The translations under genes and the position numbers were made by a program. The notes below the pieces were generated by a model. It was given only the letters and a program-made list of their open reading frames with translations, was not told where the DNA came from and ran no database searches. From NCBI RefSeq assembly GCF_963924675.1, contig NC_089239.1, positions 3,213,001-3,277,000 on the forward strand: DNA of 64,000 bases, given 5' to 3'. The DNA is from Phocoena phocoena. Lineage: Eukaryota; Chordata; Mammalia; Artiodactyla; Phocoenidae. Below, one piece after another: positions 1 through 64,000 of the stretch (within the stretch, counting starts at the first letter, position 1; every line of letters starts with the position of its first letter).

Positions 1-580
1 AGAAAAAAATAAAAAGATAAATGAAACAACAAGGCAAAACAGAACCACAACAGCAAATAAATAAATAAGGGCCAGGAAAGGCCTCGGCTGTGAAGGGAGG
101 GTGGGGCTTAGGCAGGGCCGGCCTTAGGCAGGGGATAGGGCCTAGGCTCCAGACCCACTCGGCTGGAAAACGTCCTAGTAGGATGGCGGGTAGGGGCTTA
201 GGCTCAGCAAGGCTGGAGGGGGCTTTGGAAGGCAGAGGTTTAGGCCTGGGATCCCAGCAGGCTCACCAGGGCCTGAGCAGGCTGGGGAAACACTGGCCCC
301 ATTCCCCTCCTATCTCCCGATTCCCCGAAGGTCTCTCCTGGTCCCTGCAGATCCCCTCACTGTGCGTGGGCCTCTCCAAGTGTGGGAACCCCCCCTCCCC
401 CAGCCACCCCTCAGGGGTGCCAGTCCCATCCTGCTTCCAGTTCTTCTCCCCCCACCGCGTCCTACCTAGTCACATGGGGGTTCCTTTGTCCCCTTAGGTG
501 TCCAAGGTCCCCCACCAGTGCCTGGTAGGTGCCCTATTTGTGAGGAGACACGAACTCCGCGTCCTCCTACTCTGCCATCT
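1..580 (-). mobile_element. Probable L1 5'UTR, body of the element outside the window
   Basis: Read on the minus strand, this GC-rich block starts near 580 with an aagatggcagagtaggagga-like head, the form in which cetartiodactyl L1 promoters begin. It continues through repeated cctaagcccc motifs and ends in a T-rich stretch at the window edge. The open frames inside it lack codon character. ORF1 and ORF2 of such an element would lie to the left of position 1. The alternative is an unrelated GC-rich unique sequence. The assignment rests on the head motif and overall composition recalled by eye. Confidence 0.55.
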
Positions 581-1549
581 TCTGCACAGTGGTTTCCTGA
601 CTGCTCCTCCTTTGTTTCTGCATCCCCTCCCTTCCCTGATTAGCAATTGTTTGAATCTGCCCTTTGGAACTCAGGAACGGTCAAGGAAGCTGAATGAAGC
701 CTCTTTCCTACAAACAAGAAACATAGGAACATGGAAAGGATTTGCACCCGGGAGGGCCCCACAGGGTCCTACTTGGTTTCAAAACCAGTAATTATAGTGG
801 TGTCATTGAGAATCAGGATTTGGGCATGGGAAAAAGAAGACACAGATGTAAGATTGACAAGATTAAGAAAAAAAAAACGTCGTCCTGATTTTAGTTCAGA
901 TGTATAAATACAAATTCAGGATGCATTTTGTCTTTTAAAAATGTGTTTCTTAATTCTATCCACTGAAAAGACCTAGGAACAATGATCATTCCACAAAGAG
1001 TGAGCACTCCTATTACCAGATTTTTGCATCTAAATACCATTTCCTGCTAAATGGAACCAGGAGGAGAGTTCATTTATGTGGCCTTTCCTGATCAAATTGT
1101 AACTCATCGTAAGCAAATAGTTGATGGAGGAAAGCTCTTTAAAGTAGTCTATCAAATAAATGAAGAAGAAAGGATAGGATGTCATAATTTGGCAACACAT
1201 AATTAATGGTTCTATGCAACGATCACCAACATTTGCTGACATCACTGAACGAGTGTGCCTCTTTGCCCAAAAAGTCCACCTCAATCTGAACAAGCCATAG
1301 CTTTAACCTCCAACTTATAGGAAATGCAGAAGACAGAGGAATGTGTCAATCCACCCCTTAGGGGGATGATCAGAAAAACCAGAAACTTCATGTTTCTTCA
1401 ACAAAGAAACCATAAGAGGAAAAAAGGGTGATGAGAGGGAACCAATAGATTTTTTTAAATAAGAGACATATCAATCAATTGCAATGTGTGGGTCTTAATT
1501 ACATCACAATTCATACAAACTGTAAAACAATCAAGGATCACGGGCGGGA
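581..1549. other. Unique sequence, no feature recognised
   Basis: This interval mixes a C-rich left part and an AT-rich right part. The 87-codon minus-strand frame at 1030-1293 resembles no protein I know and has no splice or promoter context. I see no RNA gene or recognisable repeat. Confidence 0.4.
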
Positions 1550-2250
1550 GGTCGGGGGGGAAATACTTTTCCTCTACCCTTCTAGGTTCTTCTGGCTGGT
1601 CTTAGAATTAGATTGACATGAGACATTAGCAGGAGAAAATAAACTTAATTACATAAGTATGGGGGGTGTCCATAAGAATGGGGCTCCAGGACAAGATAGG
1701 CAATTGAGGTTTATGTGCCATCTGAGAGAAGGAGAAGCGGGTAGAGGCTTGGGACTTCAAAGAGAAGGAAGGCAGTTCATAGGAGGAAGAGCAAACGTTT
1801 GGCAAACAAATGTTTGTGGGCCACACAGAGACAATGGGACACAGAGAGGACTTTGATTTCCCCCAGGCTACCACACTTCATCCTTATTATACTTTAGTTT
1901 TCTATGGTGATACTTCTTCCTGAACAGACCCTTTATCAAAATTCCTCAGTTAAGGGGAGTAGATAAAAGCTCTTCCTGAGCCTTTTGTTTCTTAAAAACA
2001 ATTAGCCCAAAAATAATTCTCAAGTCCAAGAGACACATTTTGAGGTGGCTAATTATTCTCCCTTACAGGACAATCAGGAAAATTTGAATACTGGTTGGAT
2101 ATTTAATGATTTTTTTTTTTAGGGTGGTAATAGGTAGGTTATAGATGAGCACAACTGATCATGAGTTTATAACTGTTGAAGCTGGGTGATGAGTATGCGA
2201 AGACTTACTATCCTCTTCTGTCTACTTTTGCATGTGCTTAGAATTTTCCA
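1550..2250. repeat. Ancient interspersed repeat, LTR-like, family unassigned
   Basis: The composition and phrasing look like a decayed mammalian LTR (1590-2090). It is followed by a segment ending near 2250 in ttttccataataaa, a common 3' end of old L1 elements. I cannot name either family with certainty and no target-site duplication is visible. Confidence 0.3.
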
Positions 2251-4159
2251 TAATAAATGATTGTTTTTGAAAGACTGCTCAGGATCTCTAAAGCTATTAG
2301 CCACCTCCACTTTGCATTCCTCCCACAGCAAGCCAAATGCTCCAGAGGGGAAATGAGTGGTCAGAAACCACACATGAGGGATTGTAATGGAGAAAAGCAG
2401 CCGACAGATTTCCAAAATATTATCTCCATTTCAGAGGATTTATTTTTGATGGAAGATGATAAGTTCCATTTTACATATGTTGAATTTGAGACTCCCAGTT
2501 CCAGGAGGAGTTGAAAATGCAAGACTCCAGTCTGGAAGACGTATCAGAGCTGACACCAACAGTAGAAAAAGAGTGGGCAGAAAAGAAAAAAGCAGGGACT
2601 TGAGATAGAGCCTCTTCCTTCCCTCCTTCACCCACTCATTCACTCAAAAATGCATGTGAAAAGTACTTATAAGGTATCAGAACCTGGGGATGAAAAGATG
2701 AAAGGTGGGGTTCAGTGAGGAAGAAAGGCACTTAAACAAAGACATAAAAGCATTAAATTTTGTCATCATAGTACCCAAGAGGTACAGTGGGTACGCAGAA
2801 GACCTTTTAAGTTTGCCTGAAGAGATCAGAGAAATGCTCTGATTTAGGAGACCAGAGAAAAAAGGGAAGCTGAGACCAACAGCCACATCTCAGTTCTGGC
2901 TAATGAAACTATTAGGGGACTTCTGTGAAAATGTTTTTCTCCCTACTAAAGGGCAAGTCCTTTTCTTCCCACTTCCTTCCTTGCTGCTTCCTGCTTTTGA
3001 ATGCAGTGTGAGGCCATGATACCTGGCTCAACTGCAGCCACCTTGTGACTAGTAACCAACAAGCATGAGGACAAAATGTCAATATACTGAGCATGTCTGA
3101 AAGGGCCTGGGTCCTTGATGATGTTGCTGAGCTGCTAAACCAGCCCCAAACAGCTCACCTCTGTTACGTAAGCAATAAATTGAAGACACTGTTGATAATA
3201 CTCCATTACTTGCAGTGAGATGAACTCCCAACTGATGTAGTGTGCTTTTCCTACCAAACCATGAATTACTTGGAGAAGCAACATGGCGTAGTGGTTCCAA
3301 AGAACCTGTGCTGATGTTTCTGAGACTAGCAATGACACTAATGAAAGACTGGTGTAGGAGAAGCCAGACTGCAAAGGAGTGAGTGGGTGGTACACGTTAG
3401 CTTCTAGGAGACCGCCCACCCACTGCAGAAGAGTATAAAGAGGGGTGAAGGTCAAAGCCAAGTATGGGTGGAGTCAGAAGGTAGTGTTGAATGAGTGTCC
3501 TGGCCTCTGGGTGCTTCCCCTTTAGCACCATCTTCCCGCCACCCAGATGACATCTCACAGTAGAGCAGGACTGCCCCTGCTCCAGCAGTCACAGGCACTC
3601 TTCTCGTCAGGAAAAGGAAGTAGTAATGGCTCTGGAGAGAGTAGTAGGATCAAGGGGAGAAGTTCTTTTAGGGTAGGAGAGTTGAGCATATTTGTGGACT
3701 GAAGGGAAGAAGAAACCGAAGACAGAAGAGAAGGGCAAGATTGATGGAGCGATATGGGAGCGCTAGGAAGGGCCACGAGATCCAAGCAGACAGGAGGAGG
3801 TAATTCTCCTTGTAGGAAAAAAGGCCAAGAGAAGAGAACATATAGAGACATGTTGAGAGGAAGGAAGAATGGAGGATCTTCCCTGCTGACTCAGTCTCAG
3901 AAAGTGGTGTTGTAGTTTTGGAGAGACTGAACAGAGTCCAGTCTCTGCTGGCCCCAGAGATGGCACCTCCCCGTGTGATCCGCAAGGTCAAGGGAGTGAC
4001 GTCAACCCTCTGTTTTAGAAGTCAGTGTTGTCAGTGTGACCAGAATTGATTAGACTGAGAACGATTTTCTTACACTAACCTCTTACACTAGTCACTCTCT
4101 GGACTTGGGACCCAGCTCTGTTCCCAGAGCTTGGCAAGCCCCTCAATCTTCCTAAGCTT
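2251..4159. other. Unique sequence, no gene recognised
   Basis: About 1.9 kb with no recognisable SINE, LINE or RNA gene. Several overlapping minus-strand frames of 60-108 codons (3079-3991) lie in different phases, start at arbitrary methionines and resemble no family I know. I treat them as chance. Confidence 0.4.
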
Positions 4160-4171
4160 CAGTTTCCTTAT

Positions 4172-4172
4172 T

Positions 4173-4207
<35 letters not shown>

Positions 4208-4405
4208 TTTTTTGTGGTACATGGGCCTCTCACTGTTGTGACCTCTCCCATTGCAGAGCACAGGCTCCGGATGCGCAGGCTCAGCGGCCATGGCTCACGG
4301 GCCCAGCCGCTCCGCGGCATGTGGGATCTTCCTGGACTGGGGCATGAACCCGTGTCCCCTGCATCGGCAGGCAGACTCTCAATCACTGCGCCACCAGGGA
4401 AGCCC
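4172..4405 (-). mobile_element. CHR-2-type tRNA-derived SINE
   Basis: The minus strand reads the CHR-2 head, the ccgcggagcggctgggcccg core and the gagaggccacaacagtgaga-like tail, ending in a (TTTA)n run at 4170-4213. It lies inside the left target repeat of the next SINE: tccttatttt at 4165-4174 and tccctatttt at 4406-4415 flank it. Confidence 0.9.
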
Positions 4406-4415
4406 TCCCTATTTT

Positions 4416-4843
4416 TTTAAAAATAAATTTCTTTATTTTATCTTATTTATTTATTTTTGGCTGTGTTGGGTCTTCGTTACTGCGCCTGGTCTTTCTCTAG
4501 TTGCGGCGAGCGGGGGCTACTCTTTGTTGCAGTGTGCAGGCTTCTCATTGCGGTGGCTTCTCTTGTTGCGGAGCATGGGCTCTAGGCCCGCGGGCTTCAG
4601 TAGTTGTGGCACGTGGGCTCAGTAGTTGTGGCTCACGAGCTTCAATAGTTGTGGCACGTGGGCTCAGTAGTTGTGGCACGTGGGCTCAGTAGTTGTGGCT
4701 CACGGGGTCTAGAGTGCAGGCTCAGTAGTTGTGACCGGGCTTCGTTGCTCCGCAGCATGTGGGATCTTCCTGGACCAGGGCTCGAACCCGTGTCCCCTGC
4801 ATTAGCAGGCAGATTCTTAACCCTTGCACCACGAGGGAAGCCC
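4416..4843 (-). mobile_element. CHR-type SINE with expanded internal ~22-bp unit
   Basis: This is an unusually long (about 430 bp) tRNA-derived SINE. The tRNA-related head is at the right end (4745-4843) and the A-rich tail at the left. The body holds six copies of a unit like ctcagtagttgtggcacgtg (4595-4741). Outer direct repeats cagtttcctta (from 4160) and cagtttccctaa (from 4844) indicate that it inserted before its SINE neighbour, which then entered the left repeat. Confidence 0.85.
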
Positions 4844-4858
4844 CAGTTTCCCTAATTT

Positions 4859-5283
4859 CAAAATGATTTGGAAAGTTATCTTGAAGGGCTGCGGTTACAA
4901 GGGAACCAGTAGTTCACGTAACACCTGAAGCACAGTGCTCACTAAAATGTTAACTATTGTAATTTCCTTGCTCAGCAAAATGATTGAACGGCTCTTGTAC
5001 AGCAGGCACTGTGCTGGGTGAGGACAGGCATCAGCACAGAACCAACAGGGCGTTCTTGTCTTCGTGCAGCTCTTATTAGTGCTGTCAACGGAATCAGAAA
5101 CAGCAAGGGGCAAGTTCCCACCTGAGAAAGTCCAGGGTCTGTCCTGGGGCTGCTGACTGTGGAGGCTGAGTAAACACATCTATTGTATAAACCACAAGGA
5201 TGCATTCAGTTTGTATCAAGACTCGCAGGCATCAAGTGACAGCTCAAAACAAAATCAGAACTTGCTCAGCAAATGTGGAATCA
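4859..5283. other. Unique sequence with a weak ancient-repeat segment
   Basis: At 4990-5080 the wording (gcaggcactgtgctgggtg and following) resembles a widespread ancient mammalian repeat of MIR/L2 age. The remainder shows no recognisable feature. Confidence 0.3.
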
Positions 5284-5394
5284 GGTAAATAGTGTCCTCC
5301 CAAACTCACGTCTGCCCAGACCCTCAGCATGTGACCTTCTTTGGAAATGGAGTCTTGCACATGTAAATAGTTAGTTGAAATGAAGTCACACCAG

Positions 5395-5566
5395 GGGACT
5401 TCCCTGGTGGCACAGTGGTTTAGACTCCGCGTTCCCAATGCAGGGGGACGGGGTTCGATCCCTGGTCCAGGAACTAGATCCCACGTGCATGCCACAACTA
5501 AGGAGCCCTCCTGCCATAACTAAGACCCAATGCAACCAAATAAATAAATATTAAAAAAAAAAAAAA
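5395..5566 (+). mobile_element. Short tRNA-derived CHR/BOV-tA-like SINE
   Basis: The head is gacttccctggtggcacagt, with a B-box-like ggggttcgatccctggtc and a tail of (aaat)n plus A14. A perfect 18-bp target-site duplication, gaaatgaagtcacaccag, lies at 5377-5394 and 5567-5584. It interrupts the MLT1 LTR. Confidence 0.93.
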
Positions 5567-5614
5567 GAAATGAAGTCACACCAGATAAGCGTGGGCCCTA
5601 AATCCCACAGGTGT

Positions 5615-5738
5615 CTTTTTTTTTTCCTGGCCGCGCCAGGCAGCAGGCAGGATTCTAGTTCCCCAACCAGGGATCGAACCCGGGCGCCCTGCATTGGGAG
5701 TGTGGAGTCTTAGCCATGGGACCGCCAGGGAAGTCCCA
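5615..5738 (-). mobile_element. Short tRNA-derived SINE, reverse orientation
   Basis: It has a T-rich left end and a gggaagtccc right end (the SINE head reversed), with gatcgaacccgggcgcc as the internal promoter complement. A short flanking repeat gtgtcttt (about 5610 and 5746) is compatible with a target-site duplication. It is the second insertion in the MLT1 LTR. Confidence 0.85.
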
Positions 5739-6022
5739 TCTTATGTGTGTCTTTATGAGAAGAGGAGAGATCACACAGAGAGAGGAGAAACAGGTGGTGG
5801 AGATGCCATATGAGGGGGATGCAGAGAGCATGTATGCGGCCACCAGCCAAGGACCTCTGGAACCACCAGACACAGGGAGAGGCCAGGGAGGGTCCTCCCC
5901 AAGAGGCTTCGGAGGAACACCTGGGCTCCCGACTTCTGGCTGCCAGTCCTGTGAGAGGATACATTGCTGCTGTGTTAAGCCCCCTGGTGGTAGTCGTTGT
6001 CACGGCAACCACAGGGTGCTAC

Positions 6023-7234
6023 TGCCCGGGCCAGGCGGACCTGCCCGGCGCTCAGCCTGCGGTCGTGCTCATCAGCCTGCTGTGTGGTTCTACCCACCAG
6101 GGCCCCAAACGGCTCCTGCTGGCTGGTGACGGCACCTTCCTCTTGCACGGAGCTGGGGCCCCACCCCACGTGGGGACTTCAGGCTGACTCATCCCTCCCG
6201 CTAACTCTTTCCTTCTTCAATACAAATGATGTGCCCTCACTAAACCTCCACCGCGGCACCTTCCCAGGGCAGGCTGGCTCCGGAGTTTCTCAAATGGGAA
6301 CTTCGACAGATCACATTTAGATTCCGCTTTATTTCGCTCAGAATCCTGGTGGGTTCTGCCCGTGTCCTCTTGTACTGGTCACGTGGTGTGTGAGCATAGA
6401 TGGATGCCCTTCAGGGGAGAAGGGGCCCCGGCGAAATTGTCTGGGGGCCTGGGAGACATCAGGACAAGACGGTTCGTCTTTCTCCACTAGACACACGTGG
6501 TCAGGAGACAGCCAAAATCTTGTAGGAAAACGATAACCCCAGAGTGTCTGTTCTTCCCCTTCTGATTCCTTTGCTCCCCTCCTGTGTCCTTTGGATTTAA
6601 AAATAGATCGTGTCCCCAAAATATTGAGGCCAACTAACAATGATCTCATCAGAATTACTCTGAGCCTCTAGAAGTTTTTGATTTCTTCTTGCTCATGAGC
6701 GTACAAACGGCCCATTTATAAGAATAACAACTTGGCCTCCTATTTCTGAAACACTAGCAAGTGATAAACACGAGCACAGTATAGCACGCTTGCATATAGC
6801 AGGACCGACAAGAAACAGCTGAAGGAAGCACAGGCAAGCTCTTAACTGGCTGCCTTGGCCCCTGATCACAGCTCACACTTGCTGTCAGCTCTTTCCTTTC
6901 AAGAGGTACCTGCCTCCCTGTCCTCCTGGGGTTACAGTTATCCCTGTGTGTGTTCATCTTTCTTCTTCAGGTTGCCAGCCACGGGGTCAAAGACGACAGG
7001 GGATAAGTATCTGTGGTCCCAGGACAGCACTTTTCCCGCCGCAAACACTCGGTAAATGCCTTAGGTTGAATAAGAGTTACTTCCATTGTCCTTACTTTTT
7101 GGTATTTTGCTCTTAACACCATTACATTAAAAACTTTTTGTTAACTGCTGACACAAGGGGTGTCCTCCAAACAAACTTGGTTTTCTTTCCCCTTGTTCTT
7201 TTACATTTTTTTATTTGAAGATCATTCTTTTATT
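6023..7234. other. Unique sequence, moderately GC-rich left part
   Basis: 6023-6300 is GC-rich with overlapping frames on both strands, all in incompatible phases. A CACGTG E-box lies at about 6380. No repeat or gene family is recognised. Confidence 0.35.
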
Positions 7235-7269
7235 TATTTATTTTTTTCCAGAGTGGCTGTACCATTTTA

Positions 7270-7469
7270 AAAAAATATTTATTTATCTACTTATTTATTT
7301 ATTGGTTGTGCTGGGTCTTAGTTGAGGCAGTCAGGCTCCTTAGTTGCGGCTCGAGGGCTCCTTAGTTGTGGCATACATGTGGGATCTAGTTCCCTGATGA
7401 GGGATTGAACTCCGGCCCCCTGCATTGGGAGCACAGAGTCTTAACCCCTGTGCCACCAGGGAAGTCCGT
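7270..7469 (-). mobile_element. CHR-1-like SINE, reverse orientation
   Basis: An A-rich tail complement (atttattt repeats) at 7272-7302 is followed by tggttgtgctgggtcttagt and, at the right, ccaccagggaagtcc. Flanks gtaccattttaaa and gtgtccttttaaa match at 10 of 13 positions and may be a decayed target-site duplication. Confidence 0.85.
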
Positions 7470-8618
7470 GTCCTTTTAAACATACTCACTGAAGGCAACC
7501 GTTCTTGACCTCGGAGGGAAATCAGGCAGACCCTGACTTCTCTGCTCAGTCTTGGATGAAAGGCAGCCCTGTGGTCACGATAGGTTCTCAAAAGTGAGGA
7601 CGCTCATCCTAACGGATTAACTGCTTTAGCCTTCCCGCAAAGTTAAGTTCCCCTCCTCTCCTCCCATCTCCATGCCAACAACGGTGGGCAGCCTGCTCTC
7701 AGGGGACGCTGTGTGCCATCAGGAAAGAGGAGGACAGCTGCAGGAGGGGGACAGCCCTCTGTCCTCACGTGGTCAGTGATGGCTTGGTTGGGTGCGGAGG
7801 AGGCCAGAGGCTGGTGGGAGGGGACAGAGCTGCTGACTGTTGTGACCCGACTGGCCTCAAGAGGGAAGCCCCATGTCTTGCAGCTTGTAATTAGGGCTGA
7901 ATCACAGTGCCAGTGCCAGCCTGTTTGGCCCCCAAAGCAGAGCAGATGTCGGCAGAGAAGACAGCGGAAGAGACCCCTTCCCTTTGCTCCTGCCTGCAGG
8001 GGTGCACCAAGCACGGTCATGGTCATGGTGCCCTCCCTCCAAGGGCAGGGGTGGGGTGAGGCGAGGGAGGCACTCACCGCAGGCCCAAGCACTAAGGGGG
8101 GACCCAGAAACTCAGCTGTTGTGATAAATAATCTTTTAATGCAGTATTTAAAAAAATCAAAATTAATGGGAAAATCCATGATGAACAAAATGTTACTAAT
8201 TTTCCCTTTTGCCTCAGGCTCTGGTGTGGTAGTTAACAGACTTTAACTGACCCTGTCTTTTTAAAATTCTGATGTTTCGCTCAGCATGGACTTCTGGCAT
8301 TAATTTCGAGCTTTAGGCGAGCTTTAGCGTTAAAGTGCATGCAGCCATCCACGTGAATACAGGTTAACAAACGCCATCTTGAGTGCAGTTAGCGGCAATG
8401 TTCTGATATCAACCTCCTGGTTTGGATGTTGTACGATAGGGTATACAAGATGTCAGCGTTGGGAGAATACCGTTGTTGCAACTCCCTGTGACTCTATAAT
8501 TATTTAAAAATTAAAATGTTGATAACAATGACTTGTATAAATTAGTGAATTTTTTTGGCACTCACTTCCATTTGGGGCCCACAGCGAGTGTCTCACTTGT
8601 CTCCTGTGGTCCTGGCTC
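7470..8618. other. Unique sequence; possible old L1 3' relic near 8420-8530
   Basis: The overlapping frames at 7643-8188 (minus) and 7713-8246 (plus) are shadows of each other and neither resembles a known protein. The segment around 8420-8530 resembles a worn LINE 3' end, but this is too weak to assign. An AT-rich patch lies at 8500-8560. Confidence 0.35.
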
Positions 8619-8633
8619 TGCTTGTCCTGCTTT

Positions 8634-9032
8634 TTTTTTTTTTTTAATTGAAGTCTAGTTGGTGTACAATGTTGTGTTAATTTCTGCTGGACAGCAAAGT
8701 GACTCAGTTATACATATGTATACATTTTTTTCATATTCTTTTCCATTATGGTTTATCAGAGGATATTGAATATAGTTCCCTGTGCCACACAGTAGGACCT
8801 TGTTTATCCATCCTATATGTACTAGTTTGCATCTGCTAACCCCAAACTCCCAATCCATCCTTCCCCTTCCCCCTCCCCCTTGGCAACCACAGGTGTGTTC
8901 TCTATGTCTGTGAGTCTGTCTCTGTTTTGTAGATAAGTTCATTCGTGCCGTATTTTAGATTCCACATGTAAGTGATATCATATGGTATTTGTCTTTCTCT
9001 TTCTGACTTCACTTAGTATGATCATCTCTATT
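8634..9032 (-). mobile_element. 5'-truncated L1 3' end
   Basis: It begins with the reversed poly(A) tail at 8634 and runs through typical cetartiodactyl L1 3'UTR wording (gaagtctagttggtgtacaa, gtgactcagttatacatatg, cttagtatgatcatctct). A perfect 15-bp target-site duplication, tgcttgtcctgcttt, lies at 8619-8633 and 9033-9047, so the element is a ~400-bp truncated insertion. Confidence 0.95.
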
Positions 9033-9150
9033 TGCTTGTCCTGCTTTCAAAACAGTGGTAACAGCAACTAGGCAGCTCTGCTCACCCCAGAGACTCACAG
9101 AGGCCTTGGTGTTCCCCCGGGGCTGGACCTGGGGACTAAGGCCCACAGAT

Positions 9151-9187
9151 ACCCCTGCCCCTGCCGCCCCTGCCCCTGTCGCCCCCT
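9151..9187 (-). repeat. C-rich tract, G-quadruplex-capable on the minus strand
   Basis: Five runs of four or more C (9152-9155, 9158-9161, 9167-9170, 9173-9176, 9182-9186) are separated by 2- and 5-base spacers. On the minus strand this fits the canonical G4 pattern. Confidence 0.7.
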
Positions 9188-9379
9188 CCAACTCTGTCCT
9201 CTGTCTCCACACTCCTGCCTGACGGCACCTCTGTCTTTCAACAAACACCCCGAGTGCAGTGTTCAATCCCATCCCACTCTCGATCTTAGTAGTAAGTCAG
9301 GGGCTCTGGGCTTAAGCGCCCAGTCGATTCCAGTGGGCCTGCCCCAGGAAGGTACCTCCGCCCTCTGCCAGTTCCTGAC

Positions 9380-9550
9380 TTCATGTGAGTGTTAGAATCT
9401 TCTAGATCGGCATCACCTGGGAACTTGTGAGAAAGGCCAGTTCTCAGGACCCGCCCCGGACCCAAGACATCCTGGAGCTGGCCCAGCAGTCCGTGTTTGA
9501 AAAACCCTGCAGGTGACTCTGGTTCATGCTAGGGTTTGAGAACCACTGAT
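9380..9550 (+). mobile_element. MER5A-type hAT-Charlie MITE fragment
   Basis: The phrases atcacctgggaacttgtgag and gggtttgagaaccactg are the recognisable internal and terminal parts of MER5A/B. It is a non-autonomous DNA transposon relic with no coding capacity. The left terminal repeat is not clearly preserved. Confidence 0.75.
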
Positions 9551-11264
9551 CTTAAAAAAACACAGGATACTTGGACCCACCAGAGATTCCGATTTCACTG
9601 GTTCTGACTTTCAGTCTGAGAACGGTGAGGAGATTCCTCGGGAAACTCCGTGAGTACCAGCGGGGGGAGAGCTGCTGTCTTCGGGTCTAGGCTTGATCAG
9701 CTGCATCTCGGTTCTGGTTCCCCAGAGGTTTTTCTCTGGGGGTTTCAGAGAAACCAAAGACCTTCCTCTAATGATAGTCTAAAGAGTTAAGAGGGAATAA
9801 GACACTGCCATGACCTGCCATCCAAAGCACCCACAGCTCCCGGGGGCTCCTTTGACTTGTATGGATTTTAGTCTGCATGTCCTTTCTCTTTCTCCTCTCA
9901 ACTCCCACAGGGTAACTAAAACCTCACAAACATAAAGGAACGATTGTTCTCAACTGGTCTGGAAGAGGTGCAATTCATGTGGATATAATTCACACCTTCT
10001 GGGATATCGTTATTCCTGATAAAATGCCTCAGTAATTTTCTCATTAAATTTAGAACGAGTTAAGTTGTGTTTGAGAGACAAGTCACCCACTCGGCCGTCA
10101 GTCACACGTCTAGAGATATTTAACCAAACACTCTGACCTTTCTGAGTCTGGCCTAAGTCCATTATCTTAACATTTTCTCATCCAATAATATAATCCTACC
10201 AAATGGGAACCGTGGCTGCAGGACAACCTCCCTCGTATAATACAATCATAATAAAGCTCTTACATGTGCTTCTTCCTTACAGTCTGAAAAGTTTTTTAAT
10301 ACAGACTATATAAACACTACAGAGCCACTAAACACAATTTTAGGCAATGCAAACAATATGGAAGTATAAATAATAGTAAGGGTTAGTCCTTCAAGGAATT
10401 CCCCTTCCCAGAGGTGACAAGTTCTAGTGTGTGTGTGTCCTCCAGGCATTTCCTATTCATTCATTCATTCAATATTTATTGGTCACCTAGACTGTCTCAA
10501 GCTGAGGCCAGGGGTTAAAATTGTGAAAGAGATAAACCTGTTCTTTAACTCATGGATCTTACACAAATATAAATATAAACTCTCATATTAATAAAATAGC
10601 TGATTCCCGTCCAGGCTTCCTTTTCCTGCTGTGGATTCACCGAGCAAAAGTGAAGCCCTCCTTTGCCTGCTCCCATCAAATGAAGGAAAGCCGGGGAGTG
10701 CTTTCCACTCCAGTGCCCCACCAACCATTGCCAGACCTGCTAGGGAACAAGGATGGACGGTCCTGGAGAAGGCTCCCAGGATGGAGGAGATCAAGGCAGC
10801 CTGGCTGGGGGGGCCCTGGGGGGGCGGCAAGCAGAGGAGGGAGGTCCCTCAGCCCCAAGGAGGGAGGAGGCTTGGGGGCTGCTGGAGGCCGCAGTGACCA
10901 GCCCTCCTATGCCCAGGGCTCCATGGGGGGCGGAATACTAGGTGTGTCCACTGGGGGCCTGGGGCAAGCCCCTCCGCCCCCCCAGCCCCAGCCGGGGATC
11001 AAAGCCCCTGCCTTTGAAATGCATACTAGACTTTGGGCACTGGATGCCCAGCTGGGACCAGGAAGTTCAAGGACAAAGCTGCTTCCTGAAATCCTCTGGA
11101 CTGATAAACACCCCAGGACTCGCATGCCCCCGAGGCAATGAAAACAGACACTGCTCATCCCATTGCTCTGGTCAGTGGAGACTGGAGCTGGAGGTGATCT
11201 GATTGAGGGACATGAAACATTTCCCGCACCCAAGTGGTGGGAAGCAAAGTTATGCCCGTCACCT
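9551..11264. other. Unique sequence with weak ancient-repeat segments
   Basis: 10455-10580 (cattcattcattcaatattt and following) resembles a mammalian-wide MIR/L2-age repeat. 10300-10440 also reads like an old LINE-age relic. 10630-11130 is GC-rich, with several overlapping frames that fit chance in GC-rich DNA. No splice-bounded exon or known protein is visible. Confidence 0.35.
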
Positions 11265-11265
11265 A

Positions 11266-11298
11266 CGCGCGCGCGCGCACACACACACACACACACAG
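11266..11298. repeat. (CG)n-(CA)n dinucleotide repeat
   Basis: A run of alternating CG (about 12 bases) passes directly into alternating CA (about 20 bases). It is a strict purine-pyrimidine alternation. Confidence 0.95.
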
Positions 11299-11670
11299 GC
11301 GCACTCATGAAATTCCTTAGTTTCATTTATTACCTCCCCATTCTGCATTAGTGTTCGTTTTACAGTACAGAGAAGAAAACTGGATCAGAAGCCTCTTTCT
11401 TGCCCATGATAGAGCTTGTCCCTGATTTGGGTGGAACTCTGCAGCCCGCAGTAAATATGCTGAGACGGTTTCCTTGAAAATGAGCAGACCTCATGCCCTT
11501 TACAAAGCCTCAGCTCCTGGGCAGTATTAGGGCTGCACGGGACAGCTTGGTGCGGTCCACGGCCTCCTGAAGATGTAAATTTCCACAGAGCACTCTGGAG
11601 TCCTTTTGGGGGTCGCATGTCACTCAGGGGGTCTGGGAGGAGGTGGGATTGAGGCATCCCTTCCTCAATT
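11299..11670. other. Unique sequence, no feature recognised
   Basis: I see no repeat signature, RNA gene or plausible exon between the dinucleotide repeat and the following SINE. Confidence 0.4.
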
Positions 11671-11686
11671 AAAGTAGCTCTGCTTT

Positions 11687-11888
11687 GGGCTTCCCTGGTG
11701 GCGCAGTGGTTGAGGGTCCGCCTGCCAATTCGGGGGACACGGGTTCGTGCCCTGGTCCGGGAAGATCCCACATACCACGCAGCGGCTGGGCCCGTGAGTC
11801 ATGGCCGCTGGGCCTGCGTGTCCAGAGCCTGTGCTCCGCAGTGGGAGAGGCCACAACAGTGAGAGGCCCGTGTACCGCAAAAAAAGAA
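11687..11888 (+). mobile_element. CHR-2-type SINE
   Basis: It has the complete head, gcggctgggcccgtgagtca core and aacagtgagaggcccgtgta tail. The 16-bp target-site duplication aaagtagctctgcttt (11671-11686) and aaagtagctccgcttt (11889-11904) differs at one base. Confidence 0.95.
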
Positions 11889-11934
11889 AAAGTAGCTCCG
11901 CTTTAAAAACAAACCAAAAAAACAAACAAGGACA

Positions 11935-12410
11935 AACCGATGGTGTTGAGGTATAACTTACACACCATAAATTGCACCCATTTAAGTGGGAAGTTCAATG
12001 AGCTGTGACAAATAGAAACATCACCCCACACTCCACACACAGAGCCACTTACATTACCCCCAAAATAGACTGGTGTCCCTCCAGCTGCTTTGCAGTGAGC
12101 CCTCGGCCCCTGCCCCAGGCAAACACTGATATGCCTTCACCATGGATTGCCTTCACCTTTTCTAAATTTCTGTGTCAATAAATCCTACCGCATGTACCCT
12201 TGTGTCTGGCTTCTTTCATCCTGCAAAACTATTTTGAGATTCACCCACGGTCTGTGTGTCAGTGCTGCGTTCTTTCCTTTTGGTAGCTGAGTGTATTCCA
12301 CGGTAGGTATGTTCCCCAGCTTGCTTATTTGCTCATCTGTTGATGGTCACCTGGGGTGTTTCCAGTTTTTGTCAATTATGAATAAAGCAAAGCAGCTCTA
12401 CTCTGATACG
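11935..12410 (-). mobile_element. Old L1M 3' end
   Basis: Read as the complement of an L1M 3' region: ttgaggtataacttacacac near the 3' terminus, then the worn wording tggcttctttcatcctgc and gatggtcacctggggtgttt found in mammalian-wide L1M elements. It is strongly diverged, with no target-site duplication visible. Confidence 0.7.
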
Positions 12411-12451
12411 TTTTGTGTATTGGGATTTGTGTGTTGTTTCCGTTGGAAAAG

Positions 12452-12600
12452 CATTTGGAAGGAAGGAGGGAAGGAGGGGGGGCGAGGGAGGGAAGAGAGA
12501 GATAAAGGGAGGAGAGAGCGATTGGAGGGAGGGAAGGAAGGAAGGGAGACAGAAGGAAGAGAGAGGTGAAAGGGAGGGAAGGAGGGAAAGAAGGAACCCA
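12452..12600 (+). repeat. Purine-only GGAA/GGGA microsatellite tract
   Basis: About 145 bases are almost exclusively A and G, built on ggaa, ggga and gaga units, with several runs of three or more G. The long open frames here on both strands are low-complexity artefacts. Confidence 0.95.
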
Positions 12601-12634
12601 CAGGTGAAACAGAAAAAGCTTAGTCTTTGAATCG

Positions 12635-12832
12635 AGAGACAGAGCTGGGCTTGAAGGCTGGCTTTACTTCTAGCTTCATCAGCCTGAGAAAATGACTGCA
12701 TCCTTTAATGTGTCAGTTCTCTTATTTGCAAAATGAGGACACTACCCCGCAGGCCTATTGAGGGAATCAGATCCAATGAGCTCGTGTATGGGAAGCACAT
12801 AGCTGGTGCTCAAACGTGGTATTCCCTTCCCA
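12635..12832 (+). repeat. MIR SINE
   Basis: The order cagttctcttatttgcaaaa, tgaggacac, then gaagcacatagctggtgctc matches the MIR core and 3' part in the forward direction. The copy is diverged, as expected for this mammalian-wide family. Confidence 0.75.
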
Positions 12833-14340
12833 GCTCCCTGCCAGGAGAGAGGCGCCAGCCGGAAGAGCTCTCCGGTCCTGGTCAGCTCCGCAGACCACAT
12901 GTCCATGAGTAATTCCCAGTGTCCCTCTGAGGGCTGTCTCTGCCTGTAGATGATTTAGCCCAGGTGCCTATTGTCTGGGTCAAACCATAGTCCACGGACT
13001 TTTGGTCATTTCTAATCATGCTCTAAATAACTCCTTTTGAATTGATTAGCTAGTCACAGCCCTCAAGTATCCTGAGTTATCCTCAGCTTTGTAGGGGATG
13101 TTAGATAAAATGAGAGTTTGCGTGTGCTGCTTAGTTAGTAACGAAAAGTTCCTACCAGCTAACTGCTAGGAAGTTTCTAGAGAAAACGGTCTCATCAGAT
13201 GCTGGGGCAAGTTGATGAGCTTCGCAGGAGAGCAGATTGCTCGGCTCCGGGAGAGGCAGAAGCTTTGTCTAAGCTCGGGCTGCCGATTCTAAAGAGCTGT
13301 GCTGTCAGCTGTCTCTTGAGAGTCAGAGACAAAGAGATGCTGAAACACGCAGCCACTTGACAGGTAACCACCTGGGAGAACAGGGAGATTAGAATGGCCA
13401 CGTCAAGTCTGATGAGGACACAGACTCAGGCTGAGTGTGAAGATGGGGCTCGTGGTGCTGCCTCTGGTTCCTGCAAATCCCTTTGAGGGGATCGTTTCTT
13501 CATCTGTAATGAAGGGGTTGGGCCTGGGTGGCTTCCAGCTCTGACATCCTATAATCTTGTGATACTGATAAATCCATGGATGTGAGGTGCTGGGAACTTG
13601 GCAACTCCATCAAGCTTCTGACGCTCACCGAGCCCCGGATGAGGTAACTCTCACGAAAGTACCAGCTGGGAGGATTTGTGAGGCAAAAAGACAAAAGAGA
13701 TGAAGCTGGGGCTGGGGCTGGAGGGTAGGGAGTGGGGGGAACAGTTCAGTTTTTGACCTGCTGTGTCCCAGGTAAAGGTAAGAACTACCATCTACCTTCT
13801 TGAAGGCGTATGGAACGCAAGCCAGGAGCCACGATGGAGAGGTCACAGCCTGAGGGAAGGGTCGGGGGTCACGGGCAAATCAGTTTCAAAAGACATTTAT
13901 TGAGCCCCTAGCGGTGCAAATGCTTTTCCATGTAATCAGCAAACATTTATTTAGCATCTATTATTATGTGTCGAATGCCACACTCTGCACCGTGGAAGAA
14001 TCCAAAAGAAAGGAGATACAGACTCCCATCAAATTCAGCAGAACACGGAGCTGTGGGCCAGTGGAAGGAGCTGTGGATTCAAGGTTCTGGCTCATCTCTG
14101 AGACCCCAGTATTTCATCCATAAAATGCAGAGTTTCACAGGAAGATCAACATTCTAAAGTATATAAAATGCTTCATAGATGAATGGAGTCTGTTCTATGC
14201 AAAGTCGGGTCACATCTTCAATGACATCATCAGGCCAGCAAAGCACAGTGAGCCTGCCCCGCCCCCTGTGCCCACTCCTCTGCCAGATGGTGAAAGGTCA
14301 CCAAGAAAGCAGCCAGGTGGCTGGACCGTAAAAGAAGGAA
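12833..14340. other. Unique sequence with a second MIR-like patch
   Basis: 13465-13565 (cttcatctgtaatgaagggg and following) looks like a forward MIR-class core. 13880-14000 (acatttattgagcccctagc) resembles an ancient repeat of MIR/L2 age. No coding evidence is seen. Confidence 0.4.
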
Positions 14341-14409
14341 AATTTTGACTTAGAACCAGAGTGAATTTTGATTTAGAGCCAGAGTGAATTTTATTCCGAA
14401 ACCAGGAGT
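14341..14409 (+). repeat. 23-bp tandem repeat, about three units
   Basis: Units beginning aattttgacttagaaccaga, aattttgatttagagccaga and aattttattccgaaaccagg start at 14341, 14364 and 14387. The third is degenerate. A separate ctttctgacctttcc doublet follows at about 14415-14450. Confidence 0.85.
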
Positions 14410-14450
14410 TAGGGCTTTCTGACCTTTCCCAAACCTTTCTGACCTTTCCT

Positions 14451-15240
14451 ATCCTTAACCTCCTGCTTTATATTCCAAGTGCTAACTTCCCCATTCCACC
14501 AAGCATTGTGCCCTTTCCACAGTTTCCTTGCCAGGACACGGTGAGAAGAGGGAGGGAACAGGAACAAGCAGCTGTCTGCACAAGGCTTGGGACCTCTGGG
14601 CTGGAATACACAACACAAACACAGGATGTGACTTCTGAGCTACTGTAGAGGTCGGGGTACTGGGGGAGGGGAGCCCTCCTCATGGCCTGGGCCAGCGACA
14701 GGGCCAGATCAGGGGCTAGGAAGTGACCAGCAACTTCCCAGGGAGAGAGCACAGCAGTGGGGGGCTGAGGCTCTGAGCCATCCCGGGAAGGGAGGCTGCC
14801 CCCATTTTTCAGACTGTATGGGAGGGAAGCCTACCCTCGCTGGCAGCTCAGTTATAAAGGTGAAGACTTGTCTGCAAATAGACCGTGGGCTAGAAGGCTT
14901 GCAGGAGGGAAGCAGGGGTCCTGGCAGTGCATGCTTTTCTGCCGGGAGTCCTGTGTGTGCAAATGTCCTAACGAGAGTCTCTGAGTCCATCTCGACCGGC
15001 ACCTTAAGGAGAGCCAGACCTTCGTCTCCTTGCGAGATGAAGTGATCTTGAAGTGGAAGGTCACAAGCCACACAAGACACCGGCTCTGTTGCCTTTGGGC
15101 CCCTCCCAGAACCCTGACTCTAGTGTAACCTAAGCGGTGCTTTGAATGGTTCTCATGGGACGGGGCATGCCAGGTAACGCCAGGTATGTCTCCTGCGCTC
15201 CATATCCCTCCACTGGTAGAGGTTTGGATTGGGGGAATTT
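14451..15240. other. Unique sequence, no gene recognised
   Basis: Frames on the minus strand at 14468-15307 (94-151 codons) overlap each other in different phases. They contain no domain I recognise and their right-hand end runs into the flank of an L1 insertion. Confidence 0.35.
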
Positions 15241-15280
15241 TTTTTTTTTTTAACAGAGATGTATCTAAATTAAGAGCTGC

Positions 15281-16039
15281 ACTATTATAGCCAAGACATG
15301 GAAGCAACCTAAGTGTCCTTTGACAGAGGAATGGATAAGGAAGATGTGGTACATGTATACAATGGAATATTACTCAGCCATAAAAAAGAATGAAATAGGG
15401 CTTCCCTGGTGGCGCAGTGGTTGAGAGTCCGCCTACCGATGCAGGGTTCGTGCCCCAGTCCGGGAAGATCCCACATGCCGCGGAGCGGCTGGGCCTGTGA
15501 GCCATGGCCGCTGAGCCTGCGCATCCGGAGCCTGTGCTCCACAATAGGAGAGGCCACAACAGTGAGAGGCCCGTGTACAGAAAAAAAAAAAAAAAAAAAA
15601 AAAGAAATAATATCATTTGCAGCAACTTGGAGGGACCTGGAGATGATCATAGTAAGTGAAGTCAGTCAGAGAAAGACAAATGTCATATGATATCACTTAT
15701 ATGTGGGATCTAAAATATGATACAAATGAACTTAGTTATAAAACAGAAACAGACGCACAGACATAGAAATCAAACTTATAGTTACCAAAGGGGAAAGGAG
15801 GTGAGGGATAATTTAGGAGATTGGTATTAGCAGATACAAACTACTATATATAAAATAAGCAAGGTCCTACTGTATCGCACAGGAAACTATATTCAATATC
15901 CGGTAATAAACCATAATGGAAAAGACTCTGATAAAGAATATATATATATATATATGTAACCGAATCACTTTGCTGTACACCTAAAACTAACACAACATTG
16001 TAAATCAACTATACTTCAATTTAAAAAATAAAATAAAAT
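15281..16039 (+). mobile_element. 5'-truncated L1 3' end carrying a SINE
   Basis: It starts in the last part of ORF2 (agccaagacatggaagcaac) and runs to tcaactatacttcaattt and an A-rich tail. The 14-bp target-site duplication aaattaagagctgc (15267-15280) and aaattaagggctgc (16040-16053) has one mismatch. A (TA)n stretch lies at 15940-15956. Confidence 0.95.
15398..15603 (+). mobile_element. CHR-2-type SINE nested in L1
   Basis: It has a complete head and body with a long A-tail (about 15582-15603). It sits in the L1 sequence between gaatgaaata and gaaataatatc, where an uninterrupted L1 reads gaatgaaataat. The target-site duplication is therefore at least gaaata. Confidence 0.95.
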
Positions 16040-16059
16040 AAATTAAGGGCTGCCAATGG

Positions 16060-17190
16060 AGACTTCTCCTTCCCTAGCTCTTAGGGGAATTGCTCTTGAA
16101 AAGGACTCAGAATGGATTTACTTATTGAGTACCTATGCGTGTGAAACACCGTGCCAAACATCATGAGAAGTCTACAGAAATGATGATTTTGGTGATGCTT
16201 GTAATCCGGTAAAGGAGACAAACATATACATAAATCACCAGCATCAGGAAGACATCAGTCATACAAGACCGTGGAAGATAAAAAGGGACTTTTTCCTCCT
16301 GGGAGGATGGAGCACGTTGGCACGGACTTGGCAGTCAGAGGAGCATAGGGCCATAGCTGTGGGAGAGGCTTTCCATCAGGACCCAAGCTGGGAGGAGGGG
16401 AACAGTAGGAAACTGACTACTTGGGTGTGGTTAGAGTTGGCCTTGGATGGAGGGTGTGGTAGGAGGGGAGAGAGAGAGTAGCTTCGGGTAACAGGCTGAG
16501 GTTTGGACTCAGTTCTCTGTGAAAGCGGAAGCAGCGAATGTTTTTTCAAATGGGAGCAAGGCTGTCTGGATGGAGTCGGCACAGAGCGGGGAGGCCCACC
16601 GGGAGCCATTGCAAGAGTCCAGGAGGGAGAGGGGGCCTTGAGCCGTGGGGAGGGGATCCTCGGGGTCCTAGTTACCACGCATCCTTCTCAGTGGAGCCTC
16701 AGGGAGCCAAGCGTGTCCAGGTGGAGATACAGTGGCTCTGTCCATACCGAGGGGAACACTGGCCATAGTGCACCCAAGGACACATGTGGGTGGTCCTGTG
16801 TTACATGTTTCTCTGGATGTGTGCTACAACCTGGGGTCTGCCGTCACAACCCTTTCTCCTAGATGCTTTAGTGAAGGGGGAGAGAAAGACCAGAGAATAA
16901 GCCAGACCCATGTTTGGGGGTGGCAAGGAGCCAGCAACACTCTACAAGCCCAGTTGAATGGGGATGCAGGCTGAGCGTTTTAGATTTGACGAAGGTTTAT
17001 TATGTGTTGTGCTTGCAATGTGCTGTGCCTCCACCCCCAGATCTGCCCTGTTACATGCCCAGGGGGCTCCCTTGTTCTCTGCTCTAGAATTGGGCTTGAC
17101 CTGCTTCGAAGGAGTCGGACTTCAAACACCTGCTCACACGTTGTACCAAGTGTCATCACTCACTGTCTTCTGGGAACAGTAAATTCTTGT
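16060..17190. other. Unique sequence with possible mammalian-wide repeat relic
   Basis: 16295-16620 has the wording of an ancient repeat also suspected near 25.5-25.9 kb (gtttggact, ccattgcaagagtccagg), but I cannot name the family. No gene is recognised. Confidence 0.35.
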
Positions 17191-17194
17191 CAGT

Positions 17195-17330
17195 GTGCCA
17201 GCCGCTTCCTGCCAGGACCCTGACAAAGGTGCTATCCATCCTCTGTACCTACTCTTAATCCTCACAGACCTGGGAGGCAGTCTTTCCATTTTGTAGATAA
17301 GGAAAGTGAGGCGCAGGAAAGGCTACCGGA
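17195..17330 (-). repeat. MIR SINE fragment
   Basis: The phrase taatcctcacagacctggga, followed by ccattttgtagataaggaaa and gtgaggcgca, is the reverse complement of the MIR core. Confidence 0.75.
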
Positions 17331-17764
17331 CCAGACCTGGCCTGGGGGCCGCCAGGAGCAGCGCTGTCTGGACACACAGAAGACGGGGTGGCTCTGGCTC
17401 CACCCGCCCCCTCCCCCCAGGCGACTGGGGAGACTCCTCCTTGGGAGGCGTGAAATGGGAAGGTCCTGGTGACCTTGGCCACGGCAGGGAGGACAGCTTC
17501 CTTGGACCTACAGCCAAGCTTACCTGAGTGAAAAATAAACTTCTACGCATCCGCCGAGAGATGGGTTAGCTCAGGACCCATCCTGAGCAACACGCTTCTC
17601 TAAGTCACTTAACCAGTGAATGGCAGGACCGGGATACAAGCAGGATACGGACGGGATGCAGGAACTAATTAGGAGGAAGAAAAAACCCCACAAGGGGCTC
17701 CGTCAATTGAAACCAGAGCCCGGGGCATTTTCACTTGCTCACTTTTTCCACAGCTGTTCTGCTG
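17331..17764. other. Unique sequence
   Basis: Short overlapping frames on both strands are present, but nothing is recognisable as an exon or repeat. Confidence 0.35.
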
Positions 17765-18012
17765 TTACTAACATCACTACCCATAACATTAGGAACTTAC
17801 ATTTCTCGAGTGCTTCACGCTTGCCAAGAAATGTGTTGAAGGCTTTACCTTATCTCATCTGGTCCTCTGCTGAGATGTGCGCTGTTATTATCCATGTTTC
17901 TCATTTCGGGGAGGTGAGCTCAGAGAGGTTAAGTAATTTTCCAAGTTCACATGGGTGGTACGCGTCAGCACTGGGGTTCTAACTCAGAGTGTGTGACATT
18001 ACTTTCTACTGC
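17765..18012 (-). repeat. MIR SINE, long copy
   Basis: The block runs from cttacatttctcgagtgctt through gctgttattatccatgtttc and gaggttaagtaattttccaa to gggttctaactcagagtgtg. It covers most of the MIR consensus in reverse orientation and is the best-preserved MIR of the window. Confidence 0.85.
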
Positions 18013-18674
18013 CTCCCAAGACCAAGGTCAATGCCAACAAGGAAAGGAGGTGTGAAAATGCAAACACACACAGACACACATCGAACCACTTAGGATGGAA
18101 GGGAGCAGATGCAAAGAACCCTGAAGTTTGAAAACATTCCCCCAGGGTCCTGCCACAGTATCTGAGCAGGTGCTCTCACCAGCCAAGATGAAGACGTTTT
18201 CCATCAGTGGTTTTGAGCTGCTCTGAAGAACCCCATTGCTGCTCCTACACTTGACACAGTTTCTGTTTTGCAAGGCCAATGGGTCAGGTTTGAGGAACTA
18301 GCTGGTTTTAGCCTGCTCACTACGGTAGCCACCTAAGCCCAGGCAACCGCAGGGTCTTAGTTCTGGTGGGACAATCACGCCCCAGCAATTGCAAGTGCCA
18401 CTGTGCAAACCATTCTTCTGGGAGGCCATTAAATTTAGCTATGAGTGGACCTGACCTGGGTAGCATCCTGTATCCAGGGACCCATCACACACACATGTGA
18501 CAGTAATCACATCACCCAACGCACCTCATCCTCTTACTCAGCAATATCATTTTCCCCCTACGATCCTGTTTATTTCTTTATCTGTCTTCCATTTGGCCCA
18601 TGTAATTACACTATGCTAGCAAGGAATTCATGTTAGTAGAGCAAGGATGTATCCTTTTTTAAATGAAATTATAT
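18013..18674. other. Unique sequence
   Basis: No repeat, RNA gene or supported coding exon was recognised. Confidence 0.35.
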
Positions 18675-18690
18675 AAGATTAAGTTCCCTA

Positions 18691-19030
18691 GGGACTTCCC
18701 TGGTGGTTCAGTGGTAAAGAATCCACTGTACAATGCAGGGGGCGCGGGTTAGATCCCTGGTCAGGGAACTGGGATCTCACATGCTGCGGGGCAGCTTAGC
18801 CCCCAGGCACCTCAACTAGAGAGCTCAAGTACCGTAAACTACAGAGCCCACGCACCCTGGAGCCCCCGAGCCACAGCTGCAGAGCCCATGCACCCTGGAG
18901 CCTGTGCGCCACAACTAGAAAGAAGCCCACGCGCCACAACAAAGATCTCGTGTGCCACAACCAAGACCCGATGCAGCCAAAAATAAAAATAAAAGCGATA
19001 AATAAATAACAAATAAATCTTTTAAAAAAA
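18691..19030 (+). mobile_element. CHR-1-like SINE, long form
   Basis: The head is gggacttccctggtggttca. The body carries several cccacgcaccctggagcc and gccacaactagaaagaagcc units and the tail is (aaat)n plus A9. A perfect 16-bp target-site duplication, aagattaagttcccta, lies at 18675-18690 and 19031-19046. Confidence 0.95.
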
Positions 19031-19419
19031 AAGATTAAGTTCCCTAAATAGAGTACAGCCTAATTTGGGCATTCCCCTGTCCCCGTGTCTGGGTTGGCGG
19101 CCCAATCCAAGATACAAACAACCTTCATACATCTAGGTACACTGACTTCTAGGCTTTTCTTTGGGGTAGGGGAGGGAGGCTCTGGATCTGGTACTATTTC
19201 TTTTCCTACTAACGGGTTTTGTTTTGTTTTTTCTCCTGAGAGAAAAGGGATTCTGAATGTGGAAGGAAACTTCCTTTTCCAACATTATGGTAGAGTAGGT
19301 ATCCTCTAAAAACAATACTAAATAAAACAACTAAAACTATTGAATGCAATAATTTTAAAAATTTGCTTTTAAATATATAAATGTACCTTCTTTAAAAAAG
19401 TTTTTGCCTATTTTTCTTT

Positions 19420-20048
19420 CAGTTTTATTGAGATATAATTGACATACAACACTGTTTAAAGTGTACAGCATAATAATTTGATTTACATGTGTTGTACATT
19501 AATTACCAAATGAGTTTAGCTAACATCCATTTCCTCATATATTTACCAGAAAAAAGAGCAAAAACTGTTGTTGTTTTTTTCTTGTGACGAGGACTCGGGA
19601 TTTACTCTCTTAACAAGCTCCGAATATAACATATAACAGTGTTAATTATATTAACCGTGTTGTACATGACATCCCTGGTACTTATTTATCTTATAACTGG
19701 GAGTTTGTGTCTTCTGATGCCCTTCCCCCAGTTCTACTCCCTCTCTCCCACCTCCTGTCTCTGGTGACCGCAGATCATCTCTTTTTCTGAGTTTTGTTTT
19801 GTTTTTGTTTTCATTTTAGATCCCACATATAGGTGAGATCATATAGTATTTGTATTTCTGTCTGACTTATTTCACCGAGCATCAGGCCTTCAAGGTCCAT
19901 CCATGTTATCACAAATGGCAGGATATCCTTTTTTTTTTTTTAAGGCTGAATAGTATTCCATTGTTTAAATACCACATTTTCTTTACCCATTCATCTGTCA
20001 AGAGACACTTTGATTGTTTCCATGTCTTGACTATTATAAATAATCCTG
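19420..20048 (-). mobile_element. Old L1 3' end (L1MA/L1PA-age layout)
   Basis: The order tttcagttttattgagatat (3' terminus reversed), ctctctcccacctcctgtct, cccacatataggtgagatca, then ttccattgtttaaataccac and tgtttccatgtcttgactat is the L1 3'UTR followed by the end of ORF2. It abuts an L1M 5' region of opposite orientation. Confidence 0.85.
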
Positions 20049-20939
20049 CAAGTGACTGCACTTTCAAGAAAGCAGGGGAAATACTCAGGAGTCAAAATGA
20101 AGAGATACCAGGAAACCACAGAGGTAAGCAGGTTCCAGCAGCTTCTATACAAAGACCCCAGGAAGGAGTTTTCCAGTCTCAGTTTCCAAGAGCTGTGGGT
20201 TTGAGTATCTTCATGGAGTAAGGGTCCGTGCAGGTTGGGAAGTTGGAGATAAGACCCCTTACATATATACGCCACCCTCAGCAAAAGGGTGGCCTGAACA
20301 ACTCTGCACCAGCAAAGCCGCAACAGAGAAACTCATCTGCTTTGACCTTGACTCTAGATGTGGGAAAAAAGTACCCTGAAACGGTATAACCACGGCTTTC
20401 CCTCACATGGGTTTGAGGAATGAATTTGAATCACCTGGGCTGTCCAGAAATCTCAGGGCTGAGACCTTTAACTTTCAGTGGTCTTGGGTTGAGGGCACCT
20501 GGCGGAATTAAAGGTAAAACCTTTCTGGAGGTCGGCACACTCAGCCAAAGCTTCGTATGATTCCACAAATACAGCTCGGTAAGTAAGACATGAGCTCATA
20601 GACCCAGTTACAAAACATAGGAGGAAACAAGCCTCTGAGGAAGAATCAGAAGGACCAGCAACGAAAGGTCAGATGCTCAGGGCATCAGATACTGGCATAC
20701 CCCCTAGAGAATCTAAAGTGGGCACTTCACAGGGTTTAAAGAAATAAAAGAGGGGTCAAAAACAGACGCAAGAAATACGATACTGCCAAACAGACCAGAC
20801 AGATTTGAAAGAAGAAACATAGCACTTTTAAAAATAAAATCGTGATAATAATGGAAATTAAAACTCAGTGGATAGGTTAAAAGGTAGCTCAGACATAGCT
20901 GGAAGGATTGGAAGATTCTTCTACGAAAGATTGTATAAC
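20049..20939 (+). mobile_element. L1M 5'UTR to ORF1 start, first part
   Basis: The phrases gcaacagagaaactcatctg, cacactcagccaaagctt, gattccacaaatacagctcg and aaaactcagtggataggtta follow the order of an old L1M 5' region running into ORF1. The frames are destroyed. ORF1 continues after an inserted block, at 21576. Confidence 0.65.
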
Positions 20940-21575
20940 CTTTTCCTGGGCCTGGAAACGTCAGTCTTCTGTCTTTTTAAAAAAGTTTATTTGTTACTGA
21001 AGTATAGTTGAATTACAATGTGTGTAAATTACTGCTGTACAGCAAAGTGACTCAGTTATATATGTACATACAGTCCTCCGTCTTTGTGTAGGTCCAGGCC
21101 ATAAGCATCCAACCTGATCTGTCTCCTCCTGGGGCTGGAGTCCTAGAGTGGCCTGATGTCACGTGGGACAGCGGGATGCTCAGTCCTTCCGTCAGAGTCA
21201 GAAAGAACAACTCCTAACCTGGAATCCCCATTGACCACTCAGTGCTTGTAGGTCACAGCAAAATGAGGAAGGAAGGCTCGGACTTTTAAATGCAAGTTTC
21301 CTTTTGTAAAGCTACTGAGAATGAAGGTTTTCAGAAGCCATCCGCGCAATTTTCTGCTTATGCAGGAGATGGTATTTTCTCCCTAACTGTGCAAAGTCAG
21401 TTGTATCTTTGGGGATTTACCTTATTAATAAATAAACAGCTGAAACTTGATGTGTGCAACTGTTTAATGCTGAAATCTGCTAAAGGATATGAGTGTGTGT
21501 GTATAAAATTTTTAAATAAGACTTTACTGTGCTTTATTAAGATACTTAATTTTGTGGTAAACATGAGACAGAAAG
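20940..21575. mobile_element. Unassigned ~630-bp insertion in the L1M ORF1 region
   Basis: L1M ORF1-like sequence stops near gaaagattgtataac (20931-20945) and resumes at about gaaagaattatgaac (21570-21584). The similar boundary words may be a decayed target-site duplication. The content is not L1: it includes gtcacagcaaaatgaggaag and an AATAAA-like cluster near 21430. An LTR or a processed transcript are both possible. I cannot name it. Confidence 0.4.
20977..21070 (-). mobile_element. Very short L1 3' end (94 bp)
   Basis: The sequence gaagtatagttgaattacaa through gtgactcagttatatatgta is the L1 3' terminus reversed. The 15-bp target-site duplication cagtcttctgtcttt (20962-20976) and cagtcctccgtcttt (21071-21085) has two mismatches. 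It lies inside the unassigned insertion. Confidence 0.9.
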
Positions 21576-21795
21576 AATTATGAACAGAAAAATACCCAAA
21601 GATCTTCCCCAGAATGCAGCTCAGAGAGACAAAGAAATGAAAAGTATCTAAGAGAAAGAAAGAAACATGATAAAGGACAGAATGAGAAGGTTTAAACCTC
21701 AGTGAATTGGAATTCCATAAAAAGAAAAAGAATGATCAAACATTAAGAGGCAAGAAATTTTCCCGAGTTGATGAAGGATGGTGATTCTTGTTTAA
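21576..21795 (+). mobile_element. L1M ORF1 continuation
   Basis: The wording cccagaatgcagctcagaga, gacagaatgagaaggtttaa and gaaattttcccgagttgatg is degenerate L1M ORF1 in the plus direction. It resumes the frame interrupted at about 20940. Confidence 0.65.
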
Positions 21796-22989
21796 GATGT
21801 GAATCAGAGGGATTCCATGCAACAGGAAAATGTTGAAGACTTAGGTTTGATGGTAATCCCCAAAATTGCATGTTAAAACATTTCAGCAAATACATGTGAG
21901 TTCATCGCTGGTGATGTTTTCTTGCTTTGCTCTGATGCAGACATGAGGTTGGGTTCTCTGGAGGTCAGACCAAGGAAGAAGTTTGTTAAGGAGGTGACAG
22001 CACAGAGAGGTGATTCTGAGGATGTCAGGACCCCAGGAAAGATGTAATAAAAATAAAACTGAGCCGAAGGTACATTCTTCTGAGGCTGACAGATGAGGTA
22101 AGGGACGGCGTGAGAAGGAGGGAGTCCAGGACTAGAATTTAGTAAGAGTTTTCTGGAACTCCAGTGCTAGTGGGATTAAGTAGTTATGGCCTCGTGGCAA
22201 GTTCATGGGAAAGAGCCAGAAGGAAAAGTAACTTGTATTTGACATGAAGCACATACTCTGTGGGTACTCATCAGAGTAAATTATACACCGTGGGGAAGTT
22301 TAAAGGCACTTCCTTTTTCTCCCTTAATGAATATGTACCGTTGAATCCCATTGAACTACCCTCCTGGTTTTAGTAAACAATCGACAACTTCTGATGCCTA
22401 TAATCTAGTGTTTAGCTGTCCCTACTTATGAGTAAATGGAGGGGGAATCCACATTACAATAATCCCTAGGAATTGCACAGTATTTCCCACCAACACTTGG
22501 TTCCCTGCTCGTCGGCACAGTGCAGGATCCCAGCCAGGCTGGCGGGCGATGCTATGGGAGATCCGCGGTGGGGAGGAGACTTGACCTTGGGGGAACCGGG
22601 AGTCGTGTGAGCCGCCTGGCTGCCCGGCGGGAACGGAAGCGCCCAGCTGCCTCGGAAGGTGTGGGGTACTGGGCGGAGACCCTCAGGTGGGCATCGCTCC
22701 TCTCTCTGCTGCCCTGAGAACACAGGACACTGGCTGCTCACAGCATCAATGACGGGCTGAGTCCCCAGTTCGGCAGGGGACGCTGGGGACCCGTGGCTGC
22801 TGAAGGGGGCACTCAGGCTGGAAGCAGTGCCGGGGGCAGCCTAGTCTTGGCTTCCTCCTTTCCTCCGGGGCCCCCCTCTGGCCGTTCACGCAGTAACAGC
22901 ACAGACGGCGGTAATGCGAGGGGCTCTATTGGCACCATGAAAAGAGCCAGAAGGTTCCAAGAGGCCTTTCTAACGTGGAGGGTGGGGAC
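21796..22989. other. Unique sequence; CpG-denser patch 22530-22930
   Basis: The right part has more CpG than its surroundings (ggcgggcgatg, ccgcctggctgcccggcgg). Frames of 63-91 codons lie on both strands in conflicting phases. I see no start-site signature strong enough to call a promoter. Confidence 0.35.
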
Positions 22990-23155
22990 AGGGGGCACTG
23001 CCATGTATTCCGCTTGTCCTCACAGCAAACCTGGGAGGCAGGTAGAGCAGGTGTGATTATCCACATTTTAGCAAAAGGGACTGGAGAGACGAAGTCAGTT
23101 ACTGAAGGTCAGCGGCAAAGCAGGGACAAGGTTGCAGGTGTCCTGACTCTTAGTC
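22990..23155 (-). repeat. MIR SINE fragment
   Basis: The block cttgtcctcacagcaaacct, gtgattatccacattttagc and cagcggcaaagcagggacaa is the MIR core in reverse orientation. Confidence 0.75.
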
Positions 23156-24660
23156 AAGGAGAAATTCCATCGAGTCTTAGAATTAGAAGCATCTTAATCA
23201 GCACAGGTGATTTAATGCAGCTTCGAAGGCAGGGATCTGGCATTAACCGCTACCCCCTTAACTGTGCTTTGATAAGGCAGTATTCACAAATGACTACCTA
23301 ATCCAAGCGTTGATAGAAAAGAGTCACTTTAATGTCCTTATCTTGACTAGTTTGGTCCTAAAGCTCTAACCAGGCAGTTTCTGAAAGCGTTTCCCATTCT
23401 GTGTGCACAGACTTGGAAAGTGGGTAGTGGTCCTCAAAATGTCATCCATCCTGCTGATGCAAGGGTATCTGACAGTAACAAGTGTGGCCAGTATCATCAC
23501 AAATGTAGGAGCATCATATGTTACAACCCTGAAATCCCCAGTTGTTACAGTCCCAAGTCTCAACCTAAGCAGATGCGAGCTTGGAAAGGTAAGAGTAGGA
23601 TGGAAAGATACAGAAAGAAGGAACCAGTACCACAAACTCTTTCCCAGCACTTGGTTCTTACCTCTCCATGTCCATATACACTACTGGCTTCTGCTTCTGC
23701 TAGAAGTTTGGAAAAGAGGCAAAAAGGCCAGCCACCTCCCCTGGGACTGGGAGAGGGGTCTAGGACAGTGTTCCTGTGTCACCTTCCCACCCTAGCCAGG
23801 TACAAAGGAAAGGTGCCTTCCAACTTCTGCTGACCCAAGCATCCTCTCCTTTTTGCAACACAACCTCTCCCTACCCCGTCTGAAACTCCTACTAGCAGAG
23901 TTACTAAAATATGCTAGGGTCACAAGGGGTGAGGGGATGTGCAGAGAAAAGGAACCATGAGAAGAAACTTGGTAGGGGCAGAGTCTCCTCATAAGCAGGA
24001 GTTACTCGTTGTAATTTGCTAATTATCTCCTTAGAAGGTAGAAATTAATCAAACAAGTTTTTAATGAATTTCTGCTACCGACTCAGTGCTGTGGTGGGCA
24101 CTGAGGGGCCACAGAAACTCTTGGAAGGGCCTGCAATCCAGTTAGGGGTGTGTCTATGTTACAGGTTCCTTCAGTGGATAACCCCAAACCACATGCAACA
24201 AAGCAATAGAAACCACAGGGAATATGGGATTAAAGAGAAAGAGATCAAAGGGGGCTTCCCAGGATCCTGGGACATCTTCATGGAAATGTTTCCAAGACAC
24301 TAAAGTGTCACACCTTCCACTAGACTGGAGGGTGGGAACCAGTAGGGCAATGGACAGGTCACTGGGAGTAGGTGCAACATTATAAATTTGTCCAGAATCA
24401 ACCTTGCCTACCTCCACCTGATTTAGTTAGGACTGGAAGGTGGCAGTCTGGACAAATTTGCCTGGATGAATCCTGAACAGGTAAGTACCCTAAACTTTTT
24501 GCCTTAAACACACACAACTTCAGTTCTCCGGAGGTTCAGGGATGGTGACCTTTCCTTGTCTGCTTGCCTATCTGTTTTGTATAGAAGATGGATCCACTGT
24601 ACCTGAGTCACGGGCCTATTGGTGAATTAGGACTCAAAGGTGAAGGGCTAAACCCCTAGG
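23156..24660. other. Unique sequence, no gene recognised
   Basis: The longest frames (23403-23833, 130 and 137 codons, overlapping in different phases) resemble no protein family I know. No polyadenylation or splice pattern frames them. Confidence 0.35.
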
Positions 24661-24838
24661 CAGGGTTTCTCCACCTCGGCACTGATGTTGGGGCCAGGTC
24701 ATCTCTGCTGTGGGATCTGTCCCTCGCACTGCAGGATGTTTAGGAGCACCCCTGGCCTCTGCCCAGGTGCTTGTAGCACCTGCCCTCCCCCATCCCCCAG
24801 TAGAACAATGTGTCTCTAGCCTTGCCAGCCATCCCCCT
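24661..24838 (-). mobile_element. MER20 hAT-Charlie MITE
   Basis: The terminal cagggtttctccacctcggc, then gcaggatgtttaggagcacc and cctggcctctgcccaggtgc, matches MER20 in reverse orientation. The distal terminal repeat is lost near 24838. Confidence 0.75.
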
Positions 24839-26919
24839 CGGCTCTAGGGAAGAGGATGCCATGTGGCTGTCCCCTTCTCATCATTCATCACTTCTGAATC
24901 CCTGGGCGAAGCCACTTTGCCACAGCTGATGGTTTTTCTTGAAACCTGAAGGGAATTTAGAGTTGGTCTGAGTCCAGGCTCTCCTTTAGAGACTAAGGCC
25001 CGGAAGGGAGCTCAGTTCGTAGAGTGGTAGACCTCGATAACAACCCTGGTCCACGAGCCCGACACCTTCATCGCACGGCTACTCAGATCTTTGGCCGATC
25101 ACCCAGCCAGCCAGCCCTCCCAGAGCCGCCGTTTACCACATGGTAAGAAGTAGAGCTAGAAGCCCACCTCCCATCAAGGGTCCCCAATAGACCCTTGTCG
25201 GGGATGGGTTATCAGATTGTGGATTTTGTGTTGGAAATAGTTCCTCGAGGCCCAGAAAAGTAAACTCAGATCATTTATTCATTTGTCCAGCAAATATTCT
25301 CAAAGCACTTTTGTTGAATATTGAGGATACAAAGTCTCTGCTTGTCTTGGAGCTCACAGATGAAGTTATAAGGGACACATGGGGATCGTTATAAAATTAG
25401 GACTCGCCCGAAATGACAGAGCACCTCGTGGGGCTGAGCTACACAGGGGGCCACACCCAACTCCACGGGGAGGCAAGGTCCACTTCCAGGAAGAGCAGAC
25501 CCCGGAACTAAGTCGGACAGGATGAGCTAATGGTTAGGAGGTGAGGCTGCACAAGAGTGTTTCAGGCAAAGGGGAAGCATGGAGAAGCCCATGGGCTGGA
25601 AACAGTGCAGTGAGTGTGGAGAGCACCAGCGTTCTGGCCTTGGTGGAGCGCGAGAGTTGAGGGGAGGAGAGGTGGGAAGCAGACTGAACGGCGGCCTTCA
25701 CCGCTGTCCTGAAGAAATTGAACTTACTTCTGTGGGCGACACGGAGGACAGAGTCTAGGAGAACCAGTTCAAGGCAGGAGGACCAAGCTGGGATGGTGCC
25801 GCAGTGTGGGGAGGGCAGATGAAACAGCCAGCCACCGAGGAAGAGGGGAGGCTCACGAATAGACATGAAGATGTCAGGGAGGGGAAGAACCACACTCCGT
25901 GTCTAGGAGCGCCTTCCAACGAGACCACAAACACAGGAGAAGAAGGGTGGGGGATGGGAGCCCCTGAGTGCCCGTGGGACTCCAGGTGCCGCCGTCCAAA
26001 TATGGGGTGGGGGGTACATCCGGGTTAGAGAACCGGGTTGGTAAAAGTGCATTGGGAGCAGGTGGAGGCTGGATGCAACCGCGGGATTGGGTGACATCAC
26101 CAGGGGAGTGTGGGTCTGAGGAAGGGGTGCAGAGGGGTGGCACTTTTAGGCACCAGCAAATCTAACGGAAGCACTTCTCTCCTGAAACCACCTTCTTGGT
26201 CAGTCCGGCCATTCCACTGACAGTCATCCACCGCTGGCTGGACCAGCCATGCTAGTTTCCTTTGTGAAATAGGAGCAGTGAGTAGACTTGCCCAGGCAAC
26301 TTATAAACTTTGTTTCTCAGTTGCCCAGACCGTTTACAGACTTTTATTTCCCACCGCCAGACTCTCCAAGAGGCACCAGAAGGCTGGCGGGCACGCTGGC
26401 CAGGGTCCCAGGATCCTTCTAATGAACTGTGAACCTAACATTTGTGGAAAGCATTGTGCAACTTCTAAGGTTTGTGGTCAAACGGGTTCATCCCCAGCTT
26501 AATTGTCAGTGCAGACCCTTAAGAACTAGATTATAGCTTCCAGAAGTTGTTGACTGTTTACTGAAAACCAAAGGAGAGTTCCCTTTTGCGATGTATTTGC
26601 AGTTCTGAATATTTGCAGTGGGGGAAGGAGGTTTTCTTTGAATCGCCCTCTCTGCATGTAATTTTCTCTGATGAATACCTACAGTGTCTGTGTTTCACGT
26701 GAAACATGACTTGGTGTTTCCCCCTGGCTGTTTCCCATGAACTTGGCCCTCTTGGTATGATGGAGACAAGAGTACTGGCTGGAACCCTTCACACATTCTT
26801 CTCAGTTCCTCAGCCATTTCGCCCCTTTTAGCACTAACCACATCTTTCAGTCATTCAGCTACGTAACCCTGATGATGGTTTAAATGATGAGCTTTTCTTA
26901 AAATATTTGTGCTTTGTTT
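24839..26919. other. Unique sequence with possible ancient-repeat patches
   Basis: 25270-25400 (ttcatttgtccagcaaatat and following) resembles a MIR/L2-age repeat. 25500-25900 resembles the unnamed relic suspected at 16.3 kb. Open frames at 25534-26165 on both strands lack any recognisable domain. Confidence 0.35.
26691..26706. promoter_or_regulatory. Perfect 16-bp palindrome centred on an E-box
   Basis: TGTTTCACGTGAAACA is its own reverse complement. The centre TCACGTGA is an E-box of the M-box/CLEAR type bound by MiT/TFE and related bHLH-zip factors. Activity is not demonstrable from sequence, and no gene start is visible nearby. Confidence 0.45.
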
Positions 26920-26934
26920 CATGTTCCTATATTC

Positions 26935-27840
26935 TTTATTTTTTTTTTTGGATGTCTTTTTAACATTTATTTTATTGAAGTATAGATGATTTACACTGTT
27001 AATTTCTGCTGTAGAGAAAAGTGATTCAGTTATACATATACACATTCTTTTTCATGTTCTTTTCCATTATGGTTTATCACAGGATATTGAATACAGTTCT
27101 CTGTGCTCTACAGTAGGACCTTGTTGTTCATCCATTCTCTATGTAATACTTTGCATCTGCTAATCCCAACCTCCCCGTCCATCCCTCTCCCACCCCCTTC
27201 TCTCCTGGCAACCACAAGTCTCTTCTCTATGTCTGTCAGTCTGTTTCTGTTTTGTAGATAAGTTCATTTGTTTCATATTTTAGAATCCACATGTAAGTAA
27301 TACCATATGGTATTTGTCTTTCTGACTTACTGCCCTTAGTATGATAATCTCTAGGTCCATCCATGTTGCTGCAAATGGCATTGTTTCGTTCTTTTTTTTA
27401 TGGTTGAGTAGTGTTCCATTGTATATATGTACCACATCTTCTTTATCCATTCATCTGTCCATAGACATCTAGGTGGCTTCCATGTCCAGGCTTTTGTGAA
27501 TATAGCTGCTATGAACATAGGGATGACTGTATCTTCTCGAATAGTTTTGTCCAGATATATGCCCAGGAGTGGGATTCCTGGATCATATGGTAGTTCTATT
27601 TTTAGTGTTTTGAGGAACCTCCATACTGTTCTCCATAGTGGTTGTATCAATTTACATTCCCACCAACAGTGTAAGAGGGTTCCCTCTTCTCAACACCCTC
27701 TCCCACATTTATTATTTGTAGACTTTTTCATGATGGTCATTCTGACCCGTGTGAGGTGGTACCTCATTGTGGGTTTGATTTGCATTTCTCTAATCATTAG
27801 CTATGTTGAGCATCTTTTCATGTGCCTCTTGGCCATCTGT
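26935..27840 (-). mobile_element. 5'-truncated L1 3' end, ~0.9 kb
   Basis: It begins with the reversed tail and ends at ttggccatctgt. The frame at 27351-27650 on the minus strand is the ORF2 C-terminal segment (for example [20 protein letters not shown]). Flanks catgttcctatattc (26920-26934) and catactcctattttc (27841-27855) match at 12 of 15 positions and are a likely target-site duplication. Confidence 0.93.
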
Positions 27841-27855
27841 CATACTCCTATTTTC

Positions 27856-28419
27856 AAAGTGCTTTTACATAGAATAATTTTTGCTTCTTTCCTAAGCTTT
27901 ATATTTTCTCTTTTTTACTGATGAAAAACTAAAGTGCAGACCTGGAGGCGGGACTTAGAGCTTCGAAGGTGCCTTCAGGTGGGTCTGGGTGTGGGCATGG
28001 CCCCAGGTCCTGTCCCTTGGCCCTGCCCGGCCTCAGGTGGTACTTACTCACTGGAGGAGGATTTAGTCACTGGAGTATGAGAACAAAGAGATTTTTGTTC
28101 TGCTTAAGAGTAAAACACTCCGCAGCCTCTCCTGATGGGCAGTTATGCCTGTGATATGGGGGGCATACAAGCTGGTGTTTCTCAAAGGTCAGCTTAGTAG
28201 GGTTCTGGAAACTCAGGTCTATGTATAGTGAAATCCTCACCAATTTCTTGCAGCAAAATATAACCGTGTGAGAAAGTCAGAGTGTTAAGCCCTACAATTC
28301 ATAGTAGTATGGGGAAGGGTCTGGGCAAGGAGACAGGTTCTAATTTTAATTCTCCACTAATTAGCCCGGTAGCATCCCATAAGTTACTTCTGCTCTCTGA
28401 ACCTCAATTTTCCAATCTA
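27856..28419. other. Unique sequence
   Basis: No repeat, RNA gene or supported exon was recognised between an L1 end and a SINE. Confidence 0.4.
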
Positions 28420-28429
28420 AAAAGGGTTG

Positions 28430-28642
28430 GGCTTCCCTGGTGGCGCAGTGGTCGAGAGTCCGCCTGCTGATGCAGGCGACACGGGTTCGTGCCCCGGTCC
28501 GGAAGGATCCCACATGCCGCGGAGCGGCTGGGCCCGTGAGCCATGGCCACTGAGCCTGCGCATCCGGAGCCTGTGCTCCGCAACGGGAGAGGCCACAACA
28601 GTGAGAGGCCCGTGTACCGCAAAAATAAATAAATAAATAAAT
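28430..28642 (+). mobile_element. CHR-2-type SINE
   Basis: A complete copy with an (aaat)n tail. The 10-bp target-site duplication aaaagggttg lies at 28420-28429 and 28643-28652. It is very close to the consensus implied by the other copies in this window, suggesting a relatively recent insertion. Confidence 0.95.
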
Positions 28643-28652
28643 AAAAGGGTTG

Positions 28653-29104
28653 AAAGAGATCAGTGCTTCTCACACTGGGAGATACAGACATATTCTTGGG
28701 AGCTCTGAGTTCTCTGTGAGAATTTCTTTTTTTCCCAACTTAAAAAAAAAAAATTCAAACCTACAGAAAAGTCACAAGAATAAGATAAGAACACACCTTT
28801 CACTTCAACTCACTATTTATTAGCCTTTGATCTGCTATTAATTTTTCATGTTGATGAAAACTCATGTAAGTTTTTACCTGGATCCTTCCACTGCCCCCTT
28901 CTAACCAAGGGCTGCCCAGCCCCGAGCCTCGGTGTCTGTCCGTGTTTATCTTCCCTTTGGCATCAGGCAGGACTGCTCTCATTTCCAGGGGGTACACAGA
29001 AAAGAACTGAAGAGGTCTTAACCATATCCACATTGAGTAAAGGCCAACTGATACCATGGAGGCCCCCGTACATGAAGGTTGTCCAGTAATTTTAAAAGAA
29101 AGGC
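28653..29104. other. Unique sequence
   Basis: An AT-rich left side (A12 at 28742-28753) is followed by mixed sequence. The minus frame at 28800-29174 has no recognisable domain. Confidence 0.35.
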
Positions 29105-29225
29105 GTGGGAAGAATAGATACATGCATATGTATAAGTGGATCACTTTGCTGTACATCTGAAACCAATACAACATTGTTAATCAACTATACTCCAATATAA
29201 AATAAAAATTAAAAAAAAAGAAAAA
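29105..29225 (+). mobile_element. Short L1 3' tail
   Basis: The wording gatcactttgctgtacatct, aacattgttaatcaactat and actccaatataaaa is the terminal L1 3'UTR, followed by an A-rich tail. The flank aaagaaag on both sides may be the target-site duplication. Confidence 0.85.
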
Positions 29226-30144
29226 GAAAGAGGAATAAGACATAGTCCCCCCCCCCAAAAAAAAAGGAGTGGACCTGTCAAACACAAGAAAACCCTCCCA
29301 TAGAGTCATTAGCACGTTCACGTCACCAGTAGCAGTTTAGTTGAGCAGAACAACATCGTCTGGCAAATGAATGCTATTAAGTTAAATTGGTTTGGTTTGG
29401 AATATCTTTATTGAATTGGTAAACCTGTTTTATTATAGTTCTTCCAGAGCTACAAGCGTAAGGAATTTATGTCTATAATAATGTTGGTGCAGACTTCAGT
29501 AGCACTACTGTAAAAATAAAACTGGGAACATGCGAGAGTGTGTTCCTGGGGCACATACACATTAGTCCTGCTTGTAAACAATGAGTTGGAAGGTTCAAGT
29601 TCAGGAGCTGTGCCTCCAAGAGTACCTTGGGGAGAGGAGAGGGGAGAAGAATAAGGCAATTGAAATAAGTAGGTTCCTTTACCCCATTTCAGTATAGTGG
29701 AATACTGTGTCAAATTTGATTTGGAAAAAAGGAGTTTGGATACCACAGGTCTACATTATTTCTAAGAGTCCTTTCAGCTTTAGCAACCAAAACCCATTTA
29801 TTTTCCCTGACAATGGAAATTATTGGTAGCTTTGGACATGTTCCCATGCCCACAACCAAAATGGATGTGTATATGTATATACACAGGAGAAAGAGAGAGA
29901 GAGAGAGATTTATTCTGAGGAAACAGCCCACATGCTTATGAAGGTACCTGTCCAAAATCTGCAGGGTAGACCAGCAGCCTAGAAACCTAAGGAGAGCTCA
30001 CGTTGCAGCTGAAGTCTGATGACTGTTTGCTGGCAGAATTCCTTCCTGCTCGGGGGAAGTCAGTCTTTGTTCTATAATGGCCATCAACTGTTTGGGTGAG
30101 GCCCAACCAAATTACAGGGGAAAATCTACTTTGTTCAAAGTTCG
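29226..30144. other. Unique sequence with short simple repeats
   Basis: A poly-C/poly-A junction lies at 29248-29268, and a (GA)n run with flanking TATA-rich bases at 29885-29912. Nothing gene-like is recognised. Confidence 0.4.
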
Positions 30145-30159
30145 CAGTATAAAATTGTT

Positions 30160-30996
30160 TTCTTTTTAATTTTATTGAAGTATAGTTGACTTAAAATGTT
30201 GTGTTAATTTCTCCTATACAGCAAAGTGACTCAGATATATATATATGTATACAGTTTTCATGTTCTTTTCCATTATGGTTTGTCACAGGATGCTGAATAT
30301 AGTTCCCTGTGCTCTACAGTAGGACCTTGTTGTTTATCCATCTTACATATAATTGTTTGTCTCTGCTAACCCCAAACTCCCAATCCTTCCTTCCCCCACC
30401 ATTCCCTTGGCAATTACAAGTCTGTTCTCTATATCTATAAATATGTTTTTGTTTCGTAGATATGTTGATTTGCATCATATTTTATATGTGATATCATATA
30501 GTATTTATCTTTCTCTTTCTGACTTACTTCTCTTAGTATGATAATCTCTAGGTCCATCCATGTTGCTGCAAATGGCATTATTTCATTCTTTTTATGGCTG
30601 AGTAATATTCCATTGTATGTATGTGCCACATCTTCTTTATCCATTCATCTGTCTATGGACATTTAGGTTGCTTCCATGTCTTGACTGTTGTAAATAGTGC
30701 TGCTGTGAACATAGGTGTGGCTGTGTCTTTTCAAATTATAGTTTTCTCTGGGGATATGCCCAGGAGTGGGATTGGTGGATCTTATGGCAACTCTATTTTT
30801 AGTTTTTTGAGGAACCTCCACACTTCTCTCCATAGTAGCTGCATCAATTTACATTCCCACCAACAGTGCACGAGGGTTCCCTTTTCTCCACACCCTCTCC
30901 AGCGTTTGTTATTTGGAGACTTTTCAATGATAGCCATTGTGACTGGTGTGAGGTGGTACCACATTGTATCAATAGTTTCGATTTGCATTTCTCTAA
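30160..30996 (-). mobile_element. 5'-truncated L1 3' end
   Basis: It starts at the reversed tail (ttttaattttattgaagtat) and ends in gatttgcatttctctaa of ORF2. Flanks cagtataaaattgtt (30145-30159) and cagtattaaatgtt (30997-31010) are a target-site duplication with small indels. Confidence 0.93.
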
Positions 30997-31223
30997 CAGT
31001 ATTAAATGTTAGTCATCCAAAACACACCTTCACAGAAACATCTAGAAAAATGTTTGACCAAATACTTGGGTACCATGGCCTAGGTAAATTGACATACAGA
31101 ATTAACCATCACAACACATATCAGCTGGATTCACCTAGAAATAAACTATAATGGAGAAAAGAGTTTGTTCTCAGCAACGTCAAGATTCTTCTGAGCTCTT
31201 AGATACAGGTCAGGTAGAAAGTA

Positions 31224-31437
31224 CAGTTGACCCTTGGACAACATCGGTTTGAACTGTTGTGGGACCACTTACACTTGGATTTTTTTCACTAAATGCTTCC
31301 TACAGCACTGCACGATCCACAGTTGGTTGAATCTATGGATGCGGAACCTCGGGTACAGAGGACCGACTGTAAAATTATTGTGGTTTTTGACTGGGTGTGG
31401 GGGAGTTCCTAACCTTGCATTGTTCAAGGATCAACTG
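31224..31437. mobile_element. Tigger2/MER28-like non-autonomous DNA transposon
   Basis: The terminal inverted repeats are cagttgacccttggacaaca at the left and, reversed at the right end, cagttgatccttgaacaatg. TA dinucleotides immediately outside both ends (31222-31223 and 31438-31439) fit the TA target of Tc1/mariner-pogo elements. The interior (gttggttgaatctatggatg and gaggaccgactgta) is that of a deleted, non-coding copy. Confidence 0.85.
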
Positions 31438-31721
31438 TATAAAGGGCAAGAACAGCAATACCCATTCAGGAATGCCTCCCAGACGACAGGACCTATACCT
31501 GTTTTGTTTATTACAGCATCCTAGGGTCTAATCCAGTGCCTGCTGTGCGCAACTTATGTTCTATCTGTATCTGTTAACTGATGGAATTAGAAGATATACA
31601 AGATCTTTTTGTAATGGGAACCACAGCTGGGAGAAATAAGCTTTACTGAAGTAATATTCTATGTCAGGAAGGTGGGACCTGGTTTTATTCATTCTTAGAA
31701 GCTGAATTTTTAAAAGTACCT
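31438..31721. other. Unique sequence
   Basis: A short stretch between the DNA transposon and the long L1MB. No feature seen. Confidence 0.4.
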
Positions 31722-33150
31722 TTTCTTTACTCTGTTAAAATAAACATAACATAAAATTTACCATATTAGACATTTTAAAGTGTACGGTTTAGTGGTATAA
31801 AATACATTCACCTTGTTATACAACCACTACCACCATCCATCCCAGAACTCTTTTCATCTTGTAAATCTGAAGCTTGTACCTATTAAAAAATAACTCCCCA
31901 TCTCCCCTCCACACAGCCCCTGGCAACCATAATTATACTTTCTGTCTTTATGATTTTGGCTAGTCTAAAACACTTCTATAAGTGGAATAGTATAGTATTT
32001 GTCTTTTTTTGTGACCGACATTTCACTTAGTATAATGTCCTCAAGTTTGATACATGCTGTGGCATTTATCAGTATTTCCTTCCTTTTTAAGGCTGAAAAA
32101 TGTTCTGTTGCAAAAATATACCACATTTTAGTAATCCACCCATCAGTTAATGGACACTGGTTGCTCCCATATTTTAGCAACTGTGAATAATGCTGCTATG
32201 AACATGGGTGCACAAATATCTCTTCAAGACCCTGCTTTCAATTCTTTTTGGTATGTACCCAGAAGTGGAATTGCTGGGTCATATGTTAATTCTGTTTTTA
32301 ATTTTTTGAGGAACCTCCACACTGTTTTCCATAATGGCTGCACCATTTTACACTCCCACCAACAGTGTACAAGGGTTCCAGTTCTCCACTCCCTCACCAA
32401 TACTTGTTGTTTTCTGTATTTTAATAGTAGTCATCCTAATGAGTGTGAGGTGGTATCTCATTGTAGTTTTGATTTGCATTCTCCTAATTATTAGTGACTT
32501 TGAGCATCTTTTCATGTATTTATTGGCCACTGGTATATCTCCTTTGAAGAAATATCTATTTAAGTCCTTTACCCATTTTTGAATCGGGTTTTTTCTTGTT
32601 GTTGTTGTTGAGTTTTAGTAGTTCTCTATATATTCTGGATATTAATCCCTTGTCAAATATATGATTTGCAAGTATTTTCTCCCATTTTGTGGGTTGTCTT
32701 TTTTACTCTGTGGATAGTGTCTTTTGATGCACAAAATTGTTTTGTTTTCATGAATCTCATTGGTCTACTGTTTCATTTGTTATCCACACTTTTGATGTCA
32801 TATGCAAGAAATCATTACCAGTGTTGCCAAACTTTTGTCTATGTTTTATTCCAGTAGTTTGTTTTAGAACTTACATTTAGGTCCCTTGATCCATTTTGAG
32901 TTAATTTTTGTATATGGTGTTAGGTAAGGGTCCAATTTCATTCTTTTGCATGTGGATATCCAATTTTCCCAGCACCATTTGTTGAAAGACTGCCCTTCCC
33001 CCATTGAATGATCTTGGCCCCCCTGTCAAACATCATTTGACTGTAGATGCAAGAGTTTATTTCTGTGTTGTATTCTATTCCACTGGTCTATATGTCTGTC
33101 TTTATGCCAATATCACACTGTTTTGATTACTGTAGCTTCGTAGTACGTTT

Positions 33151-33178
33151 TTTTTTTAATTGAAGTAAAGTTGATTTT
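33151..33178 (-). mobile_element. ~28-bp L1-tail micro-insertion
   Basis: The block is T-rich followed by taattgaagtaaagttgatt, the reversed last bases of a younger L1. It interrupts the L1MB reading gtagtaagttt. Flanks gtagtacgttt (33140-33150) and gtagtaaggttt (33179-33190) look like the duplicated target. Confidence 0.7.
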
Positions 33179-34775
33179 GTAGTAAGGTTTGAAATCAGGA
33201 AATGTGAGTCCTTCAGTTTTGTCCTTTTTCAGCATTATTTTGGCTATTCAAGGTTCCTTGAGAGTCCATATCAATTTTAGGATGGGTTTTTCTATTTTTG
33301 AAAAAAAAGTCATTAGGATTTCAATAGGGATTGCAGTGAATCTGTAGCTTACTTTGGGTAATATTGACGTTTTAACAATTTAAACTCTTTCAGTTCATGA
33401 GCATGAGATGTGTTTCCACTTATTTATGTTTTTAAAAAATTTCTTTCAGCAATATTTTGTAGTTTTCATTGTACAAGTTTTTCATCTTCCTAGTTAATTT
33501 GTAAGTATTTTATTCTTTTTAATGCTATTGTAAATGTAATTATTTTTGTAATTTACTTTGCAGATTGTTCATTGTTTGTGAATAGAAATGCAACCAATTT
33601 TTGTGTGTTGACTTTGTATTCTGCTACTTTGCTGAATTCATTTATTAGTATTAACAGCTTTTTGTGTGTGTGGAGTCTTTAGAATTTTCTATGTATAAGA
33701 TTATGTCATCTGCAAACAGATAATTTTACTTCTTCTTTTCCAGCTTGAATGCCTTTTATTTATTTTCATTTCTTGCCTAATTGCTCTGTCTATAACTTTC
33801 AGTACTATGTTGAATAGAAGTGGTGAAATCAGGCATCCTTGCCTTGCTCCTGATCTTAGAGGAAAAGCTTTCAGTCTTTCACCATTGAGCATTATGTTTG
33901 CTGTGGGTTTTTCATATACGACTTTTATTATATGGAGGTAGTTTTTTCTATTCCTATTTTCTTAAATGTTTTTATCATGAAAGGGTGTTAAGTTTTGTCA
34001 AACGATTTTTCTGCATCAGTTGAATGATCATGTAGGGTTTTCCCCTCGTTTTGTTGATGTAGTATATTACATTGATTGATTTTCATATGTTGAACGATCC
34101 TTAAATTCAAGGAATAAATCCCACTCAGTCATGATGGGATTATAATACTCCTAATATGCTGCTGAAATTTGTTTGCTAGTATTTTATTGAGGATTTTTGC
34201 ATCAATATTCATTAGGGATATTGGTCTGTAGTTTTGTTTTCTTCTATTGTCTTTGTCTGGCTTTGGTATGAGGGTTATGCTGGCCTCATAAGAATGAGTT
34301 AGGAAGTATTCCTTCCTCTGTAATTTTTTGGAAAAATTTGAGAAGGATTGCTATTAGTTGTTTATTTTAATGTTTTGGTAGAATTCACAAGTGAAGCCAT
34401 CAGGTCCAGGGCTTTTTTTGGTTGGGAGATTTTTTTTTTTAAGTACTGATTCAATCTCATTACTAAATATAAGTCTACTCAGATTGTCTATTTCTTAGTC
34501 TCAGATTTAGTCTTGGTAGATTTTCTCTTTCTAGAAATTTGTTCATTTCATCTAAGTTATCAAATGTGTTGGCAAACAATTGTTTATGGTACTCTCTTAT
34601 AGTCCTTTTTATTTCTGTGGGATCAGTAGGAATGTCCCCACTTCCATTTCTTATTTTAGTCCTTTGAGTCTTCTCTCTTTTTCTCTTAGTCCATCTAGCT
34701 AAAGGTTTGTCAATTTTGTTGATCTTTTCAAAGAACCAACTTTTGGTTTCACTGATTTTTCTCTATTGTTTTTCT

Positions 34776-36118
34776 TATTTTTAAACACATCTTTATTGGA
34801 GTATAATTGCTTTACAATGTTGTGTTAGTTTCTGCTGTATAACAAAGTGAATCAGTTATATGTGTACATATATCCCCATATCACCCCCAGCTTGCGTATC
34901 CCTCCCACCCTCCCTATCCCACCCCTCTAGGTGGTCACAAAGCACCGAGTTGATCTCCCTGTGCTATGTGCTTTCTTCCCACTAGCTATCTATTTTACAT
35001 TTGGTAGTGTATATATGTCCACGCCACTCTCTCACTTTGTCACAGCTTACCCTTCCCCCTCCCTGTGTCCTCAAGTCCATTCTCTACGTCTGCATCTTTA
35101 CTCCTGTCCTGCCCCTGGGTTCATCAGAACCACTTTTTTTATTTTTAGATTCCATATATATGTGAGCATACAGTATTTGTTTTTCTCTTTCTGACTTCAC
35201 TCTGTATGACAGACTCTAGGTCCATCCACCTCACTACACATAACTCAGTTTCGTTTCTTTTTATGGCTGAGTAATATTCCATTGCATATATGTGCCCCAT
35301 TTTCTTTATCCATTCATCTGTCGATGGACACTTAGGTTGCTTCCGTGTCCTGACTATTGTAAATAGAGCTGCAATGAACATTGTGGTACATGACTCTTTT
35401 TGAATTATGGTTTTCTCAGGGTATATGCCCAGTAGCGGGATTGTTGTGTCATATGGTAGTTCTGTTTTTAGTTTTTTAAGGAACCTCCATACTGTTCTCC
35501 ATAGTGGCTGTATCAATTTACATTCCCCCAACAGTGCAAGAAGGTTCTCTTTTCTCCACACCCTTTCCAGCATTTATTGTTTGTAGATTTTTTGATGATG
35601 GCCATTCTGACAGGTGTGAGGTGATACCTCAATGTAGTTTTGATTTGCATTTCTCTAATGATTAGTCATGTTGAGCATCTTTTCATGTGTTTGTTGGCTA
35701 TCTGTATATCTTCTCTGGAGAAATGTCTATTTAGGTCTTCTGCCCATTTTTGGGTTGGGGTGTTTGTTTTTTTTGATATTGAGCTTCATGAGGTGCTTGT
35801 GTATTTTGGAGATCAATCCTTTGTCAGTTGCTTCGTTTGCAAATATTTTCTCCCATTCTGAGGGTTGTCTTTTCGTCTTGTTTATGGTTTCCTTTGCTGT
35901 GCAAAAGCTTTTAAGTTTCATTAGATTCCATTTGTTTATTTTTGTTTTTATTTCCCTTTCTCTAGGAGGTGGGTCAAAAAGGATCTTGCTGTGATTTATG
36001 TCAGAGTGTTCTGCCTATGTTTTTCTCTAAGAGTTTTATAGTGTCTGGCCTTACATTTAGGTCTTTAATCCATTTTTAGTTTATTTTTGTGTATGGTGTT
36101 AGGAAGTGTTCTAATTTC
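34776..36118 (-). mobile_element. Younger L1 3' segment, L1 part of a U6/L1 chimera
   Basis: It runs on the minus strand from the U6 junction at 36118 through the last third of ORF2 to the L1 3' terminus at about 34776. The frame 35727-35921 carries [20 protein letters not shown], and 35145-35573 carries PLLGIYPEKTIIQKESCTTM and [11 protein letters not shown], the ORF2 C-terminus with a few disruptions. The 3'UTR wording is the cetacean type also seen at 54548-54805. It lies inside L1MB sequence that resumes on both sides. Flanking words ctattgtttttct (34763-34775) and ctgatgtttttct (36228-36240) match at 11 of 13 positions. Confidence 0.92.
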
Positions 36119-36225
36119 AAAAATAGGGAATGCTTCACGAATTTGTGTGTCATCCTCGTGCAGGGGCCATGCTAATCTTCTATGTATCGTTCCAATTTTA
36201 GTATATATGCTGCCAAATTGAGCCC
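36119..36225 (-). pseudogene. U6 snRNA pseudogene fused to L1
   Basis: The minus strand gives a complete U6-length copy of 107 nt, from gggctcaatttggcagcata at 36225 to the terminal oligo(T) at 36119. The conserved ACTAAAATTGGAACGATACA block and the AGATTAGCATGGCCCCTG block (U4/U2 pairing and ACAGAGA-proximal region) are present. By eye there are about eleven differences from canonical mammalian U6, including ACAGAG changed to ACATAG in the 5' splice-site-recognising box, so a functional product is unlikely. The sequence upstream on the minus strand is L1MB, not a snRNA PSE/TATA promoter. The 3' end is joined without a gap to L1 ORF2 sequence at 36118. This marks it as a chimeric retrocopy rather than a simple U6 pseudogene. 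Confidence 0.95.
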
Positions 36226-39200
36226 CTCTGATGTTTTTCTACTCTCTATTTTATCTACCTCTACTCTAATTGTTTGTTATTTTCTTCCTTCTGCTAGCTT
36301 TGGGTTTAGTTTGTTCTTCTTTTTCTCATTCCTTAAGTTGTAGAGTTAGGTTGTTGATTTGAGTTCTTTCTTGTTATAGCTATAAATTTCCACCTTCGCA
36401 TAACGTTTGCTGTATCATGTAAGTTTTGGCATGTTATATTTTCATTTTTACACATCTCTAAGTAGTTTCTAATTTTCCTTGTGATTTCTTCTTTGATCTA
36501 TTGGTTGTTTAAAAGTGTGTTGTTTAGTTTCCACAGTATTGTGAATTTTTCAACTTTCTTTGTGTGTTTTTTTTTTTTAATTTCTAACTTCATCCTGTTG
36601 TGGTCAGAGAAGATATCTGTCATAACTTTGTATGATATCATTTTTTGTCTACTGAGACTTAATTTGTATCCTAACATATGGTCTACCTGGAAAATGTTCC
36701 ATGTGCACTTGAGAAAAATGTATATGCTGTTGTCATTGGGTGGAATGTTCTGTATATTCTTGTTAGATCTAGTTGGTTTATTGGGAGTGAGGCATTGAAG
36801 TCTCTATTATTGTAGAACTCTCTATTTCTCCCTTCAAATTCTGTCCAGTTTTGCTTCATGTATTTTGATAGTCTGTCATTGGGTGTGCAAATGTTTATAA
36901 TTGTTATATCTTCTTGCTCTACTGAGCCTTTTATTAATATATAATGTCCTTCTTTGTCTTTTGTAACCTTATATGATTTGATGTCTACTCTGTCTGATAT
37001 TAGTATAGCCAGTCCTGCTCTCTTTTGGTTACTATTTGCATGGAATATGTTTTTCCATCCTTCCCATTTCAACCTATTTGTGTTTTGGGGTTTCAGATGA
37101 GACTCTTGTAGACAGCATATAGCTGGGTCCTGTGTTTTTATCCATTCTACCAATCTCTGTCTTTGTTGATAATAAGGGGCTTACTTCTGTCATTGTGCTG
37201 TTTGTTTTCTATATGCCCTATAGCCACTTTTCCCCTCATTTCCTGCATTACTGTCTTCTTTTGTGTTCTGTTGATATTTGTAGTTTAAATGAAATGTTTT
37301 AAATTAAATTTAATTTAATGTTTTTAATTTAATTTAAATGTTTTAAATTAAATTCAATGTTTAAATTCCTTCTTAATTTCCTTTTGTGTATACTCTATAA
37401 ACTATTTTATTTGTGGTTATCATGGAGATTACATTTAACATCCTAAAGTTATAACATTCTAATTTGAATTTATTACAGCTTAATTTCAATAACATACAAA
37501 AACTGTTCTTTTACAGCTCTGTCCCCACCCCTTTTGGTTATTGTTATTACAAAATTTCATCTGTATACATTGTATGCCAAAAAACATAAACTAATAATTC
37601 TTTTAAATGTACTGGCCTCCTAAATTATGCAGAAAACAAGATTTGGAGTTACAAACCAAAGTTACAGTAATACTAGCTATTACACTAATAATTGTTGTTT
37701 TCTTTAAATGTATTAGTCTCTTAAATCATGTAGAAAACAAAAAGTACAGTTACAAACCATTGTTACAATGATACTAGCTTCTACAATTGTCCATGTAGTT
37801 GCCTTTAATGAGGTCTTTATTTCTCTATATGGTTTCAGTTTACTGTCTAGTGTTCTTTCATTTCACTCCACAGGACTCCCTTGAGCATTTCTTGTAGGGA
37901 AGGTCTAGTGGTCATGAACTCCTTCAGCTTTTTTAAATCTGGGAATGCCTTGATTTCTCCTTCACTCTAAAGGACAGTTTTGCCAGACATAAGATTCTTG
38001 GTTGACAGTTGTTTTCTTTGAGCACTTTGAATAAATCTGCCCTCAGTCTCCTGGCCTCCAAATTTTTTGATGAGAAATCTGCAGATAATCTTATTGAGGA
38101 TCCCCTTGTATGTGACTATTCACTTACCTTGCTGCTTTCCAGATTTTCCCTTTGTCTTTTGAAAGTTTGATGATAATGAGACTGTGTGGGTCTCTTTGAC
38201 TTCATCTTACTTGGAATTCATTGAGCTTTTCGGATGTTTATATTCATGTCTTTTATCAAATTTGGGAAATTTTAAGCCATTATTTCTTCAGATATTCTCT
38301 CTGCCCCTTTCTCTTTCTCTTCTTTTACTGGGATTCCCACAATGTGTATGTTGGTCATCTTGATGGTGTCGTGTCACATGTTTCTTTAATCTTCTTTCTT
38401 TCTGTTCTTCAGCCTTGATAATTTCCATTGTCTTATCTTCAAGTTCACTGATTCTTCCTTCTGCCTGCTCAGATCTGCCTTTGAACCTCTCTAGCGAATT
38501 TTTCACTTCAGTTATTGTACTTTTCAGCTCCAGAATTGCTTTTGGGTTTCTTTTTGTGTTTCCTATATCTCTTTATTGATGTTTTCATTTTGTTCACACA
38601 TTATTTTCTTGACTTTCTCCACATCTTCCTTTAGTTCTTTGAGCATCTTTAAGACAGTTGTTTTAAAGTCTTTGTCTAGTATATCTGCCATTAGGTCTTT
38701 TTCAAGGACAGTTTCCATTGATTTTTTTCCCCTTTGTTTGAATGGGCCTTGTGATTTTGTATTAAACACTGGACATTTTAATCTAATGATGTGGTAACTC
38801 TGGAAACTGTCAGATTCTCCCCCTCCCCCAGGGTTTGATGTTTTCTGTTGTTATTTTTTGACTATTATAAGCTGTCTCTGTGCCAAGGATCAGCCTGAGT
38901 TGTAAACTTAATGTCTTCTCAGGTCTTTTCTGAGCCTTTCCCTGAGCATGCACAGTCACTTTTAAATTTTCTTTGTATATTCAGCTGTTTTTGAATGTCC
39001 TAGTCTTTAAGTTCAGGCTCCCAAAAGAGGAAAAGCAAAAAATGATGGGAGGGGGAAAGGATGGGATGACCCTTTAAATCTTCTGGCATTCACTTCAACC
39101 TGAAGGGGAAGGAACATGAACCAATGAGGGGAGGTGCGACAGCAATGGCTTCACCCTCTTTGTCTGCACCTCTGTGGTCAGCATTCAGAGCACAGGTCTC

Positions 39201-39495
39201 CAGTATTTGGGGGACAGGGTCCTTTTACCCACTCTAGCTCCCACAAGTTGTGTGCAAGCTGCACAGCCTCTTGCCATGTGTCTGGGAGTGGGGATGGGTA
39301 ACTGCTAATGAGTCAGGAGCTGAAGTTGGCTGCAATTGACTTCAATTTGCCTCCAAGCCTTCTGCCAGAAGTTGCAAGCCTTCAACAGACTCCAGAGTTC
39401 CAAAATAGTTACATCAGGTTGATTCTGCCATTGTAGTTGTTGTCTGGGCAGAGAGACAGATTCCTGGTGCTTCCTCCTCCACCATCTTCCCAAAA

Positions 39496-42110
39496 TCCTC
39501 CCTTCAGAAGCTGCATTCTGACGGGAGAAGTCAAAGCTTCAGCAGAACCTGGCCAGATTCTTTGAAACTGCCTTAAAGTAACAAAAGTATTGCTGAAAGT
39601 GAACTTCCACACACTCTGCTATCGAATGCACTGTGTGGATTTCCCTGCACACACTCAGGTATTGTCATATATGAGATAAAAAGAGTATGCCACAAAGCTT
39701 TGCTGTGACCTTCCAGGCCTCCTCACTGAGCGAATGATGAGAGCCTTAGTCGTTAAGCAAAGAGCCCTGGTTCCAATTTGACCTGATTCTCAGCTTCCCA
39801 CACTGTCCATCTGCTGCTAATGTGGCTCCTTATTGCCTGTCCTGGGAAGGGCTTCTCCCTCTGTGCAGAACCATAGCTCTGCTCCTCCCCAGAGGAGGGA
39901 CAACTACAACCTTCCTTTGGATGATGGGCTAACTTTCTGAGTGAAATGCAATGAAAAGCTGAAAGTAGTGCCCTCCCCTCATGCCCGCTATGTACTTACC
40001 TTTGACCTGGTCGGAGTCCAACAGGCTATAGTCTCGTTCTATGGTTAAATGTCTTTATTCTGCTCCCCAATGACACTGTACATAGTCTGTGTCCTCCAGC
40101 ATCATCTCCTAATAAAGCACAAGCCCATGTCCCAATAATTCTCCACATAGCACCAATCTCACAGCACCTATGTAAACAGCTGCTCAACACAGTTAAAAAA
40201 GATTTTTTCAATCAGAAAAGAAAAACATGCTCATTAGAAGAAATGTGAGAAATACATAAAAGGAGAAAAAGGGTATCACTATTAATTTCACCACTGTTAA
40301 CAGTTGAAATACTGTATTAAGTTTAAAGATTCAGAAAAATATGGAGTAATTAAGTCACTCCCTAAAATATCACATGTTAATATTTTGTCATAAAAGGTTT
40401 GCAGGGACCTTTAATTTTATAAAAGAAATGGAAGATGGCAAATAAAGTTGAGGTGGCTTTTTTCCTTCCCGGGTCATATTCCCAGCCCTCCCCAGAGGTA
40501 ACTACTCTCATGGAGGCAGGGGAGGGGTGGGGAGGGAGGAAAGAAGGAGAAAGGTAAGTACAGGAGTCCTACACAGACAGCCAATGAGGAAGCCAAGCTC
40601 TGGGCAGTCTCTTGGCAGCACGCTCAGCCAAGGCTGCTCCAAAAGAAGCCCAGGTACCTCGACACTGGGCTCAGGGTGTCCATCCTGAAGGCCAGGCCTT
40701 GAGTCAAAGCGTGGAATTCCATTTCCCATTTAGCAGTGCTTACGGCTGTTTCCCAGAGCTTGGGATACAAGCCATTTGGGGAACAAAAGGGAGATTTGGG
40801 TCAGGGCTCAGACCACCAGGGAGCTCCCAAGCTGGCTCTGCTCCTGGTTCAAGGGTAGCTTGCATCCAGGACCCATGCCAGGTCTCTGTGGGGTCGTTTC
40901 CATGGGCCTCAATAGACCCACATCAGAATTCCAGAGCAGAGACGCGATCCCCCAAACAGAAAGTGACCTTCTGAACAGAATGTGTCCACTTCTGTGTGAG
41001 CGTTCCCATGTCTTCCCCCATCCCCTGCCGCATGGAAGCTCCTCCGTGACTCCATCACCTTGCTCCCTGATGGGGGACGCACCTGGGAGCCTGGTCTCTC
41101 CTGTAGGCATCAGAGGGGAGGGGCGTTGCCTGGAAACCTGGTGGCGCCTGCTCCTCCTTAGAGGAAACAGACTGTGAGGGACCATGGGGCCACCGCATTC
41201 TTTTTCTGGGCCGTCTTGTCCGGCTCCAATTTGTGACGCTTCCACTTATGAAATAGGGCAGAGCAGCCCCCGCACTCGGCCTCCGTGGAGCACGGTGGTG
41301 AGCGGCTCAGCACTGCCTTTGCCAAATGCCCAGTGTTTTGAAAAAAATCAAGTTCCTTGTAGCTGGCAGCTGGTATGTTATTATCCCCCGGGGAGGGTGT
41401 CAAGAGACCACATTTCTTAGTATGGAATTATCCTCTAATTAAAATTTAAACCAGTTTAGTGAGAAAGACACCTGAAGCCTCAGACTCTCCAAAGCTTAAG
41501 AACCCATATTTTACTCCAGACCATGTGATTTGCCTAGGATCATGAGATGAATAAAAGTCACAATGTCTATGGGGCTGCCAATGAATTCCTTTACAATTTG
41601 GTCTTTTCAAGTGAAAAACTGAAATGTAAAATATATTACTATTAAAATGTATCTTTTTCATGGATGAGGCACTAAAGATTGCTTATATGATAAACAATAT
41701 TTTTATAATAATTTTAGATAGCACTGTACTGTTTTCAAATTGAATGCACGTGATCCATTTACTTGTTTTGATTTTCGGCCTCTGCTGCCTGCTTATAATA
41801 GAAGCAAACTCCCTGGCAGCCCCTAGTTTAATCTCCAGTGTCCTGTCCTTTGTGGACCTGCTTCTGGAGCTGCTCTTCTTTTCCAAAAGAGAAGAGAGCT
41901 TTCTTTCACAGCTCTGAAGCATAGTTTCCAGTGGTAGTAGATTGAACCATGTAAAATTGCCATTTTTGTAAGTCAGAAACAGTGGGTTACTGGTAACTTC
42001 ATATGGTCCAACCTAATATTTTGGTCTAAACGAAATCTGTGAGCAAAAATGCATGCCATTCACTAAAAGTTCACCTTGTTTGAATCCTCCTTTGATGGAT
42101 TTCAAGAAAG
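39496..42110. other. Unique sequence, no gene recognised
   Basis: 40210-40320 (catgctcattagaagaaatg and following) has the look of a worn LINE-age repeat. 40480-41420 is GC-richer, with overlapping frames on both strands (up to 145 codons at 40808-41245, minus) and no recognisable domain. 41420-41990 is AT-rich without features. Confidence 0.35.
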
Positions 42111-42111
42111 T

Positions 42112-42335
42112 GAAAACTGTTCCAAACGCTTTAAAAGTATTAGCTCTTTTAGTCACCCCCCCCCCCCCCGCTTAAACTCATGAAATATAGCCCTCTTATT
42201 AGCCACCTTTCACAAATGAGGAAACCAAGGCCCAGCAGATTCAATAAATTGCCTCCTCTCACCAGTTAGGATGCGACCAAGCCAGCTTTGGGTCCGGGCA
42301 GTCTGGGTCTAAAGCCTGTGCCTTTTGCTCTTCTA
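42112..42335 (-). repeat. MIR SINE containing a poly(C) run
   Basis: The wording cacaaatgaggaaaccaagg and cagcagattcaataaattgc is reversed MIR core. A run of about 14 C at 42157-42170 interrupts the left part. Confidence 0.75.
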
Positions 42336-43254
42336 GAATGTCTTCTCACTGAAGGAAACCGGAGTAGAGAGCTAATGGGAGTGGGCAGAGGCAAGGAAAA
42401 ATAATTTGCATGAATGTCCAGAGGGGTTTGGATACTTTCAGCTAAAAGAAAAGGTAAATTCTCAATAGGAAATATAAGAGCTCCTAGTTAGCACTCTAGA
42501 GACTGGGCAGGCAGGGCTCATTTATAGAACAGCAATGTCATCAAGGGCCAAATTGCCTCTATCTTTATGTTCAGTCATCCTCCACACACTGGCTTGTTTG
42601 CTAGGCTGATTCTCCTCATGGGCCCCAAATGGCTGCAGTGGTTCTGGGCTTCCTATATCAACAACAGTATCCAGGCAGAAGGAGGGAATCAACCCTGTCT
42701 TATGTCCCATTTTAAGACTGAGGAAACCTTCCCAGGGTCCTAAGAAGATTTCTCACATCTCATGGTCTCACAACCACGCTTAAACCAATGACTTAGCAAA
42801 GGGAATGAGACAGCCATATTGGGTTAGACAAAACTAAGGTGCCCCCTTGGCCCTGGACTGCTCTGAAGGTCAAGGCCACTCAGAGGAGGGGGAAACAAAA
42901 CTGGGTTCTGTTAGATGGAGGGAGGTGGGGGGTGGCTGCCACAGGTGTGTTCAGAGTTGGGCGGTAGAAAATGGGGCCAAAAGTTTGGAATCAGCTAGAG
43001 GTGGAGCCAGAATGAGGACTAGTGTGAGTAAATGAGGAAAGCTTAGGCAATTCAAAGAGCTTTGAGTATTCATGGCCAATTTTATTGGATTGGTAGGTAT
43101 GTGATAAGTGCTGTGAAGAGGAATAGAGTAGCACAGTAATTCTCCAATGTTTGGTCTGTATATATTCATTAATAAAATAATAAGCCCATTATATTATAAG
43201 ACAAGGACATTTCTTAAGCTATACTTTAAGCTATATTTTCCAAAACAAAAGAAA
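42336..43254. other. Unique sequence
   Basis: No repeat or RNA gene recognised. Short frames of 62-72 codons are present without support. Confidence 0.4.
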
Positions 43255-45042
43255 ATTTAGTTGTTTTACACTTTTTACAAATCTCTTTAATGTCTAAGTT
43301 AATAAAAGACAGCTCTCATATCTGTTTCTGCATTCAATCTGTTGTGTTGTGTTGGTTGAAGTATATGAAGAAAATCTAGCTTCACAGAGATAAACAAGAA
43401 AGGGAGGAGTATTTTAATAGTTTTTTCAGATAATTATGGATATTCTTCATTGATACTACACCAAAACTCGACAAGTGATAGCACTTAAAGGTTACTTATA
43501 ATGTGGAATCAGAAACCATACTAATGAAACTTTTATACCATCTTTTTTTAAATAATTTTTGAATTTTATTTTATTTATTTTTTATACAGCATGTTCTTAT
43601 TAGTTATCCATTTTATACATATTAGTGTATACATGTCAATCCCAATCTCCCAATTCATCACACCATACCATCTTAATGGTTACATTAAAATCCATCAGTC
43701 TATTTGACACTTTGAATGGATATTTTACTCAGGAATATTTTTATAAATTCACACATTTTTTTCATTTGGAAAATATTGGTTTACTGAGTTATGGAGATCT
43801 TCTCAATGTTGACATACTTCAAACAATACAAAATAATTCATTAATGTCATCACATAACATATAAAGAAAGTATCGGGGAGCTGTCAAACATATGGTGGTG
43901 AATTCAAGTTTTACAGTATTCTAATTTTCCCCTAAACATTCACTCTTATCATTGGCAAGAAAAAAAGTGTCAATGTTTTCCTTGAAATAAAGGGCCCACT
44001 CTTTATTTCCAACACAATGGCAGCCAAATACCCAAGTCTGAAAAATCATGATTTGTCCTCCTGCTGTTCTTTCAAGTAAAAATGGTGTTCCGTGACAAAA
44101 GTAGCTTGCTCAGATCACAAATGAAGCTGTTGACAGGAGCTTTTCTTTGAGACAAACGCCATACTTCAGTTTGCAACACAAGTGTTCCCCGTTTTGTTGG
44201 GGAGAAATACGAAAGCGATGTGTATTCAAGGAGTTGAGGTCTGATGAGATTAACAACCTTTACAGGTTTATCAAGGACTTTCCTAAGTGAAACTGTTTTG
44301 TTTTGTTTTTTAACTACATAGTGAAGAATACAAAGACAGTACAATTTAATGCCATTGCCTCGATTCGTGCTAAGGTGCCAGTAGTTTTACTCACCTTGGC
44401 TTTTGTGTCATCTGTGCAAATGTGAACAGACTTGTTCCAGGATAAACCATGAGCCTCAAAAAAGGTATTCAGTGTTTCGTGTTTCTTGCCAAGCAGCAAG
44501 TTTGTTGTCAGAAAAGTTCTTCAGCTCTTTGTGTTGGTTGCCACGTGTTCCCATGAAAGATCTTCAATGTTTATTAGCTGGGGCTGATAATGGATTAAAA
44601 CATGCAAAACAGCAAACCCAGCCACATCTATAGATTTGTCCCATTGATAAAGCAAAATTACAATTTCTGCATGTGAGAATTCATTTATCACATCGGTAGC
44701 CCAAACTTTAATGTAACTAGTTACTGTGTCATTGCAAAGTGGCACTACCATGATTCCTCTATGGACTTCATCCTGCAGGCATTCAGCATTGTCAACTGTA
44801 AACCTTTTGTAAGCCTTTCAGCTATGGTGTGCACTTCTTCAGCCAACATAGTAAGATAACTTACCCTGTAGGTTGTTTTGGAGGTTTTCTCATTTCTAAT
44901 GTGAAAATCTGTAACAAATAACTTTTCACTTTTAAAGAGCTCATCACACCTACATTTAAAATGTTCAATTCCTTTTTCTGTAAATGCTGAGTGACTGGTC
45001 TCCAAGTGATACTACAACTTAATTGGCATCATAATACTGTTT
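43255..45042 (-). pseudogene. Decayed hAT-transposase-derived gene (ZBED5/FAM200/SCAND3-like)
   Basis: Minus-strand translation in several frames gives, in order: the end of a BED-finger-like stretch (HLETSHSAFTEKGIEHF, about 45005-44955); a linker (VSYLTMLAEEVHTIAERLTK); the catalytic-core start (PLCNDTVTSYIKVW, about 44740); the Asp-bearing strand (WDKSIDVAGFAVLHVLIHYQ); HICTDDTKAKVSKTTGTLAR (about 44420); VLDKPVKVVNLI; LQTEVWRLSQRKAPVNSF (about 44150); and, beyond an L1 insertion, the hATC dimerisation region (LVEFWCSINEEYP, about 43470-43435; RLNAETDMRAV). It has at least five frameshifts or stops. The family comprises domesticated hAT (Buster/Charlie-type) transposases with a DNA-binding BED finger and an RNase-H-like core. 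The BED zinc ligands are missing because the match stops at a long L1 at 45043. It may be a retrocopy of a ZBED-like gene or a transposon relic. No inverted repeats or poly(A) tail decide between these. Confidence 0.82.
43545..43664 (-). mobile_element. Short L1 3' end inside the hAT relic
   Basis: A T-rich start, then tttttatacagcatgttctt and gtatacatgtcaatcccaat: the 3' terminus of a young cetacean-type L1, reversed. The target-site duplication ataccatctt lies at 43535-43544 and 43665-43674. The hAT reading resumes on both sides. Confidence 0.92.
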
Positions 45043-48000
45043 CCTTTAATTAATAAACTTTATTTTTTTTAATAAACTTTATTTTTTAGAGCGATTTTAG
45101 GTCCACAGCAAACTCGAGCAGAAATTATAGAGAGTTCCTATATACACCACATCCACACTCACTCAACCTCCTCCACTATCTACGTCTTGAACTAGGGTGG
45201 TATGTGCGTAACAACCAATGAACCTACGTAGACGCATCATTATCATCCAAGGTCCATAACTTACATTAGGGTTTACTCTTGGTGCTGTACGTTGTATGGA
45301 TCTTGACAAATGTAAATGACATGCATCCACCATTGTAGTAACATACAGAATAGTTTCTCTGTCCTAAAAATCCTCTGTGCTCTGCTAATTCATTCCTCTG
45401 CTCCCCTTCACTCCTGGCAACCACTGATCTTTTTACTGTCTACATAGTTTTGTCTTTTCCAGAATGTCATATAGTTGGAATCATACAGTTTGTAGACTTT
45501 TCAGATTGGCTTCTTTCACTTAGTAATATGCATTTAAGTTTCCTGCATGTCTTTTCATGACTTGACAGCTCATTTCTTTTTAGCCTTGAATAATACTCCG
45601 TTGTCTGGGTGTACCACAGTTTGTTTATCCAGTCCCCTACTGAAGGACATCTTGGCTGCTTCCAAGTTTTGGCACTTATGAATAAAGCTGCTATAAACAT
45701 CCATGTGAAGGTTTTCATGTGGACGTAAGTTTTCAATCCATTAGGATAAATACCAAGGGGTGCCACTGTTGGATTACATGATAAGAGTATGTTTAGTTTT
45801 ATAAGAAACTGCCAAACTGTCCTCCAAAGAGGCTGTACCATGTTGCATTTCCACCAGCAGTGAACAGGAGTTCCTGTCATTCAACGTCTTTGCCAGCATT
45901 TGGTGTCTTTTGGATTTTGGCCATTATAACAGTTTTATAGTGGTAACTCACTGTCTTTTTAATTTGTAATTCCCTAATGACATATGATGTTGAACATCTT
46001 TTTATGTGCTTACTTGCCATCTGTATATCTTCTTTAGTGGAGGTGTCTGTTCAGGTCTTTTGCCCATTTTTAAATCGGGTTGTTTGTTTTCTTATTGTTG
46101 AGTGTTAAGAGTTCTTTGTATATTTTGGAGAGCAGTCCTTTATTAGATGTGTCATTTGCATATATTTTCTTTTAGTTTGTGGCTTGTCTTATTCTCTTAA
46201 CAGTGTCTTTCACAGAGCAGAAGTTTTTAACTTTAATGATGTCCAGCTTATCAATTACTTCTTTCATAAATCATGTCTTTGGTGTTGTCTCTAAAAAGTC
46301 ATCACCATACCCAAGGTCATTGGGTTTTCTCCTATGGTATGTCTACGAGTTTTACAGTTTTGTATGATACATTTAGGGCTATGCTCCATTATGAGTTAAT
46401 TTTTGTGAAGGGTGTGTCCATTTGTTCCAGCACCATTTGTTGAAGAGACTATATTTGCTTCGTTGTAATGCCTTGCTTCTTCATCAGACCAGTTGACCAT
46501 ATTTATGTGAGTCTACTTCTGGGCTGCTGTTCTGTGCTATTGATTTATTTGCTTATTCTTTCACCAATAATCACACTGTCTTGAGTACTGAAGCTTTATA
46601 GTAAAACTTAAAATAATGTAATGTCAGTCTGACTTTGTTGTTCTTCTTCAATATTGAGTTGGCTCTTCTGGGGCTTTTGTCTCTCTCTATAAACTTTAGA
46701 ATCAGTTTGTCAATATCCACAAAATAACTTGCTGGAACTTTGATTGGGGTTGCACTGAATCTGTAGATCAAATTGGAAGAACTGATATCTTGACAACATT
46801 GAGTTTTCCTATCCATGAACACAGAATATCTCTCTGTTTATTTCTAGTTCATTTTTGATATCTTTCATCAGAGTTTTGTAGTTTTCCTCAAATAGATCTT
46901 GAATATATTTTGTTAGATTTATCCCTAAAATTTTGTTTTTAGGGTGCTAATGTAAATGGTAATGTGCTTTAATTTCAAATTCCACTTGTTCGTTGTTGGT
47001 ATGTAGGAAAGCGCTTGGTTTTTGTACAGTTACCCTGTATCCTGCAACCTCACTATAATCACTTATTAGTTCCAGGAGTTTTTTGTTGATTCTTCCACAT
47101 TGTTTACGTAGACGATCATGTCATCTGTGAACAAAGACACTTTAATTTCTTCCTTCTCAATCTGCATACCTTTTATTTTCCATTTCTTGTCTTATTGCTT
47201 AGCTAGGATTTCCAGTATGATGTTTAAAAAGCAGTGATACGAGGGGATGTCTTTGCCTTATTCCTGATCTTAGTGGGAAAGCTTTGAATCTCTCACCATC
47301 AAGTATGATGTTAGCTGTTGGTTCTTTGTAGATAATTTTTATCAAGCCAAGGCAGTTCCCCTCTATTCCTAGTTTACTGAGAGTTTTTTTTTTTTATCAT
47401 GAATGGGAATGGATTTTGTTAAATGCTTTTTTGCATTTATTGATATGATCATGTGATTTTTCTTTTATAGCCATGTGATGGTTTTGGTATTAGGGTAATT
47501 CTGGCCTCATAGAATACGTTAGGAAATATTTCCTCTGCTTCTGTCCTCTGAAAGAGATTGTAAGCAATTAGTATAATTTATTCCTTAAATGTGTGGTAGA
47601 ATTCACCAGTGAACCCATCTGGATCTGGTGCTTTCTGTTTTGGAAGATCATTAATTATTGATTTGATTTCCTTAATAGACATAGGCCTATCAGGTGGCCT
47701 GTTTCTTCTGCGTGAGTTTTGGCAGATTGTGTCTTTCAAGGAGTTGGTCCGTTTCATCTAGGTTATCAAATTTGTAGGCACAGAGTTATTCATAATATTC
47801 CTTTGTTATTCTTTTTAATGTCCATGAAATCTTTAGTAATGTCTCCTCTTTTCTTTCAGTTATTAATAATTTGTGTCCTCACATTTTTTCTTAGTTAGCC
47901 TGGCAAGAAGTTTTTCAACTTTATTGATCTTTCCAAAGAACCAGCTTTAGGTTTTATTGATTTTCTCTCTTGATTTCCTGTTTTGAATTTCATTAATTTC

Positions 48001-50465
48001 TGTTCTAATTTTTATTATTTCTTTTCTTCTGCTTACTTTGGATTTAATTTGCTCTTCTTTTTCTAGTTTCCTAAAAGAGAAGCTTAAATGACTGGTTTTG
48101 GAAATCTCTTCTTTTCTAATATATGTGTTCAATGCTATAATGTTCCCTTTAAGCACTGCTTTCACAGTATATTAAAATTTTAATGTTTTATTTTTTATTT
48201 AGTTCAAAATTTAAAATTTTCTCTTGAGATTTCTTCTTTGACCCATGTGTTATTTAGAAGTGTGTTGTTTAGTCTCCAAGAGTTTGGGGATTTTTCCATC
48301 TATCTTCCTGCTACTGATTTCTAGCTTACTTCCACTGTGGTCTGAGAGTACGCATTGTATGATTTCTGTTCTTTTAAATTTGTTAAGGTGTGTTTTATGG
48401 CCCAGAATGTGGTTTATCTTGCTGAATGTTTCATGTGAACTTGAGAAAAATGTGTAACTTGCTGTTGTTGGGTGAAGCAGTCTATAGATGTCAGTTATAT
48501 CCCGTTGATTGATGATGCTAAGTTCAACTGTATCCTTAGTGATTTTTCTCCCTGCTGGAGTCCATTTATGACAAAGGAGTATTATATTATGCATATAAGC
48601 ATACATAACTGAATACATTTTGGTACCGTTATTTTGAACAAACTGTCATCTGTTAGATCAGTTAAGAAAAAAGTTTTAATTGTGCTTTCACTTATTCCTT
48701 CTCCAATGCTCTTCTTTATCTAGATCTGAGTTTTTGATCTATATCAATTTCCTTCTACATTAAGAACTTCTTTTAACATTTCTTGCAAGGCAGGTCTACT
48801 GGAAACAAATTTCCCCAATTTTTATCTGAGAAAGTCTTCATTTCTCTCTAACTTTTAAAGGATAATTTCACAGGGTACAGTATTATTGGTTGGTGGGTTT
48901 TCTTTTCTCTCAACACTTTAATATTTTACTCCACTCTCTTCTTGTTTGCATGGTTCCTGAGGTGAAGCCAGATGTAATTCTTATTTTTGTTCCTCTATAG
49001 GTAAGCTTTTTTATCTTCTACCTTCTTTCAAGATTTTTTTCTTTATCTTTGATTTTCTGCAGTTTGAATATGATATGCGTATGTGTAGTTTGGGGGAATT
49101 TATTCCGCTTGGTGTTCTCTAAGCTTCCTGGATTTGTGTTTTTGTGTCTGACATTAATATGAAGTAATTCTCAGTCATTATTACTTCAAATATTGGTTCT
49201 GTTCCTTTCTCTCTTTCTTCTCCTTCTTGCATTCCCACGATACATACATATGTTATGCCTTTTGTAGTTGTCTCACAGTTCTTGGATATTCTGTTTTTCT
49301 TCAGTCTTTTTTCTCTTTGTTGTTCATTTTTGGAAGTTTCTATTGTAATATCCTCAAGTGTAGAGATTCTTTCCTAGCCGTGTCTAGTCTACTAAGGAGC
49401 CTATCAATGGCATCCTGCACATCTATTACAGTGGTTTTGATCTTGGGCATTTTTTTTTTTTTTAGAATTTTCATCTCTCTTTTTACATTATCCACCATGT
49501 CTTGCATGTTGTTTGCTTTTTCCATTAAAGTTCCTAGCATTTTAATCACAGTTTAAAAAATTCTTGGTAATTCCAACATTCCTCCCATATCTGCCTCTGG
49601 TTCTGGTCCCTTCAAACTGTGTTTTTTGCCTTTTAGTACACATTGTAATTCTTTGTTGAAAAGTGGAACATGATGTACTGAATAAAAGGTATCGCGGTGA
49701 ACAGGGCTTTGGTAAAGGAACGGTAAGTGTGGCAGCGGGGTAGCATTCTATAGCCCTATGATTAGGTCTCAGTCTTTTGAGCCTCTGTGAACAACCCCGG
49801 TGCTTCTCAGTTCCTCTCCTCGTCTTTGGTGGGAGAGGATGGGTAGAGGGGGCTGGTGTTGGAAGTTTTTCTTCCCCATGTGGAAAACTAGAGGGGGCTG
49901 CAGTCAGGTATTTCCCTTCCCCACGGTCAGTTAGGCTCTGATAAAACCCTAGCAGGTTAGGCTCTGGACAAATAGTTTCTCCCAAGGGCAGGCCATGTTA
50001 AGAAGAACAGAATTCTCTGGGTTTGTCAAAATGGTTACTTTTCCCTTCCCCCTGGTGGAAGCACAAGGGAATTTTTTCTGATATTCCCTGTGAGCTCCTA
50101 GAGGTAAAACTCACAAAATCGTGGGGACCCCCTATGACTGGATCCTCCTGCAGTTTTTAACTCTCAGACTGTCCCCTCTGAGTCTCCAGCAATTCATCAA
50201 TTACAGTTCAGGTTTCCCTACCTGGGCACTGGTTCCCACGGAGTTTTCTGCCAGGGAGTTTCAGATCTGGTAAATCGTGATTCTCTCCATTTACCTATTT
50301 GTCTCTTTAAATTTCTGGACAGCCGTTTGCCCTGTGACTCCACTGCTCTGAACACAGATCTAAGAAGAGTTGTTGATTTTTCAGTTTGTTCAGCTTTGTT
50401 CTTGTTGTTAGGATGGCGTGATCACTTCTAAGATCACGCTGGACCAGAAACCAGAAGTCACTCAC
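45043..50465 (-). mobile_element. Long old L1M LINE, ~5.4 kb
   Basis: Right to left: an L1M 5' region with gtttgttcagctttgttctt and ccagaaaccagaagtcactc near 50380-50465; ORF1 relics at 48770-49550 (frame 49340-49549 reads NNMQDMVDNVKREMKILKK); ORF2 relics at 45470-48620; and a 3'UTR beginning taataaactttattttttag at 45060, partly doubled with 45043. Its 3' end directly abuts the hAT-derived relic. No intact frame remains. The exact L1M subfamily is not resolved. Confidence 0.85.
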
Positions 50466-50776
50466 CGTAATACTTTCAGAAATAATAATAAATTATTAAC
50501 ATGTATACAACCAAGGAAAAGGTAATATTCACCATATTTTTATTTCTTATTCACAATTTCACCCTTTTTCTTTGAAAGTTCCTGCCTTCTGAGCCAGAGA
50601 AATGACTATATGCAGATGGTGAAGCTGTGGGTTGAGAAAGTAACCATTCATCTTTAAAAATAAGAAAGATATATTATAAATAAATTTTCTTTTATTTTAG
50701 AATAAAATTTTATTAAATTTCAAAACAGCTTTACAAAATGTTTGAAATTTTAGAAAAGTTTTTAATATTTAAAAAT
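50466..50776. other. AT-rich unique sequence
   Basis: No recognisable repeat or gene; strongly A/T-biased. Confidence 0.4.
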
Positions 50777-50786
50777 ATGATTGCAA

Positions 50787-50918
50787 TATAGCCAGTATTT
50801 TACAGTAACTATAAATGGAGTCTAACCTTTAAAAATTATGAATCACTACATTGTTCACCTGTAACTTTTGTAATATTGTACATTAATTATACTTCGATTT
50901 TTAAAAATCTCAAAAAAA
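50787..50918 (+). mobile_element. Short L1 3' tail
   Basis: The wording tacagtaactataaatggag, then attatacttcgatttttaaa and an A-run. The target-site duplication atgattgcaa lies at 50777-50786 and 50919-50928. Confidence 0.88.
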
Positions 50919-50928
50919 ATGATTGCAA

Positions 50929-52105
50929 ATCAAGACAACAAAATGTGCTTGCTTTGTTTCCACGTAGGCTGGAGACAAATTTCAGGATTTCAAAATAACA
51001 ATTGTTTTGACAATAATGAGATTAAAGACATTATAGCAAATATAACTGAAGTAGTAAGAGCTCAGCAAAAGTACTGAGAACAAACTTAGTTAATGTCTGA
51101 AAATGCACATATTTATATCCTAAGTATACTTTCTTGGAAAATTCTGGAAAACATTCCTGAGCAAATGATGTTGTAATATTATTATGAGAATAGTTTCAAC
51201 CTTGAAAACTTCCTGAAAGGGTCTTGCAATCTCACAGGGGTCCCCAGACCACATTCTGAGAACTGCTGGATTAGCACAAAGGTTTAGAGATGGACAAACA
51301 GGGTCAAACACAGCTCCTGGCCTGAATATCAGTGAAAGTGGGTTGTGTTGACCAGGTATTTTCACTCTGGTGTTTATGGTGGAAACAGTGACTATTGTAG
51401 GTGCTCCTCTGAAGTGTTGAGACATTTTAAGTTAAAGAAGAAGAGACAGTGTAAGTTGGAAGAGACGGCACCCACCCTGGCATCCAAAGTCTGCAATTTT
51501 AATTCATCACTTTTCGACTACCTTGGGCTTCTTCATCTATAAAATGAAAGCTTTAGACTAGATGCCTGATCTCAAAAGTCCCTTGCTGTTCTAACCATTT
51601 CTAATGAATTAATATGCTGGAAGCATGGTGATTTTTACACTCCCAGCACTGCAGAGTTGTATCAGTTCACAAGAGGGCATGAAAATATGGCCTTAGCAAT
51701 TTCTACAGACATACAATCATCTGCACCAGTGGGGTCCTCAGAACAGATAACAGCGCTGCTGGCCTGCTTCCTGAGTGCTTGGCTTGGAGACTTGATGAGA
51801 TCAAACTCCAGTTTTACCAAAAATATCTCCACTATTTGGCTTGAAGAAAAAAGCATAAACAAAAACCTTGATTTGACTAAAATACCAGCAAAGAGGGACA
51901 CCATCTGTGCCCTTGCTGAGGAAATTTGAAACTGAGTGGCTAAGAGAGAAATTTGCAACAGAGCTGTAGTATTAACTTACTGTTCTCAAGGCTGCCTAGG
52001 AAACTTACCAAGAAAAAAAAAAAAAAGCAACGATTATGGGGCTGGAACACTTCAGGTAGGTCCTGCCTAAGGCCCAACTGGGGAAAAAAATGTATAAATT
52101 ATAGC
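50929..52105. other. Unique sequence with a MIR-like patch
   Basis: 51470-51610 (cttcttcatctataaaatga and following) looks like a forward MIR-class core. Mutually antisense frames at 51657-51958 have no recognisable domain and are probably chance. Confidence 0.35.
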
Positions 52106-52109
52106 CAAT

Positions 52110-53112
52110 TGGAGGAAAATATAATGAAAGAAAAGACAGACATTTCAATTGTCCCACAAAAAGATAAAATAGCTGGAAATAAACTTACCAATAAATGTGC
52201 AGTTTCTACAAAGAAAATTTTTAAATTTTCTTTTGGACACAAAGGAAAAGCTGACCAAGTGTACTGTTCTTAGCTGGGAAGACGCAATGTCATAAAGATA
52301 TCAGGTCTCTATAAATTTAACATAATTCCAATAAAATTTTTAAATGAATTTTTAAATTCGAGAAGTTGAGTCTAAACCTTGTATAAAAGACAGAGAAAAA
52401 CAAATACCATTATGATTTCACCTATATGTGGCATCTAAAAAGCAAAACAAATGAACAAACAGAAGCAGAGTAATAGATACAGAGAGCAAACAGGTGGTTG
52501 CCAGAGGGGAAGGGGGAGGAAAGAAACCCATGAGGGTTCGAACATCAGTTACAAAGTAAAGGAGTGAAGGGTATGAAGTGTACAGTGTGGGGAATATAGC
52601 CAATAACTATGTGATATCTTTGTGTGGTGACAGATGGTAACTAGACTTCTCATAGTGATCAATTGAAATGTATAGAAATATTGAATCACTATGTTGTACA
52701 ACAGGAACTAACATAGTGTCATAGGTCAATTATACATCGAAACAAACAGACTCATAGAAAAAGAGATCAGATTTCTGGCTACTAGTTGCGGGAGGGGAAA
52801 CTGGATGAAGGCAGTCAAAAGGTACAGACTTCCAGTTATAAGATAAATAAGTACTAGGGGTGTAATGAAACACATGATAAATATAATTAGCACTGCTGTA
52901 TGTTATATGTGAAAGGCATTAGGAAAGTAAATCCTAAGAGTTCTCATCACAAGGAAAAAATTTTTTTTCTTTTACTTTGTATCTATATGAGATGATAGAT
53001 GTTCACTAAACTTACTGTGGTCATCATTGCATGATGTATATGAGTCGAATCATTATGCTGTACATAAATATACAGCTGCATGTCAATTACATCCCCATAA
53101 AACGAGAAGGAA
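52110..53112 (+). mobile_element. Old L1 ORF2 relic and 3' end (L1MA-type)
   Basis: 52110-52380 has degenerate ORF2 wording (aaatagctggaaataaactt). From 52385 the end of ORF2 and the 3'UTR follow (catctaaaaagcaaaacaaa; tgatgtatatgagtcgaatc; gcatgtcaattacatcccc). The last phrases are typical of L1MA-age 3' ends. Confidence 0.8.
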
Positions 53113-53137
53113 AAAACAAGATTTGCCACTAACATTT

Positions 53138-53458
53138 GTTTTTATTTTATTTATTTTATTAATTTATTTTTGGCTGCACTGGGTCTTCATTGCTGCGCAC
53201 GGTCTTTCTCTAGTTGTAGTGAGTAGGGGCTACTCTTCATTGTGGTGCACAGGCTTCTCATTGCGGCTGCGTCTCTTGTTGCGGAGCACGGGCTCTAGGT
53301 GCATGGGCTCAGTATTTGTGGCTTGCAGGCTCAGTAGCTGTGGCGCATGGGCTCAGTTGCTCCGCGGTGTGTGGGATCTTCCCGGACCAGGGATTGAACC
53401 CGTGTCCCCAGCATTGGCAGGCGGATTCTCAACCACTGCACCACCAGGGAAGTCCCAA
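53138..53458 (-). mobile_element. CHR-1-like SINE, reverse orientation
   Basis: The body shows two ctcagt-gtggc units between the tRNA-related right end and the A-rich left end. A perfect 13-bp target-site duplication, gccactaacattt, lies at 53125-53137 and 53459-53471. Confidence 0.95.
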
Positions 53459-53554
53459 GCCACTAACATTTTGAAAAACAAGTAATTAAGGGGGATTGGT
53501 CCAATTAGATATTTTTTAATGTTGTAAATTTCAATAAATAAATTGTTATACACA

Positions 53555-53760
53555 AATCAGTAGAAAGGATGAGAAAGTTCAGAAACAGACCCAAATACAT
53601 ATAGGAATGTATAGTATAATATAATATGTATAATATGGTGAAGATGGCATTAAAATCAATGGGGAAAATACAGAGTATTCAATAAATGGGCTTGGAACTA
53701 CTGGGTAAACAAATGGACAGATTCCAAAGGGGCTACATATTTAAATACAGAAAAGCAAGG
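53555..53760 (+). mobile_element. L1M ORF2 fragment
   Basis: The wording cagaaacagacccaaataca, gagtattcaataaatgggct and tactgggtaaacaaatgg is degenerate L1 ORF2 in forward orientation. Confidence 0.65.
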
Positions 53761-54085
53761 TGTAAAAGCAGATGAGAAAACATGACAGAATATTTTCTAA
53801 GCTAAGAGTGGCTACAGCCCACCTCTTCACTCCAACGAGGTCCGCCCACAGACGAGCCACAAGTCTTGTGAGCTACAAAAGCACACGGTGGTCCTGCCCT
53901 CACCTTCCAAGGTCAAAACAAGCAGTTGCATCTTTACCTCTGTCCTCCAATCTCATGTGACCAAAATGTCTTCTGTGATCCACACTGCAGGAAACATACA
54001 TGAAAGGGAATTGTGAAGCCCGCGGTTCAGCCTAATCAAGGTGACACTTTTCAAAACCACCACCATCGGATGACATGCAATCAAA
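53761..54085. other. Unique sequence
   Basis: Nothing recognisable; it lies between two L1 relics. Confidence 0.4.
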
Positions 54086-54495
54086 ATTCTCTATTCCGGC
54101 ATTGTTAGTGAAAGCAAAATATTGTAAATAACTTTTATAGCTATCTCAAAGGGTCTGGTTAAACAAATTATGGTAATCTAGAAATGGAAATACTGTACAG
54201 TCATAAAAAGAATGAAAAAACTCTTGATTTATTGACATGACACAATCTCTGAAATATTGTGTCAATTGAAAAAAGGAGTTGAAACCAGAGAGTTTATATA
54301 CATATATGTGTGTGTGTGCGTATATATATATATATTGCTTGCATACGCATAAACTATCTCTGAAATGATATGCAAGAAAGTGTTGATTTTCATTGATTCC
54401 AGGAAAGAAAAATAGTGGCTAAGGGACAGGGGTACCAAGAAAATATCCTTTCACACTCATTGAATTTTGAATCATCTGAATTGACCTATTTTTAA
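54086..54495 (+). mobile_element. Old L1M 3' relic with TG/TA microsatellite
   Basis: The order gtctggttaaacaaattatg, cagtcataaaaagaatgaaa, gcttgcatacgcataaacta and tgaattttgaatcatctgaa follows the end of an old L1 element. A (TG)n(TA)n tract lies at 54306-54336. Confidence 0.6.
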
Positions 54496-54547
54496 ATGAA
54501 TTAAATTTAAGAAACAAACGGAAACAATCAAAAGGGTGTGTATAGAA

Positions 54548-54805
54548 GTGAGAGAGTGGCATGGACATATATACACTACCAAATGTAAAATAGATAGCTA
54601 GTCGGAAGCAGCCGCATAGCACAGGGAGATCAGCTCAGTGCTTTGTGACCACCTAGAGGGGTGGGATAGGGAGGGTGGGAGGGGGATGCAAGAGGGAGGG
54701 GATATGGGGATATATGTATATGTATAGCTGATTCACCTTGCTATACAGCAGAAACTAACACACAATTGTAAAGCAATCATACTCCAATAAAGATGTTTTT
54801 TTAAA
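54548..54805 (+). mobile_element. Young L1 3' end
   Basis: The wording gtggcatggacatatataca through cactccaataaagatg, the same subfamily 3'UTR as the U6-linked L1. A perfect 17-bp target-site duplication, aaagggtgtgtatagaa, lies at 54531-54547 and 54806-54822. Confidence 0.97.
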
Positions 54806-54822
54806 AAAGGGTGTGTATAGAA

Positions 54823-55267
54823 TATCCAATATGTACCTGGCACGGTGCTAGGTAATATCAGGGCCACAAGGATAACTCAGACCTGGAGCATCTCCTGCCC
54901 TGAAGGACCTAAGAATCCTCCTGGGTTTTAAATGTCAGTGTCCTGCCAGGTTCTGGGGACCACTTCTTTTCTCACTCTGGGGTAATCCCAGCCACTCTAG
55001 TAGATTTAACTATCATCTGTATGCTGAATTGTCCCAAACACATGTCTCTAACCTTGGGGTCACCCTCAGTTTTAGACACGTGTGTCTATTTCTAGTTCAT
55101 TTTGACAGAGCGGTTCCCGCAAATACCAACACTCCCCAAATCAAATCAATCATCTTCCCCACTCCCAAAGACGGCCTCTGGAAGCCATAAACCTGATCTT
55201 CCTCCCAAATTCCCTATCTTAATTGATTTTTCATTCTGTGCTTTATTGTTATTAAAACAGAAGAGTT
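54823..55267. other. Unique sequence
   Basis: 54830-54910 (gtacctggcacggtgctagg and following) resembles a MIR/L2-age repeat. The rest shows nothing. Confidence 0.35.
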
Positions 55268-55463
55268 AGGCTTCCCTGGTGGTGCAGTGGTTGAGAGTCC
55301 GCCTGCCAATGCAGGGGACACAGGTTCGTGCCCCGGTCCGGGAAGATCCCACCTGCCGCGGAGCGGCTGGGCCTGTGAGCCATGGCCGCTGAGCCTGCGC
55401 ATCTGGAGCCTGTGCTCCGCAACGGGAGAGGCCACAACAGTGAGAGGCCCGCGTACCGCAAAA
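55268..55463 (+). mobile_element. CHR-2-type SINE
   Basis: Complete head, core and tail, followed by a short A-run. The flanks aaaacagaagagtt and aaaacgaaaggcgtt are a plausible but diverged target-site duplication. Confidence 0.94.
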
Positions 55464-56772
55464 ACGAAAGGCGTTTCCTATTCCCAAATCAGATAAAAAT
55501 GCATCCATATTTTCTTCTATTTCTTTTATGGCTTAATTACACCTTTTTTCTTTCTGAAATGTATTTTGGTGTGAAGTAGGGATCTAACATCCCAACACCA
55601 CTCATTGAATTAAAAACTTCATCCTTACTATTATTTGCTTGAATAAGTTTTCAGCTGATTCTCTGGGGGTAGTTAATGTAACTAGTGAAAATTTTTCTCT
55701 CCTTTCTAATATTTACACCACCTGTATTAGTCAGAATGTTTTGGTTACCCACAAGAGAAATCCTCCTGAAACTTTCTTAAGCAAGAAATGAAAGTACCAG
55801 GATGGACAGAAGTTGCTTCCATCATGGTTCAATCTGGGGATACGCATGATGTCTTAATTTGTCTCTCTGGCCCTCCGCTCTTCTTTCTGTGTGGTTCTCA
55901 TCTTCAGATGGGTGCACTAGAGCAGAGACAGGGTGCTCAGTCACCCATGGGCCCTCACTTAACAGACTTTTCTTGGCCTGGTGACATAACTACACGGAGT
56001 CTTAGTAGGCTGCCTGACAATGTTATTTTTAATTGCTTGACTTGCCAAAACCCAATACAGAGGTTAGCATCTTGTCGTGTTGGGCCAGGCAGTTCTATGA
56101 ATAACACCAGTCAGCTAAACAGCTGGAGCTGGACCACACCTTCTTGTCTCATTTTAAATGTCTTAGTCTCGGCTAATGGAGAGGAAAAATGAACTGGGGA
56201 GGTTTCCATGGCATCAGCATCCACTGATGCTGCATTTCAAGCCTGTCATCCAGAATGGCTGCTAAGGGAGACCTGTCCACCCTGGCGCAGCGGCGGTGCC
56301 TGGAGGGAAGCGCCCAGCGCAGCCCAGGAGTTTGGGTTTCCTCCCAGTTCAGGATCCTCCCACACACCCCACTGCAATCACCTGACTCCAACTCAATGGG
56401 CTTAACCCTCAGCACTAGAGGTGAGAACAAAGTACAGAACTCAGTTGTTGCAATTCAGCGTGATTATTAGACTGGATTTCAGTATTTTCAAATGTTTGGC
56501 TTTGTTTGTTTTGTTTCCAGCCAAGCCACATTGGTCTGGAATTTGTCACTTTTCTGGTACATTTTACGCAAGACTTTGAGTCTGATTTAAGCCTTGACTT
56601 CAGGGAGCCTGAGACCCAAGGGCCTCCTTCCCTGACTACGTAGATGACCAGCTTCCCTGCCTGGGATGGGGTAACCCTCAGGATCTCCAACTCCACATTT
56701 TCCCTGAGGGTCTTTTACTTACAGACCAGCTCTCTAAACCAATTTCTACCCTGATAAAGCCTTTTTGTATTT
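55464..56772. other. Unique sequence with one LTR-like patch
   Basis: 55725-56150 (ctgtattagtcagaatgttt, acaagagaaatcctcctgaa) has the feel of an ancient repeat I cannot name. Frames at 55788-56470 have no recognisable domain. Confidence 0.35.
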
Positions 56773-56788
56773 GAAAACCTACTGTTCC

Positions 56789-56953
56789 AGGACTTCTCTG
56801 GTGGTCCAGTTGTTACAATTCGGAACTTCCACTGCAGGGGACACGGGTTCGATCCCTGGTCAGGGGAACTAAGATCCTGCATGCCGTGCAGCCAAAACAT
56901 AAGTATAAGTATAAGTATAAATGTAAATAAACTTTAAAAGCACTTTAAAAAAA
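56789..56953 (+). mobile_element. Short tRNA-derived SINE
   Basis: A shorter tRNA-derived form ending at gccaaaac, followed by a (taagta)n-type tail. The 16-bp target-site duplication gaaaacctactgttcc (56773-56788) and gaaaacctacttttcc (56954-56969) differs at one base. Confidence 0.94.
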
Positions 56954-56969
56954 GAAAACCTACTTTTCC

Positions 56970-57335
56970 TCCCCCAAATTCCCCTCGGGCTTAGCCCTCT
57001 GCCCCTTGCCCATCCCACTCCCCTGCCCTCCTTGGGAGGGGTCCCCACCCTCACTGCCTCACAGGGCTTCCAAGTCACCTTTGGTTTTATGGTTGCTGGG
57101 AGGCGGGTGAGGGAATATTCCAGAAGCTGTCACAGTGGAGCCAGGGGGCAGCAGAGCACACCTGTGGCAGGGGCAGGGCACCTCTACCCCTGTGGTCGCA
57201 GGTGAGAGCGTCTGTGGCAGAGTCAGGTTTCCACTGGTGTGAACTGGTGTGAACTGGTGTGGATGCTCAGCACTTCACTGGCACTGGCTCTGGGTGTAGG
57301 TGGCTTGGATTTTCTAACCACATGGAAAATGAGAG
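56970..57335. other. GC-rich unique sequence
   Basis: Carries a small 10-bp tandem array at 57233-57262. No repeat family or gene recognised. Confidence 0.4.
57233..57262 (+). repeat. Three tandem 10-bp units
   Basis: Units actggtgtga, actggtgtga and actggtgtgg in direct tandem, each containing GGTGTG, the core of a T-box half site. Confidence 0.9.
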
Positions 57336-57339
57336 ACCG

Positions 57340-58135
57340 TGGGGAAAAAACTAACAGCAGGATCAGATTGGGAGAAGATATTTGCAGAATATAAGCCAAA
57401 CATGGTCTCTTATCTAGAGGATACAGGGAAAGAAAGAAAACAAAAAATGGAAGTCCAATTGGAGAAAAAGAGAGAAGCAAATCCAAACAACAGTAACAAC
57501 AAAAAACAGGCAATTCAAGCAGAAGAACCCAGAAGGCTAACCAGCATATGAAGATACATACAATGTCAGTGGTATTGAGAAGTGAGGCAAAACGAGAATA
57601 TATCCCTTTATACTGGCTCGAAGAGCAGAAAGCAGAAAGTTGATGATGCTGGGAGCCCGTGGGGATATGGGAACAGCAATGGAAGTGTGGATTGCTGCAG
57701 TGATTCTAGAGAACCATCTGGTGGTACTTGGTGGAGTCAGGTGGTCGCTCAGCCTGTACCCAGTCCCCTCCAGAAGAGCAGTTCTCACGCCCGCCCACAA
57801 GCGGGCAGGTACAAAGATGTTCACTGAAGCACTGGTTGGAGGGGGGATTTGGAGATAACCTAGGTGTCCATAGCAGAGGAAGTGGATAAGAAAAATGTGG
57901 TAGATTGCACTAGGGGCTTCTCTGCAGCAGGGAGAAGCAATGAACCAGGTGTGCATGCAGCAGCATGGATGCCTTACAAAAATGGTAAGAAACAGAATAC
58001 CCTTATGTAAATTAATTGATGTATACATGCACAGTAGTGGTGATGCTTACACAACACAGTGACTGCCAAAAACCACTGAACTGTACATGCTAAAATGGTG
58101 AATTATATGACATGTGAATTATATCTCAAAATACA
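57340..58135 (+). mobile_element. Old L1M ORF2 end and 3'UTR
   Basis: Early wording gagaagatatttgcagaata and tggtctcttatctagaggat is ORF2. The 3' end gaactgtacatgctaaaatg and gtgaattatatctcaaaata is an L1M 3'UTR. Diverged, with broken frames. Confidence 0.8.
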
Positions 58136-58278
58136 CATGCACATAAAACAACAGCAAATGTTTTTATACGAGCAAATAAAAAAATACTTAGCATCTCCAA
58201 CACATTAGGATGCTTGCCTATGCAGGTTAGGAAAGAGGGAGTAAAAACGGGGGCAAAAGTGAATAAAAGAGTAAAGCT

Positions 58279-58584
58279 CGGGGCTTCCCTGTGGTCCAGT
58301 GGTGAAGAATCCGCCTGCCAATGCAGGGGACCCAGGTTCCAGCCCTGGTCGGGGAATTGAGACCCCACATGCCGCGGGGCAACTAAGCCCGCGCGCCACA
58401 ACTATTGAACTCGCGTGCCTCAATGAGAAAGCCCGTACGCCACAACTAGAGAGAGAAAACCCGAATGCCGAAACTAGAGAGAAGCCCAAGCTCCACAATA
58501 AAAAGATGCCGCGCGCCTCCACGAAGATCCCACGTGCCACAACTAAGATCCGACGCAGCCAAAAGAATAAGGAAAATTAAAAAT
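58279..58584 (+). mobile_element. CHR-1-like SINE, host of a nested SINE
   Basis: The head is gggcttccctgtggtccagt and the body contains several gccacaact units. Its target-site duplication aaaagagtaaagct (58265-58278) recurs as aaaagaataaagct only at 58969-58982, because another SINE has entered its A-rich tail. Confidence 0.92.
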
Positions 58585-58595
58585 AAAATGAATAT

Positions 58596-58940
58596 ATGTT
58601 TTTAAATCCTATGTACAGCCTAGTTTGCTTTTTTTTAAAAAAAAATAATTTATTTATTTATTTATTTATTTATTTTTGTCTGTGTTGGGTCTTCGTTTCT
58701 GTGCGAGGGCTTTCTCCAGTTGCGGCGAGTGGGGGCCACTCTTCATCGCGGTGCGCGGGCCTCTCACTGTCGCGGCCTCTCCCGTTGCAGAGCACAGGCT
58801 CCAGACACGCAGGCTCAGTAGTTGTGGCTCACGGGCTTAGTTGCTCCGTGGTATGTGGGGTCTTCCCAGACCAGGACTCGAACCCGTGTCCCCTGCATCG
58901 GCAGGCAGATTCCCAACCACTGCGCCACCAGGGAAGCCCC
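58596..58940 (-). mobile_element. CHR-type SINE in the tail of another SINE, with extra 3' flank
   Basis: The SINE proper is 58637-58940 on the minus strand. The direct repeat aaaatgaatat is at 58585-58595 and 58941-58951, so the inserted block also includes ~40 bp (58596-58636) that is not SINE and lies 3' of the SINE tail. Confidence 0.85.
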
Positions 58941-58982
58941 AAAATGAATATTTTTTAAAAATTTTTTTAAAAGAATAAAGCT

Positions 58983-59980
58983 TTGTGCAGTCAATGGTTA
59001 AAAAGCCGGGTGAGGACTCTGGCCCAGCACAGCTGGGGAACTCCAAGGCCAGCCTCCACAGAGGGCCTCCTCTTGCCCACTCACCTGGCACCTCCTGGAA
59101 AACAGCCCGTTTTCAGAATGCACATCCACTTCTTTCCCAGCCTCCTCTAGTGTTGAGGCCAAGCTCCTTTCCACACCAAAAAAGCCCGGTCTCTCCTTTT
59201 CTTTCATAAGAGCTCTTGATTCTAGATTAGGAAAAGCCCTGATTGTCAAGAAAGGTTGAGCAGTTTTCCTTCCTCGTGGACAAAGAAGAGTGACTCAGCA
59301 TTGAGATATCACAATTCCCTGGTCTCCCTTGCCTGGAAGGGAAGCGAATGTTTACTTCTTTGTGGGACAAAACGTTTCCAAGGGAACAGAGACACTGAAC
59401 TCAGTTCTCCATCCAAGCATCCTTCATACCTGCTTACGCAGGGAATAGAGATCCACTCAAACTGCCCTAGGCCAAGAAAAGGAGTTTACTCTAGTGTACG
59501 GGAGCATCTCTTGGAATTCAGAGGTTGAAATGTAGTCACACTTCAAGAAGAAAATACAACAGGAAGCTGGAGAGTTGCCGGGAGCCAAGGATTCAGTCTT
59601 CTGCCCCTCCCCCATACCTCTCCCTCCCCCCTCCTTCCCTCTCTTTCTCCCCACTTTACTTTTTCATGCACAAGTTAGCATATAGGTATCCCCACAGTTG
59701 GAACAACCAGCGGAGAGCAGAGCTCCATATGTCACTGAGCCTCAGTACCCAGTTCCTGGGAGAAAAAACTTGTTTGGCCCAACTTGGATCGTGTTCATTT
59801 AGCTCTTGGGGAGGTGGGAGCAGGTGTGGCATGGGAGTGGAAAGCAAAGTCACATACTACGAAAACCCACCCAGAGGGGGAGATGACAATTCTCAAAGAA
59901 GGGGTTTAAGGTGGCCAGACAGCTCCAGAAGGAGTCTACTGAAATGTTTACAAAAACCTATCATGTATTAATCAGAAATA
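58983..59980. other. Unique sequence
   Basis: C-rich stretch at 59600-59660 (cctctccctcccccctcc). Frames of 65-148 codons overlap and show no domain. Confidence 0.4.
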
Positions 59981-59998
59981 AAAACTCCATTTAATTTA

Positions 59999-60713
59999 AA
60001 AAATTTTATTGGAGTCTAATTGATTTTCAATATTGTGTTAGTTTCAGGTGTACAGAAAAGTGATTCAGTTATGCATATACATATACTCAGTCCTTTTCAG
60101 ATTATTTTCCCATATAGGTTGTTACAGAATATGGAGTAGGGTTCACTGTGCTATACAGTAGGTCCTTGTCAGTTATCTATTTTACATATAGTAGTGTGTA
60201 TATGTCAATCCCAAACTCCTAATTTATCCCTCCCCCTCACATTTTCCCCTTGGTAACCATAAGTTTGTTTCTGAAATCTGTGAGTCTATTTCTGTTTTGT
60301 AAATAAGTTCATTTATATATATATATTTTTTTTAATATAAATTTATTTATTTATTTTTGGCTGTGTTGGGTCTTCATTGCTGTGTGCGGGCTTTCTCTAG
60401 TTGTGGCGAGCAGGGGCTACTCTTCATTGCGGTGTGTGGGCTTCTCATCACCACGGCTTCTTTTGTTGTGGAGCATGGGCTCTAGGCGCGTGGGCTTCAG
60501 TAGTTGTAGCACGTGGGCTCAGTAGTTGTAGCTCGTGGGCTCTAGGGTGCAGGCTCAGTAGTTACAGCGTACGGGCTTAGTTGCTCCCCACAAGCGGGAT
60601 CTTCCCGGACCAGGGCTCGAACCTGTGGCTCCTCCATTGGCACCGGATTCTTAACCACTGCGCCACCAGGGAAGCCCTCACTTATATTAATTTTTTTATT
60701 AGATTCCACATAT
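59999..60713 (-). mobile_element. L1 3' end interrupted by a SINE
   Basis: The reversed tail at 59999 is followed by a 3'UTR (ggagtctaattgattttcaa to gtaaataagttcatttatat) that resumes after the SINE as ttagattccacatatg. Flanks aaaactccatttaattt (from 59982) and aaaactccattaatttt (from 60716) look like the target-site duplication. Confidence 0.9.
60330..60678 (-). mobile_element. CHR-1-like SINE nested in L1
   Basis: Full-length in reverse, with three agtagtt-g-gc units in its body. The right end is ccaccagggaagccc. Confidence 0.93.
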
Positions 60714-61361
60714 GAAAACTCCATTAATTTTCAAAAGCCAAAATCATATAGGCCACTTTCTGTTGTCACAATACAATAATTTTAAAAATTAAAATAGAAG
60801 TTTCAATGAAAAACAGTCAAAAATCATTTAAAACACTCCAATTATGGAATCAGGCCAAAAACAGTATTTAAGAAAATTCATTACTTGAAATGACTTTGTT
60901 ATTAATTAGGAAAAAGTTAAAATAAATACATCAAGAATTCTCCTCAAGAAATTAGTAAAGAAATAGCAAAAAATATATATGTCTTTTTTAAATCTAAGGA
61001 AAGCAGAAGGAAGAAATTGAGAAAGATAAGAACTAAAATAATGAATTTTAAAATGCAAAAATGATAGAATTAAATTCAAGAGCCATTTCTCTGAAAACAA
61101 CAAACAACAATAAAATAGACATACCTCTAGCAAGTACAGTTCTGAAAAATAAACATATAACATTAAATATTAGAAATAAGACATGTAGAAGAGATTTGAT
61201 AAGAGAAGGCCTTCTACAAATTAATATTAATATATTTGAAAAGTTGAAGAAAATAAATGATTTTTACATAAATGACCAAAATTAATGCAAAAAGGAGTAG
61301 CAGAACTGAACAGAGCAGTAACTTTGAAAGAGATGAAATTGTCATTTAAGAAAACTGCCAG

Positions 61362-61660
61362 GGATTAAGAATCCACCTGCCAATGCAGGGGACATGGGTT
61401 CGAGCCCTGGTCTGGGAATATCCCACATGCCGCGGAGCAACAGAGCCCATGCACCACAACTACTGAGCCCGTGCACCACAATTACTGAAGTCCGCATGTC
61501 TAGAGCCCGTGCTCCACAACAAGAGAAGCCTCTGCAATGAGAAGCCCGCACACCGCAACGAAGAGTAACCCCCGCTCGCTGCAACTAGAGAGAGCCCACA
61601 TGCAGCAACGTAGACCCAACACAGTCAAAAGTAAAATCAATAAAATAAATAACTATTTTA
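61362..61660 (+). mobile_element. 5'-truncated CHR-1-like SINE (first of a serial pair)
   Basis: It lacks about the first 20 bases of the head and starts at gattaagaatccacctgcc. It ends in an A-rich tail before the second copy of the target word aaaactgccag (61661-61671). Confidence 0.92.
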
Positions 61661-61671
61661 AAAACTGCCAG

Positions 61672-61820
61672 GGACTTCACTGGGGGCGCAGTGGATAAGA
61701 CTCCATGCTCCCAACGCAGGAGGCCCAGGTTCGACCTCTGGTCAGGGAACTAGATCCCACATGCATGCCGCAACTAAGACCCGGTGAAGCCAAATAAATA
61801 AAAAAACAAGTAAAAATTTA
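61672..61820 (+). mobile_element. Short tRNA-derived SINE (second of a serial pair)
   Basis: The head is gacttcactgggggcgcagt, the body ends in gaagccaaataaataaa, and a third copy of the target word (aaaactgtcag, 61821-61831) follows. Confidence 0.92.
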
Positions 61821-61980
61821 AAAACTGTCAGTAAAACAGGTACATACTCCAGCCAGCCCAACAGCTGAGTCTCTTCAAACTTTCTAGGAGTAGATAGAGT
61901 AAATATTACTTAAAATCATGGAGAACACAGAAAAAGATTAATGACCTCCCATTCACTGGGACCATGTTCAACTTCATACA

Positions 61981-62777
61981 GTTAGAAAATGAAGCCCAGT
62001 GTGAGTGTTTCACACTTCGAGACAGCCCCCTTTTTTGGCATGTGTGCTGGGAGGTGGGTAAGTCGAGAATTTAGTCCACATGGGGTTGGTTCCCTCCTTC
62101 AGGATGGGGGCTGACTACAGTTGTGGTTGTACCAAGAATTTAGTGTTCTGTAAACTTTTTAGACAAGTATATTTTTTTATATAAAACAGAAGCTGAAAAT
62201 CTCAAAACAACACCTAACCTTTCAGGTAAAGATATACTGATATTTTCTGTTATTCTATTTCATTTTTTCAAGTGCCAAACAACACACTAAATTAATCTTC
62301 TACCATTAATAGGTGAAAACCCACAATTTGAAAAACACCTGAGAAACTGGGATCCCCTTAGGAAGTGCCATCCTTGGAAGAATGAGCATTTGCATACGTG
62401 CATGTCTGTGTTTGTGTGTGTGACACACACTTGTTCTCCAAAGGCTGTCGTGTCACAGATATGTTTTGAGTATCTGCTCAACTCACAATCCCCTCTCGGA
62501 TAATGCCTTTTTCCATCATGGGGGTGAGACCTGTTCCCTTGGTCATGGCCACTTGGACTAGGGCTGGAACCTGAAGCCAGCTGGATTATGGCTCCTTAGA
62601 TGCTCATCATGGCTCCTTCACCACGTTAAGCTAATTCGAGAGAGTTTCTGAACTTGCAACCAAAGCAGCTCTCATTGTACAAGTGTAGAAAACATCTCTA
62701 AGGTACAAAGTTTGATGTATACTTTAAAAATTCATTATGAATTGCCTTATTAAATATATTATTTGAATTTTCCATTT
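61981..62777. other. Unique sequence
   Basis: A (TG)-rich patch at 62407-62424 (gtgtttgtgtgtgtgacaca). No gene or repeat family recognised. Confidence 0.4.
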
Positions 62778-62983
62778 CAGGGGTTGGCCCACTATGGTCT
62801 ACAAGTTAAATCCAGCCTGTGGCTTGTTTTTGAATAGCCTACAAACTAAGAAGGATTTTTACATTTTTAAAGGGTTGTAAAAAAAAAAAAAAGAGTAGAA
62901 TCTGTGACAGAGACAGTATGTGACCCACAATACCTAAAATATTTATTATGTGGCCCTTTGCAGAAAAAGTTTGCCATCCCCTG
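62778..62983. mobile_element. hAT-Charlie MITE (MER1/Charlie3-like)
   Basis: The terminal caggggttggcccactatgg at the left and gaaaaagtttgccatcccctg-like right end are inverted repeats of the hAT type. The interior contains gcctgtggcttgtttttga and ggccctttgcag. Internal poly(A) (62879-62892) is secondary. The 8-bp target duplication is not clear. Confidence 0.75.
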
Positions 62984-63264
62984 CTCCCTACCCTTCATAT
63001 TTCTCATCTATTTGGTCTGTCAAATATTCAGAGGTTTATTAAACAGTCACACTTCTATTAAGCTTTCGTCAGTTCACACATTGTGCTGCTCTACTGGTCA
63101 ACACATAAAAGTTTATGATGAGCATATTTTCTCAGTCCCATTAAATGCTTGGATTCAATTTTGTAAAATAACTTACTGTAATCCTTGCTATATTTTTGTT
63201 TGTATTAGCCTGCTATGTTTGCCTATCCTTTATCTGAAAAATTCTTTGGTCACATTGTTTTAAG
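62984..63264. other. Unique AT-rich sequence
   Basis: The 119-codon frame at 62904-63263 starts within the MITE and resembles no protein. I treat it as chance. Confidence 0.4.
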
Positions 63265-63277
63265 CTGTCTCTAATTT

Positions 63278-63568
63278 AAAATATTTATTTATTTATTTAT
63301 TATTTTTGGCTGTGTTGGCTCTTCGTTTCTGTGCGAGGGCTTTCTCTAGTTGCGGTGAGTGGGGGCCACTTTTCATCGCGGTGCGCTTGCCTCTCACTGT
63401 CGCGGCCTCTCTTGTTGCGGAGCACAAGCTCCAGACACACAGGCTCAGGAGTTGTGGCTCACGGGCCTAGTTGCTCCGTGGCATGTGGGATCTTCCCAGA
63501 CCAGGGCTCGAACCCGTGTCCCCTGCATTGGCAGGCAGATTCTCAACCACTGCGCCACAAGGGAAGCC
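63278..63568 (-). mobile_element. CHR-type SINE, reverse orientation
   Basis: A full-length copy with an (attt)n left end. A perfect 13-bp target-site duplication, ctgtctctaattt, lies at 63265-63277 and 63569-63581. The closest relative in the window is the SINE at 58637-58940. Confidence 0.96.
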
Positions 63569-63775
63569 CTGTCTCTAATTTTTAAAAATATAGACTGACC
63601 TTATTTTTTGTTCAATCTGGAAATCTTTCACTTACAAGAAAGAATATAATGACAGCTTAAAGTATATGCATTTCTTGTTGTAATTTGTTTGGGGCCACTT
63701 CTCACACCTTATTTTTGCTTTTAGTCAGTTAAGAGTGAAATGGTATCTCAGACACGTTGCTTTTACCTGCAAGTA

Positions 63776-63824
63776 ATAACCTATTCTTTCTTTTTAAAAT
63801 ATTTTTTATAACCTATTCTTTCTT
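63776..63824 (+). repeat. 17-bp direct repeat around a 15-bp A/T spacer
   Basis: ataacctattctttctt occurs at 63776-63792 and 63808-63824 without mismatch. The spacer is tttaaaatatttttt. Confidence 0.95.
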
Positions 63825-63844
63825 AAACAACCTTATCTTATCAA

Positions 63845-64000
63845 TATATACCATATTCTGGCCATAAAACAAATTTTAGCACATTTTTAAAATTTGAAAT
63901 CATATTAAACATGTTCCTTGACCATAACAAAATAAAACAAAAGTCAATAATAGGTACCTGAAAAATCTCAAAATGTTAAACAACACATATATGGGTCAAA
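63845..64000 (+). mobile_element. L1M ORF2 fragment running out of the window
   Basis: The wording ccatattctggccataaaac, aaatttgaaatcatattaaa and gttaaacaacacatatatgg is degenerate ORF2 (endonuclease-to-RT interval), forward. It continues beyond 64000. Confidence 0.7.

Follow-up and report, generated by a model that had tools for sequence, protein, structure and literature searches.

Copies of U6 snRNA joined to L1 were reported early (Buzdin 2003 and Garcia-Perez 2007, as cited in PMC4476161), and PMC13174262 (Law and Burns 2026) gives 180 U6/L1 loci in human, in which the chimeric U6 is in sense orientation in 98.3% and typically full-length, while the L1 is often 5'-truncated. In Table 2 of PMC4476161 (Doucet et al. 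2015), retrotransposon-associated U6 copies are listed for dolphin (10/31), pig (20/39), cow (54/122) and sheep (100/149), where the denominators are those analysed U6 copies whose identity to the reference is at least 97.5%, and where it is retrotransposon association that is counted, the U6-then-L1 order not being broken out. As to how the two parts become joined, PMC13174262 names two routes, a template switch or a ligation of the RNAs ahead of TPRT, with RtcB given in a figure legend, and the review PMC13247085 describes ligation as a pro-transposon reaction. Here we describe a locus of this kind within a 64-kb window, by which we mean the whole stretch of DNA that was analysed.

A full-length U6 copy abuts a 5'-truncated L1

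A full-length U6 snRNA retrocopy, ending in TTTTT, lies at 36119..36225 on the minus strand, and is the single match to Rfam RF00026 in the 64-kb window at Rfam gathering scores (98.4 bits, model positions 1-105). Against the mature U6 sequence the copy aligns without gaps, both being 107 nt long, and differs by 11 substitutions, of which 5 fall at CpG; it is in sense orientation relative to the L1 piece that follows it, both being on the minus strand. One substitution, G44 at position 44, falls in the ACAGAGA box, and with 11 substitutions including this one the copy lacks the intact core found in a functional U6 gene. The 100 nt upstream of the copy are host L1 sequence, in which no PSE-like element was seen by eye when compared with the consensus. 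This host sequence does contain an A/T-rich, TATA-like ATAAAATA at 36247-36254, which extends from about 29 to about 22 bases ahead of the U6 copy, the usual TATA-box distance, and is probably of chance origin.

The L1 piece (34776..36118, minus strand) comprises the 3' end of ORF2, the 3' UTR, an AATAAA at 34792-34797 and an A-rich tail that is short and decayed. Reading from 36118, its match to human LINE-1 ORF2p starts at about residue 948 (8sxt, E 1.5e-12), and the next ORF2 fragment matches human ORF2p residues 990-1059; the ORF is disrupted by stop codons and frame changes, and Pfam at E 0.01 returned no family for two ORF2 pieces. The 3' UTR recurs at 54546-54809 with 89% identity, and a similar L1 3' end occurs six more times in the window, at 15976, 29152 and 54744 on the plus strand and at 60052, 30218 and 8691 on the minus strand, with 2-6 mismatches in 33. 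Exact-pattern searches of a viral contig collection for the L1 3' end, for U6 and for the L1 bases at the junction gave 0 matches, as did a search of a genome contig collection with the exact junction pattern, so that no L1 relative from outside the window was obtained. Given the 11 substitutions in U6, one of them in the ACAGAGA box, and the broken ORF2 piece, the chimeric copy would seem to have no function, as far as can be seen from its letters.

At the junction (36118..36119, minus strand) the 3' end of U6 directly abuts the truncated L1, with neither A-tail nor filler between them. The older L1 that hosts the insert reads AAT/GAAATT at the equivalent position. Since a T precedes GAAATT there, U6 and L1 have one base in common, and the joint could lie on either side of that T. 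The original prediction of a complete 107-nt U6-like sequence, its oligo(T) ending at 36119, is borne out by the Rfam match and the comparison with mature U6, and the ORF2p matches and 3' end likewise bear out its junction to same-strand (minus) L1 ORF2 sequence continuing to 34776. The base-to-base joint predicted at 36118/36119 is indeed direct and free of filler, but its exact point can be shifted by that one T.

Ligation and template switching as possible routes to the junction

PMC4476161 quotes a formula for the junction overlap expected by chance, P(n)=(n+1)p^n(1-p)^2, by which at least one shared base is expected in 44% of junctions; for this reason an overlap of 1 nt cannot separate ligation from template switching. 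We lean slightly towards a link between U6 and L1 that a ligase (RTCB) formed between the RNAs ahead of insertion. In the mechanism we propose, a U6 snRNA still carrying its U tail would have become attached to an L1 RNA fragment at that fragment's 5' end, which lies late in ORF2, and the joint RNA (or U6 reached via a template switch) would have been reverse-transcribed from the L1 tail. Reverse transcription would have begun at a nicked, T-rich site in the older L1, and the insertion would have left a duplication of 15 bp.

Template switching competes with ligation on the joining step only, the single insertion being common to both models. It has ORF2p start on L1 RNA at the nick, halt in ORF2, jump onto U6 at its 3' end and copy it through to its 5' end, a course of events to which we assign a little short of an even chance. 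This model is favoured in PMC4476161, whereas PMC13174262 and PMC13247085 name the competing ligation model; template switching during TPRT, taken in the original prediction as the established mechanism, is accordingly a published model, but one of two. The locus itself agrees with a switch in its U6-then-L1 order on one strand and in a U6 that is complete through its 5' end, and it holds no decisive counter-evidence, the overlap at the junction being just 1 nt. We regard ligation before insertion as slightly likelier than template switching because base pairing is not required where a complete U tail is set on an internal L1 break, and because experiments by Moldovan et al. reportedly weigh toward ligation of U6 to L1 RNA.

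The chimeric copy is nested in an older L1

On both sides of the insert an older host L1 continues in register and on the same strand. Its 3' part (32022..34760, minus strand) holds ORF2 from about residue 357 on, with a match to human ORF2p residues 357-443 directly adjoining the 3' side of the insert, and with continuity over 32941-33175 inferred from spacing; copies related to this part are found at 46595-47979 and elsewhere in the window. Its 5' part (36241..37500, minus strand, the 5' limit being provisional) holds the ORF2 endonuclease region, from which a 165-aa piece matches the human L1 endonuclease. Since the insert is nested inside the host L1, it is younger than the host.

A second old L1 (45570-48474), which shares the strand of the host L1, is uninterrupted at the insertion point and provides an empty site, one that is paralogous and within the window rather than the orthologous locus. 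When the flanks and one copy of the duplication described below are aligned with this uninterrupted L1 at about 47.7-48.3 kb, no gap is left at the insertion point, and a 1-base gap lies a few bases outside the duplication. The alignment score is 279 if the left copy is retained and 275 if the right one is, against 261 if both are.

Other repeats are also present. In or beside the 5' part of the host L1 there are self-matches, one inverted (37298-37365, 77%) and one a direct repeat of about 120 bases (37587-37808, 73%). Across the window, a 34-base CHR-type SINE head, used without a shuffled control, gave twelve matches with 2-6 mismatches, at 5402, 11693, 15404, 28435, 55274 and 58286 on the plus strand and at 63563, 60671, 58933, 53449, 4837 and 4399 on the minus strand, as would fit a whale or a close relative of whales.

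A single target-site duplication encloses U6 and L1

The outer borders of the block carry a 15-bp target-site duplication, with its 5' copy at 36226..36240 and its 3' copy at 34761..34775 (minus strand). The two copies are identical at 13/15 positions, with two mismatches, and the best match within a slack of 4 bases per side falls on the exact outer borders. In 19,967 trials over the whole window, random pairs of borders given equal slack reached at least 13/15 4 times, and in 19,703 trials within 32000-39500 they did so 14 times. The duplication was detected by direct border-to-border comparison and had been missed by a repeat search with a minimum length of 11. The nick site is T-rich, reading TTTTTCT/AC by eye, and is only a loose fit to the L1 endonuclease consensus.

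This duplication bears on whether U6 and L1 arrived by two separate insertions, U6 first and L1 then entering its 3' edge, or in the reverse order. Insertion of U6 or L1 by itself is known (PMC4476161 describes groups of U6 copies that lack repeats). With the same 15-base comparison and 4-base slack, only 6/15 was found around the L1 piece alone and 8/15 around U6 alone, values typical of random pairs. Because the repeat stands only at the outer borders, a single duplication encloses U6 and L1 together.

The decay of the two parts is compatible with this. Outside CpG, the U6 copy differs from U6 at 4/89 positions in a local alignment, which drops a substitution at position 2 and sets aside one at position 69 that creates a CpG in the copy; counting every non-CpG substitution gives 6/93, or 6.5%. 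The L1 3' part differs from the 54.5-kb copy at 20/250 non-CpG positions, which amounts to about 4% for each copy on the assumption that the two are equally old, while the L1 piece differs from two other relatives in the window at 87/557 and 64/483 and from the host L1 at 180/826. The age comparison hinges on which copy is chosen as the sister, since the two other relatives differ more; on these few sites, the U6 and L1 parts would appear compatible with one age. With no A-tail between U6 and L1, one enclosing duplication and compatible decay, we reject two separate insertions as very improbable.

An assembly join at the U6/L1 junction is the least credible alternative and very improbable, for a join would not yield matching duplications at the far sides of both parts, nor a surrounding host L1 that is in register on either side. 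Gene conversion with the host L1, or duplication within it, was likewise ruled out because the insert starts at ORF2 residue 948 and the break in the host lies just ahead of residue 357.

The structure of the locus, its borders and its nesting were observed directly. We conclude that it is almost certainly one dead U6/L1 chimeric retrocopy, which the L1 machinery produced in one event, given the direct junction, the outer-only duplication, the empty-site alignment, the start at residue 948 against a host break at 357, and the compatible decay. On this central point the original prediction, that one event placed a chimeric U6/L1 retrocopy inside an older L1, is well supported by junction, duplication and nesting. 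Its claim that the block interrupts an older L1, of putative L1MB type, agrees with the ORF2p 357-443 and endonuclease matches on the flanks, and the target-site repeats it placed around the block do stand at both outer borders, but with a length of 15 bp rather than 13.

Comparison with known U6/L1 chimeras

The locus is real but ordinary, a further example of a copying accident long known in mammals. That the process acted in this cetartiodactyl lineage, as had been proposed from the locus, is consistent with published work but is not new, since Table 2 of PMC4476161 already holds counts for dolphin, cow, sheep and pig. The present copy would fall outside those 2015 counts because it is too decayed for their identity cut-off of at least 97.5%.

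Taken alone, the locus matters little, being another known by-product of L1, although it can be used as a presence/absence marker and supplies one data point for a survey of junctions on ligation versus template switching. We think it unlikely that it belongs to a large set of cetacean U6/L1 joints with L1 break points which, once collected, would reveal preferred RNA cleavage sites and thereby separate ligation from template switching.

Among described systems, the U6 processed pseudogenes of the poly(A) and 3'-truncated groups in PMC4476161 are likewise L1-made U6 copies with duplications, but as described there they have no L1 piece, whereas here L1 follows the U tail. The closer likeness is to the U6/L1 chimeric pseudogenes of PMC4476161 and PMC13174262, which share with this locus a complete sense U6 on the 5' side, a truncated L1 on the 3' side, one target-site duplication and a direct junction at the U tail. 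The copy described here is of the same kind, and differs in being decayed (11/107) and in lying inside an older L1.
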